This document shows, piece by piece, positions 1-64,000 of a DNA stretch of 64,000 nt. The position numbers were made by a program, and so were the translations under genes. The stretch's first letter is position 1. Each line of letters opens with the position of its first letter. Location of the stretch: contig CAJQLW010000018.1 in assembly GCA_905479325.1 (NCBI GenBank), positions 1-64,000 of the forward strand, given 5' to 3'. The notes under the pieces are model-generated. The model searched no databases and was not told the DNA's origin. It was given only the letters and a program-made list of their open reading frames with translations. Source of the DNA: an uncultured Flavobacteriales bacterium (GTDB taxonomy: Bacteria > Bacteroidota > Bacteroidia > Flavobacteriales_E > Vicingaceae).

Positions 1-83
1 GCTTTAGCTACAACTTGATCATATTCTTGCATGAAATCATCTAATTGACAGAATATTTCAATAATTTTAGAGTCAGAAATCAT
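1..83 (-). CDS. IS982-family-like transposase, N-terminal fragment (cut by window edge)
   Basis: The minus strand reads 28 codons from an ATG at 83-81 to the window edge, beginning MISDSKIIEIFCQLDDF. This acidic start with an IEIFCxLDDF motif resembles the N-terminus of IS982-family DDE transposases as I know them; the catalytic residues lie outside the window. The element's terminus should lie between 84 and about 200, because the next gene on the right is a 5'-truncated regulator. I cannot define the terminal inverted repeat from one end only. Family assignment rests on 28 residues and is moderately sure. Confidence 0.6.
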   Translation of the reverse strand, partial: MISDSKIIEIFCQLDDFMQEYDQVVAK

Positions 84-143
84 AAGAGAGATTTTAGTTA
101 ATTAAATGTTTGTCAGACCTTTAAATTGCTAATTATCTCTCTT
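84..143. repeat. Inverted repeat beside the transposase start
   Basis: AAGAGAGAT at 84-92 is matched by its reverse complement ATCTCTCTT at 135-143, with a 42-base spacer. It sits between the transposase start codon and the truncated LytTR fragment. It may be part of the insertion-sequence end or of its promoter region; the sequence alone does not decide. Confidence 0.35.
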
Positions 144-503
144 TTTTGCAATAAAAATTGCTTTTTCTTATGTCGAACTCACGTTTCACTAGAAATTTAC
201 AAATCAACATTTGGAGCTACGCTTGAAGTAAAAACAACACATGGCAAAAAGAGCATTAGGCTTGCCGATGTTCTTTATTTTGAGTCAGATGGCTCGTACG
301 TAAAAACCGTCACAGAAAAAGAAACATACACTGAACGATGCACCTTAAATGAAATAGAAGATAAATTGGGAAAGCGAATAATAAGAATTCATCGTAGTTT
401 TTTAATCAATAAAGACAAAATACAAGAGTACAATTCTAAAGAGGTTTATATTGAGGGAAGAGCTATACCGATTAGCAGAAGCTATCGGAAAAACCTAAAA
501 TAA
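126..503 (+). pseudogene. LytTR DNA-binding domain fragment, 5'-truncated
   Basis: The open frame encodes a LytTR domain over about residues 32-122. It has the typical LYFESDGSYVKTV core, then RIHRSFLINKDKI and a terminal ISRSYRKNL. LytTR domains form the C-terminal DNA-binding half of response regulators or of membrane-linked regulators. No receiver domain or membrane segment is present, the only in-frame start is a TTG, and the first 25 residues look like non-coding translation. The IS982-like element ends immediately upstream, so I infer that insertion removed the 5' part. A small stand-alone LytTR protein starting near 190 is the alternative. Its 3' end overlaps the convergent bshA by 9 bases. 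Confidence 0.6.
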
Positions 504-1640
504 CTTCACCCCTTTCATTTCCACTACGCGCTTGTACAACTTTTCGTAAATGGGCAGAATATTCAGAATGTCAAACTTTTTAGCCTGACCAAAAGCCTGC
601 TCTTTAAACTGATTCAATTTTTCTTCGTTTTGAAATAAACTCAAAGCGTTATTTGCCATGCTTTCGACATCGCCAACGTTACTTAAATAACCAGAAAAGC
701 CGTCCTCATTTACTTCAGGAATTCCTCCGGTATTTGAAGAGATAACGGGCACTCCTGCTGCCATCGCCTCAAGAGCTGCAAGACCAAAGCTTTCAGACTC
801 TGAAGGGAGTAAGAATAAATCAGCAATGCCCAATACTCGTTGGGTATCCTTCACCTTTCCTAGAACTATTAAATCATCACTAATTCCGTGTTCCCTACAA
901 AAGGTTTCCGCAACATGGCGATCGGGACCATCGCCAATTAACAGTAACTTACAAGGCATTTCGGCTCTAACCTTCGCAAAAATTTTCACAACATCGCAAA
1001 CTCTTTTTACTGGTCGAAAGTTCGAAACATGAGCTAATATTTTTTCTCCATTGGGTGCAATACTTTTTTGTAATTCCAAATCTAGCTCAGGGGCTTCACA
1101 ACCTTCAAAACATATAGAATTTGGGATAACCTCAATTGACCGGTTAACCTTAAAGTGATCTAGCGTATCTTTTTTCAAACTTTCAGAAACTGCCGTAACC
1201 GCATTACTTTGGTTGATGGCAAAGGTAATTACAGGCTCAAAAGAAGAATCTTTTCCCACCAAGGTAATATCTGTTCCATGCAAAGTAGTTATAAAGGGAA
1301 TATCAATTCCTTCAGTTTTTAAAATTTGTTGAGCCATATAGGCTGCCGAAGCGTGAGGAATGGCGTAATGCACATGCAATAAATCCAATTGCTCATACTT
1401 TACAACATCAACTAACTTACTCGCTAGAACTAATTCATAAGGTTGATAATCAAACAACGGGTAATCAGATACATTTACTTCGTGATACCAAATGTTTTCA
1501 TGAAAGCTGTCTAACCGAACCGGTTGCCGGTAAGAAATAAAATGAATTTGATGCCCTTTAGCCGCTAAAGCCTTTCCCAATTCTGTTGCCACAACGCCAC
1601 TGCCTCCAAAGGTTGGGTAACATACAATACCAATATTCAT
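495..1640 (-). CDS. bshA: N-acetyl-alpha-D-glucosaminyl L-malate synthase BshA
   Basis: This 381-residue GT4 glycosyltransferase joins UDP-GlcNAc to L-malate, the first step of bacillithiol synthesis, in the cytoplasm. The N-terminus CYPTFGGSGVVATELG is the characteristic BshA nucleotide-sugar fold start. HVHYAIPHA near residues 94-102, TLHGTDITLVG, SNFRPVKR and the C-terminal SESESFGLAALEAMAAGVP are the conserved GT4 donor-site motifs. Length matches the family (about 375-385). The ATG at 1640 is well placed for the domain start. It follows the GH3/beta-lactamase gene by 6 bases on the same strand, so the two are probably co-transcribed. The bshB and bshC genes are not in the window. Confidence 0.9.
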   Translation of the reverse strand: MNIGIVCYPTFGGSGVVATELGKALAAKGHQIHFISYRQPVRLDSFHENIWYHEVNVSDYPLFDYQPYELVLASKLVDVVKYEQLDLLHVHYAIPHASAAYMAQQILKTEGIDIPFITTLHGTDITLVGKDSSFEPVITFAINQSNAVTAVSESLKKDTLDHFKVNRSIEVIPNSICFEGCEAPELDLELQKSIAPNGEKILAHVSNFRPVKRVCDVVKIFAKVRAEMPCKLLLIGDGPDRHVAETFCREHGISDDLIVLGKVKDTQRVLGIADLFLLPSESESFGLAALEAMAAGVPVISSNTGGIPEVNEDGFSGYLSNVGDVESMANNALSLFQNEEKLNQFKEQAFGQAKKFDILNILPIYEKLYKRVVEMKGVKLF

Positions 1641-1646
1641 TTCTTC

Positions 1647-4600
1647 TTAGTTTATGCTTGCCTGCGAAGTTCGGTTTTTTGAATTGTTTATTGCCTTATA
1701 AATCTCCTCTTGTATGCGAGTTCGTATATCTAACGACAATAATTTTCTGTTCGTAGCATCAGGGTAAATTCTATTGCTCAAAAAAATATACACTATTTCT
1801 TCTTCCGGATCTGCCCATGCCAATGTTCCGGTAAATCCTGAATGACCAAAACTGTTCATAGAAACACAGTCGCAAGTTGGGCCAGGAGTGCCATGAAATT
1901 GAGGCTTATCGAAACCAGCTGCTCTTCTATTCTCCTCTACGTTCTGTGGAATACTGTCGGCACAAAACTGACATTTAGCATACGCTGCAACCACACCGGG
2001 CTCCAAATACCTTTCGTTGGCAAACAATCCGTCATCTAAATACATTTGCATTAGCTTGCCTAAATCATTCGCTGTTGAGAATAATCCTGCATGGCCTCCA
2101 ACCCCACCCAACATGGCGGCTCCCGGATCGTGAACATCTCCATGAATGAGCTCTTGTCTAAAATATCGATCTCGTTCTGTTGGAATAATTTCAGCTAGAG
2201 GAAAAGAATAACTTGGTTTAAACGTTGTTCTGTACATTCCCAAAGGTTCGTAAAACTTAGCCGCATTGTATTCATCAATTGGCTGTTTGGTTATTTTTTC
2301 TACTATTTCTTTCATGAAATAATATCCCACATCGCTGTACTTGTACTCTTTCTTCGTTTTCACCTCCGCCCTATTCAAGATTCTGTAAAAAATGGTATCC
2401 TCATAACTTGGCTTTATAAACAAATTAGCTGTTACTCTAGTAGAATAAACTGAACTCGAATCTTTTGAATAAAACTCTTCCTTGGGCTGACCTTTACTCA
2501 CAGTTTTGTTGTAAAATGGAATCCAAGCGGCCAAACCAGCCTGATGCGCCAATATATCTCGAAGTACTAAATTTTCATAGGGTGTGCCCTTGGTCATTTT
2601 TAAATGCTTGCCCAAATTATCGTCTAACGACAATTTTCCTTGACCTTCTAAATCCATCAATGCCAATAATGTTGAAGTAATTTTTGTAACGGAAGCAATG
2701 TCATACAAATCTGATTCTTTTACTGTCTCAGAACTTTCATACGTTGGATTTCCAAAAGATTTATGGTAGATCACTTTTCCTTCTTTGGCAATGTAAACTT
2801 GCGCTCCGGGGTAGGCCTTCTCTCGTATTCCTTCTTCAACAATGGCATCAATTGAGGCTAAATCTTCCGTTCTTAAGCCAAGCTCTTCAGGTCGTGTGTA
2901 CTTAATACGAAAAGCATCTGCAGTTTCTAGTCCCATTCCTGCTTTTGTTCTGCTAGAAACCGACACTGGCAGCTTGCCATTTGCCTTTATTCCTCCAAAA
3001 AACAATTGAGCTGTTAAATTTTGAGCAGCCTCAGAGTTTTGATATGCGACCACCAAAACATCTGTAAATTCAGAAGCCAGAAATTCTTGCAAACAATATG
3101 CATTGCCAAACAGGACTAATCTTACTTCCTTTTTCAAGCGAAGAATATTTAAAAAGTTTTTAAACTCCGTATTCACCTCAGCTTTAATCCACGGATGCTT
3201 GTTGGACTTGTGTACACTAACAATAACCTCATCGTAAGTGAGCAAGGTATCCATTAAGGATTTTTGGGCAGATACCGGCAGACTAGTATAACTCAACCGA
3301 TCGACTTTGGTGTACAAATTCAGCCCATCTTGAAAAGCATCAAAATCCACGTCTTCATCGGTAAAAGCTAACGATACAATTCGTTTTTTGGCTAACTTTT
3401 TAAATGGAATTCTGTTTTCATTGTTTCGAACTACCGTTATACTTGCCTCAGAAAGTTGCCTGTTCAAGTATTCATACTTTGGCTGATTCAAATCTTGGTA
3501 CAGGTTCTTAATTTTCACTTGATCGCCTCGTTGAATTTTAAGCCACTCCTTGGCTCTTAAAATCTTCTTTACCGACACATCTATCGAAGCCTGAGAAAGT
3601 CGACCATCTTCTAATGCAACTTTAATTAAATCAATTGCCTTTGGAACATCTCTAGACAGCAACAAAACATCATTTCCGGCAATTAAGGCCTGCAAATCAA
3701 TTTCTTCAGAAGCTTGATATTTAGCTACTCCGCCCATATTCAACCCATCGGTAAATATTAAGCCCCCAAAACCCAATTGCTGTTGCAACAAAGTATCCAC
3801 TATTTCTTTGGTTAAGGAAGAAGCTTTTTTATCGGCGGTTAATTGTGGAAGGTACAAATGTGCCGTCATCATACTTCCTATGCCGCAATTGATCATTTGC
3901 TTGAAAGGATACAACTCCACAGAATCAATTCGATTCATATCGTAGTTTACTACTGGTAAAGTTTTGTGTGAATCCTTATCGGTGTCTCCGTGTCCGGGAA
4001 AATGTTTTGCATTGGCCAACAACCCTCCCGCCTGCATTCCCCTCATATAGGCTATTCCTTTTCGGGCAACATTGAATTTATCTTCGCCAAAAGATCGGGC
4101 AAAAATTACAGGATTGTTCGGGTTGTTGTTCACATCTACAACCGGCGCAAAATTTACATGAACACCCAAACGCCTAAACTGCTCAGCAACTTGCAAGCCC
4201 ATTTCATAAATTAAACTGTCGTTTTGAATCGCTCCCAACGTCATTTGCCAAGGATATTTCACCGTGCTATCTAATCGCATCGAAAGTCCCCATTCCCCAT
4301 CAATGGCAATCATAAGTGGAATTTTAGAAGCTTTTTGAAAGGCATTTGTTAAGTGCGCTTGCCGAACTGGTCCGCCTTGAAAAAAGGTTAACCCACCAAT
4401 ATGGTGCTTTTCAATGAGCTCTAAAATCTCTTGTTTGTGGGCTTCATCCTTGTTCGAATAGGCCGCAACGCTAAACAATTGTCCAATTTTTTCATCCAAA
4501 CTCAAGGTTTGAAAAATAGAGTCTGCCCAAGGTGTGGGCATTGTATTGAAAGGAGCCTTCTCTTTTAAGATGGGTTCTTGAGGTGTATTAACCACATGAA

Positions 4601-4703
4601 CTCCTAGAGAAACACTTACAAGAACAGCACTTACTAATAAAAACAGAATTCTTTTCAACGATTTTAGGCTTTTGTGGTTCAACCAATAAAGGTACCTATA
4701 CAA
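1647..4703 (-). CDS. GH3 beta-N-acetylhexosaminidase fused to a serine beta-lactamase-type hydrolase
   Basis: This is a 1018-residue exported fusion. Residues about 17-37 form a hydrophobic signal or anchor. A NagZ-type GH3 domain follows, with KHFPGHGDTDKDSH carrying the His/Asp dyad and the nucleophile Asp319 in FTDGLNM, then a GH3 C-terminal domain to about 610. Residues 635-1000 form a beta-lactamase/DD-peptidase-like domain with SxxK at Ser671-Lys674 (SVTK), a YSD motif and a late HSG. The likely role is periplasmic peptidoglycan trimming or recycling, with the second domain as an amidase or peptidase. The outermost start is a TTG at 4703. A TTG at 4658 would give a cleaner signal peptide (MKRILFLLVSAV), so the start is uncertain. 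Confidence 0.85.
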   Translation of the reverse strand: MYRYLYWLNHKSLKSLKRILFLLVSAVLVSVSLGVHVVNTPQEPILKEKAPFNTMPTPWADSIFQTLSLDEKIGQLFSVAAYSNKDEAHKQEILELIEKHHIGGLTFFQGGPVRQAHLTNAFQKASKIPLMIAIDGEWGLSMRLDSTVKYPWQMTLGAIQNDSLIYEMGLQVAEQFRRLGVHVNFAPVVDVNNNPNNPVIFARSFGEDKFNVARKGIAYMRGMQAGGLLANAKHFPGHGDTDKDSHKTLPVVNYDMNRIDSVELYPFKQMINCGIGSMMTAHLYLPQLTADKKASSLTKEIVDTLLQQQLGFGGLIFTDGLNMGGVAKYQASEEIDLQALIAGNDVLLLSRDVPKAIDLIKVALEDGRLSQASIDVSVKKILRAKEWLKIQRGDQVKIKNLYQDLNQPKYEYLNRQLSEASITVVRNNENRIPFKKLAKKRIVSLAFTDEDVDFDAFQDGLNLYTKVDRLSYTSLPVSAQKSLMDTLLTYDEVIVSVHKSNKHPWIKAEVNTEFKNFLNILRLKKEVRLVLFGNAYCLQEFLASEFTDVLVVAYQNSEAAQNLTAQLFFGGIKANGKLPVSVSSRTKAGMGLETADAFRIKYTRPEELGLRTEDLASIDAIVEEGIREKAYPGAQVYIAKEGKVIYHKSFGNPTYESSETVKESDLYDIASVTKITSTLLALMDLEGQGKLSLDDNLGKHLKMTKGTPYENLVLRDILAHQAGLAAWIPFYNKTVSKGQPKEEFYSKDSSSVYSTRVTANLFIKPSYEDTIFYRILNRAEVKTKKEYKYSDVGYYFMKEIVEKITKQPIDEYNAAKFYEPLGMYRTTFKPSYSFPLAEIIPTERDRYFRQELIHGDVHDPGAAMLGGVGGHAGLFSTANDLGKLMQMYLDDGLFANERYLEPGVVAAYAKCQFCADSIPQNVEENRRAAGFDKPQFHGTPGPTCDCVSMNSFGHSGFTGTLAWADPEEEIVYIFLSNRIYPDATNRKLLSLDIRTRIQEEIYKAINNSKNRTSQASIN

Positions 4704-4760
4704 AACAGTGCCAAAATTTAATTTCTTGGCACTTTATGAACAGCTTAGCGTTAACACAAG

Positions 4761-4802
4761 TTTGGAGTTTGGAGTTTGGAGTTTGGAGTTTGGAGTTTGG
4801 AG
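4761..4802. repeat. Six perfect tandem copies of a 7-bp repeat (TTTGGAG)
   Basis: The heptamer TTTGGAG is repeated exactly six times in the 282-base intergenic region 4704-4985. The array lies about 58 bases upstream of the outermost start of the divergent GH3/beta-lactamase gene. Between them, at 4708-4714 and 4726-4732, is a 7-bp inverted repeat (GTGCCAA/TTGGCAC). Slippage would change promoter spacing rather than a reading frame. I see no coding sequence here. Confidence 0.9.
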
Positions 4803-4985
4803 CGAATTCTCAAAATGCAACCAGTGTTCGAGCGAAAGACTAAAATAAAATGATAATTTAACCGTTTTATAATTGAACCCTCCGCTTGTAAAAGCACTAA
4901 CTACTTGATCCATTAAGCAATAATTAAATTGCTACATTGACTTACTGATTCATTAATTAACTTATTGTTTTACTAAATTTGAAAT

Positions 4986-5264
4986 ATGAGAATTAGTTCA
5001 ATTACAAAAACGCGAAAAGCAAAACAATTTTCTTTCACTCCCAGATATTACAATCAAGAGAAAGAGGAATTTGATGCCCGCAGGGCTGAAATTGAAGCTC
5101 AAATAACAGGAAAAAGATCAGAAGGCCGAGTGGCAATGACAGGCTTTAAAGACAAGTGGAAGAGCAAAAAAAACACAACTAATTTTGAAAAGAAGTCAAA
5201 CATCCGTTTGGCGTTGATCATTGCCATTTTATTCGGTTTGTGTTATTGGGTTTTGTTTAGCTAA
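4986..5264 (+). CDS. Small tail-anchored membrane protein, unknown function
   Basis: This 92-residue protein has a basic and acidic cytoplasmic part and a single C-terminal membrane segment at about residues 73-91 (IRLALIIAILFGLCYWVLF). The middle contains charged helix (EKEEFDARRAEIEAQ). The gene precedes mutL on the same strand with a 67-base gap, and a TAAATTTG element at 4974-4981 lies just upstream of its ATG. I recognise the general type from Bacteroidota genomes but know no function. A signal-less protein with a terminal anchor suggests inner-membrane attachment. Confidence 0.7.
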   Translation: MRISSITKTRKAKQFSFTPRYYNQEKEEFDARRAEIEAQITGKRSEGRVAMTGFKDKWKSKKNTTNFEKKSNIRLALIIAILFGLCYWVLFS

Positions 5265-5301
5265 AAGCTCACTTTTTCTTTCCGCTTCGACGCATTAAGA
5301 T

Positions 5302-5309
5302 TACATTTG
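5302..5309 (+). promoter_or_regulatory. Putative -7 element upstream of mutL
   Basis: TACATTTG matches the Bacteroidota -7 consensus TAnnTTTG and lies 22 bases before the mutL ATG. I see no clear TTTG -33 partner at the usual distance, so this is a weak call. Confidence 0.4.
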
Positions 5310-5331
5310 TTCCCGAAAATAAGTCTTCTAA

Positions 5332-7158
5332 ATGCCGGATATTATTCAACTTTTACCAGATTCGGTTGCGAATCAAATTGCTGCAGGAGAAGTGGTTCAG
5401 CGACCAGCTTCGGCAGTTAAAGAATTACTTGAAAACGCCATTGATGCGAAAGCCAGCGAAGTTAGCTTAATTGTTAAAAATGCCGGAAAAACACTCATTC
5501 AAGTTATTGACAACGGCATTGGAATGACACCCACCGACGCCAGACTTTGTTTAGAACGCCATGCTACTTCTAAAATTAAAAAAGTTGAAGATTTATTTGC
5601 CCTTAGAACCATGGGTTTTCGGGGCGAGGCCGTCCCTTCAATTGCGGCAGTATCTCAAATGGAAATTAAAACCAAACCGCAAAACGGTGAACTCGGCACT
5701 CACTTAATTTTAGAAGGAAGCGAAGTTGTTAGCCAAGAAGCGGCCCAATGTCCAGGCGGAACCAACATTTTAATTAAAAACTTATTTTTCAATATACCAG
5801 CAAGGCGCAACTTCCTAAAAAGTAATCCTGTTGAAACGAAACACATCATTGAAGAGTTTCTGCGAGTAGCAATGATTCATCCAGAAATTGCCATGAACAT
5901 GACCAGCGACAACAATGAAGTTTATCGCTTACCAAAGGGTAATTTCCGACAAAGAATCGTTAATATTTTTGGAAGTAAATACGACCAACGCCTTGTACCT
6001 GTTGAAGAGTCGACAGATATTGTTGCCATTTCAGGTTTTGTAGGAAAACCCGAATTCGCAAAAAAAACCAGAGGCGAGCAGTACTTTTTTGTGAACGAAC
6101 GTTTCATCAAAAGTGCTTACTTAAACCATGCTATTCAAGCGGCTTTTGAGGAGTTATTGCCGAAAGATCAATTTCCCTCTTACTTTTTGAAACTTGAAAT
6201 TGACCCAGCTAAAATTGACATTAACATTCACCCTACCAAAACGGAGATTAAGTTTGAAGAAGAAAGGGCGATTTATGCCATTATAAGAACGGCTGTAAAA
6301 CAAGCCTTAGGCAAATTCAACATAGCGCCGAGTATAGACTTTGAGCAAGAAACGAGCTTCAACATTCCCATGTTAAAGAAGGGAGAAGCGATTCCTATTC
6401 CAAGCATTGAAGTTGACACCAACTTTAACCCTTTCGAGACAAGACCGAAAGCTACCCAAAACTCTATTTCCTTTCCCTTTAAAAGGAACGAGACTCCAAA
6501 TCCCAATTGGGAAAAAATCTACCAAGCTTCAACTGAGGAAGAGCCGCTGCAAACAAAAGCCGTTGAAAAAGAAGTGGAAGAAGTTTCGGAAAATAGAAAA
6601 GTTTTTCAACTACACGGCAAATTCATTCTAAGTCACATTCGATCAGGGTTTATAGTAGTGCACCAAAAAAGAGCTCATGAGCGAATTCTGATCGACAGGT
6701 TAACACAGCAATTGGACAAACAGCAAGCAAGTAGCCAACAATTATTGTTTCCTGAAGATTTAGCCTTAAACGCTGAAGATAGCGAGCTAATAATAAGCCT
6801 AATGGACGAATTAAACCTTTTAGGTTTCGACATGCGTTCGTTTGGTAAAAATCATTTCATCATTCATGGAGTTCCGGCTGAAGCTAACGGTCAAAATGGC
6901 GGTGATTTAATTGAGAAGCTACTCGAAGAATTTAAGCAGAACCTGTCTGAACTGAAAAATAGTCCGAAGGAAAACATGATTCGCTCTTTGGCACAAAGCA
7001 TGAGTATTAAAAAAGACAAAATAATGAGTCAACAAGAAATGATTCATTTAATTGACGAACTTTTTGCATGCGAAATGCCTTATAGTTTGCCCAATGGTAA
7101 ATCTATCGTAGTAAACTATTCGATGGACGACTTGGAAAAACAATTTAACAAACGATGA
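5332..7158 (+). CDS. mutL: DNA mismatch repair protein MutL
   Basis: This 608-residue MutL couples MutS mismatch recognition to downstream repair. The N-terminal GHKL ATPase carries ELLENAIDA (Asn35 region), DNGIGM at 60-65, RHATSKI and GFRGEA at 95-100. The low-complexity linker runs from about 340 to 420. In the C-terminal dimerisation domain the endonuclease motif DQHAxxER is replaced by HQKRAHER (His444 in place of the metal-binding Asp), and the CPHGRP-type motif is also degenerate. The ATG stop-start overlap (7155-7158) couples it to the following rhomboid gene. Confidence 0.95.
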   Translation: MPDIIQLLPDSVANQIAAGEVVQRPASAVKELLENAIDAKASEVSLIVKNAGKTLIQVIDNGIGMTPTDARLCLERHATSKIKKVEDLFALRTMGFRGEAVPSIAAVSQMEIKTKPQNGELGTHLILEGSEVVSQEAAQCPGGTNILIKNLFFNIPARRNFLKSNPVETKHIIEEFLRVAMIHPEIAMNMTSDNNEVYRLPKGNFRQRIVNIFGSKYDQRLVPVEESTDIVAISGFVGKPEFAKKTRGEQYFFVNERFIKSAYLNHAIQAAFEELLPKDQFPSYFLKLEIDPAKIDINIHPTKTEIKFEEERAIYAIIRTAVKQALGKFNIAPSIDFEQETSFNIPMLKKGEAIPIPSIEVDTNFNPFETRPKATQNSISFPFKRNETPNPNWEKIYQASTEEEPLQTKAVEKEVEEVSENRKVFQLHGKFILSHIRSGFIVVHQKRAHERILIDRLTQQLDKQQASSQQLLFPEDLALNAEDSELIISLMDELNLLGFDMRSFGKNHFIIHGVPAEANGQNGGDLIEKLLEEFKQNLSELKNSPKENMIRSLAQSMSIKKDKIMSQQEMIHLIDELFACEMPYSLPNGKSIVVNYSMDDLEKQFNKR

Positions 7159-7910
7159 ATTTCAGAACCAGTAATCCGTTAGCTAATATTCCTGTAGTCA
7201 CTAAAAACCTCTTAATTGTTACGGTGATTAGTTTCTTAGCGCAAAAAGGATTGCCAGCCCTTGGGTTTAACTACACCAATTTTTTTGCCTTACATTATTG
7301 GAAAAGCACCGAGTTTTATCCGCACCAACTGGTCACACATATTTTCATGCACAGCATGAATGACTTTAGTCATTTACTGTTTAATATGTTTGGCTTGTAC
7401 ATGTTTGGTAGGGTGCTAGAAACAACTATGGGTGAAAAAAGATTCTTGATGTTCTATCTCATAACCGGAGTAGGAGCAGCCATTGTGCAATTGATTAGCA
7501 GAGAAGTACAAGCTCAAATGCTCATTCCTGACTTATCTAACGAAGCCATTGAATATGCAAGAATGAACGGAGCCGAGATTATACGAACAAGCATGGGAAG
7601 TGCAAAATATCTGAACGACCCTCGCTTTGTAAAATACCTCATTCTTACCAATTCAACCATGGTGGGCGCATCAGGGGCTATCTTCGGAATTTTATTGGCT
7701 TTTGGCTATCTGTTCCCTAACGCGCAATTACAACTGCTGTTCCCTCCCATTCCTATTAAAGGTAAGTACATTGCCATTTTAGCATTGGTTATGGGAATTG
7801 CAACGGACCTGCAAGGAAACGTGGCACATTTTGCCCATTTTGGAGGTATGCTAACAGGATTTATTTTATTAAAAATTTGGAACACTAAAGGCAATTCATT
7901 TCGATTATGA
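7155..7910 (+). CDS. Rhomboid family intramembrane serine protease (copy 1)
   Basis: This 251-residue polytopic membrane protein has the rhomboid catalytic dyad: Ser173 in GASGAIFG and His228 in AHFAHFGG. The L1-loop-like and HxxxN region HLLFNMFGLYMFG is at about 73-85. A segment of about 45 polar residues (115-160) sits between the third and fourth membrane helices, longer than in a minimal rhomboid core. It overlaps mutL and the next rhomboid gene by four bases each (ATGA junctions), so the three are translationally coupled. The substrate is unknown. Confidence 0.9.
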   Translation: MNFRTSNPLANIPVVTKNLLIVTVISFLAQKGLPALGFNYTNFFALHYWKSTEFYPHQLVTHIFMHSMNDFSHLLFNMFGLYMFGRVLETTMGEKRFLMFYLITGVGAAIVQLISREVQAQMLIPDLSNEAIEYARMNGAEIIRTSMGSAKYLNDPRFVKYLILTNSTMVGASGAIFGILLAFGYLFPNAQLQLLFPPIPIKGKYIAILALVMGIATDLQGNVAHFAHFGGMLTGFILLKIWNTKGNSFRL

Positions 7911-8803
7911 GATTCGGAAATCAATCTAGTTTTAGCTCAAATTTCATGCAAAACAGCATGTTGGTGAAATTAATTTATGCCAACCTAGTTCTTTTTGTCG
8001 CCATTAAGCTATTGTACTTGTTCTTTTGGCTTTTTCAAGCAGGTTCACCGGACCAATGGGCCTTGCAATGGCTAGCAGTTCCTTCTGACCCTGCGAAGTT
8101 AATTTTTAAGCCATGGACAGTTATTACCTATATGTTTTTACACTTAGGTTTCTTTCATCTGCTCAGTAATATGATTTGGCTTTATTTTCTGGGCACCTTG
8201 TTTGTTCAATTTTTAGGTGAACGAAAGTTATATACCGTCTACATTGCAGGTGGTATTGTTGGAGCATTGTTATACATTTTATTCTTTAATGTTTTTCCCG
8301 TTTTCGAAACAGTAAACAGCAGCGCTATAGCGTTAGGTGCATCAGCATCAGTTATGGCTATTGTTGTGGGCATTGGAACGTACGCTCCTGATTACGAAAT
8401 AAAGCTGTTTGGAATCATATCTGTAAAACTAAAATACATTGCCATGATTTCTTTCATCGTTGATGTATTGAGCATCTCCAACTCCAATTCAGGTGGACAC
8501 ATTGCTCACATTGGTGGAGCCGCTTTGGGCTTCTTCTTTGCAAAACAATGGGCCAAAGGAAAGGACATTACCGAATGGGTTGGGAAAAGCAGTGACTTTT
8601 TAATTGCCTTAGTAAAACCTAGCAAGAAAAGAAAAATGAGGGTAAAGTACAAGAGAACTTCAACCGACGATTACGAATACAGTAGCAGAAAAAAAGAGGA
8701 ACAAGCTGTAATTGATACTATTCTAGATAAAATATCTCGATCGGGATATGATTCGCTGAGTAAAAAAGAAAAGGAGATTCTTTTTAGGGCGAGCGGTAAA
8801 TGA
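7907..8803 (+). CDS. Rhomboid family intramembrane serine protease (copy 2)
   Basis: This 298-residue rhomboid protease has Ser146 in GASAS and His201 in HIAHIGGAALG, with HLLSNMIWLYFLG in the second helix region. A cytoplasmic basic C-terminal tail follows the last helix at about 240-298, including SKKRKMRVKYKR and an acidic-helical end. The start ATG overlaps the stop of copy 1. Both genes diverge strongly in sequence, so this is an old pair, not a recent duplication. The substrate is unknown. Confidence 0.9.
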   Translation: MRFGNQSSFSSNFMQNSMLVKLIYANLVLFVAIKLLYLFFWLFQAGSPDQWALQWLAVPSDPAKLIFKPWTVITYMFLHLGFFHLLSNMIWLYFLGTLFVQFLGERKLYTVYIAGGIVGALLYILFFNVFPVFETVNSSAIALGASASVMAIVVGIGTYAPDYEIKLFGIISVKLKYIAMISFIVDVLSISNSNSGGHIAHIGGAALGFFFAKQWAKGKDITEWVGKSSDFLIALVKPSKKRKMRVKYKRTSTDDYEYSSRKKEEQAVIDTILDKISRSGYDSLSKKEKEILFRASGK

Positions 8804-8813
8804 TTTTTAGATA

Positions 8814-8870
8814 AAAGCGGAAAGTTGAAAGCTAAAAGATGAAGGCTTTTTACTTTCAGCTTTTTGCTTT
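8814..8870. terminator. Imperfect long hairpin between convergent rhomboid genes
   Basis: The arms 8814-8838 and 8846-8870 are 25 bases each and pair with about five mismatches around a 7-base loop. The structure lies between the ends of two convergent rhomboid genes and covers the last codons of the minus-strand one. T-rich stretches on both sides suit a bidirectional terminator. Confidence 0.6.
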
Positions 8871-9587
8871 GGGTTTAGCTTTAGCTGGAACAAAATGATA
8901 GACTACTTCAGGTTCTTTGTAGGCAGACTCTTCAGGTTTTTCAACCTCTTCGCTAAAGTCTACATATTCTCCTAACACATCCGCTTCGTCTTCCTCCTCT
9001 TCAGGCCAAACAAACACTTTTCTTTGAGGTCCTTGCTTTCGATAAACAAACGCGAGTACCAAACCAATAAATAACCCCCAAAAGTGACCTTCCCAACTGA
9101 TGCTTTTATCCCATGGAAGAATTCCCCAAATTAAACTCCCGTATAGAAATGCTACCAAAAATGAAAGCGCTACAAGGGGAATGTATTTGCGCAAAAAACC
9201 GCTAATAAACAGAAAACCAAACAAAGCATAAACCAAACCACTTGCGCCAATATGGTAGGCAGTTCGGGCAGAAATCCACGTGTACAACCCCGCTAAAAGA
9301 AACGAATACAAAATAACCTTAGGCGCTAGGGAACGATAAAAGTAAAACATAACCCAACCCAATATTAAAAGCGGCAATGAATTATTGAAAACATGATTCC
9401 AATCTCCATGTATAAAAGGTGCAAGTAGCACACCTTTTAATCCTGAAACTTCACGAGGAAGTATACCCATTCGAACAAAAGAAGTATCAAAGTAGAGTTC
9501 AATAATTTTTACCGTCACAATGACGAGCACAAAAATGAACGGAAACACGGCACTATAAATAAATTTCTTTTTTTCGAAATCGTCCAT
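8856..9587 (-). CDS. Rhomboid family intramembrane serine protease (copy 3)
   Basis: This 243-residue polytopic protein has Ser116 in HIGASGLVYALFG and His168 in WEGHFWGLFIG, plus HGDWNHVFNNSLPLL at 60-74, the rhomboid second-helix motif. The C-terminal 50 residues form a highly acidic cytoplasmic tail (EEEEDEADVLGEY) ending in a lysine-rich stretch. It converges on the two plus-strand rhomboids. The family member is distinct from the other two and has an acidic instead of basic tail. Confidence 0.88.
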   Translation of the reverse strand: MDDFEKKKFIYSAVFPFIFVLVIVTVKIIELYFDTSFVRMGILPREVSGLKGVLLAPFIHGDWNHVFNNSLPLLILGWVMFYFYRSLAPKVILYSFLLAGLYTWISARTAYHIGASGLVYALFGFLFISGFLRKYIPLVALSFLVAFLYGSLIWGILPWDKSISWEGHFWGLFIGLVLAFVYRKQGPQRKVFVWPEEEEDEADVLGEYVDFSEEVEKPEESAYKEPEVVYHFVPAKAKPKAKS

Positions 9588-9703
9588 TCAACTTCTTTTT
9601 CCAGTTCTTAATTTGCCATTTATTGACTTTATTCACCTAACAAATAATTTGCCATTGACAATTCGGCAGGTTTTATTAGTTTAGGTGCACTAAAATTACG
9701 TTT

Positions 9704-10003
9704 ATGAAAAAGTTAATTCTCTCTGTGCTCCTATTTATTGGCTTCGGTGTTTATGGCTTTGCTACCAACAAAATTGAAGTTCAACTAAAACAAACTCAAA
9801 AAGAAGAGCAACACGAAACGAAGAAAAAAGTAGAACGTTACGACTATTGCCTGTTCAAGTTTATGGATTTATTGCCAAAAAAGGTAGAAAAAGATTCAAG
9901 CCAAATAAGTGACCAATTACTTCAACGAAAAGAACTCAAAGAAGAAACCACTCATCATCAAGAGAAACCTCTCGACTTTTTTATGTTCTCATATGCTTCT
10001 TGA
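9704..10003 (+). CDS. Small exported protein, unknown function
   Basis: This 99-residue protein has an N-terminal signal peptide (MKKLILSVLLFIGFGVYGFA, likely cut near residue 21). A charged, lysine- and glutamate-rich remainder follows, with two aromatic patches (YDYCLFKFMDLL and FFMFSYAS). There is no recognisable domain. Its last 46 bases overlap the 3' end of the convergent J-domain gene, so the reading frame is constrained there. The protein is probably periplasmic or secreted. Confidence 0.6.
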   Translation: MKKLILSVLLFIGFGVYGFATNKIEVQLKQTQKEEQHETKKKVERYDYCLFKFMDLLPKKVEKDSSQISDQLLQRKELKEETTHHQEKPLDFFMFSYAS

Positions 10004-10713
10004 ACTTTCCTAAATTTTTCTTCCGCCTGATTTTTAACTTCTTCTCCTAAATGATTCACCTTATCAGGATGGTATTTCATGGCCATTCTGCGATAAGCCT
10101 TCTTAATCTCATCATCCGTTGCATCTTGGGTAATCTCTAATATTTTAAAATCGCCCCCTGTTTCACGCACAAACATTGCTTTGATCGACTGAAAATCGGC
10201 AACACCAATTCCTAAAAATCCCGCTATTCTTTGTATTGTAACGACTTCGCTATCGCTTATTTGCCCATCTGCTTTAGCAATACCAAACATGTAATGCAAC
10301 AACTGCAATCGGCTTGCATATTGCATTTGGTAACGAATTTGGTGCCCCACAGACCGAGCATCTATTGGACTTTTTAGCAAATCCCTCAACGCCCTCATTT
10401 GCTCTCTCGTCTTTGCCTCACCAAACTGCTGAATGTAAAATCTGCGAACATACTCTAGTTCTGATTTTAAAATTTTCCCATCTGCCTTCATTACAGCAGC
10501 AGTTAACACCAATAAACTAGCGGCGAAATCTCCAGTAGCAGTTCTTTGATAAGCTTGCTGTCCGGTATATCGTTCTCTTGTAAATTGTTCGTCCCACTCT
10601 ACAGACCCTCTTCGATCAAACAATCCACCAATAATAAAACCTAAAATGGCACCCGGAAATTTAAAAAATGAGAACCCAATTAACGCTCCAATCCATTTTG
10701 CCCAACCTTTCAT
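9958..10713 (-). CDS. DjlA-like co-chaperone: membrane anchor, TerB domain, J domain
   Basis: This 251-residue protein has a hydrophobic N-terminus (about 5-30, glycine-rich), a TerB-like helical domain at about 65-165 with the acidic repeats MKADGKI and AKADGQIS, and a C-terminal J domain at about 185-250 carrying the HPD motif (KYHPDK). The layout anchor-TerB-J is that of DjlA, which stimulates DnaK at the inner membrane. It is shorter than E. coli DjlA (about 270). The start ATG at 10713 is followed directly by the anchor. It is a single-gene unit on this strand. Confidence 0.85.
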   Translation of the reverse strand: MKGWAKWIGALIGFSFFKFPGAILGFIIGGLFDRRGSVEWDEQFTRERYTGQQAYQRTATGDFAASLLVLTAAVMKADGKILKSELEYVRRFYIQQFGEAKTREQMRALRDLLKSPIDARSVGHQIRYQMQYASRLQLLHYMFGIAKADGQISDSEVVTIQRIAGFLGIGVADFQSIKAMFVRETGGDFKILEITQDATDDEIKKAYRRMAMKYHPDKVNHLGEEVKNQAEEKFRKVQEAYENIKKSRGFS

Positions 10714-10803
10714 ACTTTTTAACGTTTAATGAATAATAAAATTAGGAATTTGATGTTCCTTAATATGTCGTTTAATAAAATTTTAAAACTGCCAATTATT
10801 AAC

Positions 10804-10811
10804 TAATTTTG
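10804..10811 (+). promoter_or_regulatory. Putative -7 element directly before a TTG-started gene
   Basis: TAATTTTG matches TAnnTTTG and ends four bases before the TTG at 10816. If used, the transcript would start at or inside the annotated start region. The true start could then be the second TTG (10822), or the transcript would be nearly leaderless. Confidence 0.4.
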
Positions 10812-10815
10812 CCGA

Positions 10816-11259
10816 TTGGAATTGCAAAAACTTCTGGAAACATACGATTTCATACCTCCACCAATTGAAAGTGGCTCTGCTTACTATTTTACAACAGATA
10901 GCGGAATACAATATGAAGTACGTTTTGGAAGAAAACAAAACAACGTTTTAAACACATCAATTGTATTTGGTGTTCTTAATGAAGAATTTGACGGAGAAGA
11001 GTATAGCATGACCAACAAGTTTGAGGTTTACAAAGTAATGTCGACCATAGTAAAAATAGTGCAACGTTATATACAAACGCACCCCAAAACAAATTGCTAT
11101 GAGTTCACTGGTGAACCAACGGAGAAGGAAATTGACAATGAAGGTAGAATTAGATTAAAACTTTACAACCGCTATTTGCCGTATATATTCGACAATAATT
11201 GGGAAATAAGGAAAGAATATAATAAAACCATTGTGTCAAAAATAAACACTAATACGTAG
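10816..11259 (+). CDS. Conserved-type cytoplasmic protein, unknown function
   Basis: This 147-residue soluble protein has no signal peptide and no membrane segment, and predicted alternating strands and helices. Recognisable stretches are SGSAYYFTTDSGIQYEVRFG and a C-terminal YNRYLPYIFDNNWEI. I do not recognise a family. There is no ATG near the start, so TTG at 10816 or 10822 must serve. It lies 47 bases before the sigma factor gene on the same strand, with a 6-bp palindrome (TAGCAC/GTGCTA) spanning its stop codon. Confidence 0.6.
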   Translation: MELQKLLETYDFIPPPIESGSAYYFTTDSGIQYEVRFGRKQNNVLNTSIVFGVLNEEFDGEEYSMTNKFEVYKVMSTIVKIVQRYIQTHPKTNCYEFTGEPTEKEIDNEGRIRLKLYNRYLPYIFDNNWEIRKEYNKTIVSKINTNT

Positions 11260-11306
11260 CACGATTTTTGCAGTGTGCTAAGTGTTGAAAAAAGAAAAAG
11301 AAGAAT

Positions 11307-12170
11307 ATGAGACAACTGAAAATTAGTCAACAGATTACCAAAAGAGAAAGCAAATCATTGGAGAAGTATCTACAAGATGTTTCAAAAGAAGAGATGATTA
11401 CTGCTGAAGAAGAGGTAGAGTTGGCAATTAAAATTCAAAGTGGCGACGAAAGAGCGTTAAACAGGTTAGTTAGAGCTAACTTACGTTTCGTAATTTCTGT
11501 AGCTAAACAATATCAAAACACAGGATTAACCTTAGAAGATTTAATTAACGAAGGAAACCTCGGTTTAATTGAAGCTGCAAAGAGGTACGATCACACAAAG
11601 GGGTTTAAATTTATCTCTTACGCAGTATGGTGGATTCGTCAAAGTATTTTAAAAGCTGCTGCTGATAACTCTAGAACCATTCGTTTACCACACAACCGAT
11701 TGGGAGAGATTCAGAAAATCAGCAAGGCTTCGAATGAATTTGAGCAAAAAAACGAAAGAACTCCAACAGCAGAGGAATTGTCAGACTTGACAGAGATGGA
11801 CGTAGCGAAGGTAGAAATGTCTTTAAAAATGTCCAAAAAACAAGTTTCTATTGATGCTCCAATGAGCAACGATGATGACAACAATAGCTTAGTAAGTGTT
11901 CTAGAAAATAACGACACTCCAGATCCAGCAGATAATCTTTTACAAGAGTCACTTTCTCAAGATTTAGAAAGAACACTTGCATATTTGAAAGGCATGGAAG
12001 CTGAAGTTATTCGTTTATTCTACGGTTTAGGTGGAGCTAGCGAAATGACATTAGAAGAAATTGGAAATACGTTTGGATTGACAAGAGAAAGAATCCGTCA
12101 AATTAAAGAAAGAGGGTTAAGAAGATTGAGAAGAGTTTCAAACCAAACAAACCTTCAAACGTACTTGTAA
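11307..12170 (+). CDS. rpoD: Primary RNA polymerase sigma factor (Bacteroidota RpoD/SigA type)
   Basis: This 287-residue housekeeping sigma-70 lacks region 1.1, as is usual in Bacteroidota. Region 1.2 starts near residue 17 (SLEKYLQDV). Region 2 includes LVRANLRFVISVA, GLIEAAKRYD and FISYAVWWIRQSI. Region 3 follows NRLGEIQK, and region 4 has the EEIGNTFGLTRERIRQIKERGLRRLR helix-turn-helix. This factor recognises the TTTG/TAnnTTTG promoters seen elsewhere in the window. A strong terminator follows within 25 bases. Confidence 0.95.
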   Translation: MRQLKISQQITKRESKSLEKYLQDVSKEEMITAEEEVELAIKIQSGDERALNRLVRANLRFVISVAKQYQNTGLTLEDLINEGNLGLIEAAKRYDHTKGFKFISYAVWWIRQSILKAAADNSRTIRLPHNRLGEIQKISKASNEFEQKNERTPTAEELSDLTEMDVAKVEMSLKMSKKQVSIDAPMSNDDDNNSLVSVLENNDTPDPADNLLQESLSQDLERTLAYLKGMEAEVIRLFYGLGGASEMTLEEIGNTFGLTRERIRQIKERGLRRLRRVSNQTNLQTYL

Positions 12171-12194
12171 CACTTTCTTACAACTAGAAAACAC

Positions 12195-12227
12195 AGCCGC
12201 CTCGAGAAATCGAGGCGGCTTTTTTTA
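12195..12227 (+). terminator. Intrinsic terminator after the sigma factor gene
   Basis: An 11-bp perfect stem (AGCCGCCTCGA/TCGAGGCGGCT) with a GAAA loop is followed by seven T residues. Confidence 0.95.
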
Positions 12228-12247
12228 TTTGCAAACCGAACAACCTT

Positions 12248-12770
12248 ATGATTCAACACTTTCATTTACAAACTTCAATTATTTTCATATGTTTTCTATT
12301 ACTTCTACTTTCTAGTTGTACTCAGAAAATTTTAATTGAAAACGTCGCATATCCAAACCGTACATTCTATTTAAATTGGAAGAACGATTCTGTAAAAATT
12401 TAAGTTTAATCCCGAAAGGCTAAACTGCGTAATAAACAACCACATTACCGAAAAGGACATCACTTTATTCTACAATGATTCAGGCAAAAACATTAGTAAA
12501 TACCTGTTTCTTGAGGAATATGGAAAGAAGGAATTGGTGCAAATCGAAAGGACGATTTTTAAATTTGAAAAGGATTTTTTGAAAAAACAAAAAATATCAA
12601 TTGAATACCTAAATTTAATTGAGGAAGCAGACGATTCGTTAAAAATAAGCAGCTTCAAAAGCGCGTTAAAGCATTATAAGAAGGCTCACCGGTTGAGTAA
12701 AAAAGAACAATATCCCATTACTAAAATTAAAGAAATTAAGCGTTATTTAAAACAGCAGAAAAAACAGTAA
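12248..12770 (+). pseudogene. Lipoprotein with TPR-like C-terminus, interrupted by a single-base frameshift
   Basis: Frame one starts at ATG 12248 with a lipoprotein signal (FLLLLLSSC) and reads to TAA at 12401-12403. After the five-A run at 12394-12398 the adjacent frame reads KFNPERLNCVINNH and continues without a stop to 12770. Removing one A joins the two into a protein of about 173 residues. The C-terminal part (DDSLKISSFKSALKHYKKA, then YPITKIKEIKRYL) resembles the short TPR-like repeat common in Bacteroidota envelope proteins. Possible readings are a real mutation, a sequencing error in the homopolymer, or slippage-tolerant expression. Confidence 0.7.
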
Positions 12771-12816
12771 TCGAAAATATAAACTACCAGTGTTAAAATT
12801 ATTTTTAATTAAGAAA

Positions 12817-13650
12817 CTACCAGCTCCCTCCTGCTCCGCCGCCGCCAAATGAGCCGCCGCCAAAACCACCAAATCCGCCTCCGCCGCCAAAACCAGATCC
12901 ACCACCGAAACCACCTCGCCCTCCTGTAAAGTTACCGTAAAAGCCGGAATGTCGACTGTTCATTGACCCCATCAACCAAAGCGCCATCCATAAAGAAGTG
13001 TTGTTGGTATGTGCATAATTTCTTGCACGACTAATGTTCTTAAAAAACATGAGCCCTATAAGGACCACCAATGCTGCTAAAAGCGCAAAAGGAAAGCCGC
13101 CACCTCCTTTTCCTCTTCCATTTTTATTGTAGCTCTGAGCTGAATATTCTCCTCCCGTAATTTCTGTAATGGTAAGTATTCCTTCTAACAGCCCTTTTTC
13201 CGTTTGACCCTGTTTAAAATATGGAATCATTTCATTTTCTACAATCCTTTTTCCAATTGCATCGGGCAAAATACCTTCCAAACCATAACCGGTAGCGATG
13301 TAAATTTGCCCTTTTGAGTTCGCTTGCTTTGGCTTATAAAGTACAACTATCCCATTGTCAAATTTAGCATTGCCTACGCCCCATTTTTCACCCAAATCAA
13401 ATGCAAAAAAAGAGGCCTCTTCTCCACACAAATCATTTACTGTAACCAATGTAATTTGAGTTGAAGTTGTATCGTTAAAACCAACCAAGTAATTTTCTAG
13501 TTGCGTTTCAAAAGAAGGAGACAATACATTTGCAAAGTCGTTGACCAACCTTTGAGGATTTGGTTTTTCAGGTATACAACCAACTTGCGCGATCGCCTGA
13601 ACGGCCATAATAAACAGCAAAGAAATAAGTAATAGTTGTCTTTTTATCAT
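12817..13650 (-). CDS. TPM-domain exported membrane protein with glycine-rich tail (YgcG-like)
   Basis: This protein has about 277 residues from the preferred ATG at 13650, which directly follows the stop of the upstream gene. A longer frame to 13677 exists but overlaps that gene. It has a signal peptide (RQLLLISLLFIMAVQAIA), a TPM domain at about 35-165 (VNDFANVLS, GVGNAKFDNGIVVLY, ATGYGLEG), one membrane segment near 185-203, and a tail of about 45 residues almost entirely glycine, phenylalanine and serine. TPM-domain proteins of this layout occur with LemA; their biochemical role is unsettled. Confidence 0.85.
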   Translation of the reverse strand: MIKRQLLLISLLFIMAVQAIAQVGCIPEKPNPQRLVNDFANVLSPSFETQLENYLVGFNDTTSTQITLVTVNDLCGEEASFFAFDLGEKWGVGNAKFDNGIVVLYKPKQANSKGQIYIATGYGLEGILPDAIGKRIVENEMIPYFKQGQTEKGLLEGILTITEITGGEYSAQSYNKNGRGKGGGGFPFALLAALVVLIGLMFFKNISRARNYAHTNNTSLWMALWLMGSMNSRHSGFYGNFTGGRGGFGGGSGFGGGGGFGGFGGGSFGGGGAGGSW

Positions 13651-13651
13651 C

Positions 13652-14089
13652 TTAGTTTTTTCCAAATGAAATGTCATCAGACAATTCGTTGATATCGCCT
13701 TTTTGATATGGGAAATGTGCTTTTAATTGTAATCCAGCTTCTTTAATTCCGGCAATTAGTCCACCTACAAAATCTCCTTTTTTAAATTGCTCTAGCATAA
13801 TTAAAGAGGTTGAATCCCAAAACCCTTCAGGTACTTTTTGGTTGATACCAACATCGCCCAATATGGCAAATTCTTTTGATTCAACGGCTAAATAAATGAG
13901 CACGCCATTGCGCAATTTGGTTTGATGTAATTCCAACTTCTCAAAAACAAAAGAAGCTCGATCCATGACGTCCTCCTTCAACTTTCGCTCAATGTGAATT
14001 TTCACCTCTCCAGAGGTATTCAGCTCCGCTTCTTGAATAGCTTCTCTAACTTGTTGCTGTTCTGCTTCTGTAAATAAATCTTTCGCCAT
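13652..14089 (-). CDS. TPM-domain protein, cytoplasmic-facing short form
   Basis: This 145-residue protein consists only of a TPM domain: TSGEVKIHIERK near 26-37, then HQTKLRNGVLIYLAVESKEFAILGD and FWDSTSLIMLEQFKKG. There is no signal peptide or membrane segment. It lies between lemA (1-base gap) and the longer TPM protein (1-base gap), forming a tight three-gene unit with probable translational coupling. The function is not established. Confidence 0.85.
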   Translation of the reverse strand: MAKDLFTEAEQQQVREAIQEAELNTSGEVKIHIERKLKEDVMDRASFVFEKLELHQTKLRNGVLIYLAVESKEFAILGDVGINQKVPEGFWDSTSLIMLEQFKKGDFVGGLIAGIKEAGLQLKAHFPYQKGDINELSDDISFGKN

Positions 14090-14090
14090 G

Positions 14091-14669
14091 TTAAAATTCT
14101 ACTTTAGGTGCTTTTTCAGAGCCTGCGTCTGCTTCAAAATATCCTTTCTTTTCAAAATCGAACCATCCCGCATAAATGTTTCTAGGAAACTGCTTAATGT
14201 ATGTATTATACTCTTTCGTTACTTCATTGAACTTTCTTCGCTCAACGGAAATTCTATTTTCTGTTCCTTCTAACTGTGCTTGCAATTCTAAAAAGTTTTG
14301 ATTCGCTTTTAAGTCTGGATACCGTTCAAAAGTAGCAAGCAGTCTTGATAATGAACCACTCAATTGACTTTGTGCTTCTTGAAATTTCGCCATATTTTCC
14401 GGTGTTAAATCGTCTGCGCTAATATTAATTGAAGTTGCTTTAGATCGTGCTTCTGTAACCTCAACAAAAGTCGATTTTTCAAACTCAGCATATCCTTTTA
14501 CAGTAGAGACTAAATTAGGTATGAGGTCAGCTCTTCGTTGGTAAGATGTTTCTACTTGTGCCCATTGGCCACCAACACTCTCTTGTTTTGCAACCATTTC
14601 ATTGTAGCCACACGAGCTTAATGTTGCCACTGCTAATAATGAAATTACTAAATTTTTTATCTTTTTCAT
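14091..14669 (-). CDS. lemA: LemA family lipoprotein
   Basis: This 192-residue protein has a lipoprotein signal ending at Cys20 (VATLSSC) and a long helical LemA domain: WAQVETSYQRRADLIPNL at about 36-53, then FEKSTFVEVTEARSKA and RYPDLKANQNFLELQAQLEGTENRI. The acyl anchor should hold it on an envelope membrane. It is first in a three-gene unit with two TPM proteins, the usual lemA association. The function of the family is not settled. Confidence 0.92.
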   Translation of the reverse strand: MKKIKNLVISLLAVATLSSCGYNEMVAKQESVGGQWAQVETSYQRRADLIPNLVSTVKGYAEFEKSTFVEVTEARSKATSINISADDLTPENMAKFQEAQSQLSGSLSRLLATFERYPDLKANQNFLELQAQLEGTENRISVERRKFNEVTKEYNTYIKQFPRNIYAGWFDFEKKGYFEADAGSEKAPKVEF

Positions 14670-14760
14670 TTTGATTTGATTTTACGTTAAATTAATCCCA
14701 ATTAATTGATTCTCCTCTCAAATTTTATGAATGGTTAATTTGTAATTCAAGAGGTGCAAA

Positions 14761-14802
14761 AAGTCCCCAAACTACAATCTATACAGATTTAAGATTGAGG
14801 AC
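14761..14802. terminator. Possible stem-loop downstream of htpG
   Basis: AAGTCCCCAA at 14761-14770 pairs with TTGAGGACTT at the distal side with one mismatch, and an inner CAATCT/AGATTG pair extends the stem. It lies just past the htpG stop codon. The loop is long, so this is tentative. Confidence 0.4.
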
Positions 14803-14828
14803 TTCTTTATTTGATTCTTCGTGAGCGT

Positions 14829-16733
14829 TTAAATCAGCGCTACACTTCGCTTAATGAACTTACTTAATTCCTCTCCTTTTAACAGGTTTTGAGAAAGCAA
14901 CGCTAAGTCAGCAGCCTGCTTTGCCATGTCTTTGCGTTTCGCTTCATCCTTTTCTGCTAAAATTTTAGAAATTAGTGGGTGGTTTGAGTTTACTGACAGG
15001 TTATACATATCAGGCATGTTTCCCATTCCCATCATTCCGCCGCCGCCCATTGCGCTCATGTCTTTCATTCTTCTCATGAATTCAGCTTGCGTAACAGTCA
15101 TTGGAGAATCCGCTTCACTTAAACTTACAAAGTTTACGGTAAAGGTTTGTTTATTTACAACTTCTTCAAACACTGGTTTCAATACTTTTTCATCATCTTC
15201 TGTCAATTTAGAAGTGATTTCTTCATCTTTCTGAATCAACTTATCAATGGTATCTCCATCTACTCGAGTGAATGTAGTGTTTGAATCAGCTTGCTCCAAT
15301 TTGCCAACCAAATGCGCTGTTAGCGGAGAATCCATAACCAAAACGTCATACCCTTTGCTCTTAGCGGCATCAATGTAACTGTATTGAGCATCTTTGTCAG
15401 AGGTGTACAAGTAAACTACTTTCGAATTTTTATCTGTTTGGTTTACCTCGATTTTTGTTTTGTATTCGTCTGCCGTAAAGTACTCTCCCTCCACATTCTT
15501 GAACAACATGAACTTTTCAGCTTTTTTGGCAAATTTTTCATCAGACAGCATTCCATATTCTATGAATATTTTAATATCGTCCCATTTTGATTCGAATGCC
15601 TTTCTATCTTTTTTAAAGAGTTCTTCTAATTTATCTGCAACTTTTTTCGAAATGTAATTTGAAATTTTCTTTACATTCCCATCTGCTTGTAAATAAGACC
15701 TAGAAACGTTAAGAGGTATATCTGGAGAATCGATTACTCCATGCAACAAGGTCAAGAAATCCGGAACGATACCTTCTACAGAATCGGTCACAAACACTTG
15801 GTTACTGTACAATTGAATTTTATCTTTTTGAACCTCTAAGTTTTTCTTCAACTTAGGGAAATACAAGATTCCTGTCAAGTTAAACGGGTAATCTACATTT
15901 AAATGAATGTGGAATAAAGACTCCTCAAAGTTCATTGGATACAACTCTCTGTAGAAGTTCTTATAATCCTCATCGTTTAAGTCTACAGGAGCTTTGGTCC
16001 AAGCCGGTGTTGGATTGTTAATGATATCATCAACAGTAATTTTTCTGTGCTCTTCTTTGGTTTCTTTACCGTCTTTATCGGTAGTTGTTTTGGGCTCGTG
16101 CTCAGGATCGTTAATCTCCTTTGTTCCGAATTTAATCGGCACAGCCATGAACTTACAATACTTGTCTAACAGTTCTTTTATTTTGAATTCAGACAAATAC
16201 TCCTTAGCATCTTCAGAAATGTGAAGTACTATGTCAGTACCTCTTTCTTTTCTTGTATCGTCCTCTTCTAGTGTGAAATTTGGGCTTCCATCACACTCCC
16301 ACTTTACAGCCTTGCTCCCTTCTTTGTATGATTTTGAGAAAATCTCAACCTTATCTGCCACCATGAAAGATGAGTAGAAACCAAGACCAAAGTGTCCAAT
16401 AACGCTAGCTTTATCTTTGTATTTCTCAACAAATTCTTCAGCTCCTGAAAAAGCAATTTGATTGATGTATTTATCAACTTCCTCTTCCGTCATCCCAATT
16501 CCTCGGTCAGAAAAAGTCAAGGTTTTTGCTTTCTCATCAACCTTTACTTCCATTTGAGTTTCACCAATGTCGCCTTTTACATCGCCAATGTTGCTCAATG
16601 TCCGAAGTTTTTGAGTGGCATCTACTGCGTTAGAAACCAACTCTCTCAAGAATATCTCCTGATCAGAATATAAAAATTGCTTGATAATTGGAAAGATATT
16701 CTCCGTTTGAACGTTAATCTGTCCTTTTGCCAT
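14829..16733 (-). CDS. htpG: Chaperone HtpG (bacterial Hsp90)
   Basis: This 634-residue cytosolic ATP-dependent chaperone has the N-terminal GHKL motifs RELVSNAVDATQKLR, GIGMTEEEVD and GHFGLGFYSSFMVA, then RGTDIVLHI. The middle domain contains NVSRSYLQAD, and the C-terminal dimerisation domain has a methionine/glycine-rich loop (SAMGGGGMMGMGNMPDMY) near residue 545. Length matches the family. It is transcribed alone, with the start ATG at 16733 preceding the MAKGQINVQTENIF N-terminus. Confidence 0.97.
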   Translation of the reverse strand: MAKGQINVQTENIFPIIKQFLYSDQEIFLRELVSNAVDATQKLRTLSNIGDVKGDIGETQMEVKVDEKAKTLTFSDRGIGMTEEEVDKYINQIAFSGAEEFVEKYKDKASVIGHFGLGFYSSFMVADKVEIFSKSYKEGSKAVKWECDGSPNFTLEEDDTRKERGTDIVLHISEDAKEYLSEFKIKELLDKYCKFMAVPIKFGTKEINDPEHEPKTTTDKDGKETKEEHRKITVDDIINNPTPAWTKAPVDLNDEDYKNFYRELYPMNFEESLFHIHLNVDYPFNLTGILYFPKLKKNLEVQKDKIQLYSNQVFVTDSVEGIVPDFLTLLHGVIDSPDIPLNVSRSYLQADGNVKKISNYISKKVADKLEELFKKDRKAFESKWDDIKIFIEYGMLSDEKFAKKAEKFMLFKNVEGEYFTADEYKTKIEVNQTDKNSKVVYLYTSDKDAQYSYIDAAKSKGYDVLVMDSPLTAHLVGKLEQADSNTTFTRVDGDTIDKLIQKDEEITSKLTEDDEKVLKPVFEEVVNKQTFTVNFVSLSEADSPMTVTQAEFMRRMKDMSAMGGGGMMGMGNMPDMYNLSVNSNHPLISKILAEKDEAKRKDMAKQAADLALLSQNLLKGEELSKFIKRSVALI

Positions 16734-16850
16734 AATATGATAAATTTTGAATGTTATTTTTTACAGAAAGCGAAGTTTCAAAGGATGTGCCAAGGGTAAA
16801 CGGGTGACATTTTGGCGCAGAATGAGTTCGTAAAAAATAACGTACATTAG

Positions 16851-16879
16851 ACCTGTCAGGTTATTGAAACATGACAGGT
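16851..16879. repeat. 8-bp inverted repeat upstream of the pterin dehydratase gene
   Basis: ACCTGTCA at 16851-16858 and TGACAGGT at 16872-16879 form a perfect 8-bp inverted repeat with a 13-base spacer, 34 bases before the ATG at 16913. The ACCTGTCA/TGACAGGT palindrome resembles a dispersed intergenic motif I know from other flavobacterial genomes. It could be an operator, a transcription stop for an upstream start, or an inert repeat. Confidence 0.6.
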
Positions 16880-16912
16880 ATTTAGAATACTATAACAAAC
16901 AAACTCTTTACT

Positions 16913-17149
16913 ATGAACAACTGGAAAGAAGAAAATAATACACTTATAAGAAGTTTCAAATTCAAAAACTTTGTTGAAGCATGGGGATTTATGTCACAAG
17001 TTGCACTAATTGCTGAAAAGCAAAGTCACCATCCTAATTGGAGTAACGTATACAACACGGTTGAAATTACCCTTACCACTCACGACGAAGGCAATACTGT
17101 AACTGAAAAAGATAGAAAATTAGCCGATTCAATAGATAAGATCATGTAA
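16913..17149 (+). CDS. 4a-hydroxytetrahydrobiopterin dehydratase (PCD/DCoH)
   Basis: This 78-residue protein is a minimal PCD fold, dehydrating 4a-hydroxytetrahydropterin to recycle the cofactor of aromatic amino acid hydroxylases. The active-site signature EKQSHHPNW at about 40-48, followed by [14 protein letters not shown], is intact with both histidines and the third histidine in TTHD. Length is at the short end of the family. Its stop codon abuts that of the convergent pheT. No hydroxylase gene is nearby. Confidence 0.9.
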
Positions 17150-19546
17150 CTACCTCAACTCAGCTCCCACCTGATCTTTTAAGGAAGAAATCAATTTCTC
17201 CATAATGGTATCAATGTACTTATCGGTCAGCGTTTTTTGCTCATCTTGAAACGTAAAACTAACCGCATAAGACTTTTTGCCGGCAGCCAAATTCTTGCCT
17301 TCATAAACATCAAAAAGGTTCACTTCTTTTAAGAGTCGTTGTTCTACTTTTTTAGCAATTGATTGAATTTGATTGAATTCAACTTGTTCATCTACCAATA
17401 ATGCTAAATCTCTTCTAACTGATGGAAATTTTGTAACTGTTTTGTATTGAACATCTTTTCCGCTCATTAATTTTAGCGCAACCGACCAGTCAAACTCGGC
17501 GTAAAAGACTTCGTTCTTCCCTCCAAACTTAGCTAGTTCTGAAGAGTTTACTTTTCCAAAAGTGACCAAGTTAAATTTTCCTTTAAAAAATGAAACAGCC
17601 GACTCAAACCTTGAGTCCTCTACTTCTTCCATTTTGTACTTTTCAATTCCAACACGTTGTAAACAAGACTCAACCCTTTGTTTTAAGGTATAAAAACTTG
17701 TCGATTGTGTTTGAGACTCCCAACTCTCTTCTTGAACATCGCCACTCAGCCAAAGTCCTAAACGCTTCGTCTCCTCAAACTTTGAATCGCCTAACGCCTT
17801 ATAGGTAGAACCAAACTCATAAAATTTAAGGCTCTTTCTTTTCCGTTTCTGATTGTATACAATAGCTTCAAGGCCTCCATACAACATCGACCCTCTCATT
17901 ACTTCAGTTTCTCTGCTTAGTGGGTTTACCATGCGAACCAACGCAGCGTCATCAGAATAGTAAGTTGGATTGGTAAGTGAATTATTGAAAATTTCTGAAA
18001 AACCTGTGCTGCTTAAATAATTGGCAATTGTATTTTCTACCTTATGTGGAATAACTTTTGGATTAGGAGTCAAGTTTGACTTCATAAAGCTAGGCAACAC
18101 CACATTATTGTACCCGTAAATTCGTAAAATTTCTTCAATAACGTCCACATCTCTTTGCACATCTACTCGATAAGAAGGAACTTGAAGAGACAGCTGATCT
18201 CCGTCTTCTTTTAAAATTTTTATATCTAAATTCTTTAAAATATCTCGAACAGCAACTTTCGGTAAAGAGTTTCCAATCAAATTATTCACCTTAGAAAAAC
18301 TCAACTCTACTTTAAAGTCTTCAATCGGTTGAGGATAAATATCTGTTATTTGAGAACAAATCTCGCCACCTGCTATTTCTTGAATTAACAAAGCTGCCCT
18401 TTTCAAGGCAAAAACTGTAATATTCGGATCAATTCCCCTTTCAAATCGAAAAGACGCGTCTGTATTTAAGCCATATCGTTTGGCTGTTTTTCGAACGCTC
18501 ACCGGATTAAAATAAGCTGACTCTAAAAAAATGGAGTTCGTGTTTTCAGAAACACCAGAATGTTCTCCGCCAAAAACTCCCGCAATACACATTGGCTTTT
18601 CAGCATCGCAAATCATTAAATCTTGATCAGACAAATCTCTTTCAACACCATCTAAGGTAGTAAACTTTTCGCCTGCTGTTGCACATTTTACAATTACTTT
18701 GTTCCCTTTAATTTTATCCGCATCAAACGCATGAAGCGGCTGTGCTAATTCGTGTAGCACGAAATTGGTAACATCTACAACATTATTCAAAGGCTTCAGA
18801 CCTATCGCTTTCAAGTTATTCTGCAACCAATCTGGCGAAGCTCCAACTTTTACATTCTTGATCTCAATTCCACAATACCTTGGCGCTAACTCACTATTTT
18901 CAACCTCAACGGCTATTGAGCTAGTGTTTGCCTCTTTAAACCCTGACACGTCGGGAAGTACTAGCGTGTATTTTCCGGTTAAATTCAAATACGCGGCTAA
19001 ATCTCTTGCCACACCAAAATGCGATGCTGCATCAATCCGATTAGGAGTGAGTCCTATTTCAAAAACAGTATCCGATGTCAGATGAAAAAACTCTACAGCA
19101 GGCGTTCCTACTATTGCTGATGGGTCTAGCACCATAATTCCATCGTGTGAATCACCTAGACCAATTTCATCTTCGGCGCAAATCATTCCTTCAGAAACTT
19201 CGCCTCTTATTTTTGATTTTTTGATTTTGAAAGATTCATCGCCGTCATACAAAACCGTACCTACGGTAGCAACAATTACCTTCTGTCCTGCGGCAACGTT
19301 TGGCGCTCCGCAAACAATGTCTAATAGTTCTTCGGCACCTACGTTTACCTTCGTTGTTTTTAACTTATCGGCGTTCGGGTGCTGTGCGCAAGAAATAACT
19401 TCACCAACAACTAATCCTTTCAAGCCTCCTTTAATAGATTCTACTCCTTCAACTTCTAGTCCTATATCCGTTAGAATTGTTGAAATGTTGTCGATGCTTA
19501 AATCAGTTTGAATGTAGTTCTGAAGCCAATTGTAAGAAATTTTCAT
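17150..19546 (-). CDS. pheT: Phenylalanyl-tRNA synthetase beta subunit
   Basis: This 798-residue beta subunit of the (alpha-beta)2 PheRS attaches phenylalanine to tRNA-Phe. The domains in order are an N-terminal OB-fold tRNA-binding domain (about 39-150, CAQHPNADKL), a B3/B4 editing domain (about 210-380, LNNVVDVTNFVLHELAQPLHAFD), a B5 domain, a catalytic-like core (FRFERGIDPN) and a C-terminal FDX-ACB anticodon domain (TKFPSVRRDLALLV). Length fits the family. It lies on the minus strand; pheS is not in the window. Confidence 0.97.
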   Translation of the reverse strand: MKISYNWLQNYIQTDLSIDNISTILTDIGLEVEGVESIKGGLKGLVVGEVISCAQHPNADKLKTTKVNVGAEELLDIVCGAPNVAAGQKVIVATVGTVLYDGDESFKIKKSKIRGEVSEGMICAEDEIGLGDSHDGIMVLDPSAIVGTPAVEFFHLTSDTVFEIGLTPNRIDAASHFGVARDLAAYLNLTGKYTLVLPDVSGFKEANTSSIAVEVENSELAPRYCGIEIKNVKVGASPDWLQNNLKAIGLKPLNNVVDVTNFVLHELAQPLHAFDADKIKGNKVIVKCATAGEKFTTLDGVERDLSDQDLMICDAEKPMCIAGVFGGEHSGVSENTNSIFLESAYFNPVSVRKTAKRYGLNTDASFRFERGIDPNITVFALKRAALLIQEIAGGEICSQITDIYPQPIEDFKVELSFSKVNNLIGNSLPKVAVRDILKNLDIKILKEDGDQLSLQVPSYRVDVQRDVDVIEEILRIYGYNNVVLPSFMKSNLTPNPKVIPHKVENTIANYLSSTGFSEIFNNSLTNPTYYSDDAALVRMVNPLSRETEVMRGSMLYGGLEAIVYNQKRKRKSLKFYEFGSTYKALGDSKFEETKRLGLWLSGDVQEESWESQTQSTSFYTLKQRVESCLQRVGIEKYKMEEVEDSRFESAVSFFKGKFNLVTFGKVNSSELAKFGGKNEVFYAEFDWSVALKLMSGKDVQYKTVTKFPSVRRDLALLVDEQVEFNQIQSIAKKVEQRLLKEVNLFDVYEGKNLAAGKKSYAVSFTFQDEQKTLTDKYIDTIMEKLISSLKDQVGAELR

Positions 19547-19650
19547 GCGTATCTATTTTGCTGCTGCGAAGGTAACAATTGTCAATTGTGAATTGTCAAT
19601 TGTTGATTATAATTTCGGAATTGACAATCCTTCGATTTCAATTTCTATGT

Positions 19651-20553
19651 TCACAATTTTACTTGCCAGACTCGAATCGTTTTATCATCTCCTGCACTGA
19701 GTAATAAATGATCAAACTGTGTCCAAAGCAAGGCATTCACCGAATGCGTGTGAGCTTTATCCTTAAATCCTTCTAACCGCTTGAGGACACTCAAATCATT
19801 AGGATTCCAAAATTTTACTGTCTTATCGCGGCTTCCTGATACCAATAGATTTAATTGATGATTAAAAGCCAAATCATAGATGGCCCAATTGTGAGCGGGG
19901 ATTCCTTCTTTTTTATTGCTTACCGTAAAATCATACTCATGCAAGTGTGCATTTTTAGTTCCAATAAGCAAACTATCATCGGTAAAAATAACTGAGTTTG
20001 CTCCTGATTCCAAATCACCTATGCTGTATTTAGAACTCCAATCCTTTGTAGTTAACACTTGAACAAAACCATCGGCAGAGGCTACAGCAAGCTCTTCTCG
20101 TTTGGCTGAATAAGCCAGTTTCCGATTCTTTCCTTCTCCAATTTTTACTTGTAACAGCAGTTCAAAATCAGGAACAGACCAAATGCTTACTGTGCCATCT
20201 CCAGAAGAAAAAACCACCTCATTCTTTTCTTCAATAAATACAATGTCAAAAACATAGCCTTTGTGAATTTTTAAATACTTCAACTCCTTATTTTCATTCA
20301 AATCAATTACATGCACTCCCCCTTCAATTTGCCCTATTAAGAGTAAGTTTTGCTTCTTCAAAAAACACAAACTAACAATAGTAGTAGGAGATTTAGAAAC
20401 TACTTTTTCTGCTTCCATCGTCTTCAAATTCCACTGAATTACATAACGATCTGAACCTCCCGAGTAAAAGATATGATCTTCTGCCCCTTCACACATGGCA
20501 TAAATGGCAGCTTTGTGTTCCTTTAAAATTCCTTTTTGCTTAAACTCCATCAT
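19651..20553 (-). CDS. WD40 repeat protein
   Basis: This protein of about 300 residues is built of seven WD40 blades, for example YSGGSDRYVIQW, FSSGDGTVSIW, SGSRDKTVKFWN and SAGDDKTIRVWQ. It has no signal peptide, so it is probably cytoplasmic and acts as a protein-interaction propeller. An upstream in-frame ATG at 20568 would overlap recG by 19 bases. I prefer the ATG at 20553, which overlaps the recG stop in an ATGA junction, suggesting coupled translation. The partner is unknown. Confidence 0.88.
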   Translation of the reverse strand: MMEFKQKGILKEHKAAIYAMCEGAEDHIFYSGGSDRYVIQWNLKTMEAEKVVSKSPTTIVSLCFLKKQNLLLIGQIEGGVHVIDLNENKELKYLKIHKGYVFDIVFIEEKNEVVFSSGDGTVSIWSVPDFELLLQVKIGEGKNRKLAYSAKREELAVASADGFVQVLTTKDWSSKYSIGDLESGANSVIFTDDSLLIGTKNAHLHEYDFTVSNKKEGIPAHNWAIYDLAFNHQLNLLVSGSRDKTVKFWNPNDLSVLKRLEGFKDKAHTHSVNALLWTQFDHLLLSAGDDKTIRVWQVKL

Positions 20554-22655
20554 GATATCGAACTCCAATTGGTTTTACCTCTATTTTTTTCTCCTAAGTA
20601 TTGCCGAAGGTTTTGATGCTCCATTCTTTCTAAATTGGGATCAGAATCTAAAATAGAAAAAGCTGCCTTTCTAGCTTTTTGAATTAATTCTCCATCGGTT
20701 GCCAAGTTGGCCAATTTTAAATTTATAGGCGTTCCACTTTGTTGAGTACCCCGTAAATCGCCAGGCCCTCGAAGTTTTAAATCAACCTCAGCAATTTGAA
20801 ATCCGTCGTTGGTAGCTGTCATAGTTTTCATGCGTAATCTACCATCGCTTGACAATTTATTGCCAGTCATTAAAATGCAGTAAGACTGCTCAGCACCTCT
20901 TCCTACTCGCCCCCTTAATTGATGCAGTTGAGACAAACCAAAGCGTTCTGCACTTTCAATAATCATAACTGAAGCGTTGGGAACATTCACTCCAACCTCA
21001 ATCACAGTTGTTGAAACCATAATGTCGGTTTCGCCATTTACAAAACGATCCATTTCGAATTGCTTTACATGGGCCTTCATTTTTCCATGAACAATACTCA
21101 CCTTGTATTTTGGAGCCGGAAAACGTTTGAAAATATGCTGGTATCCTTCCTCTAGTGTGGCATAATCTAATTTCTCAGATTCTTCAATCAGCGGATAAAC
21201 AACGTAAATCTGCCGTCCTTTAGCAATTTCTTGCTCCATAAAACCAAATAGCCGGAGCCGCTTATTCTCATACCAATGTAGGGTTTGTATTTCTTTCCTT
21301 CCGGGAGGAAGTTCATCAATAACAGAAACATCTAAATCGCCGTAAAGTGTCATGGCTAAAGTTCTAGGAATTGGCGTGGCGGTCATAATTAGAACGTGTG
21401 GAGGAATGGTATTCTTTTTATAGAGCTTTGCTCGTTGAGCCACCCCAAAACGATGCTGCTCATCAATTATAGCAATACCTATGTTCTTAAATATTACTTT
21501 ATCTTCAATTAAGGCGTGGGTCCCAATTAGAATATCCAAGGTTCCACTCTCTAATGCTGCATGAATTTCCCTTCGTTTCTTCGCTCTAACAGATCCGGTA
21601 AGTAGTTCTATCGAAACATCCATTCCTTTTAACAACTCTTTCAAGCCTTCATAATGCTGAGTGGCCAAGATTTCTGTAGGTGCCATTAGGGCTGCCTGAA
21701 ATCCATTATCCAAGCCCATTAAGATAGTCATTAACGCAACTATGGTCTTTCCACTCCCCACATCACCTTGTAGCAAGCGGTTCATTTGTTTTCCTCTTTT
21801 TAAATCGATGCGAATTTCTTTCAGCACGCGTTTTTGAGCACCTGTTAACTCAAAAGGTAGATTGTTAGCATAAAACCCATTAAACTTTTCCCCAATATCC
21901 CCAAATACAAATCCATTGGATTTTTCTAAATTGACCAACTTCAATTTCAACAGCTCCAACTGAATCATAAAAAGTTCTTCAAACTTAATTCGAGCGATGG
22001 ATTTCTTAAGCAACTCAATAGAAACGGGAAAGTGAATGTTAAACAAGGCTGTTTCTCGATCGAGCAGCTGATGTTCTGTAATAATTCGCAAAGGCAGATT
22101 CTCGTCGAGTTTATATTTTAATTGAGGTAACAGAGTCTTCATTAACCTCGAAATGTTTTTCGAGCCTAGCGCAAATTTTGTTAGTTTTTCTGAAGAATGA
22201 TATACAGCTTGGAGCTTCGACTGAACTGAATTTTTATGCTCAATCAATGTTTCTACTTCAGGATGAACCAGGTTAATTTTTGAATTGAAAATATTCGGTT
22301 TGGCAAAAACAACATATTTTTCGCCAACCTTCAGTACTTTTTTAAAATACGTTACCCCTTTAAACCATACCAATTCTATGGTTCCGGTATCGTCCTTTAG
22401 CTTAGCAACTAGTCGTTTTTTAAATTTCTCTCCAATTTCTTGGACATGAATTAACTCTCCAACCAATTGAACATAGGGCAAATCTCCATTAACTTCAGAA
22501 ATTTTATAAAACTTGGTTCGATCCTCATACCTAAACGGAAAATGGTGCAACAATCCTCTGTAGGTTCTTATGCCTAACTCTGATGCTAATATTTCAGCTC
22601 GTTTAGGTCCTACACCTTTTAAATACTCTATGGATGTTGATAGGAGTTGACTCAT
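20550..22655 (-). CDS. recG: ATP-dependent DNA helicase RecG
   Basis: This 701-residue superfamily 2 helicase regresses stalled forks and branch-migrates Holliday junctions. The N-terminal wedge/OB domain occupies about residues 1-260. The motor has Walker A LLQGDVGSGKT at about 291-301, the DEQH box in IIDEQHRFG, MTATPIPRTLAMT, and the RecG-specific C-terminal HQLRGRVGRG followed by DLKLRGPGDLRGTQQSG. Length fits the family (about 690-710). It is followed by the coupled WD40 gene. Confidence 0.97.
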   Translation of the reverse strand: MSQLLSTSIEYLKGVGPKRAEILASELGIRTYRGLLHHFPFRYEDRTKFYKISEVNGDLPYVQLVGELIHVQEIGEKFKKRLVAKLKDDTGTIELVWFKGVTYFKKVLKVGEKYVVFAKPNIFNSKINLVHPEVETLIEHKNSVQSKLQAVYHSSEKLTKFALGSKNISRLMKTLLPQLKYKLDENLPLRIITEHQLLDRETALFNIHFPVSIELLKKSIARIKFEELFMIQLELLKLKLVNLEKSNGFVFGDIGEKFNGFYANNLPFELTGAQKRVLKEIRIDLKRGKQMNRLLQGDVGSGKTIVALMTILMGLDNGFQAALMAPTEILATQHYEGLKELLKGMDVSIELLTGSVRAKKRREIHAALESGTLDILIGTHALIEDKVIFKNIGIAIIDEQHRFGVAQRAKLYKKNTIPPHVLIMTATPIPRTLAMTLYGDLDVSVIDELPPGRKEIQTLHWYENKRLRLFGFMEQEIAKGRQIYVVYPLIEESEKLDYATLEEGYQHIFKRFPAPKYKVSIVHGKMKAHVKQFEMDRFVNGETDIMVSTTVIEVGVNVPNASVMIIESAERFGLSQLHQLRGRVGRGAEQSYCILMTGNKLSSDGRLRMKTMTATNDGFQIAEVDLKLRGPGDLRGTQQSGTPINLKLANLATDGELIQKARKAAFSILDSDPNLERMEHQNLRQYLGEKNRGKTNWSSIS

Positions 22656-22720
22656 TGAACTACAAAAATGGGCAAAAGTTGGTTTTGTTTTATTGCTAGC
22701 CTATTATTTCATTAACAGTT

Positions 22721-22754
22721 AAAACAAAAAAGCCCGCATCATTTGATGCGGGCT
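22721..22754 (-). terminator. Intrinsic terminator after the repeat-module protein gene
   Basis: A perfect 11-bp stem (AGCCCGCATCA at 22731-22741, TGATGCGGGCT at 22744-22754) lies 35 bases past the minus-strand stop codon at 22789. Read on the minus strand, it is followed by TTTTTGTTTT. It closes the SusCD-side arm of the glucan locus and separates it from recG. Confidence 0.92.
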
Positions 22755-22788
22755 TCTCTTGATTGAAATAACTAAAAGTTACACTCTC

Positions 22789-25662
22789 TTACTTTGCAAC
22801 CATGAACTTAGAAGTTTTGCTTCCTGACTCTGAATTAAGAATCATGAAATAAACTCCATTTTCGAAGTTAGCCACATCAATCTTATTGTCTAACACTGAT
22901 AGACTCTTTTGTAATACCACTTGTCCAATAGAATTAGTAACAACTACTTGATTAATATTTTCTAATAAAGAAGCATCTATTGTTACAAAATCATTTGCCG
23001 GGTTAGGGTATACAGTAAATGTTGGATTAGCCTTGAATTCTTGAATTCCTGTAATTAAAGAACCAAAAGAAATATTATCTAAATAATATGTTTCAGTAGC
23101 TGCTGGAACAACATTAAAATTGAAAAAGATAGATACTACGTCGTACGTATTTGCAAAATTTAATGCCTGTGTATTTGGCCCCGGGTTAGCAAAGTCAAAA
23201 GTTAAGGTATCCCAACCAGCTTTACTTGTAGTTGCTAAAGTTTCTACAAAAATTCCTGAATTTGCCTGATCTTCCACTTTAAGTAAAACAGGTATTCCAC
23301 TAGCTGCAGACCATACTTTTGCCTGCATTACTGTATTAGATGCTGCAAAAGGAATAGCAGAAGCTAACGCAGCACTACCCAATGTAGTTCCTGCCCAAGA
23401 TTGAGCTGTTGCTGGTTTGTCTACTTGTAGAACTAAATTAGAGGCATTTGTTGGGTCAGTAACAACCGCCGACACATTCCCTCCGAAAACTGTTACAGCA
23501 TAACTTACATTTGCAGTATCGTCCCAATTGATTGGCAAATCAATTTGAGCTTTTGACGGACCTGCTGAACCCATACCGAACCAAACATCATCAGTATAAT
23601 ACGTTTCGGTTGCAGTAGGAACCACATTAAAGTTAAAGAATAACGACACTTTATCGTAGGTATTTGCAAAATTTAAAGCTTGAGTATTAGGCCCAGGATT
23701 AGCGAAATCAAATGTTAACGTATCCCAACCAACTCTGCTTGTACTTGCAAGTGTTTCAACAAAAATTCCTGCGTTCGTTTGGTCTTCTACTTTCATTAAT
23801 ACAGGAATTCCACTTGCTGCAGACCAAATTCTTGCTTGCATAATAGTACTAGAAGCTGCAAAAGGAATCGCTGTAGCCAAAGAATTGCCCAAAGTAGTTC
23901 CTGCCCATGATTGAGCACTAGATGGCTTATCCGTCTTTAACACAATGTTAGCAGCATTTGTAGGATCAACAACAATTGAAGATCCATTACCACCAAAATC
24001 AATAACGGTATAATCTACATTGGCTGTATCATCCCAATTGATAGGCAAATTAATTTGAGCTTTTGATGGACCTGCTGAACCCATACCAAACCATACGTCA
24101 TCTGTATAATATGTTTCGGTTGCAGTAGGAACCACATTAAAGTTAAAAAACAAAGAAACTTTATCGTAAGTATTTGCAAAATTTAATGCCTGTGTATTCG
24201 GGCCAGGATTAGCAAAATCAAATGTTAGGGTATCCCAACCAACTCTGCTTGTGCTTGCTAATGTTTCTACAAAAATTCCTGCATTCGTTTGGTCTTCCAC
24301 TTTCATTAAAACAGGAATACCACTTGCTGCAGACCAAATTCTGGCTTGCATAATAGTACTTGAGGCTGCAAAAGGAATCGCTGTTGCCAAAGAATTACCT
24401 AAAGTTGTACCCGCCCAAGTCTGAGCTGTAGTTGGCTTGTCTGTTTTTAATACAATATTAGAAGCATTTGTAGGATCAACAACAATTGAAGAACCATTAC
24501 CACCAAAATCAATAACGGTATAATCTACATTGGCTGTATCGTCCCAATTGATAGGCAAATCAATTTGAGCTTTTGATGGACCTGTTGAACCCATTCCAAA
24601 CCAAACATCATCCGTATAATATGTTTCAGTTGCAGTAGGAACTACATTAAAGTTAAAAAACAAAGAAACTTTGTTGTATGTATTAGCAAAATTTAAAGCT
24701 TGTGCATTTGGTCCAGGATTAGCGAAATCAAACGTTAATGTATCCCAACCAACTCTGCTTGTGCTTGCTAATGTCTCAACAAATATTGCTGCGTTCGCCT
24801 GATCTTCAACTTTCATCAATACAGGTATACCACTTGCGGCAGACCAAACTCTTGCTTGCATTATTGTACTAGAAGCTGCAAAAGGAATCGCTGTAGCCAG
24901 AGAATTACCTAAAGTAGTTCCTGCCCAAGTTTGTGCCGTACTTGGCTTGTCAGTTTTCAAAACTAGGTTTGATGCATTTGTCGGATCAACTACTAATGAA
25001 GATACATTACCTCCAAAATCAATTACAGCGTAATTTACATTAGCCGTATCATCCCAATTTATAGGCAAATCAATTTGAGCTTTTGATGGCCCCGAAGAAC
25101 CACCACCAGCAAACTCAACATAATCAATTTGATAAGTCTCATTTGCAGTTGTTGGTGTATTACCAAAATTAAAGAACACTGCAATTTTGTCGTACACATT
25201 TGAAAAATTAATTGCCTGTGTACCCGGAACTTGATTGGCAAAATCGAAGCTTATTGTATCCCAACCGGCAACAGTAGTGTTTACCTGAGTTTCAACAAAA
25301 ATACCTGCGTTACCTTCGTTTTCCATTTTTAATCTAATAGGTGTGCCAATAACGGGAGCATAAATTCTAGCTCTCATAATGGTATTCCCTGCTGAAAAAG
25401 GAATTGCAGAAGCCAAAGAATCGTTACCTAGAACTACACCAGCCCAAGTTTGAGCTCCTATAGGCTTAATAACCTCCAAAACAATGTTTGAAGCGTTTGT
25501 TTGATCTGGCGCTAAGTAAGCGGTGTCACTACCAAAGCCAATAACCGTATAATCAACATTAGCAGTATCATCCCAAGTAATGGGCAGATCTATTTGTGAT
25601 TTCTGGCTCATCCCAATTAAGGAAATCGACGAGAGACAAAGAGAAAGTATTATTTTTTTCAT
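22789..25662 (-). CDS. T9SS-secreted protein with five tandem glycan-binding-like modules
   Basis: This 957-residue protein has a signal peptide (about 1-19, CLSSISLIGMSQ), five tandem modules of about 170 residues beginning at about 24, 197, 367, 537 and 707, and a T9SS type A sorting tail (VYPNPANDFVTI, then NGVYFMIL and a final KFMVAK). Each module opens with IDLPI[NT]WDDTANV and ends near ETYYxDDVWFG. Modules 3 and 4 differ at only about five residues. No catalytic motif is seen. The same fold pattern forms the C-terminus of the neighbouring PKD lipoprotein, so I infer carbohydrate binding. T9SS export should place it on the cell surface or free outside the cell. It is the last gene of the SusCD-side arm, separated by a terminator and probably having its own promoter. 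Confidence 0.8.
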   Translation of the reverse strand: MKKIILSLCLSSISLIGMSQKSQIDLPITWDDTANVDYTVIGFGSDTAYLAPDQTNASNIVLEVIKPIGAQTWAGVVLGNDSLASAIPFSAGNTIMRARIYAPVIGTPIRLKMENEGNAGIFVETQVNTTVAGWDTISFDFANQVPGTQAINFSNVYDKIAVFFNFGNTPTTANETYQIDYVEFAGGGSSGPSKAQIDLPINWDDTANVNYAVIDFGGNVSSLVVDPTNASNLVLKTDKPSTAQTWAGTTLGNSLATAIPFAASSTIMQARVWSAASGIPVLMKVEDQANAAIFVETLASTSRVGWDTLTFDFANPGPNAQALNFANTYNKVSLFFNFNVVPTATETYYTDDVWFGMGSTGPSKAQIDLPINWDDTANVDYTVIDFGGNGSSIVVDPTNASNIVLKTDKPTTAQTWAGTTLGNSLATAIPFAASSTIMQARIWSAASGIPVLMKVEDQTNAGIFVETLASTSRVGWDTLTFDFANPGPNTQALNFANTYDKVSLFFNFNVVPTATETYYTDDVWFGMGSAGPSKAQINLPINWDDTANVDYTVIDFGGNGSSIVVDPTNAANIVLKTDKPSSAQSWAGTTLGNSLATAIPFAASSTIMQARIWSAASGIPVLMKVEDQTNAGIFVETLASTSRVGWDTLTFDFANPGPNTQALNFANTYDKVSLFFNFNVVPTATETYYTDDVWFGMGSAGPSKAQIDLPINWDDTANVSYAVTVFGGNVSAVVTDPTNASNLVLQVDKPATAQSWAGTTLGSAALASAIPFAASNTVMQAKVWSAASGIPVLLKVEDQANSGIFVETLATTSKAGWDTLTFDFANPGPNTQALNFANTYDVVSIFFNFNVVPAATETYYLDNISFGSLITGIQEFKANPTFTVYPNPANDFVTIDASLLENINQVVVTNSIGQVVLQKSLSVLDNKIDVANFENGVYFMILNSESGSKTSKFMVAK
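23050..25594 (-). repeat. Five tandem ~510-bp coding repeats
   Basis: The boundary marker CAATTTGAGC recurs at 25071, 24561 and 23541, with TAATTTGAGC at 24051, a spacing of exactly 510 bases. The first module is slightly longer (about 519 bases) and the most divergent. The repeats keep frame and are similar enough for recombination to change their number, which could also collapse in assembly. Confidence 0.9.
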
Positions 25663-25751
25663 AATGTTTATTTGTAAATAATTTAAACAATAATACGAAG
25701 AAATAGTAAAATAAACTATAAGTCCTCAAGTTTTTATTTCAATATGCATAA

Positions 25752-25786
25752 AAAAAGCACTTTACAGCAATTGCAAAGCGCTTTTT
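25752..25786 (-). terminator. Terminator after the surface GH16 gene
   Basis: The arms AAAAAGCACTTTAC (25752-25765) and GCAAAGCGCTTTTT (25773-25786) pair with two mismatches. The T-run after the stem on the minus strand supports termination between the GH16 gene and the repeat-module gene. Confidence 0.75.
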
Positions 25787-25812
25787 CATCAACTAAAAAC
25801 TAAGAATTTTAC

Positions 25813-26937
25813 TTACTTCTGAAAGACTCTTACATAATCTACATACATGTATTGTGGAAATAAAGTAGAGCTATTTGGAGACCCTGGCCAATCCCCGCCA
25901 ACAGCTACGTTAAAAATTAAGAAAAACTTATTTTGAAACTCGCTCAAATCAGACGGAGTTATATCTAGTACTTTGTACCTTATGTCGTCTCTATACCATT
26001 CAATCTTCTGACTATCCCAGATGATAGAGAATACATGAAACTCGTGAGCAAAAGTTCCATTAGGCAGTCGGTTACTACCCCCTGATTGTGCTCTAGCACC
26101 ATTAAACTCCCAATGCGCTGTTCCGTGTATTTCATTGTCTCTGCCTGAACCGCCAACCAATTCCATGATATCTATTTCTCCGCATGAGGGCCAGCCTACC
26201 GTTGAAATGTTGTCTCCCAACATCCACAATGCAGGCCATAAACCCTGTCCAAAGGGTAAAGAGGCTCTAATGTCAATTCTGCCATATTGAAAACTCTGCT
26301 TATTTTGAGTCGTAATTCTAGAGGATGTATAACTGTTACCATTAAAGAACTCTTTTTTAGCTTGAATGGTTAGAATCCCGTTGTTAACAGATGTATTCTC
26401 TTGACGATAATATTGTAATTCATTGTTTCCCCAACCGCCATTTCCAGTGCCGATTTCGTAATTCCAATCTGCCGTTGACAAAGAAGTTCCGTTAAACTCA
26501 TCATTCCAAACCAAATTATACCCCGGATAAGACATTGGTGTAGTATAACCGGTAGTTGGTGGAATTCCATCGTTCACTGGCGCACCGACATATACTGTAA
26601 CTGATTTATTTACTTCAATGAAATTGTCGGCTGTAGAATGCGCTTTTACGTTAATGTTATAGGTACCAGAAGAAGAATACCGGAAGCTTGCTGTCCCATC
26701 ATTAGATTCTTCTGATTTTGAATTACCCGGCTCGGTAAAGGTTATTACAAAATAATTTGCATTTACTGCTGTAGCGCTAACACTTACCAACCCTTCAGTA
26801 GTTGAATCTACCACTACTTGAACTTGCAAGTTTGAGGGCAGAACCAGTTCGACTGCACTTTCATCCTCTTTGCATCCTGAGAATGCAATTATTGAACTCA
26901 AGCATGAAAAAATGAAAAATATTCTTAAAACTCGCAC
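25813..26937 (-). CDS. GH16 endo-beta-1,3-glucanase (laminarinase), surface lipoprotein
   Basis: This 374-residue lipoprotein has Cys22 in AFSGC followed by KEDE, which resembles the Bacteroidota surface lipoprotein export signal. A PKD-like immunoglobulin-fold domain occupies about 30-118. The GH16 catalytic domain spans about 135-374 with the nucleophile/acid-base motif GEIDIMELVG (Glu254, Asp256, Glu259), and WNDEFNG and GGWGNNELQYY are typical of the laminarinase subfamily. The role is to cleave laminarin at the surface before SusCD import. The ATG follows the PKD lipoprotein gene by 3 bases, in the susC-susD-PKD-GH16 order. Confidence 0.92.
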   Translation of the reverse strand: MRVLRIFFIFSCLSSIIAFSGCKEDESAVELVLPSNLQVQVVVDSTTEGLVSVSATAVNANYFVITFTEPGNSKSEESNDGTASFRYSSSGTYNINVKAHSTADNFIEVNKSVTVYVGAPVNDGIPPTTGYTTPMSYPGYNLVWNDEFNGTSLSTADWNYEIGTGNGGWGNNELQYYRQENTSVNNGILTIQAKKEFFNGNSYTSSRITTQNKQSFQYGRIDIRASLPFGQGLWPALWMLGDNISTVGWPSCGEIDIMELVGGSGRDNEIHGTAHWEFNGARAQSGGSNRLPNGTFAHEFHVFSIIWDSQKIEWYRDDIRYKVLDITPSDLSEFQNKFFLIFNVAVGGDWPGSPNSSTLFPQYMYVDYVRVFQK

Positions 26938-26940
26938 AAC

Positions 26941-28308
26941 CTATCTTTGTTCTATGTCGTCAATGTTATATGTATCTGTCCCAGTGGTTGCCCAACCTGG
27001 AAAAAACACAATTCTATCATATTGCCCAGATGCAGACCCTGCAAAATCAGCTTCATATTGAATCCATGCGGGAGTTGCTACAAGTGTTACATCAACTTCA
27101 ACACTGTTTTGAGGGTTAGACTGGTCTTCTAATTTAACTCTGCACGTTCCTCCAACAAATGGATTTGTAGAATTAAATAGTTTGAAGGCAATTTTGGTGT
27201 TTGTCGAAAAATCTAATTTTGACCCTAAGTCAACGTAAATGCCAGCGTCGTTAGAGCCACCTTTAATGGTTTGAAGCACGTTAGCACTTGTATTTATACC
27301 TGTTGAATTTGGGTTACTGACCACACTCGCAGTACTACCATTAAAGCTTTCGAAACCCGGATCTGTTCCCTCAAAATCGATAGGCAACTCAACACCGGTG
27401 CTTCCTCCTCCGCCAGAACCACCACCACCGGAACTTGGAACGTAACCTTCCGGAATTAATCTAATATACCACATTAAATCTGCATCACTATTGTCTACAA
27501 AAGCAATAAATAATTCATTTTCTGTCAATCTAACAATCCGGTATACCCTACTTCCTGTATAGTGTCCAAGAAAAGCTGAACCAGTTATCGACAAAGTTGT
27601 GTCCTGACCTTTTACAATATTCCAGTTTTCACCAATTTGGTCAGGTAATGGAGCAATTTTGTCAGGAGAAAGGTCAATTGCTCCGGGAAACTCTGAACCT
27701 TGTGCATCGTCAATGAAAACTTGTCCTTTAGTAATCATGTCGAAATTATAACCAGATAGCGTAAAAATATATCTATCATCATACATGCCAGCACCCACCT
27801 TCTCATTCGCTGCCGCAGCATACCACTTCGGATAGAAGCCATCAAAATCTGGATGAGAAGGCACAGGGCCAACTCCAAAATGACCTGCATTAGCCGAATC
27901 TACAACCCAAGTTTTACCTGATAAACTATCGGACCCCCCGGTAAGATATCGGAACAGAGGGTCATTGAGTAAAGTAGGGTCATCAGCTGCTATCACAATA
28001 CTGTCGGTTCGTTTAGCACTGCCACCTTTAGTAAATACGGTAAGCGTCACCGCATAAGTTCCCGCATTAGGATACGTCCCAACTGCATTTGGACCTTCTG
28101 CAGTAGTTCCATTTCCAAAATCCCACACCGCTACAACATCTGTTCTTGCTGCTTTAAATTCAAGAATATTAGGGCTAGTGGCGGAAGCTGAATATGTAAA
28201 GGCAGCATCAGCCGCTGTGGGCGCAACACCTAATTCGGGCTCATCATCTGTACAAGCAGAAAAAGCCAATACCGTGATAGCGAGTAAAAATAAAATATTC
28301 TTTTTCAT
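26941..28308 (-). CDS. PKD-domain surface glycan-binding lipoprotein (SusE position)
   Basis: This 455-residue lipoprotein has Cys19 followed by TDDE, a surface-export-like signal. A PKD domain spans about 35-108 (VWDFGNGTTAEGP, AGTYAVTLTVFTKGG). A middle beta domain of about 115-285 (GKTWVVDSANAGHFGVG, ENELFIAF) looks like that of glycan-binding lipoproteins. A natural glycine/serine linker at 291-305 leads to a C-terminal module (ELPIDFEGT to DTYNIDDIEQR) of the same family as the five repeats in the T9SS protein. The place right after susD is where SGBPs such as SusE sit. The likely role is to capture beta-glucan for the SusCD transporter. Confidence 0.85.
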   Translation of the reverse strand: MKKNILFLLAITVLAFSACTDDEPELGVAPTAADAAFTYSASATSPNILEFKAARTDVVAVWDFGNGTTAEGPNAVGTYPNAGTYAVTLTVFTKGGSAKRTDSIVIAADDPTLLNDPLFRYLTGGSDSLSGKTWVVDSANAGHFGVGPVPSHPDFDGFYPKWYAAAANEKVGAGMYDDRYIFTLSGYNFDMITKGQVFIDDAQGSEFPGAIDLSPDKIAPLPDQIGENWNIVKGQDTTLSITGSAFLGHYTGSRVYRIVRLTENELFIAFVDNSDADLMWYIRLIPEGYVPSSGGGGSGGGGSTGVELPIDFEGTDPGFESFNGSTASVVSNPNSTGINTSANVLQTIKGGSNDAGIYVDLGSKLDFSTNTKIAFKLFNSTNPFVGGTCRVKLEDQSNPQNSVEVDVTLVATPAWIQYEADFAGSASGQYDRIVFFPGWATTGTDTYNIDDIEQR

Positions 28309-28320
28309 ATTATTTATATT

Positions 28321-29802
28321 TTAATATCCTGAGTTTTGATTCCAATTACCTCCTGCCAAAGAAATTTCAATTTGTGGAATTGCGAATAATTCGTGTTTCC
28401 CTGTTTGAAAACCATTAATTTCTGTGGCCGCTTTACCAGTTCTAACCAAGTCAAAAAAGCGATGACCTTCACCAGACAGCTCGTACCTTCTTTCTGACCA
28501 AATTGCTTCTGTTAGAGATTGACCACCTGCACTAATTGGAGCAAGATTAACCCTTGCACGAACTTCATTCAAGTATAACAACGCTTGAGCGTCATTGTTG
28601 GATCTGTTGTGCGCTTCAGCCGCCATTAAAAGTACATCAGCATATCGTACTACAATGTTGTTAACAGGACTTGTCAAATCATTATCTGGCAAACCTATTT
28701 CGCCTTGTTTTTTAATGTATTTATTGTTGTAAAAACCTGTGTGACCACCACCACCAATTGCATAAGTAATACTAGTAGCATTTGGCTGTTGGTTGATAAA
28801 AGAATCTAAATTTAACACCGTAGCATCCCGTCGAATATTATCTGCAGCTTCGAAAGAATCATACAAATCTTGGGTTGGTAAATTATAACTATTCCCATCG
28901 CCATAAATGGGTCCATTGTATTGACGAATTCCTTGAAATCCAGGAGCTGCATTACCTTCTAAGCAAATCAGACATCCATAACCTCCGCCTTCAAGACCGC
29001 TATATTGTACATCAAAAACAACTTCTGAGTGACCTTCATTACCGACAACAAAAAGGTTACGATAATCAGCAATTAGTGAATACTGCATTGAATTGATAAC
29101 CTGATCTAAACTGGCAGCACTTTCAGCGAACTTATTTTGATAAAGTTGAACTTTCCCAAGCAAAGCTAACGCTGCCCACTTATTCACTCTCCCTTTAACG
29201 GGGTTAACAGCATTTAAGTTTGAAGCTGCAAAGTTCAAATCTGATTCAATTTGCGCATAGACATCTTCTTTACTACTTCGCTCAATTTCCGTTACTTCAT
29301 CAGCGCCTAATCTTTTGTCAATCACTAATGGAACATCACCGAAATACTTCACCAACTGAAAATAATAATACGCTCTTAAGAATGTAGCTTCTGCTATAAT
29401 TTGACTTTTACCATCGAAGTCGATGTTGTTTTTATTTTCTAAAATAAAATTAGCTCTAGCAATTCCAGCGTAGTTCCACTGAAAAACACTTCGCAATTCT
29501 CTGTTCACTGAACCATGCGTCATCGCTTCAATTTCATGTAGACCTTGAGAATCAGTGACACTCTCACCTCCTGCAATTGAATTATCTGAAGCTATTTCTC
29601 CAATCCATAAATTCATAAAAGAACCTTGTAATAAATCATACGCGCCAATTAGAGCAAGTTCGTAATGCGATGGTTCAGTAAAGTAATTGTCAGCATCTTG
29701 ACTGAATGGAGGCTCTAAGTCCAAAAATTTCTCACATGCCGTCAATGAAAATAAAATAGTGAATAAAACTATTCCAAAATTTTTGTAATTAATCTTTCTC
29801 AT
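28321..29802 (-). CDS. SusD-like glycan-binding lipoprotein
   Basis: This 493-residue SusD homologue has a lipoprotein signal to Cys23 (FSLTACEKFLDLEP). The SusD N-terminal region (EPSHYELALIGAYDLLQGSF), helical repeats (AEATFLRAYYYFQLVKYFGDVPLV, about 140-165) and the C-terminal signature AIWSERRYELSGEGHRFFDLVRTGKA are all present. SusD lids the SusC barrel and presents the glycan. The start lies 4 bases after the susC stop. Specificity for beta-1,3-glucan is inferred from neighbours, not from the sequence. Confidence 0.95.
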   Translation of the reverse strand: MRKINYKNFGIVLFTILFSLTACEKFLDLEPPFSQDADNYFTEPSHYELALIGAYDLLQGSFMNLWIGEIASDNSIAGGESVTDSQGLHEIEAMTHGSVNRELRSVFQWNYAGIARANFILENKNNIDFDGKSQIIAEATFLRAYYYFQLVKYFGDVPLVIDKRLGADEVTEIERSSKEDVYAQIESDLNFAASNLNAVNPVKGRVNKWAALALLGKVQLYQNKFAESAASLDQVINSMQYSLIADYRNLFVVGNEGHSEVVFDVQYSGLEGGGYGCLICLEGNAAPGFQGIRQYNGPIYGDGNSYNLPTQDLYDSFEAADNIRRDATVLNLDSFINQQPNATSITYAIGGGGHTGFYNNKYIKKQGEIGLPDNDLTSPVNNIVVRYADVLLMAAEAHNRSNNDAQALLYLNEVRARVNLAPISAGGQSLTEAIWSERRYELSGEGHRFFDLVRTGKAATEINGFQTGKHELFAIPQIEISLAGGNWNQNSGY

Positions 29803-29806
29803 TTTT

Positions 29807-32800
29807 TTAAAATTTAAAATTAAATCCGCCCATTACAGTTCTGGCCTGCGGGTAAAATCCGTAATCAACTCCCGCAGCTAAAGGTCCTCCTGCTGAACCG
29901 ATTTCCGGATCAAATCCTCTGTACTTAGTTACGGTAAGGAGATTGTTAACAGCTACATAAAAACGTATTGAATTTGACTTGATTTTCTTGGTAAGATTTT
30001 CTGGTAAAGTATAGCCTATTTGCATGTTCTTTATTCTCATAAACGATCCATTTTCAACAAAATAATCAGAAAACTCACCATTTCTATTTGCTTCGTCAGT
30101 AACTCTTGGGTTTTCATTTGAAGTTCCTGTACCCACCCAACGATCAATTACATAATCCAATTGATTTGCAAAAGGTTGCTGGCGCTCATAGTTTCTTATA
30201 ATCTCTTGTCCTACAGCCGAAAATACGTTCATTGAAAAATCGAAATTCTTATATTCCAGACTAACGTTGAATCCAAAAGTAAAATCCGGTATCGCTGAAC
30301 CAATTTCCTTTCGATCAGAGTCATCATTAAAACTAATCACACCATCTCCATTTTGGTCCACAAATCTCAAATCACCGGGCTTAGCTCCCTCTTGTTTCAC
30401 TGCAGCATTCTCAATTTCTTCTTGAGATTGAAAAACTCCATCTGTTTCGAAGCCATGGAAATATCCTATTGCATAGCCCTCTTCAAACCTTGTGGCAACT
30501 CCGCCTCCTACTCCGAAAGCGGCTCCAGGAATAAACTCAACTCCCTCAGGTGTTTTAAGTACTTCGTTTCTTAAGTAGGTAGTATTAAAGCTTACAGAAT
30601 ATTTTAATTCCTTCTGACGATCAGAGTAGTAAGCTAGTTCTAATTCAATTCCTTTATTCGACACATCTCCTGCATTTACAATTGGTGATTGACCTCCGGG
30701 ACCGTTTGTTCCGAGAACTGCAGAAACTTCTGGTTGAAACAATAAGTCTTTCGTGTTCTTAATAAAATAGTTTGTTGTAATATTGAAATTATCACCAACA
30801 ACAAGATCTAATCCTAAGTTAAATTGTCTTGTACTTTCCCATCTTAAATCAGGATTTGAAGCTCTTCCAATCGCTACACCTTGAACAATAACGTCATTAA
30901 ATACATAAACACCTTCTCCATCTAATTGAGCTCGATAGGCAAAATTTTGAATTTGATCATTACCCGATATACCATAACTAGCTCTTAATTTAGCGAATGT
31001 TATTTTTTTAAGTTTAAAAAATTCTTCTTCAGAAATTAACCATGCAGCCGAAATGGTTGGAAAAGTTCCAAATCTATTATTAGGTCCAAATTTTGAAGAC
31101 CCATCTCGTCTTACAATTAAAGATGCTAAGTATTTACCTTTATATCCATATTCTCCTCTGAAAAAAGTCGAAAGTAACCGCTCTTCGTATTCAAATGATC
31201 CGGTATTATTTAAAAATCCGCCTGGAGCGAGGTTTGCTGAGATATCAGCAAAGTCTACTGAATTGCCCGGGATATTAAAAGCCGAACCATTTAACTGCTC
31301 CCCATATCTTTTAAATACGGAAACACCAAACGTTCCTTTAACCGAATGATCTTCATTAAAAATTCGCTCATAGTTTAAATAACTTTCAGCAGTAACATCA
31401 ACAAAGGTAGATCTTGATTCAAAAACCCCGGCTCCTCTTTCTATAAATACACTATCTGCAATTTCAACTTGAGTTGGATCTAGGTTTGCATTCAAAGCTG
31501 TGTTTTGAGCTTTACCTGGACCGTACCAAACTAGCGGAGAGAAAGACTTAAAGTCAACAGCAGCGTAATTGTAGTTTACCCGATTTGTAAAAGTGAAGTT
31601 GTCATTAATCTTATAAATCAATTCCTCTTTACCCACAATTTTGTTAGTCGAAGATAAATTCTCACTATTCTCAATCTGCGCTAGTGGATTTATAATATCA
31701 GTCACCTCCTCTAAATAGGAATAACGGCCATCTGCTGTTCGAACTGGCTCATTTGGAAAAGCATTTATAGTATTATAAAGCACTGACCCAATACCATTCT
31801 CAGGCAGTGCTCTTCTTTCTTCGTTTGTATATAAGATGACTGAATTCAGTTTGAACTTTTCATTCAATTGATTTCCGAGATTTAAACGAGCATTGTAACG
31901 CTCAAAATTTGACTTATCACCACCAACAATTCCATCTTGTGTAAAATAAGACACTCCAGCTGAGTACGTGGAACTTTTATTACCTCCTAGCACAGAGAAA
32001 TTATAATTCTGAATCATTGCTGATTGAAATATTTCATCCTGCCAATCCGTTCCTTCCCCTAAAGCTGTATTGTTAAATGGTAATGGCTTGCCTGATGAAC
32101 CTAGCGCTTCATTTTTGATAACTGCATATTCTGTGGCATTTAGTAAATCTAACCTTCTTGCTGTATTTTGGACTCCATAGTATCCACTAAATTCTACCCT
32201 TGGTGCCGAATTTAATGCCCCTTTTTTAGTTTCAATAATGATTACACCGTTAGCAGCTCTAACACCATAAATACCTGCACTTGCATCTTTCAGAACGTTC
32301 ACCGAAGCAATGTCAGATGGGTTTAAAGCGTTCAAGCCTTCTGAATCGTAAACAACCCCGTCCACCAATATTAACGGATCGTTATCTCCAAATGTTGAAA
32401 GGCCTCGAATTCGTATACTTGAAGCTCCCCCAGGAGAGCCCGAATTTGTATTAATGGCAACCCCTGAAACTTGTCCTTGTAGTGCTTGGTCAACCCGAGC
32501 TACATTCAGTTTTTCCACATCTTCACCTCCTACTTGACTCGTAGCACCTGTTAATGTTTTCTTAGTTGACGTACCATAACCTACTACAACCACTTCATCA
32601 ATATCGGTTGTCGCTTCGGCTAAAGTAATATCAATTTTCTCGCGTCCTGCAACAGCAATATTTTGAGTGGCATACCCTAAGTAAGAAAATTGCAATATCG
32701 CAGTTTTAATATTTGAAACCTTAATGGTATAGTTCCCATCTATATCTGTTGCAACTCCATTTGTTGTCCCTTTTTCAACCACACTCGCACCCGGAATGGA

Positions 32801-32905
32801 TAAACCGTCCTGACCTTTAATTTTACCGGTCACGGTTCCTTCTTGAGCAAAGAGATTACTCCCAATGAATAATATAGAAGCAAAAAGAATTAAGTTCTTC
32901 ATCAT
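29807..32905 (-). CDS. SusC-like TonB-dependent glycan transporter
   Basis: This 1032-residue outer-membrane transporter has a signal peptide (about 1-20), a carboxypeptidase-D-like regulatory domain (about 24-100, TVTGKIKGQDGLSIPGASV), a TonB box region (DEVVVVGYG at about 102-110), a plug (ALQGQVSGVAI, SIRIRGLSTFGDNDPLILVDGVVYD) and a beta-barrel to the C-terminal phenylalanine. It imports large oligosaccharides with TonB energy. It is first in the minus-strand arm, 294 bases from the divergent regulator gene. Among SusC types, the NAGDVSNKGIELELAY and GDLRFVDQNGDGVI motifs are standard. Confidence 0.97.
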   Translation of the reverse strand: MMKNLILFASILFIGSNLFAQEGTVTGKIKGQDGLSIPGASVVEKGTTNGVATDIDGNYTIKVSNIKTAILQFSYLGYATQNIAVAGREKIDITLAEATTDIDEVVVVGYGTSTKKTLTGATSQVGGEDVEKLNVARVDQALQGQVSGVAINTNSGSPGGASSIRIRGLSTFGDNDPLILVDGVVYDSEGLNALNPSDIASVNVLKDASAGIYGVRAANGVIIIETKKGALNSAPRVEFSGYYGVQNTARRLDLLNATEYAVIKNEALGSSGKPLPFNNTALGEGTDWQDEIFQSAMIQNYNFSVLGGNKSSTYSAGVSYFTQDGIVGGDKSNFERYNARLNLGNQLNEKFKLNSVILYTNEERRALPENGIGSVLYNTINAFPNEPVRTADGRYSYLEEVTDIINPLAQIENSENLSSTNKIVGKEELIYKINDNFTFTNRVNYNYAAVDFKSFSPLVWYGPGKAQNTALNANLDPTQVEIADSVFIERGAGVFESRSTFVDVTAESYLNYERIFNEDHSVKGTFGVSVFKRYGEQLNGSAFNIPGNSVDFADISANLAPGGFLNNTGSFEYEERLLSTFFRGEYGYKGKYLASLIVRRDGSSKFGPNNRFGTFPTISAAWLISEEEFFKLKKITFAKLRASYGISGNDQIQNFAYRAQLDGEGVYVFNDVIVQGVAIGRASNPDLRWESTRQFNLGLDLVVGDNFNITTNYFIKNTKDLLFQPEVSAVLGTNGPGGQSPIVNAGDVSNKGIELELAYYSDRQKELKYSVSFNTTYLRNEVLKTPEGVEFIPGAAFGVGGGVATRFEEGYAIGYFHGFETDGVFQSQEEIENAAVKQEGAKPGDLRFVDQNGDGVISFNDDSDRKEIGSAIPDFTFGFNVSLEYKNFDFSMNVFSAVGQEIIRNYERQQPFANQLDYVIDRWVGTGTSNENPRVTDEANRNGEFSDYFVENGSFMRIKNMQIGYTLPENLTKKIKSNSIRFYVAVNNLLTVTKYRGFDPEIGSAGGPLAAGVDYGFYPQARTVMGGFNFKF

Positions 32906-32996
32906 AATTACTTGAATTTTAAATAGTAAAAACTACAAACATCAACTTTTAGTTAATTTTACCATAACAATAATAACAACTTTATTTTAATTTTCC

Positions 32997-33010
32997 TTAA
33001 CGCTTGTTAA
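32997..33010. promoter_or_regulatory. Candidate operator TTAAC-N4-GTTAA at the susC start site
   Basis: A perfect 5-bp inverted repeat with a 4-base spacer overlaps the position just downstream of the proposed susC -7 element, where a repressor would block initiation. The binding protein would plausibly be the divergent Nudix-type regulator. There is no direct evidence of binding. Confidence 0.4.
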
Positions 33011-33040
33011 AAAATATGTTGTTCCTAGCGTTGTACCAAA
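33009..33040 (-). promoter_or_regulatory. Putative susC promoter
   Basis: On the minus strand, TTTG (33040-33037) is followed after 20 bases by TATTTTTT (33016-33009), one mismatch from TAnnTTTG. Initiation would fall near 33002 and give a leader of roughly 97 bases before susC. Confidence 0.45.
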
Positions 33041-33199
33041 CCACAAATAAAGACCTAAGTGCTTCATTAAATTACCACTAACTTAAACCCTGAAAGCATG
33101 TAAAAAATATTATAAAAAACGAAAGAAGAACGAATACTAAATAAAAACTAGTTAAGAATACTATCTTCGCAAACTTAAACCATACGAGAACTAATTAAT

Positions 33200-33952
33200 A
33201 TGAATGAAGAACGATCTTCTTCGACTGAGGACACTTTAGGTCACCAATTCGGAGCATTCTATAAGATCCCTATTGAGAAATTTTTCCAATTTGCCCTCTC
33301 TGTAGATTGTGTCATACTCGGATATCATGAAAATGGGCTAAAACTTTTAGTAATAGAACGAGGCACGGAGCCTCATAAAGGCAAAAAAGCCTTACCGGGC
33401 GATTTAGTTTATCCCGCTGAAGACATGGAGCTGGCAGCGAACAGAGTTCTAAAAGATTTAACAGGTTTAGAGAATGTTTACATGACGCAATCCAAATCTT
33501 ATGGCCAAGTAGATCGCCATCCGATTGGGAGGGTTGTTACGGTAGGTTATTATTCTCTAATAAGTGTAGACCGCTACCAACCACTAGCTAGCTCTTGGGC
33601 GGCCAACGTTGTTTGGGTCGATGTTAACGAATTACCTCTCCTCGCTTTCGATCATAACCAAATTGTAAACCAAGTTCTTGCCACTCTTCGCGAAAGAGTA
33701 AGATTACAACCTATAGGATTTGAACTCTTGCCCAAAAAATTCACTTTAGGCCAATTGCAAGAGCTTTACGAGGCTATTCTAAACACAACTTTTGACAAAG
33801 CGAATTTTAGAAAGAAAATACTAAGCATGAACTTGCTTAAAGACACTAAAGAGCGCCAAACAGACGTAGCGCATCGCCCAGCTAAATTGTTTTCTTTTGA
33901 CAAAAAAGCCTACGAAAGTTTGCGTCAACAAGGGTTCAGTTTCGAAATGTAA
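33200..33952 (+). CDS. Nudix-fold transcriptional regulator (NrtR/AraR-like) of the glucan locus
   Basis: This 250-residue protein has an N-terminal Nudix domain (about 25-165: FALSVDCVILGY, GKKALPGDLVYPAEDM) and a C-terminal winged-helix domain (about 175-250: LPKKFTLGQLQELYEAIL, DKANFRKKIL). The Nudix box is degenerate: AANRVLKDLTGLENV replaces the catalytic RExxEE signature. It should therefore sense a ligand without hydrolysing it, as in NrtR-type sugar regulators of Bacteroidota. Its position between the two divergent arms supports local control. The ligand could be glucose, a phosphosugar or a laminari-oligosaccharide. Confidence 0.85.
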   Translation: MNEERSSSTEDTLGHQFGAFYKIPIEKFFQFALSVDCVILGYHENGLKLLVIERGTEPHKGKKALPGDLVYPAEDMELAANRVLKDLTGLENVYMTQSKSYGQVDRHPIGRVVTVGYYSLISVDRYQPLASSWAANVVWVDVNELPLLAFDHNQIVNQVLATLRERVRLQPIGFELLPKKFTLGQLQELYEAILNTTFDKANFRKKILSMNLLKDTKERQTDVAHRPAKLFSFDKKAYESLRQQGFSFEM

Positions 33953-34023
33953 AAAATAACTTTCTAATAATTAAGATCAAACACTCCCTTTTATTGTATT
34001 GAAGCGCTAATTTAATAGTCTTA

Positions 34024-34055
34024 TTGTAATTATTACCTTAAGTATATTATATTTG
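34024..34055 (+). promoter_or_regulatory. Putative promoter of the Entner-Doudoroff/glucanase operon
   Basis: TTG at 34024-34026 is followed after 21 bases by TATATTTG (34048-34055), a full match to TAnnTTTG. It ends only 6 bases before the ATG at 34062, so the mRNA would be nearly leaderless. The block TTAAGTATATTATATTTG resembles TTAAGAATACTATCTTCG before the regulator gene. Confidence 0.6.
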
Positions 34056-34061
34056 TGCTAC

Positions 34062-35558
34062 ATGAATAAAGAAAACGCAACAGAAGAAGGTGTATTTGAC
34101 CTCGTAATTTTTGGTGGAGATGGAGATTTGGCTTTTCGAAAAATCTTTCCTGCACTCTATTATCGGTTAGAAGACGGTCAAATTAAAAATACAAGCCGCT
34201 TTCTTGCTGTATCACTGAAAGAGAGAACTACGGAAGAATTTCGGAAAATTCTTCTTTCGGAAATAAATTCGCATATAAAAGAGGCTAAACAACCAATTGT
34301 TGACCAGCTGTTAAACATGACTGAATACGCTTTTGGAATAGCAAAAACAACCTCTTATTCCGACTCTTACAACTTGTGGTTCACAAATTCTACAAATGAA
34401 GTTAGGGTGTTTTACTTGGCGACACCCGCAACTGTTTTTGGCGAAATATGCAAAAACTTAAACGAACAAGGTAACATTACTAAAACTTCAAGAGTGGTAT
34501 TAGAAAAACCATTAGGCACTGACCTAAAGAGCTCTGAAGAAGTAAATAATCAAGTTGCCCAATATTTTTCGGAGGAGCAGATTTATCGAATTGATCATTA
34601 CTTGGGCAAAGAAACTGTTCAAAATTTAATGGTTCTTCGATTCGCAAATAACATTTTCGAACGATCTTGGAATGCTCAAGAAATTGATAACGTACAGATT
34701 ACCGTTTCAGAATCGCTTGGTGTTGGAAAACGAGGGGATTTTTACGATAAATATGGCGCCCTGAGAGACATGGTACAAAACCACCTTTTGCAACTGCTTT
34801 GTCTCATTTCTATGGAACCGCCTGTTACCCTGGAGGCCGATCAAGTGAGAGACGAAAAACTAAAAGTGTTAAGAGCGTTAAGACCATTTGACAAGAAATC
34901 GATTAAAAAAGATACCGTTAGAGGTCAATACACAAGAGGAAGCTCAAAAGAAGGCCAACTTCCTTCTTACCTTGAAGAAATTGACAAGTATGAATCAAAC
35001 ACGGAAACCTTTGTTGCCCTAAAAACATACATCGAAAACTGGCGGTGGGGTGGTGTGCCATTTTATTTGAGAACAGGAAAAAGAATGCCCCATCGTTATT
35101 CAGAAATTGTCATCAACTTTAAGCAAGTTCCGCATAACATTTTTCCAGAGAAGAAAAACATAGAAAACAATAGATTGACCATCCGATTGCAACCCGAAGA
35201 ACGCATAGAACTTCGCCAAATGGTAAAAATCCCTGGCCCTGGTGGATACCGGTACAAGCCCTTCTCACTAGAGTTAGACTATGCAGACCACTTTGAAAAT
35301 CGTTTCCCTGACGCCTATGAACGTTTGTTAATGGATGTTGCCAGAGGAAATCAAACTTTGTTTATGAGGCGAGACGAAGTGAAAGCATCTTGGGAATGGA
35401 CAGAGTCAATTTTGAAACATTGGAAAAATCAAAAAATGCCTAATCACCTATATGAAGCCGGAACGTGGGGCCCAGGCGATTTTATTATGGATGAAGGGAA
35501 TAGTTGGGTAAAATCTCAGCATGTTGCTAAAATACAAGAGAAAAAGAATGAAAACTAG
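34062..35558 (+). CDS. zwf: Glucose-6-phosphate 1-dehydrogenase
   Basis: This enzyme of about 498 residues oxidises glucose-6-phosphate to 6-phosphogluconolactone with NADP+ or NAD+, the entry step to the Entner-Doudoroff route. The Rossmann motif is FGGDGDLAFRK rather than the GASGDL common in other Bacteroidota. The substrate site RIDHYLGKE lies near residue 175, and the C-terminal MPHRYSEIVINFK and PDAYERLLMDV are family features. I chose the ATG at 34062 over the TTG at 34053 because the promoter's last base lies at 34055. It is first in the operon. No gnd gene follows. Confidence 0.94.
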   Translation: MNKENATEEGVFDLVIFGGDGDLAFRKIFPALYYRLEDGQIKNTSRFLAVSLKERTTEEFRKILLSEINSHIKEAKQPIVDQLLNMTEYAFGIAKTTSYSDSYNLWFTNSTNEVRVFYLATPATVFGEICKNLNEQGNITKTSRVVLEKPLGTDLKSSEEVNNQVAQYFSEEQIYRIDHYLGKETVQNLMVLRFANNIFERSWNAQEIDNVQITVSESLGVGKRGDFYDKYGALRDMVQNHLLQLLCLISMEPPVTLEADQVRDEKLKVLRALRPFDKKSIKKDTVRGQYTRGSSKEGQLPSYLEEIDKYESNTETFVALKTYIENWRWGGVPFYLRTGKRMPHRYSEIVINFKQVPHNIFPEKKNIENNRLTIRLQPEERIELRQMVKIPGPGGYRYKPFSLELDYADHFENRFPDAYERLLMDVARGNQTLFMRRDEVKASWEWTESILKHWKNQKMPNHLYEAGTWGPGDFIMDEGNSWVKSQHVAKIQEKKNEN

Positions 35559-36222
35559 AGTTGAAATTGAAACCGAACTTTCGACCTTAGTTTCATCAAA
35601 GTTAGAGAGTTCGATAAAAGAAAAGGGATTTGCGACACTTTTAGTTTCGGGAGGTTCAACTCCTGTTCAATTGTTTCACTTACTATCAGAAAAAAATATT
35701 GACTGGGAAAAAGTAACCATTCTACCTGTTGATGAAAGATTTTTGCCAGACGAACATCCTGACCAAAATGGCAACCTGATTAAAAAACACTTGATAAAAA
35801 ATAAAGCCGCTGTTGCTAATTTTTGTCCTTTAATCCTTAATGCAACTGACTCTGAACTCAATTTAAATTTGGTAAAACGTTCAATTGAATCAGTGAAACA
35901 TCCATTTACCGTGGTTATTTTAGGGATGGGTACAGATGGGCACACTGCGTCTTTATTTCCATGTTCGCCCGAATTGGAACAAGGTCTTGATTTGGCAAAC
36001 ACTAATGAGTTACTCATTACAAACCCAAAAAATGCTCCTTACCAAAGAATTACATTTACAAAAAAAGCACTTTTAAGTGCAGAAAACATATACCTTCACT
36101 GTTACGGTACTGAGAAGAAAAAAATATTAGACAGTTTGGATTCTTTCACAGAAAAAAAATATCCAATTAAAGCATTTATGAATCAACAAAATAATAGAAC
36201 AGAGCTATTCTGGACCATTTAA
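35548..36222 (+). CDS. pgl: 6-phosphogluconolactonase
   Basis: This DevB-type lactonase of 224 residues hydrolyses 6-phosphogluconolactone to 6-phosphogluconate. Conserved motifs are LLVSGGSTPVQLFHLL at about 30-45, VDERFLPDEHPDQN and GMGTDGHTASLFP. The frame is open to 35521, but the ATG at 35548 (MKTRVE) fits family length and overlaps the zwf stop by 11 bases, implying translational coupling. It lies 4 bases before edd. Confidence 0.92.
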   Translation: MKTRVEIETELSTLVSSKLESSIKEKGFATLLVSGGSTPVQLFHLLSEKNIDWEKVTILPVDERFLPDEHPDQNGNLIKKHLIKNKAAVANFCPLILNATDSELNLNLVKRSIESVKHPFTVVILGMGTDGHTASLFPCSPELEQGLDLANTNELLITNPKNAPYQRITFTKKALLSAENIYLHCYGTEKKKILDSLDSFTEKKYPIKAFMNQQNNRTELFWTI

Positions 36223-36226
36223 GATT

Positions 36227-38029
36227 ATGAATAAAGCAATACAAAAAATAACACAACGAATTAAAGAACGATCGCAAACCTCAAGAAAAGAATACGTTGA
36301 CTTGATGAAATCTGTTCACAATAATAAAGTAACTCGAGCAGATTTAGCTTGTGGCAACTTAGCGCACGCTTTTGCTGCTTGCGCAGATGATGAAAAAGTA
36401 GATTTAAGTGCAGAAGTTAAATCGAATTTAGCCATCATTACGGCCTACAATGATATGCTCAGCGCCCACAAAACATATGAAGATTATCCGCCAAAACTAA
36501 AAGCTTCAGCCAAAAAGTATGGCTGTGTGGCGCAAGTTGCATCAGGTGTACCTGCCATGTGTGATGGTGTTACTCAAGGCCAAGCAGGGATGGAATTGTC
36601 TTTATTTAGTAGAGACGTTATAGCACTTTCAACAGCAGTTGGAATGTCTCACCAAATGTTTGATGGAGGTTTATGCCTAGGTATTTGCGATAAAATTGTT
36701 CCTGGTATGATGATAGGGGCTCTAAGATTTGGACATTTACCATATGTTTTCGTTCCAGGAGGACCAATGGAATCAGGTATTTCTAATGAAGAAAAAGCGC
36801 AACATCGAAGAGATTATGCTGATGGAAAAATTGGGAGAGCTGAATTGCTAAAAGCAGAATCAGCTTCGTACCACTCAGCAGGAACCTGCACTTTTTACGG
36901 AACCGCAAACAGTAACCAAATGTTAATGGAAATAATGGGAGTTCACTTACCAGGAGCCTCATTCGTCACGCCCGGTACAGAATTAAGAGAAAAGCTAAAC
37001 GATTACGCTGTAAAACGGTTATTGGAAATTACTCCTCAAAAAGAAAGCTACACACCGCTTTATGAAATAATTACTCCAGAAAGTATTGTAAACGCATTAG
37101 TTGGTTTAGTAGCTACTGGAGGCAGCACCAATTTAACAATACACATAATTGCCATTGCTAAGAGTGCCGGTATAATTGTAAACTGGGATGATTTTAATGA
37201 TGTTTCAGATGTTGTTCCTTCAATTACAAAGGTATATCCAAACGGTACTGCAGATATCAATCATTTTCAAGCCTGTGGAGGAATGGGATTTTTAATGAAA
37301 ACGCTGAGAGAAGGTGGTTTTTTAAATGAAAACGTGAAAACTGTGATGGGTGCCGGATTGGAGCATTACGTGAAAGAACCCTTTGTCGAGAATGGAGAAT
37401 TAAAGTGGAGACCTGTTCCTGATCATTCACTAGACGAAAACATTCTTCGCCCAATTTCAAATCCTTTTGCTCCAACCGGCGGACTCAAAATTTTAAAAGG
37501 AAACTTAGGACGTTCTGTTATTAAAACCTCAGCAGTTAAACCAGAACATAGATACGTTAAGGCAGCGGCAGTTGTATTTGATGATCAAGACGAAGTAATT
37601 GCTGCATTCAAACGAAAAGAGTTAAATAAAGACGTGGTTGTAGTGGTTAAAAATCAAGGTGCTCATAGCATTGGAATGCCCGAGCTACATAAATTAACGC
37701 CTACTCTGAGCCTTCTTCAGTTTGCAGGCTACAAAGTGGCCCTCGTTACCGATGGAAGGATGTCGGGAGCTTCAGGAAAAGTTCCTGCTGCAATTCATTT
37801 AAGTCCAGAGGCTGCCAAAGGCGGAATGATTGGCAAATTGCAAACAGGAGACATGATTGAACTAGACCCTGAAAACGGTAAATTGAATTGCTTAAACATT
37901 GAAGAAGTTGAAGAAAGAGAATCTGTGGAAGCCCAAGACTACAAATCATATGGCGTTGGTCGAGAATTATTTAATCAGCTAAAAACATTAGTGAGCGAAA
38001 GTGAAGAAGGCGCATCTTTTATAATTTAA
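36227..38029 (+). CDS. edd: Phosphogluconate dehydratase
   Basis: This 600-residue [4Fe-4S] dehydratase converts 6-phosphogluconate to 2-keto-3-deoxy-6-phosphogluconate. Conserved cluster and active-site motifs are GVPAMCDGVTQGQAGMELS, GGLCLGICDKIVPG, SAGTCTFYGTANSNQM, NHFQACGGMGF and the C-terminal VTDGRMSGASGKVPAAIH. The three cysteines expected to bind the cluster are all in place. Length matches E. coli Edd (603). It is followed by eda after one base. Confidence 0.97.
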   Translation: MNKAIQKITQRIKERSQTSRKEYVDLMKSVHNNKVTRADLACGNLAHAFAACADDEKVDLSAEVKSNLAIITAYNDMLSAHKTYEDYPPKLKASAKKYGCVAQVASGVPAMCDGVTQGQAGMELSLFSRDVIALSTAVGMSHQMFDGGLCLGICDKIVPGMMIGALRFGHLPYVFVPGGPMESGISNEEKAQHRRDYADGKIGRAELLKAESASYHSAGTCTFYGTANSNQMLMEIMGVHLPGASFVTPGTELREKLNDYAVKRLLEITPQKESYTPLYEIITPESIVNALVGLVATGGSTNLTIHIIAIAKSAGIIVNWDDFNDVSDVVPSITKVYPNGTADINHFQACGGMGFLMKTLREGGFLNENVKTVMGAGLEHYVKEPFVENGELKWRPVPDHSLDENILRPISNPFAPTGGLKILKGNLGRSVIKTSAVKPEHRYVKAAAVVFDDQDEVIAAFKRKELNKDVVVVVKNQGAHSIGMPELHKLTPTLSLLQFAGYKVALVTDGRMSGASGKVPAAIHLSPEAAKGGMIGKLQTGDMIELDPENGKLNCLNIEEVEERESVEAQDYKSYGVGRELFNQLKTLVSESEEGASFII

Positions 38030-38030
38030 C

Positions 38031-38618
38031 ATGAACAACCAAAACAACATATTGATAGCTTTAGAGAACCACTCTCTAATCCCAGTAATTACATTCGACA
38101 AAGATTCTAACCCAATTGAATTGATGCATTTCTTACTGAAACAAGGAGTTTCTTGTATAGAAGTAACATTGAGGACAAAAGAAGGAATGGAAGGCATAAA
38201 AAAATTGAAATATTTTTTTGGTGAACAAGTAGCAGTGGGTGCAGGTACAGTAACTTCTAAAGCTCAAATTGACCAATTGAAAGCACTGGGAATTGACTTT
38301 ATAGTAAGTCCGGGTTTAACAGAGATCTTACAGAAAGAAATGGAAAACTCTAATATTCCATACTTACCCGGAGTTTCTACACCAAGTGAAATTATGAAAG
38401 CCATAGAAATGGGTTTAAACACATTAAAGTTTTTCCCTGCAAACCTTTTTGGTGGTTTTGGTGCACTTAAAACCTACGGTAATTTATTTCCCGAAGTTAA
38501 ATTTTGTCCAACAGGCGGAATCACAGAGGAAAGCAGTAAAGAATATTTAAGACTGAATAACGTAATCGCAGTAGGCGGTTCATGGTTTCAGTCAGACTAC
38601 AACCAAATAGATATTTAA
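38031..38618 (+). CDS. eda: 2-keto-3-deoxy-6-phosphogluconate aldolase
   Basis: This 195-residue class I aldolase cleaves KDPG into pyruvate and glyceraldehyde-3-phosphate. The general base glutamate is in GVSCIEVTLRT near residue 45, and the Schiff-base lysine is in TLKFFPANLFGG. GAGTV and CPTGGI form the phosphate site. It completes the Entner-Doudoroff pathway encoded by zwf, pgl and edd directly upstream. Slightly shorter than E. coli Eda (213). Confidence 0.95.
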   Translation: MNNQNNILIALENHSLIPVITFDKDSNPIELMHFLLKQGVSCIEVTLRTKEGMEGIKKLKYFFGEQVAVGAGTVTSKAQIDQLKALGIDFIVSPGLTEILQKEMENSNIPYLPGVSTPSEIMKAIEMGLNTLKFFPANLFGGFGALKTYGNLFPEVKFCPTGGITEESSKEYLRLNNVIAVGGSWFQSDYNQIDI

Positions 38619-38621
38619 CTT

Positions 38622-39524
38622 ATGATAGCAATTGCAGAAAGTGGATCAACAAAATGCGAGTGGGTCATTTTAAACGAGGAAGGATTAGTTGAGAGCAACT
38701 TTAAAACGCAAGGATTTAATCCTGATTTTCACAGTACAGAATTTGTAGCAAGTACGTTAGGTCAATGTGTTGACTTATTTGCTTCTAAAGACAAGATAAC
38801 AAGTGTTTATTTTTACGGAGCAAGTTGCTCTAGCCCAAAGCTCAATAAGCGAATTATTGACGGCTTACAACAAATTTTTAGAAATGCAGAGATTGTAGTA
38901 GATCACGATTTATTAGCTGCGGCCTATTCCCTTTATGAGGGTGTGCCGCTCATTTCGTGTATCATTGGTACAGGCTCAAACTCTTGCTATTTTGATGGCA
39001 AAAATTTATCAGAAGAGGTTCCGGCGCTAGGTTTTATTGTAGGAGATGAAGCAGGAGGCGGCTACTTTGGTAAGCAACTATTGGCTGACTATTTTTACAA
39101 GAGGTTACCTGAAAATATTCAACAAGACTTCAAGGCTACTTATCAATTAACTTGGGGAGAAGCTAGAGAAAAAATTTATGGTAACATTCATGCAAATGTG
39201 TACCTCGCTTCTTTTATGCCATTTATTGCGAAGCACCGCCAAGAAAAATACATTATTGATTTAATGAGACAAGGCTTTGCTAAATTTATAGAGGTACATG
39301 TTGGTTGTTTTTCTAATAAAGAAACCAAACAAGTGGGATTTGTAGGAAGTATTGCTTTTATTTTTAAAGACATACTTATAGAAGAATTGCGCAAGCAAGG
39401 ATTTGAAGCAGGTAGAATTATCAAAAGCCCAATAAACGAATTGGTGAATTACCACAGAAATTACATGAATATTTTAAGTGAAGCAAACAAAGAAGCTGTT
39501 CTTGATAAAAACAACTTGGCATAA
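38622..39524 (+). CDS. BadF/BadG-family sugar kinase, candidate glucokinase
   Basis: This 300-residue ASKHA kinase of the BadF/BadG/N-acetylglucosamine kinase type has a first phosphate motif AESGSTKCEW at residues 4-13, a second phosphate motif GTGSNSCYF, and FIVGDEAGGGYFG in the linker. The family phosphorylates amino sugars or glucose. Here it sits between eda and GH17 in an operon that yields free glucose and consumes glucose-6-phosphate. I infer that glucose is the substrate, but N-acetylglucosamine or N-acetylmuramic acid kinase activity is the annotation by homology. ATG 3 bases after eda. Confidence 0.82.
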   Translation: MIAIAESGSTKCEWVILNEEGLVESNFKTQGFNPDFHSTEFVASTLGQCVDLFASKDKITSVYFYGASCSSPKLNKRIIDGLQQIFRNAEIVVDHDLLAAAYSLYEGVPLISCIIGTGSNSCYFDGKNLSEEVPALGFIVGDEAGGGYFGKQLLADYFYKRLPENIQQDFKATYQLTWGEAREKIYGNIHANVYLASFMPFIAKHRQEKYIIDLMRQGFAKFIEVHVGCFSNKETKQVGFVGSIAFIFKDILIEELRKQGFEAGRIIKSPINELVNYHRNYMNILSEANKEAVLDKNNLA

Positions 39525-39531
39525 GTAAAGT

Positions 39532-40776
39532 ATGAAACCGCTCTTCAAAATATCCATTCTTTTCGCCATTGTTTCGCTTTTTGCGTGCACTGAGAAGAAA
39601 GTTAAAAGCCTTTCGGCTAAGGATATTTTGGGCAATTCGGATTTCCCCGCTATTTGTTACGGCGGCTTCAGAGAAACGACAAGAGATTTGTGTCCCTCCG
39701 TTGAAGAGATTAAAGAAGACATGAAAATTCTTGCTGCCTTGAATTTAAAGATCATCCGCACGTACAATACCCAACTTTTCCACCATGCTGAAAGAGTGCT
39801 GCAAGCCATCCAAGAATTAAAGGAAGAAGATTCGTCGTTCGAAATGTATGTAATGTTAGGGGCTTGGATTGAATGTGAAGGCGCATTCACAGGCACTAGA
39901 GATCATTCAAAGGAGAATGTTACGAGTAATCAGGCAGAAATCAAAAGAGCAATTGAGTTAACGCAGCAATATCCGGATATCGTAAAAATAATTGCGGTAG
40001 GAAACGAATCGATGGTACATTGGGCGGAAACGTACTCTGTCCTTCCAAAGGTTGTTTTACATTATGTCAAAGAGTTACAAAAACGAAAAACACAGGGCGA
40101 TTTAGATTCTACTTTATGGATTACAAGTTCAGACAACTTTGCCTCTTGGGGTGGAGGATCAACCGATTACCATAACAACGATATAAATGAATTAATAAAA
40201 GCGGTAGATTACATTTCTATGCACACCTACCCTTTTCATGACACACACTACAATCCAGCCTTTTGGCAAATTGACTCAAGTGAAATCATGAAAGACAGTA
40301 TTCTTCTAATTAAAGAAGGCATGGACAGAGCTGCTGAGTATGCCATTGCTCAATTTGAATCAACAAAAGAATATGTTCATCAAATTGCACCAAACAAACC
40401 GGTGCACATTGGTGAAACGGGATGGGCCTCCTCTGCTTATACCAAATACGGTAAAAATGGATCGCATGCAGCTGATGAATACAAGCAAAAGCTTTACTAC
40501 GATTACATAAGAAATTGGTCGAATGAGAATAAAGTTTCTTGTTTCTTTTTTGAAGCTTTTGATGAGCCATGGAAAGACCAAACTGAAGAATCAGCATCTG
40601 AAAATCATTTCGGGCTGATTAACATCAACAGCGAAGTGAAATATGTTTTGTGGAATCAGGTCGATTCAGGCAAATTCCAAGGATTGAGACGAAACAATAA
40701 ACCACTTACAAAGACTTTTAATGGAGAATTAAACAGCTTGTTAAGCATTTCATACCCTCCGGCAACTAAACCTTAA
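39532..40776 (+). CDS. GH17 beta-1,3-glucanase lipoprotein
   Basis: This 414-residue GH17 enzyme has a lipoprotein signal to Cys19 (IVSLFACTEKK) without an acidic export signal, which points to a periplasmic location. The acid/base is Glu159 in VGNES and the nucleophile Glu295 in HIGETGWAS. Aromatic ISMHTYPFHD and FFFEAFDEPWK line the active site. GH17 is a recurring partner of GH16 in laminarin loci. Its likely job is to cut imported laminarin fragments. Confidence 0.9.
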   Translation: MKPLFKISILFAIVSLFACTEKKVKSLSAKDILGNSDFPAICYGGFRETTRDLCPSVEEIKEDMKILAALNLKIIRTYNTQLFHHAERVLQAIQELKEEDSSFEMYVMLGAWIECEGAFTGTRDHSKENVTSNQAEIKRAIELTQQYPDIVKIIAVGNESMVHWAETYSVLPKVVLHYVKELQKRKTQGDLDSTLWITSSDNFASWGGGSTDYHNNDINELIKAVDYISMHTYPFHDTHYNPAFWQIDSSEIMKDSILLIKEGMDRAAEYAIAQFESTKEYVHQIAPNKPVHIGETGWASSAYTKYGKNGSHAADEYKQKLYYDYIRNWSNENKVSCFFFEAFDEPWKDQTEESASENHFGLININSEVKYVLWNQVDSGKFQGLRRNNKPLTKTFNGELNSLLSISYPPATKP

Positions 40777-40787
40777 AACATTAAGTT

Positions 40788-42323
40788 ATGACAAGAAAAG
40801 TAATATTTATTGCATTCGTAGTTTCACTGGGTGGCTTTCTTTTCGGATTCGACGCAGGAATTATTTCAGGCGTAATGTCATACGTAACACCTGAATTTGA
40901 TTTAAGCGAATGGCAAGAAGGCTGGGTGGTTAGCTCTCCATCGTTCGCTGCGATGCTCGCCATGTTAGTTTCAGGAAGATTAAGTGATGTAATTGGAAGA
41001 AAGAAAATTTTAATTACAGTAGCATTTCTTTATGCACTTTCAGCGCTCTTTTCTGCATATGCATATTCGTTTGAAACTCTTTTTATTGCCCGAATGATTG
41101 GTGGAGTTGCATTTGGCGCAGCTTTAGTTCTTGCTCCAACCTACATTGCAGAAATATCTTCATCAAAAAACAGAGGAAAGTTAGTTTCCCTACAACAGCT
41201 AAACATTGTACTTGGCTTTTTTGCTGCGTTTTTAAGTAACTATTATCTAAATAAATCTAATACTGAAGGTAGCTCATTTTTTACCGATGAAAACGTTTGG
41301 CGATGGATGTTAGGCATTGAATTTATACCGGCTATCTTGTATTTTATCTTCATGTTCTTTGTGCCAAGAAGTCCGCGTTGGCTTTACACTAAAAACCTTG
41401 TTGACGAAGCAAAAAAGGTACTTAGTGGAATATACGGTGAAAAAACAGCCTCAGAAGAAATATCAAACATAGAAAGTTCGACGGTTCAAAACACCTCTAA
41501 AATAAATGTATTCGAACTGTTTAAACCTTCTCTCAGGTTTATTTTACTAGTAGGTTTGGTAATTGGTGTACTTCAGCAAATTACAGGAATTAACGCCATT
41601 TATTTTTACGCTACTTCCATATTTAAACAAACCGGTATTGGTACCAACGCATCCTTTACTTCAGGTGTGCTAATGAGTTTTATTACCGTCTTGTTCACCT
41701 TTATTGCCATCTTTTCTATTGACAAAATGGGAAGAAGACCCTTACTTCTAATTGGCATGTGCGGAATCGCAATCAGCCTATTACTATGCGCTTACGGATT
41801 TAATAATGCCGAATACAAAATTACAGCCGAAAAGATTGAGATGATGGATTTAAAAGAGATGGATGCATCTGATTTAGAATTCGCCATGAATAAAAATTTT
41901 AACAATGATGTTGAGTTTAAAGATGCAATGAAAGAGAATTTGGGCACTAAACTTTATGCAAAAAACGAAGGAGCTATTCTTGAAGGAGCCATTACCATTA
42001 ATGCTACCCTCATTTTAATTGGCATTTTAGGTTTTATTGCTTGTTTTGCCTTCTCTCTAGGCCCAGTAATGTGGGTTCTTTTATCTGAATTATACCCGAG
42101 CAAGTACAGAGGTTTAGCTATTGGTTTTATCGGCTTTATCAATTCATTTTCGAGTTGGGTGGTACAGCAAGTGTTTCCGTGGGAGCTTTCGAACCTTGGG
42201 AATTCGTTGAGCTTCCTCATATTCGGTTTAATTGCAACTGCAGGATTCTTGGTTATGCTAAAAATACTGCCTGAAACAAAAGGTAAATCACTTGAAGAAA
42301 TTGAAGCACAATACGTAAAATAA
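40788..42323 (+). CDS. MFS sugar porter (sugar/H+ symporter type)
   Basis: This 511-residue inner-membrane transporter has twelve predicted helices and SP-family motifs: GFDAGIISGVMSYV (TM1), GRLSDVIGRKK in the first loop, QQITGINAIYFYATSIF (TM7), the second-half loop FSIDKMGRRPLLL and the C-terminal PETKGKSLEEIE. An insertion of about 50 charged residues lies between TM9 and TM10 on the periplasmic side. The neighbours suggest transport of glucose or short beta-1,3-gluco-oligosaccharides. It is the only inner-membrane importer in the locus. Confidence 0.93.
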   Translation: MTRKVIFIAFVVSLGGFLFGFDAGIISGVMSYVTPEFDLSEWQEGWVVSSPSFAAMLAMLVSGRLSDVIGRKKILITVAFLYALSALFSAYAYSFETLFIARMIGGVAFGAALVLAPTYIAEISSSKNRGKLVSLQQLNIVLGFFAAFLSNYYLNKSNTEGSSFFTDENVWRWMLGIEFIPAILYFIFMFFVPRSPRWLYTKNLVDEAKKVLSGIYGEKTASEEISNIESSTVQNTSKINVFELFKPSLRFILLVGLVIGVLQQITGINAIYFYATSIFKQTGIGTNASFTSGVLMSFITVLFTFIAIFSIDKMGRRPLLLIGMCGIAISLLLCAYGFNNAEYKITAEKIEMMDLKEMDASDLEFAMNKNFNNDVEFKDAMKENLGTKLYAKNEGAILEGAITINATLILIGILGFIACFAFSLGPVMWVLLSELYPSKYRGLAIGFIGFINSFSSWVVQQVFPWELSNLGNSLSFLIFGLIATAGFLVMLKILPETKGKSLEEIEAQYVK

Positions 42324-42328
42324 AACTT

Positions 42329-43522
42329 ATGAAACACCTTATTCAAATCCTCTTTATTCAACTTTCCTGCGTGGTTATGTGCGCTTGTAATAACAGCTCA
42401 GCGGAAAAAGAAACAACTGCAACTGACGAGCAATCTGCCGAAATAACGTCGGTAACCGTTCAATTAGACTCTTCTCGCTTTTTGGTCGACATACCTCAAA
42501 CAGGACGCTACAAAGTGAGTGTTTGGGCAAGTTCAGATTCTTCAACTACAGTCTGGATTGAAGATTATATTGGCAATAAAGATGGACGAACTTACAACAT
42601 AACAGGTTCACTCGAGGTAAAAGACACAGGTTTAGGTTCCGTTGATGGCTCTCCGCTTGCCGAAGGAAAGCATGAAATGCAACTCCACTATGAAAGTGGT
42701 AATTCTGCAGATAGCATTCGCTTTGAGTTGATTCAAAAACACGTTTACACAGACAGCGTTTTAGTGCAAAACATGAGTGGCTCCGAATGGAAATTAGTAT
42801 GGTCAGATGAGTTTAATGGTAATAGTTTACCTGACGATACAAAATGGAGCTACAACATTGGCGATTGGGGTTGGGGCAACAACGAACTTCAGTACTACAC
42901 AATGAACGAAACGCGCAATGTGAGGCAAGAAAATGGCTCTTTAATTATTGAAGCGCATAAAAATGAAAATGACAACAAATGGACATCAGCCCGTTTAACT
43001 ACGCAAAGCAAAGTTTCTTTCAAATATGGTCGTATTGAATTTAGAGCCCAAGTTCCTGTCGGAAGAGGAACTTGGGCTGCAGGATGGTTGTTGGGAGACG
43101 CCTACGAAGATGAAATATCTTGGCCATACTGCGGAGAAATTGACGTTTTAGAATGTGTTGGATATGAAATTAACGACACAACAGGAAATGGAATAAATCA
43201 CGCAACTTGCCACACAAGAGCGTATTACTTTAAACAAGGAAATCAAATAGGAAGTGAGATAGAAGTAGATAGTATGAATTCTAAATTTCATACTTATGCT
43301 GTGGAATGGTACCCCAATAAAATTGAAGGATACTTAGACGGAGAATTATATTACACTTACGACAAAATTGCCAACGAACTCGAATGGCCTTTCAATCGAC
43401 CGCAAAACTTAATAATTAACCTTGCCATTGGTGGAGGTTGGGGAGGTGCTAAAGGAGTGGACAGTAGTTATTCTTCTCATCAATATAGTTTAGATTACAT
43501 TAGAGTATACGAGAAACAATGA
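42329..43522 (+). CDS. GH16 beta-1,3-glucanase lipoprotein, second copy
   Basis: This 397-residue lipoprotein has a signal to about Cys20 (VVMCACNNSS) with no acidic export signal, so it is probably periplasmic. An N-terminal beta-sandwich carbohydrate-binding-like domain (about 45-145, with YKVSVWASSDSSTTVWIEDY) precedes the GH16 domain (about 150-397). Catalytic motif GEIDVLECVG gives Glu270, Asp272 and Glu275. WSDEFNG and WGNNELQYYT match the surface GH16 in the other arm. Overlaps the GH30 start by 4 bases. Confidence 0.9.
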   Translation: MKHLIQILFIQLSCVVMCACNNSSAEKETTATDEQSAEITSVTVQLDSSRFLVDIPQTGRYKVSVWASSDSSTTVWIEDYIGNKDGRTYNITGSLEVKDTGLGSVDGSPLAEGKHEMQLHYESGNSADSIRFELIQKHVYTDSVLVQNMSGSEWKLVWSDEFNGNSLPDDTKWSYNIGDWGWGNNELQYYTMNETRNVRQENGSLIIEAHKNENDNKWTSARLTTQSKVSFKYGRIEFRAQVPVGRGTWAAGWLLGDAYEDEISWPYCGEIDVLECVGYEINDTTGNGINHATCHTRAYYFKQGNQIGSEIEVDSMNSKFHTYAVEWYPNKIEGYLDGELYYTYDKIANELEWPFNRPQNLIINLAIGGGWGGAKGVDSSYSSHQYSLDYIRVYEKQ

Positions 43523-45018
43523 ACGTCAAAATCACTATTATTTTTTTGCTATTAGTGGGTGTTTTGTGCCACGACAAACAGAAGGGAAAGCTGAACCTTC
43601 AACTGTTCCAAACCTCGGCAAAGGGCGATCAACTGAAAGCGATAGAACTGGCCTTACCTAAAGGTATGATTAAGGATACGCTTGCCCTGTTTCCTGAACG
43701 AACATTTCAAACATTAACTGGGTTCGGAGGAGCTTTTACAGAGGCTTCGGCAAGCTTGCTAAACCAAATGAGTCCTGAAAAAAGGAAAGAAATTCTGAAT
43801 GCTTACTTTGCTGAAAGTGGCGCAAATTACTCGCTTACAAGAACTCATATTAATTCTTGCGACTTTTCAATCAATAACTATTCTTACGCTGAAATAGAAA
43901 ACGACACTTTACTGAAGCATTTTAGCATAGAACCTGACAAGGCAGATTTAATTCCGATGATTAAAGAAGCCCAAGACATTTCACCTGAAGGATTCAAAAT
44001 AATAGCATCTCCGTGGACAGCTCCCCCATGGATGAAAACGAACAATGCATGGAATGGAGGTAAATTAAAAAAAGAGTACTTCCCTACTTGGGCTAATTAT
44101 TTTTCAAAATACATTGCTGCCTATAAAAATGAAGGAATAGACATTTGGGCTGTTACAGTTGAGAATGAACCTTTAGGGAATGACTCAAATTGGGAAAGCA
44201 TGCACTATTCGCCAGAAGAAATGGCAGAATTTGTTAAAAATCACCTAGGACCAAAATTCGAGGAGGACAAACTCCCTCAAAAAATATTGGTTTACGATCA
44301 AAATCGCGGAAAAGAGTTGAAAGAGTGGGCTGATGTGTTACTAAAGGATAAAGATTTAGAGAAATACATTTATGGAACTGCAGTTCATTGGTACACAAGC
44401 ACAAACCAAGTTTTAGAAGAATCGTTGAACTACACGCATGAAGTAGCTCCCTCAAAGGCAATTATACAAACCGAAGGATGTATTGACTCTGAAATTCCGC
44501 ATTGGAAAGATGACCAATGGTATTGGAGCAAAGAGGCCACCGATTGGGGATATGATTGGGCTCCGGAAGAAGACAAAAAAGACCACCCTAAGTATGTTCC
44601 CGTTTATCGCTATGCAAGAGATATGATTGGTTGCATGAACAATTGGGTTGAAGGTTGGGTAGACTGGAACATGGTTTTAAACAAGCAAGGAGGTCCGAAC
44701 TTGGCTAAAAATTGGTGTGTTGCCCCTGTGATTGTAGATCCTGATAAAGATGAAGTATACTACACTCCGCTTTATTACACCATGGTTCATTTTAGCAAGT
44801 TTATTCGACCTAATGCGCAAAGAATAGACCTAGAGCTATCGGACAAAGACTTACTTGCTTCAGCTGCTAGAAATGAAGATGGTAGTACAGTAGTTGTTGT
44901 TCTTAATATGACTAAAAAAACAAAACAGTTTATCGTTAAACTGAATGGGAAAGAACGGCCAATTGAAATAGTTGGCGAAGCGTTACAAACAATTTTTATA
45001 AAAGCAGAAAATAGTTAG
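43519..45018 (+). CDS. GH30 beta-glucanase (probable beta-1,6-glucanase)
   Basis: This 499-residue GH30 enzyme has the TIM-barrel start LTGFGGAFTEASA, PWTAPPWMK, the acid/base Glu217 in VENEP and the nucleophile Glu319 in IIQTEGC. The C-terminal beta-sandwich is typical of the family. GH30 in laminarin loci removes beta-1,6-linked glucose branches that block GH16 and GH17; the specificity here is inferred. The N-terminus is hydrophobic (IIFLLLVGVLC) but lacks a canonical lipobox, so lipidation is unsure; periplasmic export is likely. Confidence 0.9.
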   Translation: MNVKITIIFLLLVGVLCHDKQKGKLNLQLFQTSAKGDQLKAIELALPKGMIKDTLALFPERTFQTLTGFGGAFTEASASLLNQMSPEKRKEILNAYFAESGANYSLTRTHINSCDFSINNYSYAEIENDTLLKHFSIEPDKADLIPMIKEAQDISPEGFKIIASPWTAPPWMKTNNAWNGGKLKKEYFPTWANYFSKYIAAYKNEGIDIWAVTVENEPLGNDSNWESMHYSPEEMAEFVKNHLGPKFEEDKLPQKILVYDQNRGKELKEWADVLLKDKDLEKYIYGTAVHWYTSTNQVLEESLNYTHEVAPSKAIIQTEGCIDSEIPHWKDDQWYWSKEATDWGYDWAPEEDKKDHPKYVPVYRYARDMIGCMNNWVEGWVDWNMVLNKQGGPNLAKNWCVAPVIVDPDKDEVYYTPLYYTMVHFSKFIRPNAQRIDLELSDKDLLASAARNEDGSTVVVVLNMTKKTKQFIVKLNGKERPIEIVGEALQTIFIKAENS

Positions 45019-45026
45019 AAGTAAAT

Positions 45027-48000
45027 ATGGGACAGGATTCAATATATTTTGGAGATGCTAAATTAAAGTTTAGCGAGAAAGAAGTTAATGGGAAGTATAC
45101 AACACTTGATGGTGAAGATTTTTTTATCATTGAGAATTACTCTAAAATGCGACCCTTTTTTATGACAATTGTGAGCGCCAACGACCACTGGTTGTTTATG
45201 GCTAGCAACGGAGGTCTTTCTGCAGGCCGTAAAAACCCTGAGCAATCATTATTCCCTTATTACTCCGATGATAAAATAATCAAGTCTGCGCGCCATACTG
45301 GTTCCCAAACTCTTTTTAGAGTAAAAACAAAGGAAGGAATTAAACTGTGGGAGCCCTTTAACGATTCATTTGAAGGGATTTATAACACCACTTCGAATTT
45401 ATATAAAAACCGAGAGGGGAATAAAATAATATTTGAAGAAACAAACCACGACCTGAACCTTTGTTTTCGATACGGATGGATGTTTTCTGAAAAATACGGC
45501 ATTGTAAAAAAATCAGAACTGATTAACTTAAGCACTGCCAACACTCAAGTGGAAGTGCTAGATGGAATTAGAAATATACTTCCGTATGGTGTAAGCAGTG
45601 CGTTACAAAGTATTCGAAGCACCTTGGTTGATGCCTATAAAAGGTGTGAACTTGATCGTAAAACGAATTTAGGTATTTACTCCCTGAGTTCAATGATTGT
45701 TGATAAAGCTGAGCCGAGTGAAGCATTGAAAGCCAGCACAGTTTGGTCTGTGGGAATTGAAACAACATCAATTTTACTTTCGACTCTGCAGTTAAAAAAC
45801 TTTCGCAATGGGCTTGGCACTACATCAGAATTTGACATTAAAGCAGAAAAGGGTGCGTTTTTCATTACCGCCACAAAAAATTTAGAACCGAATAAACCTG
45901 CAATTTGGCTAACCGTTGCTGAAGTAAATCAGTCTGTTACTAAAATTTCAAAATTGCGAAGTGAGCTTTCAAACAACGAATCGTTACTCGACTCAGTTCT
46001 TCAAGATGTTGAAAAAAACAAGCAAGACTTACGAAAGAAAATTGGGCTAACCGATGGTATTCAACTTTCAAAAGACCGTCTTTCTACAGGACGACACTTT
46101 TCTAATGTCCTCTTCAACATTATGCGAGGTGGTACCTTCGATGATCAATATGAAATAGAAACCGCCGATTTTTTACTGCACATTAAACAAATGAACATGC
46201 AGGATTATCAGCGATTAAAACCTGTTTTAAAAGCCATTCCTGATCAAATATCCTATCATCAGTTACGTCATTTTTTGGTAGCATCTAAACACCAACATAC
46301 CATGAGGTATTATTTGGAGTATTTGCCACTTTCTTTTAGCAGAAGACACGGTGACCCAAGTAGACCATGGAACCATTTTTCAATTGAAACAAAGGATGAT
46401 GACGGAAATAAACTCAGAAACTTTGAAGGAAACTGGCGTGACATTTTCCAAAATTGGGAAGCCTTAGCGTTTAGTTATCCTGAATTCGCTCTTGGCATGG
46501 TGGCCAAATTTGTGAATGCCTCTACCTTAGACGGCTACAACCCCTACCGAATCTCTAGAGAAGGAATTGACTGGGAAGTTGTTGAACCAAACGACCCTTG
46601 GTCGCACATTGGTTATTGGGGAGACCACCAAGTAATCTACCTCTGTAAATTGTTAGAAATTTCCTTGCATTATCAGCCTGAAAGGTTAAAAGGAATGTTG
46701 AACAACAAAATTTTTACCTATGCCAATGTTCCTTACCGTATAAAAGGTTACGATGCGATTGCCAGCAACCCTAAAGATACAATAGACTTTGACCACGAAC
46801 TAGAAGCTCAAATTAAGGAAAAAGTAAGTAAAGTTGGCTCTGATGGTAAACTAGTATGGAACAAGCACGACCAATTAGAAAGGGTAAATCTTACGGAGAA
46901 ACTTTTAGTAATGGTGCTTACCAAATTGTATAATTTCATTCCTGATGCCGGTATTTGGTTAAATACTCAACGCCCAGAATGGAATGATGCAAATAACGCG
47001 TTAGTCGGAAATGGAGTTTCTATGGTAACGCTATATTACCTAAGAAGACTACTGAACTTTGCAAGCGAAATTTACAAAGAGCAAGAAGGACTAACTACAG
47101 AAATAAACAAACCTGTAGTTGACTTATTAGAAGCACTAAAACGAGGATTTACTTACCACAGTGCAAATCTGAACAAACCTTTTAGCGACAATCAAAGACG
47201 CCAATTTATGGATGATTTTGGTGTTGCGGGAGAACATTACAGAACGACAGCCTATGCTGGATTTACCGGAGAGAAAAGGAAGCTGAAGAATCAAGACATG
47301 CTGGATTTTTTCTCACTTGCTCTAAAATTCTTAGAAGATACCATTGACAAAAATGAACGAGCAGATGGCCTTTTTCATTCCTATAATTTAGTTGAACTTT
47401 CTGAAGGAAAAGCAACTTATACATACTTATATGAAATGTTAGAAGGTCAAGTATCTGCTTTGAGTGCGCATTACCTGAACCCAGAAAAAGCCCTAGCAGT
47501 GCTAGATTCTCTCAAAATGAGCAAAATGTACAGAGAAGATCAGTACAGTTATATGCTTTACCCGGACAGAGAACTTTCTCCTTTTCTAGAAAAGAACAAT
47601 ATTGATCCCGAATTATTGAAAGGCTCTCAGCTCTTAGAGAAAATGTTATCGAAAGGAAATACTGAAATCATTGAACGAGACATAGAGGGAAAACTTCACT
47701 TTAACGGCAATTTTCATAATGTAAATGATTTAAAGAAAGCCCTTCAATCCATCAAAGATTTTGAATTGAAGAAACTGCTAAAAAGAGAAACGAAACAATT
47801 TCTGGTTGCCTTTGAATCAGTTTTTGACCATAAAGCATTCACCGGACGTTCAGGAGCATTTTACGGCTACGAAGGCTTAGGGAGTATCTACTGGCACATG
47901 GTTTCAAAACTACTACTAGCCATTCAAGAAAATATTTACTTAGCTAAAAAAGCGGAAGCTTCTGAAGAAATCTTAGGCAGACTGATTGAGCATTATTATG

Positions 48001-48491
48001 AAATACGCGCGGGTATTGGAGTGAATAAATCTCCAGAGCTTTATGGTGCATTCCCTACTGACGCATATTCTCATACCCCAAAATATGCCGGCGCAAAACA
48101 ACCGGGTATGACTGGTCAAGTGAAAGAAGACATTATCAACAGATGGGCTGAATTAGGTATTCATGTGCAAGACGGCTGTTTAACTTTTGATCCTTTTATT
48201 TTACGGAAATCAGAGTGTATTACCGAATCTGCTACTTTATCGTATTACAACCACAATGGGGAAGCTTGTAGAATTGAAGCGCCTAAAAGTTCATTAGCGT
48301 TTACGTATTGTCAAATTCCTATTATTTACCAAATTTCAAAGAAAACAGAACTAATCATTACTTATTCCGATGGAACGAGTAATACCATTAAAAATAATTC
48401 TTTAAGCTTTCTTGAATCAAAAGATGTATTTAAACGCTCAGGGAAAATTGAATCAATCTTGGTTCATATTTTAGAAAATAAATTGATTTAA
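45027..48491 (+). CDS. GH149-like beta-1,3-glucan phosphorylase (GH94-related)
   Basis: This 1154-residue cytoplasmic protein has no signal peptide. It matches the large GH149-type inverting phosphorylases by length and by PEWNDANNALVG, where Asp654 aligns with the catalytic acid of GH94 enzymes. SFSRRHGDPSRPWNHFSI and TGRSGAFYGYEGLGSIYWHM are other blocks I associate with the family. It would split beta-1,3-gluco-oligosaccharides with phosphate into alpha-glucose-1-phosphate, saving one ATP per residue. Phosphoglucomutase, needed to reach glucose-6-phosphate, is not in the window. It is last in the operon and followed by a terminator. Linkage specificity is inferred from neighbours. Confidence 0.82.
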   Translation: MGQDSIYFGDAKLKFSEKEVNGKYTTLDGEDFFIIENYSKMRPFFMTIVSANDHWLFMASNGGLSAGRKNPEQSLFPYYSDDKIIKSARHTGSQTLFRVKTKEGIKLWEPFNDSFEGIYNTTSNLYKNREGNKIIFEETNHDLNLCFRYGWMFSEKYGIVKKSELINLSTANTQVEVLDGIRNILPYGVSSALQSIRSTLVDAYKRCELDRKTNLGIYSLSSMIVDKAEPSEALKASTVWSVGIETTSILLSTLQLKNFRNGLGTTSEFDIKAEKGAFFITATKNLEPNKPAIWLTVAEVNQSVTKISKLRSELSNNESLLDSVLQDVEKNKQDLRKKIGLTDGIQLSKDRLSTGRHFSNVLFNIMRGGTFDDQYEIETADFLLHIKQMNMQDYQRLKPVLKAIPDQISYHQLRHFLVASKHQHTMRYYLEYLPLSFSRRHGDPSRPWNHFSIETKDDDGNKLRNFEGNWRDIFQNWEALAFSYPEFALGMVAKFVNASTLDGYNPYRISREGIDWEVVEPNDPWSHIGYWGDHQVIYLCKLLEISLHYQPERLKGMLNNKIFTYANVPYRIKGYDAIASNPKDTIDFDHELEAQIKEKVSKVGSDGKLVWNKHDQLERVNLTEKLLVMVLTKLYNFIPDAGIWLNTQRPEWNDANNALVGNGVSMVTLYYLRRLLNFASEIYKEQEGLTTEINKPVVDLLEALKRGFTYHSANLNKPFSDNQRRQFMDDFGVAGEHYRTTAYAGFTGEKRKLKNQDMLDFFSLALKFLEDTIDKNERADGLFHSYNLVELSEGKATYTYLYEMLEGQVSALSAHYLNPEKALAVLDSLKMSKMYREDQYSYMLYPDRELSPFLEKNNIDPELLKGSQLLEKMLSKGNTEIIERDIEGKLHFNGNFHNVNDLKKALQSIKDFELKKLLKRETKQFLVAFESVFDHKAFTGRSGAFYGYEGLGSIYWHMVSKLLLAIQENIYLAKKAEASEEILGRLIEHYYEIRAGIGVNKSPELYGAFPTDAYSHTPKYAGAKQPGMTGQVKEDIINRWAELGIHVQDGCLTFDPFILRKSECITESATLSYYNHNGEACRIEAPKSSLAFTYCQIPIIYQISKKTELIITYSDGTSNTIKNNSLSFLESKDVFKRSGKIESILVHILENKLI

Positions 48492-48518
48492 CAATTACGT
48501 TCAAACTGCTATACAAAA

Positions 48519-48548
48519 AAAGCCGACCATCTCACGATGATCGGCTTT
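48519..48548. terminator. Bidirectional terminator at the end of the glucan locus
   Basis: AAAGCCGACCAT (48519-48530) pairs with ATGATCGGCTTT (48537-48548) with one mismatch and a 6-base loop. A-rich sequence before it and T-rich after it suit termination of the plus-strand operon and of the convergent rpoBC transcript. Confidence 0.88.
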
Positions 48549-48569
48549 GTATTTTGCTGTAAAAGAAGT

Positions 48570-48896
48570 TTAAGCTTCACCCTGAGGCCCTCCGAAGTTC
48601 ATTGGAAAGTGAGGTTGCTCACTTTCTTTAATTCCTCCGTTCAATTGCTCAAACTTGTTAATGTTGTCTTGCAACGCTCTTACCAATCGTTTTGCGTGCT
48701 GTGGTGTCATCATTATACGTGATTTCACTTTAGCTTTTGGTAAGCCAGGCATTACTTTAATAAAATCCAAAACAAATTCAGAACTCGAATGGCTAATGAT
48801 CGCCAAGTTAGAATAAATTCCTTCTGCCACTTCTTCGGTTAGCTCAATGTTAAGCTTACCATCTTGCTGCGGTTGATTGTTATTATCGTCTGCCAT
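48570..48896 (-). CDS. DUF3467 protein downstream of rpoC
   Basis: This 108-residue soluble protein of the DUF3467 type has IELTEEVAEGIYSNLAIISHS at about 17-37, then FVLDFIKVMPG and the MTPQHAKRLVRALQDNI helix. The N-terminus is polar and glutamine-rich. It starts one base after the rpoC stop codon, so it is probably co-expressed with RNA polymerase. The function is unknown; the recurring place beside rpoC suggests an expression link. It ends before the bidirectional terminator. Confidence 0.85.
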   Translation of the reverse strand: MADDNNNQPQQDGKLNIELTEEVAEGIYSNLAIISHSSSEFVLDFIKVMPGLPKAKVKSRIMMTPQHAKRLVRALQDNINKFEQLNGGIKESEQPHFPMNFGGPQGEA

Positions 48897-48897
48897 T

Positions 48898-51800
48898 TTA
48901 CTCTGCGTTTTCTATTTCGTCTACACTAACTATTTCTTCCACTTGTTGCTTTTCTGCCTTAAGCATTTCATACTCTTCGTTTGAACCTACAACATACTCT
49001 TGGTAATCGTCCAAACCTGTTCCTGCCGGAATTAAGTGTCCAACAATAACGTTCTCTTTCAAGCCCATTAATGTATCTTCTTTTCCGTTTACAGCTGCTT
49101 CGTTCAACACTTTCGTCGTTTCCTGGAAAGATGCTGCTGAAATGAAACTGTCTGTTTGCAATGAAGCTCTTGTAATACCTTGAAGAACTGAATTAGAAGT
49201 AGCAGGAACTGCATCTCGTGCCTCAACTGTCTTCTTATCTTGTCTTTTCAGCATAGAGTTTTCTTCTCTCAACTTACGTGGAGAAATTATTTGTCCCGCT
49301 TTTAAGCTATCTGACTCTCCTGAATCAACAACGATTTTCTTTCCAAAAATCCAATCATTTTCAATTGCAAAGTCAGACTTGTTAGCAATTTGCTTTTCTA
49401 AGAATCTAGTGTCGCCCGGATCTTCAATTACTACTTTACGCATCATTTGTCTAACAATTACTTCAAAGTGCTTATCGTTAATCTTCACCCCTTGTAATCG
49501 GTATACTTCTTGAACTTCATTTACTAAGTATTCTTGAACTTGAGTAGGTCCTTTAATTGCTAAAATGTCAGCCGGAGTAATTGCACCATCAGACAATGGA
49601 ACACCTGCTCTAACGAAATCATTTTCTTGAACTAAAATATGCTTAGAAAGGTTAATCAAGTATTTTTTAACCTCACCTGTTCTAGATTCAATAATAACCT
49701 CTCTGTTACCTCTCTTAATCTTACCGAAAGATACGATACCGTCTATTTCAGATACAACAGCTGGGTTAGATGGGTTTCTTGCTTCGAATAACTCAGTTAC
49801 TCTTGGAAGACCACCCGTAATATCACCAGATTTACCTGAAGTTCTAGGTATTTTTACCAACGTCTTACCGCTCTCAATCTTATCTCCCTCTTTCACAACG
49901 ATGTGCGCTCCTACTGGAAGGTTATATGTCTTAAGCACTTCTTTCTTAGCGTTCAACAATTTAATTTCAGGAATCAACTTCTTGTCTCTTGATTCAATAA
50001 TTACTTTTTCAGTAAATCCTGTTTGTTCATCAGATTCCTCTTTGTAAGTAATACTGTCTACCAAGTTTTCAAAAGCAATTGTTCCCGGAACTTCAGCAAT
50101 AATTAATGCGTTGTATGGATCCCAATAACAAATCATTTCGCCTTTCTTCACATAAGAACCTTCTTTTGCCACTAACACAGAACCGTAAGGAATTACAGCA
50201 GTCATTAAAGCAATATTTGTCTTCGGATCTAAAATTCTAGCTTCAGCAGAACGTCCAACTACGATAGAAACTTTATTTCCATCTCTATCTTCTCCTTCTA
50301 CAGTTCTTAATTCATCAATTTCTAAATTCCCATCATATTTCGCCTCGACTCTAGAGTCATCGGCAATTTTAGATGCAGTACCACCAACGTGGAATGTACG
50401 AAGTGTCAACTGTGTACCTGGCTCTCCAATAGACTGAGCAGCAATAACTCCTACAGACTCTCCTTTTTGTGCCATTCTACCTGTTGCCAAACTTCTTCCG
50501 TAACACTTAGAACAAACTCCTCTCTTCAATTCACAAGAAAGTACAGATCTCATCTCTACCTCGTCAATTGGAGACTCTTGAATTTCTGTAGCAATTTCTT
50601 CTGTTACCTCTTCTCCTGATGCAATAATTAATTCACCAGTATTTGGATGGTACACATCGTGAACGGTTACTCTACCTAGAATTCGATCGTATAAAGATTC
50701 TACTTCGTCGTCATTTTTCATTAAGGCAGAAATCGTTACCCCTCTCAAGGTACCACAATCTACTTCAGAAATAACAACATCTTGAGAAACGTCAACTAAT
50801 CTTCTTGTCAAGTAACCCGCATCCGCTGTTTTCAATGCTGTATCGGCCAAACCTTTACGCGCACCGTGAGTAGAAATAAAGTACTCTAAAATTGAAAGAC
50901 CTTCTTTAAAGTTAGAAAGAATTGGGTTTTCAATAATTTCTTGACCTGTAGAACCAGATTTTTGTGGCTTAGCCATCAATCCTCTCATTCCTGAAAGCTG
51001 ACGAATTTGCTCTTTAGAACCCCTTGCTCCAGAATCGAACATCATATAAACAGAGTTGAAACCTTGGTTATCGTTTTTCAAACGATCCATTACCGTGTTG
51101 GTTAACCTTGTATTAGTATGTGTCCAAATGTCAATAATTTGGTTATAACGCTCGTTATTCGTAATGAATCCCATGTTATAGTTATCCCAAACCTCTTTTA
51201 CTTGGCTGTTTGCCTTGTCCATCATTTCTTCCTTCTCAGGTGGAACAATAACGTCCTCCAAGTTAAATGATAAACCTCCTTTGAATGACATATTATACCC
51301 TAAGGTCTTAATATCATCTAAGAAATTGGCAGTTTTAGCAGTTCCAGCTACTTTCAAAATATCACCAATAATGTCTCTCAACGATTTCTTCGTCAACAAC
51401 TCATTAATGTATGGCACTTCTGCAGGAACATGCAGATTGAAAATAACTCTACCACAAGTGGTTTCAATTAATTTCGTTTCGCCGTTCTTAGTAATGTTTA
51501 CTTTTATTTTAGCGTGAATATCTAATCGACCTTCATTGTTTGCAATAATTACTTCTTCTGGAGAATAGAAGCTCTTGCCTTCGCCTTTAATCACTTTCGT
51601 CTCGTCAGAAACTCTTTCTTTGGTCAAATAATAAAGACCCAATACCATATCCTGAGAAGGCACCGTAATCGGCGATCCGTTTGCAGGGTTAAGGATGTTG
51701 TGAGAAGCTAACATTAACAATTGAGCCTCTAAAATTGCAGCATTACCAAGTGGTAAGTGAACTGCCATCTGATCCCCATCAAAATCCGCGTTAAATGCAG

Positions 51801-53214
51801 TACATACTAATGGGTGAAGACGAATTGCTTTTCCTTCAATTAATTTTGGTTGGAATGCTTGAATTCCCAATCTGTGAAGCGTTGGAGCCCTGTTCAGAAG
51901 AATAGGGTGACCTTTCAATACGTTCTCTAAAATATCCCAAACAACGGGCTCTTTTTTGTCAACAATTTTCTTTGCAGATTTAACTGTTTTAACAATACCT
52001 CTTTCAATTAACTTCCGAATTACGAAAGGCTTGTAAAGCTCAGCTGCCATATCTTTTGGCATACCACATTCGTGCAATTTCAAATCCGGACCAACAACAA
52101 TTACAGAACGAGCAGAATAATCTACCCTTTTCCCTAATAAGTTTTGTCTAAAACGACCAGACTTACCTTTTAAACTGTCAGATAAAGACTTTAACGCACG
52201 GTTAGAATCAGTTTTAACAGCTGAAGATTTTCTTGAGTTATCAAACAAAGAATCAACAGCTTCCTGTAGCATCCTTTTCTCGTTTCTTAAGATTACTTCA
52301 GGAGCTTTAATCTCCATCAATCTTTTCAAACGGTTGTTTCTAATAATAACTCTTCTGTATAAATCGTTCAAATCAGATGTTGCAAATCGGCCACCATCTA
52401 ATGGCACCAATGGACGCAATTCTGGTGGAATTACAGGAACAACTTTTACAATCATCCACTCTGGTCTATTTTCAATATGACCATTCGCAGCTCTGAACGC
52501 TTCAACTACTTGAAGTCTCTTCAAGGCTTCGTTCTTTCTTTGCTGAGAAGTTTCTGTATTCGCTTTGTGTCTTAAATCGTAAGAAAGCGAGTCTAAATCC
52601 AATCTTTTCAACAATTCGAAAAGAGCATCAGCTCCCATCTTAGCGATGAATTTATTTGGATCAGAATCATCTAAATACATGTTTTCTTTTGGCATAGTAT
52701 CCAAAATATCCAAGTATTCTTCTTCCGTTAAGAAATCTAAATATTCTAATGGCTCACCTTCAGTATTTTTAGCCTCTCCTGCATTAATTACAACATAACG
52801 TTCGTAATAAATGATGGTATCTAATTTCTTAGTTGGCAATCCTAATAGGTATCCAATTTTGTTTGGTAATGATTTAAAGTACCAGATGTGAGCAACAGGA
52901 ACCACCAATGAAATGTGTCCCATTCTCTCTCTACGAACTTTTTTCTCAGTTACTTCAACACCACAACGGTCACAAACAATTCCTTTATATCGAATTCTTT
53001 TGTATTTACCACAGTGACATTCGTAATCTTTAACTGGACCAAAGATTCTTTCACAGAACAAACCGTCTCTCTCTGGTTTGTATGTTCTGTAGTTAATCGT
53101 CTCCGGCTTCAATACTTCACCATTTGATTTTTCTAAAATCATTTCTGGTGAAGCAAGGCTTATTGTAATTTTAGAGAATCTACTTGTTTCCTTATTGTCT
53201 CTTCTAAAAGCCAT
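48898..53214 (-). CDS. rpoC: RNA polymerase subunit beta-prime
   Basis: This 1438-residue catalytic subunit carries the N-terminal zinc motif [20 protein letters not shown] at about 68-87, the clamp, the active-site [12 protein letters not shown] with three metal-binding aspartates, the bridge/trigger region [19 protein letters not shown] and the second zinc site ([18 protein letters not shown]). Length and domain order match other Bacteroidota. It lies 39 bases after rpoB. Confidence 0.98.
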
Positions 53215-53253
53215 AATTATATTATTATGTTAATAATCTCTTTATTAGTTGAA

Positions 53254-56200
53254 TTATACGATTACTTTGTCTTTGTCAGACAAGGTAATGTTCAAACACA
53301 ACCCTCTTAATTCGTGAAGTAATACATTGAATGATTCTGGAATACCAGGAACTGGCATACTTTCACCTTTCACAATTGCTTCGTATGCTTTAGCTCTACC
53401 CATTACATCATCAGACTTAATGGTTAAGATTTCTTGTAGAATATTAGCTGCACCAAATGCTTCCAATGCCCAAACTTCCATCTCTCCAAAACGCTGACCA
53501 CCAAACTGAGCTTTACCACCAAGTGGTTGCTGAGTAATTAATGAGTACGGCCCAATAGATCTAGCATGCATTTTATCTTCAACCATGTGACCAAGTTTCA
53601 ACATGTAAATAATACCTACTGTTGCTGGTTGATCAAAAGGCGCACCTGTTCCACCATCTTTCAAGAATGTTCTTCCTGAACGTGGCACACCTGCCTTATC
53701 TGTGTAGTTGTTGATTTCATCTGCAGTTGCTCCGTCAAAAATTGGCGTTGCGAATTTAACACCTAACTTTTCACCTGCCCATCCTAAAACAGTTTCGTAA
53801 ATCTGTCCAAGGTTCATACGAGAAGGTACACCAAGTGGATTCAATACAATATCAACTGGAGTTCCGTCATCTAAGAATGGCATGTCTTCATGTCGAACAA
53901 TCTTAGCAACAATACCTTTGTTACCGTGACGTCCCGCCATCTTATCACCAACTTTTAATTTACGTTTCTTAGCTAAATAAACCTTAGCCAATTTCATAAT
54001 TCCAGTTGGCAACTCATCCCCTACAGTTAACGCATATTTCTTACGCTTGTACTTTCCTTGAATTTCAGTTGCCTTCATGTTATGATTATGCAACATGGTC
54101 TTAATCGTTTGGTTTAACTCATCCGATGTTGTCCAGTTTTTATAATCAATAAACGCGAAGTCATCAATTCTTTGAAGTACTTTCTGAGTGAATTTAGTTC
54201 CTTTAGGGATTAACTCTTCGTTGTAATAGTTTTGAATTCCTTGAGCTGTTTTACCATTTACAACAGAGTATAATTTTTCAACTAATCTCTCTTTTAACTC
54301 AACAAGCTCTTTTCTTTCCTCTTCATCTAATTTTAAAATTAGATTTTTTTCATCAGCTCTCGACTTTCTGTCTTTCACTGCTCTTTCGAACAACTTCTTG
54401 CCAACAACAACACCCTTAGTAGATGGTGGCACTTTTAATGAAGCATCCTTAACATCACCTGCTTTGTCACCAAAAATTGCTCTTAACAACTTCTCTTCTG
54501 GAGTAGGATCAGACTCTCCTTTTGGAGTAATCTTTCCAATTAGAATATCGCCCTCTTTTACCTTAGCTCCTATTCTAATCAAACCATTTTCATCAAGATC
54601 TGCAGTTGCTTCTTCACTTACGTTTGGAATATCAGCAGTCAACTCTTCAACACCTCTCTTCGTATCTCTTACCTCTAGTGTAAATTCATCTACGTGAACA
54701 GAAGTAAATAAATCTTCTGATACAACTTTTTCAGAAATTACAATTGCATCTTCAAAATTATAACCTTTCCAAGGCATGAAAGCAACTTTCAAGTTTCTTC
54801 CAAGAGCAAGCTCTCCACCTTGAGTAGCATATCCCTCACAAAGTACCTGACCCTTGGTCACCTTGTCACCTTTCATTACGATTGGGTTCAAGTTGATTGT
54901 TGTACTCTGATTCGTTTTCTTGTACTTTGTTAGAACGTAAGTTTTAGTTGGCTCAGTAAATGAAACTAACTCCTCTTCTTCTGTTCTTTCATAAGTAACG
55001 ATGATTTTATTTGCATCAACATATTCTACAACACCCGTGCCTTCAGCATTAATTAATACTCTTGAATCAATTGCAACTTGTTTTTCCAATCCAGTTCCGA
55101 CAATTGGAGCACTTGGCTGCAACAATGGTACTGCTTGACGTTGCATGTTTGATCCCATTAAGGCTCTGTTTGCATCATCATGCTCTAAGAAAGGAATCAG
55201 TGATGCCGCAATAGAAGCAATTTGGTTTGGAGATACATCCATTAAGGTAACATTCTCTGGCTTTGCCAATGGAAAATCTCCCTCATACCTTGCTTTAACT
55301 ACTTCTGTCTGGAATTTTCCGTCTTCTCCAATAATTGCATTCGCTTGAGCAATTGTTTGTTGATCTTCTTCTTCAGCACTTAAGTAAATAACTTCTTTAT
55401 CACTTAAACCTACTGTATTATTAGAAACCTTGCGATAAGGTGTTTCAATAAATCCTAGTCTATTCACTTTTGCATAAACACACAATGAAGAAATCAACCC
55501 AATATTTGGACCTTCAGGTGTCTCAATAGGACAAAGTCTTCCGTAATGCGTGTAATGAACATCTCGAACCTCAAAACCAGCTCTTTCTCTCGATAGACCG
55601 CCTGGTCCTAGTGCCGACATTCTTCTCTTATGAGTTACCTCAGAAAGTGGATTCGTTTGATCCATAAACTGAGATAACTGATTCGTTCCAAAAAACGAAT
55701 TAATTACAGCAGATAATGTCTTTGCATTAATTAAATCGGCAGGAGTAAATACTTCGTTATCTCTAACGTTCATTCTCTCTCTAATTGTTCTAGCCATTCT
55801 AGCTAAACCCACACCGAATTGATTGTATAACTGCTCTCCAACAGTTCTAACTCTTCTGTTAGATAAGTGATCAATATCATCTACATCTGCCTTTGAATTG
55901 ATTAATTCAATCAAATATTTGATAATAGAGATTATATCTTCTCTTGTTAAAATTTTCGTGTTAGGCTCAATATTCAAACCTAACTTCTTGTTAATTCTAT
56001 AACGACCAACCTCTCCTAAATCATAACGAGTTTCAGAGAAGAATAATTTATCGATTACACCTCTTGCTGTTTCCTCATCTGGCGGCTCAGAATTTCTAAG
56101 TTGACGATAGATGTGCTCTACTGCCTCTTTCTCTGAGTTAGAAGGATCTTTTTGAAGCGTATTATAAATAATAGCAAAATCTGCAGAATTTACATCTTCT

Positions 56201-57099
56201 TTGTGCAGGATAATCGTTTTTGTACCTGACTCTAAAATAGCATCAATGTGCTCTTTCTCGATGATGGTTTCACGATCAATAACAACCTCATTACGCTCAA
56301 TAGATACAACTTCTCCTGTATCTTCATCTACGAAATCTTCAACCCAAGTTCTAAGAACTCTAGCCGCTAGTTTTCGTCCAAGCACTCTCTTAACTGCCGC
56401 CTTACTTACTTTAATCTCATCAGCAAGTTCAAAAATATCAAGGATGTCCTTGTCAAATTCAAATCCAATTGCTCTTAATAAAGTAGTAACAGGAAGCTTT
56501 TTCTTTCTATCGATGTACGCATACATCACGTTGTTAATGTCAGTAGCAAATTCTATCCAAGAACCTTTGAAAGGAATTACTCTTGCAGAATACAACTTCG
56601 TTCCATTTGCATGTCTAGATTGCCCAAAGAATACACCAGGAGATCTATGCAATTGCGATACAATAACTCTTTCAGCACCGTTCACAAGGAAAGTACCTTT
56701 AGGAGTCATGTAAGGAATAGTACCTAAATAAACATCTTGTACAATTGTTTCAAAATCCTCATGCTCCGGATCTGTACAATATAACTTGAGTTTCGCTTTT
56801 AACGGTACACTATAAGTCAATCCTCGATCTATACATTCTTCAATGCTGTATCTTGGTGGATCAACGAAGTAATCTAAAAACTCAAGAACAAACTGATTTC
56901 TAGCATCAGTTATAGGAAAGTTTTCACTAAAAACTCTGTATAGACCTTCTGTATCTCTGAACTCCGGAGAAGTGTCTAATTGAAAGAAATCCTGAAATGA
57001 CTGTAACTGTATGTCTAAAAAGTCAGGATAATCTAATTTATTTTTTATAGAAGCAAAACTTACTCTGTCTTGCAATTTGGATATTGATGCGTTAGCCAT
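53254..57099 (-). CDS. rpoB: RNA polymerase subunit beta
   Basis: This 1281-residue subunit has the rifampicin-region block [19 protein letters not shown] followed by [13 protein letters not shown] and [39 protein letters not shown] and [15 protein letters not shown] are in the C-terminal half. The residues of the rifampicin pocket look wild-type in the seen motif. A 20-bp hairpin separates it from rplL upstream. It is part of the rplKAJL-rpoBC block. Confidence 0.98.
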
Positions 57100-57131
57100 C
57101 TGAAGGAGTGTTTATTAGTACTTAGATATAA

Positions 57132-57182
57132 ACAGAAAAGGGTTTAGTCCTCACCCCGAAAATTCGGGGTGAGGACTAAACC
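57132..57182 (-). terminator. 20-bp perfect hairpin between rplL and rpoB (attenuator or processing site)
   Basis: GGTTTAGTCCTCACCCCGAA at 57141-57160 and its exact reverse complement at 57163-57182 enclose a 2-base centre. On the minus strand the stem is followed by CTTTTCTGTTT, a broken U-tract that suggests partial termination. The position is where E. coli has an attenuator and an RNase III site between rplL and rpoB; the equivalence here is inference. Confidence 0.75.
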
Positions 57183-57206
57183 TAAATATTATTAGTTGGG
57201 CCTTTT

Positions 57207-57584
57207 TTACTTAAGCTCAACTTCAGCTCCAGCCTCTTCTAATTGAGTTTTAAGACTTTCTGCTTCGTCTTTAGAAACACCTTCTTTCAATGGTTTTGGT
57301 GCTCCATCAACTAATTCTTTTGCCTCTTTAAGACCAAGACCTGTTAATTCTTTTACTAATTTAACAACTGCTAACTTAGAACCACCAGCTGCTTTCAAGA
57401 TCACATCAAATTCAGTTTTCTCTTCAGCCGCACCAGCGACTCCACCTGCAGCAGGACCAGCCATAGCTACAGCAGCAGCAGCAGGCTCAATGCCATACTC
57501 ATCCTTAAGGATAGTTGCTAATTCGTTTACATCTTTTACTGTTAAGTTTACTAACTCTTCAGCAAGCGCTTTTAAATCCGCCAT
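57207..57584 (-). CDS. rplL: 50S ribosomal protein L7/L12
   Basis: This 125-residue stalk protein has an N-terminal dimerisation helix pair ([21 protein letters not shown]), an alanine/glycine-rich hinge and a C-terminal factor-binding domain ([38 protein letters not shown]). The stalk recruits EF-Tu and EF-G. It lies 53 bases after rplJ and before the rplL-rpoB hairpin. Confidence 0.97.
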
Positions 57585-57637
57585 TTTATTTTGTTTTTGT
57601 TTGTTTAATTTATATGAATTGAGAGTGCGTACACGTT

Positions 57638-58159
57638 TTATGCTTCCCTTTCAGAAAGTGTTTTAACCAATCCTGCAATTGTTCCTCCACTTGACTTAAG
57701 CGCAGATACAACATTCTTAGCAGGTGATTGAAGTAACATAATGATATCTCCAATAAGTTCTTCCTTAGATTTAATCTGAGTCAGAGTGTCAATTTGTTCA
57801 TCACCAATGTAGATTGCTTCTTCAATGTAAGCGCCCTTTAAAATTGGTTTGTTACTTTTCTTTCTAAATTCTTTGATCAATTTAGCAGGAGCATTTCCTA
57901 CTTCTGAAAAAAGGATTGAGGTATTTCCTTTTAATACATCGTAAAACTCTTCGTAACTTCCTTCAGCAGCCTCTAGAGCTTTTCTAAGTAAAGTATTCTT
58001 TACAACGTTTAAAGAAACCTCTCTTTTAAATGCCATTCTTCTAAGTCTAGAAGAAGTCTCAGCATCTAATTCTGAAATATCAGCAAGATAGAAAATATTA
58101 TTTTCATTTAACTTCTCTGATAAATTCTTTACGATTTCGTGCTTTTCTTGTTTTGTCAT
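57638..58159 (-). CDS. rplJ: 50S ribosomal protein L10
   Basis: This 173-residue protein forms the base of the L7/L12 stalk. Typical features are [25 protein letters not shown] at about 53-65 and the C-terminal L12-binding helix ([25 protein letters not shown]). It lies 35 bases after rplA. The gap is too short for a large L10 leader structure. Confidence 0.97.
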
Positions 58160-58194
58160 TTCTAAATTGAATAGAATGATGAATAATTAGTCGT

Positions 58195-58884
58195 CTAAAT
58201 GTCTTTTGGGTCAACATGGATCCCAGGAGTCATAGTTCCTGATACAGATATACTTTTCACGTATACTCCTTTTGCAGCTGCAGGTTTTAATTTAATGATT
58301 GTTTGAATCATCTCTGATGCATTCTCTCTTATTTTATCAGCTTCAAAAGAAACTCTTCCAACAGATGCATGGATAATACCATATTTATCTACTTTGAAGT
58401 CAATTTTACCACCTTTAACATCAGCTACAGCTTTACCAACATCCATCGTCACAGTACCAGACTTTGGGTTTGGCATCAATCCTCGTGGCCCTAAAACACG
58501 ACCCAATGCACCAACTTTACCCATAACACTAGGCATAGTAACAATTACATCAACGTCTGTCCAACCACCTTTGATTTTATCAACATATTCATCAAGACCT
58601 ACGTAATCAGCACCCGCTTCTCTAGCCTCTGCCTCTTTGTCTGGTGTAACTAAAGCTAAAACTGTTACAGTTTTACCTACACCATGAGGAAGTGCTACCG
58701 TACCTCTAACCATTTGATTTGCTTTTCTAGGATCTACTCCTAGTCTTACGCTTAAATCAACCGATGAGTCAAAATTAGTAGAAGCTAATTCTTTCACTAA
58801 TGATGAAGCTTCCTTTAAAGAATATAATTTATCCTTTTCAATCTTTGCAAGAGCGTCTTTACGCTTTTTAGTCAATGTTGCCAT
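58195..58884 (-). CDS. rplA: 50S ribosomal protein L1
   Basis: This 229-residue protein of the L1 stalk has the family signatures [22 protein letters not shown] at about 40-61 and [24 protein letters not shown], with the C-terminal [14 protein letters not shown]. It binds 23S rRNA near the E site and in many bacteria also represses its own operon. It lies 19 bases after rplK. Confidence 0.98.
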
Positions 58885-58903
58885 GTCTCTTTATTTTAAC
58901 CTA

Positions 58904-59341
58904 CTAAGCAGGTTTTGGTCCTTTAACTGTAATACCCATACTTCTAGCTGTACCTGCAACCATACTCATTGCTGATTCCATTTTAAAAGCATTTAAGTCT
59001 TCCATTTTATCCTCTGCTATTTCCTTGATCTGATCCCAAGTTACAGAAGCTACTTTCTTTCTATTTGGCTCTGCTGAACCAGATTTAAGTTTTGCTTTCT
59101 CTAACAATTGAACCGCTGCAGGAGGAGTTTTAATTACAAAATCAAAAGATTTGTCTCCGTAAACAGTAATAACTACCGGTAAAACTTTTCCAGCTTTATC
59201 CTGGGTTCTACCGTTAAACTGCTTACAAAAATCCATTATGTTCACACCCTTAGCACCCAATGCAGGCCCAACTGGTGGTGATGGATTTGCTGCTCCACCT
59301 TTAATCTGTAATTTGATAATTCCAGTAACTTCTTTAGCCAT
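58904..59341 (-). CDS. rplK: 50S ribosomal protein L11
   Basis: This 145-residue protein has the N-terminal [29 protein letters not shown] block and the C-terminal rRNA-binding domain ([23 protein letters not shown]). It sits in the GTPase centre with L10/L12. It lies 24 bases after nusG, forming the usual nusG-rplK pair. Confidence 0.98.
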
Positions 59342-59365
59342 TTCTTGCTATTTAAATAATGTCAA

Positions 59366-59920
59366 TTATGAATCTTTTTCTACTTGAAGGAAGCTTAATT
59401 CTAACGGCTGCTTTCTTCCGAAAATCTTCACCATTACTTTTAATTTCTTCTTCTCTTCGTTTATTTCTTCAATGCTACCATTAAATCCGTTGAATGGTCC
59501 ATCAATTACTTTGACTGACTCTCCAACAATGAATGGTATATTCATTTCTTCTTCACTCTCCGCTAACTCATCTACTTTACCTAAGATTCTATTCACCTCA
59601 GATTGTCTCAATGGTAACGGCTCTCCTCGCTTTTCAGCACCCAAAAAACCAATTACATTAGTCGTTTTTTGAATTAAATGAGGGATCTCTCCAACCAAAT
59701 TGGCTTCAATGAGTATGTATCCCGGAAAGAAACTTCTTTCCTTACTCACTTTCTTACCATTTCTAATCTGATAAACTTTCTCTGTCGGAATTAGAATTTG
59801 ACTAACATAGTCACCTAATTTCAAACGATTAATTTCATCCTCAATATAAAGTTTTACCTTTTTCTCTTTACCGCTAATCGCTCTAACGACATACCACTTT
59901 TTGTTATTATCCTCGCCCAT
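59366..59920 (-). CDS. nusG: Transcription termination/antitermination factor NusG
   Basis: This 184-residue protein has the N-terminal NGN domain (KKWYVVRAISGKEKKVKLYIE, then SFFPGYILIEA) and the C-terminal KOW domain (GESVKVIDGPFNGFNGSIEEI). It binds RNA polymerase and links it to Rho or the ribosome. It follows secE by 18 bases. Confidence 0.97.
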   Translation of the reverse strand: MGEDNNKKWYVVRAISGKEKKVKLYIEDEINRLKLGDYVSQILIPTEKVYQIRNGKKVSKERSFFPGYILIEANLVGEIPHLIQKTTNVIGFLGAEKRGEPLPLRQSEVNRILGKVDELAESEEEMNIPFIVGESVKVIDGPFNGFNGSIEEINEEKKKLKVMVKIFGRKQPLELSFLQVEKDS

Positions 59921-59938
59921 GTTGATCTAGTATCAGTA

Positions 59939-60130
59939 TTAAATGATTTCGTAGATTTTTTCCATCAACGTACTAAAAGTAGTGTCCATCAAAAAAATAA
60001 TCAGAGAAATGATAATCGAAGCAATCATAACGACTACACCACTACTTTGCAATTCGCTCCATGTTGGCCAACTTACTTTATTCAGTAATTCGTCACTTGA
60101 TTCTTCTATGTATGTTCTTAACTTCGACAT
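59939..60130 (-). CDS. secE: Preprotein translocase subunit SecE
   Basis: This protein has 63 residues from ATG at 60130: a short cytoplasmic amphipathic region (ELLNKVSWPTWSELQSS) and one membrane helix (VVVMIASIIISLIIFLM). This is the single-helix SecE usual outside Proteobacteria. The open frame continues upstream through tRNA-Trp, but that extension is not coding. SecE stabilises SecY. It lies directly after tRNA-Trp. Confidence 0.93.
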   Translation of the reverse strand: MSKLRTYIEESSDELLNKVSWPTWSELQSSGVVVMIASIIISLIIFLMDTTFSTLMEKIYEII

Positions 60131-60146
60131 AATTTTATTTTCTCTG

Positions 60147-60219
60147 CACGGGTGGAGAGACTCGAACTCCCAGCCAATGGTTTTGGAGACCACTACTCTA
60201 CCAATTGAGCTACACCCGT
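60147..60219 (-). tRNA. trnW: tRNA-Trp (CCA)
   Basis: The minus-strand cloverleaf of 73 bases has a perfect 7-bp acceptor stem (ACGGGTG/CACCCGT), a TTCGAGTC T-loop, anticodon CCA in loop CTCCAAA and discriminator G. No CCA tail is encoded. It sits between tufA and secE in the common order. Confidence 0.96.
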
Positions 60220-60235
60220 AAAATTTAAAAGTCAA

Positions 60236-60269
60236 GAAAAGGTGTCAATCTAAAGACTAACACCTTTTC
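60236..60269 (-). terminator. Stem-loop between tufA and tRNA-Trp
   Basis: GAAAAGGTGT at 60236-60245 pairs perfectly with ACACCTTTTC at 60260-60269, with a 14-base loop. It lies 21 bases after the tufA stop codon. A weak terminator or a processing site for the downstream tRNA is possible. Confidence 0.6.
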
Positions 60270-60290
60270 TAACTTTAACTCATATATTGA

Positions 60291-61478
60291 TTACTCAATA
60301 ATTTCTGTAACCTGACCAGCTCCTACTGTTCTTCCACCTTCTCTGATGGCAAACTGAAGACCTTTGTTGATCGCAACTTTGTTAATCAAATTAACAGTAA
60401 TTGTTACGTTATCACCTGGCATTACCATTTCTCTTCCTTCTTCTAAGAAAATTTCTCCGGTAACATCAGTAGTCCTTAAGTAGAACTGAGGACGGTATTT
60501 ATTTTGGAATGGAGTGTGACGTCCACCTTCTTCTTTTTTCAAGATATAAACCTCAGCCTTAAATTTTGTATGAGGAGTAATTGATCCTGGCTTAGCCATT
60601 ACCATACCTCTACCAATTTGAGTTTTTTCAATTCCTCTTAATAAAAGACCTACGTTATCACCTGCTTCTCCTCTGTCAAGAATTTTTCTGAACATTTCAA
60701 CACCAGTTACAACTGATTTTAAACCTTCAGCTCCCATTCCCATGATTTGAACTTCTTCTCCTGAGTTAATAACTCCTGTTTCGATTCTACCTGTAGCAAC
60801 AGTTCCTCTACCTGTAATTGAGAATACATCTTCAATTGGCATCAAGAACGGCTTATCAGTATCTCTTGGAGGAATTGGAATGTAGCTATCAACAGCATCC
60901 ATCAATTCCATTACTTTATCTTCCCACTGAGCTTCTCCGTTCAATGCACCTAATGCAGAACCTGAAATAATTGGAGTATTGTCACCATCAAAATCATAGA
61001 AAGATAATAATTCTCTAATTTCCATTTCAACTAACTCTAATAACTCTTCATCATCAACCATGTCAGCTTTGTTCATGAAAACAACGATAGTAGGAACTCC
61101 TACCTGACGAGCTAATAAGATGTGCTCTCTTGTTTGTGGCATTGGACCATCAGTAGAAGCTACTACTAAAATAGCACCATCCATTTGAGCAGCACCAGTT
61201 ACCATGTTCTTAACGTAATCGGCGTGACCTGGACAATCTACGTGAGCGTAATGTCTTTTTTCTGTAGAATACTCAACGTGAGAAGAGTTAATTGTAATAC
61301 CTCTTTCTTTTTCTTCAGGAGCATTATCAATTTTATCAAACGCTACCGGAGCTGAGAATCCTTTTTTTGCCAAAACTGTAGTAATGGCAGCAGTTAATGT
61401 AGTCTTTCCATGATCAACGTGACCAATTGTACCAATATTTAAATGTGGTTTAGACCGGTCAAAATTTTCTTTAGCCAT
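60291..61478 (-). CDS. tuf: Elongation factor Tu
   Basis: This 395-residue GTPase delivers aminoacyl-tRNA to the ribosome. G1 is GHVDHGKTT at about 18-26, the switch [13 protein letters not shown] is present, G3 is DCPGHADY and G4 is MNKADM. Domains 2 and 3 contain [11 protein letters not shown] and the C-terminal [13 protein letters not shown]. It lies between the tRNA cluster upstream and tRNA-Trp downstream. Confidence 0.98.
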
Positions 61479-61537
61479 GACTTATTGCTTTTTATTTAGT
61501 TATTATAATTAATTAATAGGTTAACCTTTATATCTAG

Positions 61538-61609
61538 AGCCAATGAGGGGAATTGAACCCCTGACCTCTTCCTTACCAAGGAAACGCTCTACCCCTGAGC
61601 TACATCGGC
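61538..61609 (-). tRNA. trnT: tRNA-Thr (GGT)
   Basis: This 72-base minus-strand cloverleaf has anticodon GGT in loop TTGGTAA, acceptor GCCGATG/CATTGGC with one G-T pair, and T-loop GTTCAATTC. It lies about 60 bases upstream of tufA and is the last tRNA before it. Confidence 0.95.
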
Positions 61610-61643
61610 AATGATGTTATTTTTTTATTGATGAGAATAAAAG

Positions 61644-61717
61644 AGCGGGAAACCGGATTCGAACCGGCGACCCTCAGCTTGGAAGGCTGATGCTCTAGCC
61701 AGCTGAGCTACTCCCGC
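61644..61717 (-). tRNA. trnG: tRNA-Gly (TCC)
   Basis: This 74-base cloverleaf has anticodon TCC in loop CTTCCAA, anticodon stem TCAGC/GCTGA, acceptor GCGGGAG/TTCCCGC with one G-T pair and a GTTCGAATC T-loop. Confidence 0.96.
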
Positions 61718-61748
61718 TTTTTAGATTCATCAATATTTTGAAACGATG

Positions 61749-61830
61749 TGGGGGGAGCAGGATTCGAACCTGCGAAGACGTAGTCAACAGATTTACAGTC
61801 TGTCCTCGTTGGCCGCTTGAGTATCCCCCC
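61749..61830 (-). tRNA. trnY: tRNA-Tyr (GTA)
   Basis: This 82-base class II tRNA with a long variable arm has anticodon GTA in CTGTAAA, acceptor GGGGGGA/TCCCCCC and T-loop GTTCGAATC. Confidence 0.96.
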
Positions 61831-61861
61831 AATTATTTCAAGTATTTTAAAGAACGCTTCG

Positions 61862-61935
61862 AGCCGATGGAGGGATTCGAACCCCCGACCCGCTGATTAC
61901 AAATCAGCTGCTCTGGCCAACTGAGCTACATCGGC
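61862..61935 (-). tRNA. trnT: tRNA-Thr (TGT)
   Basis: This 74-base cloverleaf has anticodon TGT in loop TTTGTAA, anticodon stem GCTGA/TCAGC, acceptor GCCGATG/CATCGGC and T-loop GTTCGAATC. It is the first tRNA after the proposed promoter. It shares its acceptor stem with the second tRNA-Thr but carries a different anticodon. Confidence 0.96.
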
Positions 61936-61945
61936 AAAAATTTCA

Positions 61946-61982
61946 ACCTTTTCCTGGACTATAAACTAGCCCTGAAAAAGGT
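61946..61982 (-). other. Leader stem-loop upstream of the tRNA cluster
   Basis: ACCTTTTTC (61982-61974 on the minus strand) can pair with GGAAAAGGT (61954-61946), nine pairs with one G-U. The stem begins about where transcription should start and ends 11 bases before tRNA-Thr, so it could shield or mark the 5' end for processing. Confidence 0.45.
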
Positions 61983-61985
61983 CTG

Positions 61986-62015
61986 CAAATTTATGAAAGA
62001 TTATAATATCCCAAA
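61986..62015 (-). promoter_or_regulatory. Consensus promoter of the tRNA-tufA block
   Basis: On the minus strand, TTTG (62015-62012) and TAAATTTG (61993-61986) are separated by 18 bases, an almost perfect Bacteroidota housekeeping promoter. Initiation should fall near 61979-61981, about 45 bases before tRNA-Thr (TGT). It would drive the four tRNAs and tufA, and possibly genes beyond. Confidence 0.78.
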
Positions 62016-62083
62016 ATAATTTTTAAACTTTTTTTCAAAGTCTTTTACTTATATACATAAAGACTTTAAATTCAGATTAAAAA

Positions 62084-62389
62084 CTATCTCATTCTCTCCT
62101 TTTCTTTATGCTTTTTAGCTTGTCTACGCAGTGCTTCTGTCACTTCGTCTGTTGCTGCCTCAAAGTTTTTCGAAGTTTTCTTGGCAAATAGGTCATGACC
62201 GGGCACAAATAAGCGAATCTCTACCTCCTTGTTTTCCATCTCGCTTGTATTGTCAACTTTGAGGTAAACATCTGCACTAATAATCTTATCGAAAAAGTGA
62301 GTTAACTTGTCAATTTTTTCTTGGATAAAATCGATTAATTTTTGATCTGCATCGAAGTTTACTGATCTTACGTTCATTTTTACATTCAT
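62084..62389 (-). CDS. hpf: Ribosome hibernation-promoting factor, short form
   Basis: This 101-residue HPF/YfiA-type protein has the S30AE fold: VNFDADQKLIDFIQEKIDKL at about 10-29, YLKVDNTSEMENKEVEIRLFVPG and ATDEVTEALRRQAKKHKEK. It binds the 30S decoding centre and stabilises idle ribosomes. There is no long C-terminal dimerisation domain, so it is the short type. A second ATG at 62377 is possible. It lies 11 bases downstream of the xerC-like gene. Confidence 0.9.
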   Translation of the reverse strand: MNVKMNVRSVNFDADQKLIDFIQEKIDKLTHFFDKIISADVYLKVDNTSEMENKEVEIRLFVPGHDLFAKKTSKNFEAATDEVTEALRRQAKKHKEKERMR

Positions 62390-62400
62390 AGATATTGGTT

Positions 62401-63273
62401 TTATGCTCTTGGATGAGCTTGTTTGTATATATTTCTCAACTTTTCTATTGTATTGTGCGTGTAAACCTGCGTTGCCGACAAGTTTGCATGACCCAATATT
62501 TCTTTGATCGTATTTAACTCCGCACCATTATTCAACATATGTGTAGCAAAGGTGTGGCGCAACACATGCGGACTTTTTTTGCTTGCTGTTGTTACCTGTC
62601 CAAGGTAGTAATTAACCTTTCGATAAACAAACTTTGGATACATTTTTTTACCCGAGTCTGTAACTAACAAATTAAGGTCTTCAGCGATACTATTTCGCTC
62701 AATCAAGTACTCCTTAATGCCAAGTAAAAGCTTACGATGAATCGGTATTATTCGCTCTTTGTTCCGCTTTCCAAGAACTTTCATCTGACTTTGACTTAAA
62801 TCGACATCGCCAACCTTGAGCTGAATCAATTCACTTAATCGAATACCCGAAGAATACAATAGCTCAATAATCATTTTATCGCGAATACCTTTAAATGAAT
62901 TCTCAAATTGAAACTGATCTAACAAGTTCGTCATTTCCTTTTCGCGAACAAAATTGGGAAGTGTGGAACCCAACTTTGGAGAAACTAACTTGCCAGTAGG
63001 GTTTGTCGAAATCAACTCTTCTTTTAAAAGGTATTTGTAAAAAGACTTAAGTGTTGAAATTTTTCGATTGATGGTTTTGTTCTCGATGCCTGACTCTAGC
63101 AATTGGACAATCCAAGAACGTAGCGAAGCTGAGTTTGCTTCTATAAGTTCTAACTCATACTGGCTCTGCAAGTATAGTTCCAGCTGAATCAAATCTGACT
63201 TATACGCTTTTAATGTATGAATAGAGTATCGCTTATTCTTTTGAATGTGATTTAGAAACTGAGTTATGGGCAT
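62401..63273 (-). CDS. Tyrosine site-specific recombinase XerC/XerD-like
   Basis: This 290-residue recombinase has an N-terminal SAM-like DNA-binding domain (about 1-85) and a catalytic domain with Arg145, Lys169, His236-x-x-Arg239, His262 and nucleophile Tyr271 (VYTH). The six catalytic positions are all present. This size and full set of residues suit chromosome-dimer resolution at dif. It is a chromosomal housekeeping neighbour of hpf and rpsU rather than a mobile-element integrase. I cannot tell XerC from XerD. Confidence 0.88.
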   Translation of the reverse strand: MPITQFLNHIQKNKRYSIHTLKAYKSDLIQLELYLQSQYELELIEANSASLRSWIVQLLESGIENKTINRKISTLKSFYKYLLKEELISTNPTGKLVSPKLGSTLPNFVREKEMTNLLDQFQFENSFKGIRDKMIIELLYSSGIRLSELIQLKVGDVDLSQSQMKVLGKRNKERIIPIHRKLLLGIKEYLIERNSIAEDLNLLVTDSGKKMYPKFVYRKVNYYLGQVTTASKKSPHVLRHTFATHMLNNGAELNTIKEILGHANLSATQVYTHNTIEKLRNIYKQAHPRA

Positions 63274-63355
63274 AAAAAAACCACGTTAAATACAATTGCA
63301 AGTTAAGCAATAGTATTTAAGGTGGTACTATATTTAAAGGTAAAAAAACTTAAAA

Positions 63356-63550
63356 TTAAGCTTCTTCTTCTCTTTGCATTTTCTCTACGTAGATCGCTTT
63401 TTTGATTTGCTCTCTTCTAATGATTGAGGGCTTATCAAACTGCTGTCTGGCTCTTAATTGCCTTACTGTTCCAGTTCTTTCAAACTTCTTCTTGAACTTT
63501 TTTAATGCTCTTTCTATGTTCTCGCCTTCTTTTACAGGTACTATTAACAT
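63356..63550 (-). CDS. rpsU: 30S ribosomal protein S21
   Basis: This 64-residue basic protein has VKEGENIERALKKFKKKFERTGTV at about 6-29 and a lysine/arginine-rich C-terminus, typical of S21. It helps 30S initiation. It lies 82 bases upstream of the recombinase gene on the same strand. The upstream region has a TACTTTTG -7-like element (63574-63581 on the minus strand). Confidence 0.95.
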   Translation of the reverse strand: MLIVPVKEGENIERALKKFKKKFERTGTVRQLRARQQFDKPSIIRREQIKKAIYVEKMQREEEA

Positions 63551-63573
63551 GCGTCTTAATTTTTATTGGAGTG

Positions 63574-63581
63574 CAAAAGTA
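63574..63581 (-). promoter_or_regulatory. Putative -7 element of rpsU
   Basis: TACTTTTG on the minus strand matches TAnnTTTG and lies 23 bases before the rpsU ATG. No convincing TTTG -33 element is visible. Confidence 0.45.
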
Positions 63582-63602
63582 ATACTTTTTATTAAATTAT
63601 AA

Positions 63603-64000
63603 TTAGCTTTTTAAAATATCTCTTGAGATAACTAATTTTTGAATCTCAGAAGTTCCTTCGCCTATTGTACAAAGCTTTGAATCTCTGTAAAACTTCTCAA
63701 CTGGGAACTCTTTTGTGTATCCATAACCACCGAAGATTTGAACAGCCTCATTTGAAACAGCAACACAAACTTCAGATGCTTTATACTTGGCAATAGCTGA
63801 CTCTTTTGTCATTTTCTGACCTTTGTTTTTCATGTCAGCAGCTTGATGTGTTAACAATTCCGCAGCTTCAATATCTGTTGCCATGTCTGCCAACTTAAAC
63901 GCAATGGCTTGGAAATTTGAAATTGCTTGTCCGAATTGATGTCTTTCTTGTGCGTACTTCTTTGCTGCAAGGTATGCCCCTTTTGCAATTCCTAAAGAAA
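63603..64000 (-). CDS. Acyl-CoA dehydrogenase, C-terminal part (runs off right edge)
   Basis: The frame stays open to the window edge, encoding about the last 130 residues of an acyl-CoA dehydrogenase. Recognisable are [30 protein letters not shown], then [24 protein letters not shown] and the terminal [20 protein letters not shown]. The family oxidises acyl-CoA to enoyl-CoA with FAD. The catalytic glutamate position, usually in the YGYxxEFPVE region, is occupied by Glu in this fragment. The substrate length class cannot be told without the N-terminus. Confidence 0.9.

Follow-up and report, generated by a model that had tools for sequence, protein, structure and literature searches.

A type IX secretion-tailed array of five carbohydrate-binding-like modules at an apparent laminarin locus of an uncultured Flavobacteriales bacterium

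What a protein of five tandem modules would contribute at the end of a glucan locus is the question raised by a 957-residue protein encoded on contig CAJQLW010000018.1 of an uncultured marine Flavobacteriales bacterium, of which the first 64,000 nucleotides were analysed (hereafter, the window). A second question is posed by its central modules, which are nearly identical as protein and diverged at silent sites. The initial annotation had described a five-module protein with a type IX secretion system (T9SS) tail, and this was borne out by the open reading frame, the spacing of the modules and the tail (PF18962, E 2.8e-13; TIGR04183, E 1.3e-12). The gene comprises the following features:

22789..25662, (-) strand: module-protein gene, 957 aa, non-catalytic, with signal peptide, five tandem CBM-like modules and T9SS type A tail
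25603..25662, (-) strand: N-terminal signal peptide, aa 1-20 (MKKIILSLCLSSISLIGMSQ), judged by inspection
25084..25602, (-) strand: module 1, divergent, of the orthologous first-module class
24574..25083, (-) strand: module 2, central class
24064..24573, (-) strand: module 3, central class (AlphaFold model pLDDT 95; top PDB match 8QX6)
23554..24063, (-) strand: module 4, central class (5 aa and 51 nt differences from module 3)
23041..23553, (-) strand: module 5, of the orthologous last-module class
22798..23013, (-) strand: T9SS type A sorting domain, aa 884-955 (PF18962 and TIGR04183)

The modules start at residues 21, 194, 364, 534 and 704, giving spacings of 173, 170, 170 and 170 residues, and modules 2, 3 and 4 are each exactly 510 bases long. 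The description of the modules as nearly identical held for modules 2-4 only, given that modules 1 and 5 share 62% and 77% amino acid identity, respectively, with module 3. Domain searches with Pfam and NCBIfam returned no enzyme family above cut-off in the 957-residue protein, and no glycoside hydrolase (GH) or polysaccharide lyase match, in keeping with the earlier statement that a catalytic motif is absent. Neither database holds a domain that covers the modules; weak Pfam matches to Big_4, DUF7369 and CBM_35_2 were each fragmentary or below cut-off, and were rejected as real domains. Inspection of the region between the signal peptide and module 1 revealed no lipobox cysteine. A second protein in the same genome (L042, G000:C46:75-1094), situated at a contig start, carries two modules of the same family and a T9SS tail.

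Module structure was predicted and compared with known carbohydrate-binding module (CBM) folds, as had been proposed with the initial annotation. The five modules alone gave a model of pLDDT 53, whilst a 69-sequence alignment yielded a model of module 3 with a pLDDT of 95 and a pTM of 0.90, consisting entirely of beta strands arranged as a beta-sandwich. Its top fold match in the PDB was 8QX6, 'Novel laminarin-binding CBM X584' (TM 0.74/0.75, rmsd 3.1), the ligand being taken solely from that title, followed by structures of CBM11, CBM22, CBM30 and CBM4 among some unrelated proteins. A profile of the module matched 8QX6 over its full length (residues 2-164; E 1.3e-19; 26% identity), the single 957-residue sequence matched it at E 9e-4, and two tryptophans, W53 and W113, were invariant across 56 modules. 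Both the sequence match and the predicted fold thus suggest that the module is a relative of CBM X584 that would likewise bind laminarin. The 8QX6 molecule is named 'PKD domain-containing protein', and a neighbouring gene in the window also encodes a PKD-type protein. Unlike 8QX6, to which its modules are only 26% identical, the window gene encodes five tandem copies as a separate, T9SS-tailed protein.

The genes around the array have the content expected of a laminarin locus, as listed below:

25813..26937, (-) strand: GH16 lipoprotein-like endo-1,3-beta-glucanase (laminarinase; 4crq, E 2.5e-70)
26941..28308, (-) strand: SusE-position protein resembling a surface glycan-binding protein B (SGBP-B); aa 7-287 match 7kv5/7kv6/7kv7, and aa 303-455 form one module
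28321..29802, (-) strand: SusD-like glycan-binding lipoprotein (domain match)
29807..32905, (-) strand: SusC-like TonB-dependent transporter (domain match)
39532..40776, (+) strand: GH17 enzyme of beta-1,3-glucanase type (6fcg, E 7.6e-146)
42329..43522, (+) strand: second GH16 enzyme
43519..45018, (+) strand: GH30 enzyme
45027..48491, (+) strand: beta-1,3-oligoglucan phosphorylase of GH149 type (6hq6, full length, E 0)

The N-terminal part of the SusE-position protein matched 7kv5 with an E value of 7e-43; this entry, 7kv6 and 7kv7 are presumably Bacteroides SGBP-B structures. The last ~150 residues of the same protein belong to the module family of the array (profile-profile 99.5%). SGBP-B has a place in beta-1,3-glucan loci (PMC7157763), and laminarin is bound by the SGBP-B of Bacteroides fluxus and by its marine relatives (PMC11345257). 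Between the glucanase genes, the (+) strand also encodes apparent Entner-Doudoroff enzymes and a sugar transporter, named by eye from their sequences. Relative to the variant-1 laminarin polysaccharide utilization locus, which contains GH149, GH17, GH16, GH158 and GH30 (PMC10877868), the window holds GH149, GH17, two GH16 and GH30 genes. It differs in that no GH158 was seen within the 64,000 nucleotides and in that the SusCD operon side ends with an additional, T9SS-tailed multi-module protein. The proposal that the array, placed at the end of a glucan locus, binds beta-glucan multivalently is therefore well supported: homology and fold similarity to 8QX6, the laminarin-type genes of the locus and the presence of the module in the neighbouring SGBP-B-like protein all point to binding at the level of sequence and model.

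The position of the array gene in this operon is qualified by two hairpins:

25745..25790, (-) strand: terminator-like hairpin in the GH16/module-gene intergenic region, with a 16-bp stem and U-run (z -4.0)
22726..22759, (-) strand: terminator-like hairpin 3' of the module gene, from the terminator consensus scan

The first of these is absent from the list produced by the terminator consensus scan. A hairpin occurs at the same place in two sister-species loci, L011 (z -3.8) and L012 (z -3.2), and the corresponding stretch of a third, L010, gave z -0.7 as folded. Since a strong hairpin stands between them, co-expression of the GH16 and module genes is not assured; its presence suggests that the module gene may be expressed at another level than the upstream operon, or separately.

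With its sorting domain, and in a genome that encodes the PorU sortase (1354 bits) and SprA (split over two contigs), the 957-residue protein is predicted to be a type A cargo of the T9SS. The genome (2.7 Mb) contains about 90 matches to T9SS tails. The PorU sortase alone is no proof that this cargo stays on the cell. The earlier suggestion that the protein coats cells or particles stood in so far as the tail predicts attachment to the cell surface; it was framed more narrowly than the evidence, and the coating of particles is only a possibility.

A T9SS tail, repeats and a non-catalytic make-up are also typical of surface adhesins. The modules might accordingly bind beta-glucan on algal cells, detritus or extracellular matrix and so attach the cell, or a coat that it releases, to particles instead of supplying soluble laminarin to a transporter; in some homologues found outside glucan loci the module is indeed accompanied by MAM, fn3 and lamin-tail domains. 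We consider such a role unlikely, given that the gene lies directly behind the SusE and GH16 genes in this genus and, in total, in 12 loci besides the window, that the import complex has the same module on its SGBP-B-like member, and that laminarin is a soluble storage glucan (PMC10877868).

The conservation of this arrangement emerged from a search for homologues and their module counts, in which 28 loci around module-protein homologues were examined. The order SusE-GH16-module protein recurred in 12 of the 28, with SusC and SusD in view in 11 of these (L009 is cut before SusD) and a NUDIX regulator at the opposite end of the operon in 10. The proteins of these twelve further loci carry one to four modules, relative to five in the window. 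In three other loci (L013, L015 and L016) the module protein is found beside a NUDIX regulator of this kind, and in L016 the glycosidase next to it is of the GH158 type (9oro, E 2e-99; 6pal, E 3e-68), a family of endo-beta-1,3-glucanases (PMC7157763). These NUDIX-regulator loci may represent a second beta-1,3-glucan context, the GH158-type gene having been seen in L016. Also in L016 (1599-3826, (-) strand) is a pair of proteins, of which one matches CBM9 and CBM30 and the other is CBM11-like below threshold (20.2 bits, cut-off 27); together with the GH158-type gene and the module protein they possibly constitute a beta-glucan uptake cluster lacking SusCD. Many module homologues lie outside any visible glucan locus, hence its occurrence is not limited to beta-glucan loci. 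A class-wide sample of 80 genomes yielded the module in 11, and the 46 genomes of the window's own family yielded it in 7; the order-level set consisted of the same 46 genomes.

This wider distribution bears on whether the module might bind another glycan, such as an alpha-glucan, or be no more than a passive spacer for placing the tail or other domains. T9SS proteins from ten homologue loci (L013, L015-L017, L020, L022, L024, L026, L028 and L032) carry, beside the module, CBM48/CBM20/X25-like domains, which are usually linked to alpha-glucans. Some of these proteins (L017, L026 and L028) still fall within SusCDE-GH16 loci, and that of L016 lies beside the GH158-type gene. With a laminarin-binding CBM as the nearest structure and two aromatic residues invariant in 56 modules, either alternative appears quite improbable.

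We thus propose that the 957-residue protein is probably a T9SS-delivered, non-catalytic, multivalent laminarin-capture protein, a role in which glucan binding, surface fixation, avidity and hand-over to enzymes are each predicted from sequence and structural models. The protein would be exported by Sec and then cross the outer membrane through the T9SS, whereupon its tail would be cut by PorU and the protein fixed on the outer surface. Each of the five beta-sandwich modules may hold a stretch of beta-1,3-glucan, such that several weak sites would jointly retain a single chain, or a group of them, close to the surface GH16 enzyme, the SGBP-B-like protein and the SusCD transporter. Gain and loss of the central module by unequal crossing-over would cause copy number (1-5) to vary between species, whilst strong purifying selection would keep all copies competent; the surplus of synonymous differences that separates modules 3 and 4 would then be the residue of that selection on a middle-aged duplication.

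Several known systems offer partial parallels. Like the SGBP-B of Bacteroides beta-1,3-glucan loci (PMC7157763), the window protein is non-catalytic and is encoded in a SusCD locus with a GH16 gene, notwithstanding the hairpin that precedes its own gene. SGBP-B is lipid-anchored, whereas the window protein lacks a lipobox and uses the T9SS; with the SGBP-B-like neighbour encoded two genes upstream it shares only that neighbour's C-terminal module. Hence it may work like an SGBP and is not classed as one. CBM92, a multivalent beta-glucan CBM that is attached to enzymes, has three sites on one beta-trefoil (PMC11039641). The window protein would resemble it in offering several putative beta-glucan sites per polypeptide; unlike that of CBM92, its multivalency would come from tandem beta-sandwich modules and would involve no enzyme. 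Both the binding module and the laminarin locus are of known kinds, and a limited literature search found no description, at this position, of a tandem array that stands alone, carries a T9SS tail and varies in length.

Between modules 3 and 4, 5 of the 170 residues and 51 of the 510 bases are different, and 43 codons carry silent changes. The method of Nei and Gojobori (NG86) gave dN 0.017, dS 0.53 and an omega of 0.032 for this pair (YN00: dN 0.009, dS 0.87), and omega was 0.039 between modules 2 and 3 and 0.068 between modules 2 and 4. The dN/dS values among modules 2-4 (0.032-0.068, NG86) are thus far from 1, and confirm the earlier view that the amino acid sequence is kept by purifying selection. 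The constraint is an ordinary one, because orthologous central modules of sister species gave equivalent omega values (0.036-0.058), and any special constraint on modules 3 and 4 was thereby ruled out.

Silent sites of the flanking genes were mostly saturated between species and their dS was not estimable, hence third-position identity was used in place of dS for comparisons between species. This measure was 0.74 for modules 3 and 4, whilst the fresh pairs formed by modules 2 and 3 of L011 and of L012 reached 0.97 and 0.92, respectively, in agreement with the initial reading that the duplication is not fresh; between species it was about 0.5-0.6, and for RecG 0.42-0.49. As the flanking genes are mostly silent-saturated between species, the split of modules 3 and 4 appears younger than the species splits. 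The silent-site excess is the product of ordinary purifying selection on a duplication of intermediate age, not fresh and not ancient.

Recent gene conversion across the whole of modules 3 and 4 was rejected (dS 0.53; longest run of identical codons 15, p 0.24). Within the first 34 codons, 3 of the 48 changed codons were observed where 9-10 were expected (scan-corrected p about 0.08), which is suggestive only of local gene conversion. The 43 synonymous codon differences, next to 5 amino acid differences, could in principle also reflect selection that drives the silent sites of the copies apart, preventing recombination or slippage in the array. This seems extremely improbable when near-identical DNA copies are present in sister species (L011, dS 0.04; L012, dS 0.15), when the omega of modules 3 and 4 matches that of orthologue pairs, and when nearly every change falls at a third position and the pattern is unremarkable (26 transitions, 25 transversions).

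Ordinary purifying selection therefore suffices for the silent sites, and the history of the array itself was traced within the genus, where module counts are 3 (L009), 3 (L010), 4 (L011), 4 (L012) and 5 (the window). Many of the relatives are draft or metagenome assemblies, hence these counts may be lower bounds, especially where copies are near-identical. In trees of all 19 modules the first modules clustered together, as did the last modules, whilst the central modules clustered by species, with moderate support for the central trio of the window (0.84 nucleotide, 0.74 amino acid). The simplest account of these trees would be an ancestor with first, central and last modules, the central one having been multiplied or homogenised separately in three lineages. 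In L011 (9491-10510), modules 2 and 3 are identical over codons 13-170 and module 3 equals module 4 in codons 1-12. This junction has the apparent pattern expected of an unequal crossover at the conserved WDD codons, which lie close to where the module begins, and a separate gene conversion is a possible alternative.

A more far-reaching reading, which we put forward tentatively and hold to be doubtful, is that the array acts as an evolvable dial of avidity on a T9SS-delivered laminarin trap. In each species, unequal crossing-over would have added copies of the central module repeatedly, giving 1-5 modules at an unchanged place in the locus, and the last module and that of the neighbouring SGBP would have been exchanged between species by recombination, such that glucan-binding capacity would evolve faster than the import complex. 

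Thirteen loci keep the array in the same place and range from one to five copies; they form a ready-made series for relating copy number to avidity and to growth at low laminarin, and the sister species display repeat-number change with fresh, intermediate and older copies visible.

Two local similarities between species were also observed. The C-terminal module of the SusE-position protein (26944-27402) is 95% identical in amino acids to its counterpart in L010 (7671-8129), with a third-position identity of 0.73-0.87 relative to about 0.5 for the rest of the gene and its neighbours, which suggests that this module was swapped between species by recombination. Module 5 (23041-23553) has a third-position identity of 0.72 to L009 (3059-3571), where the values for module 1, the tail and RecG are 0.49, 0.60 and 0.42, respectively, and is possibly a second case of such exchange.
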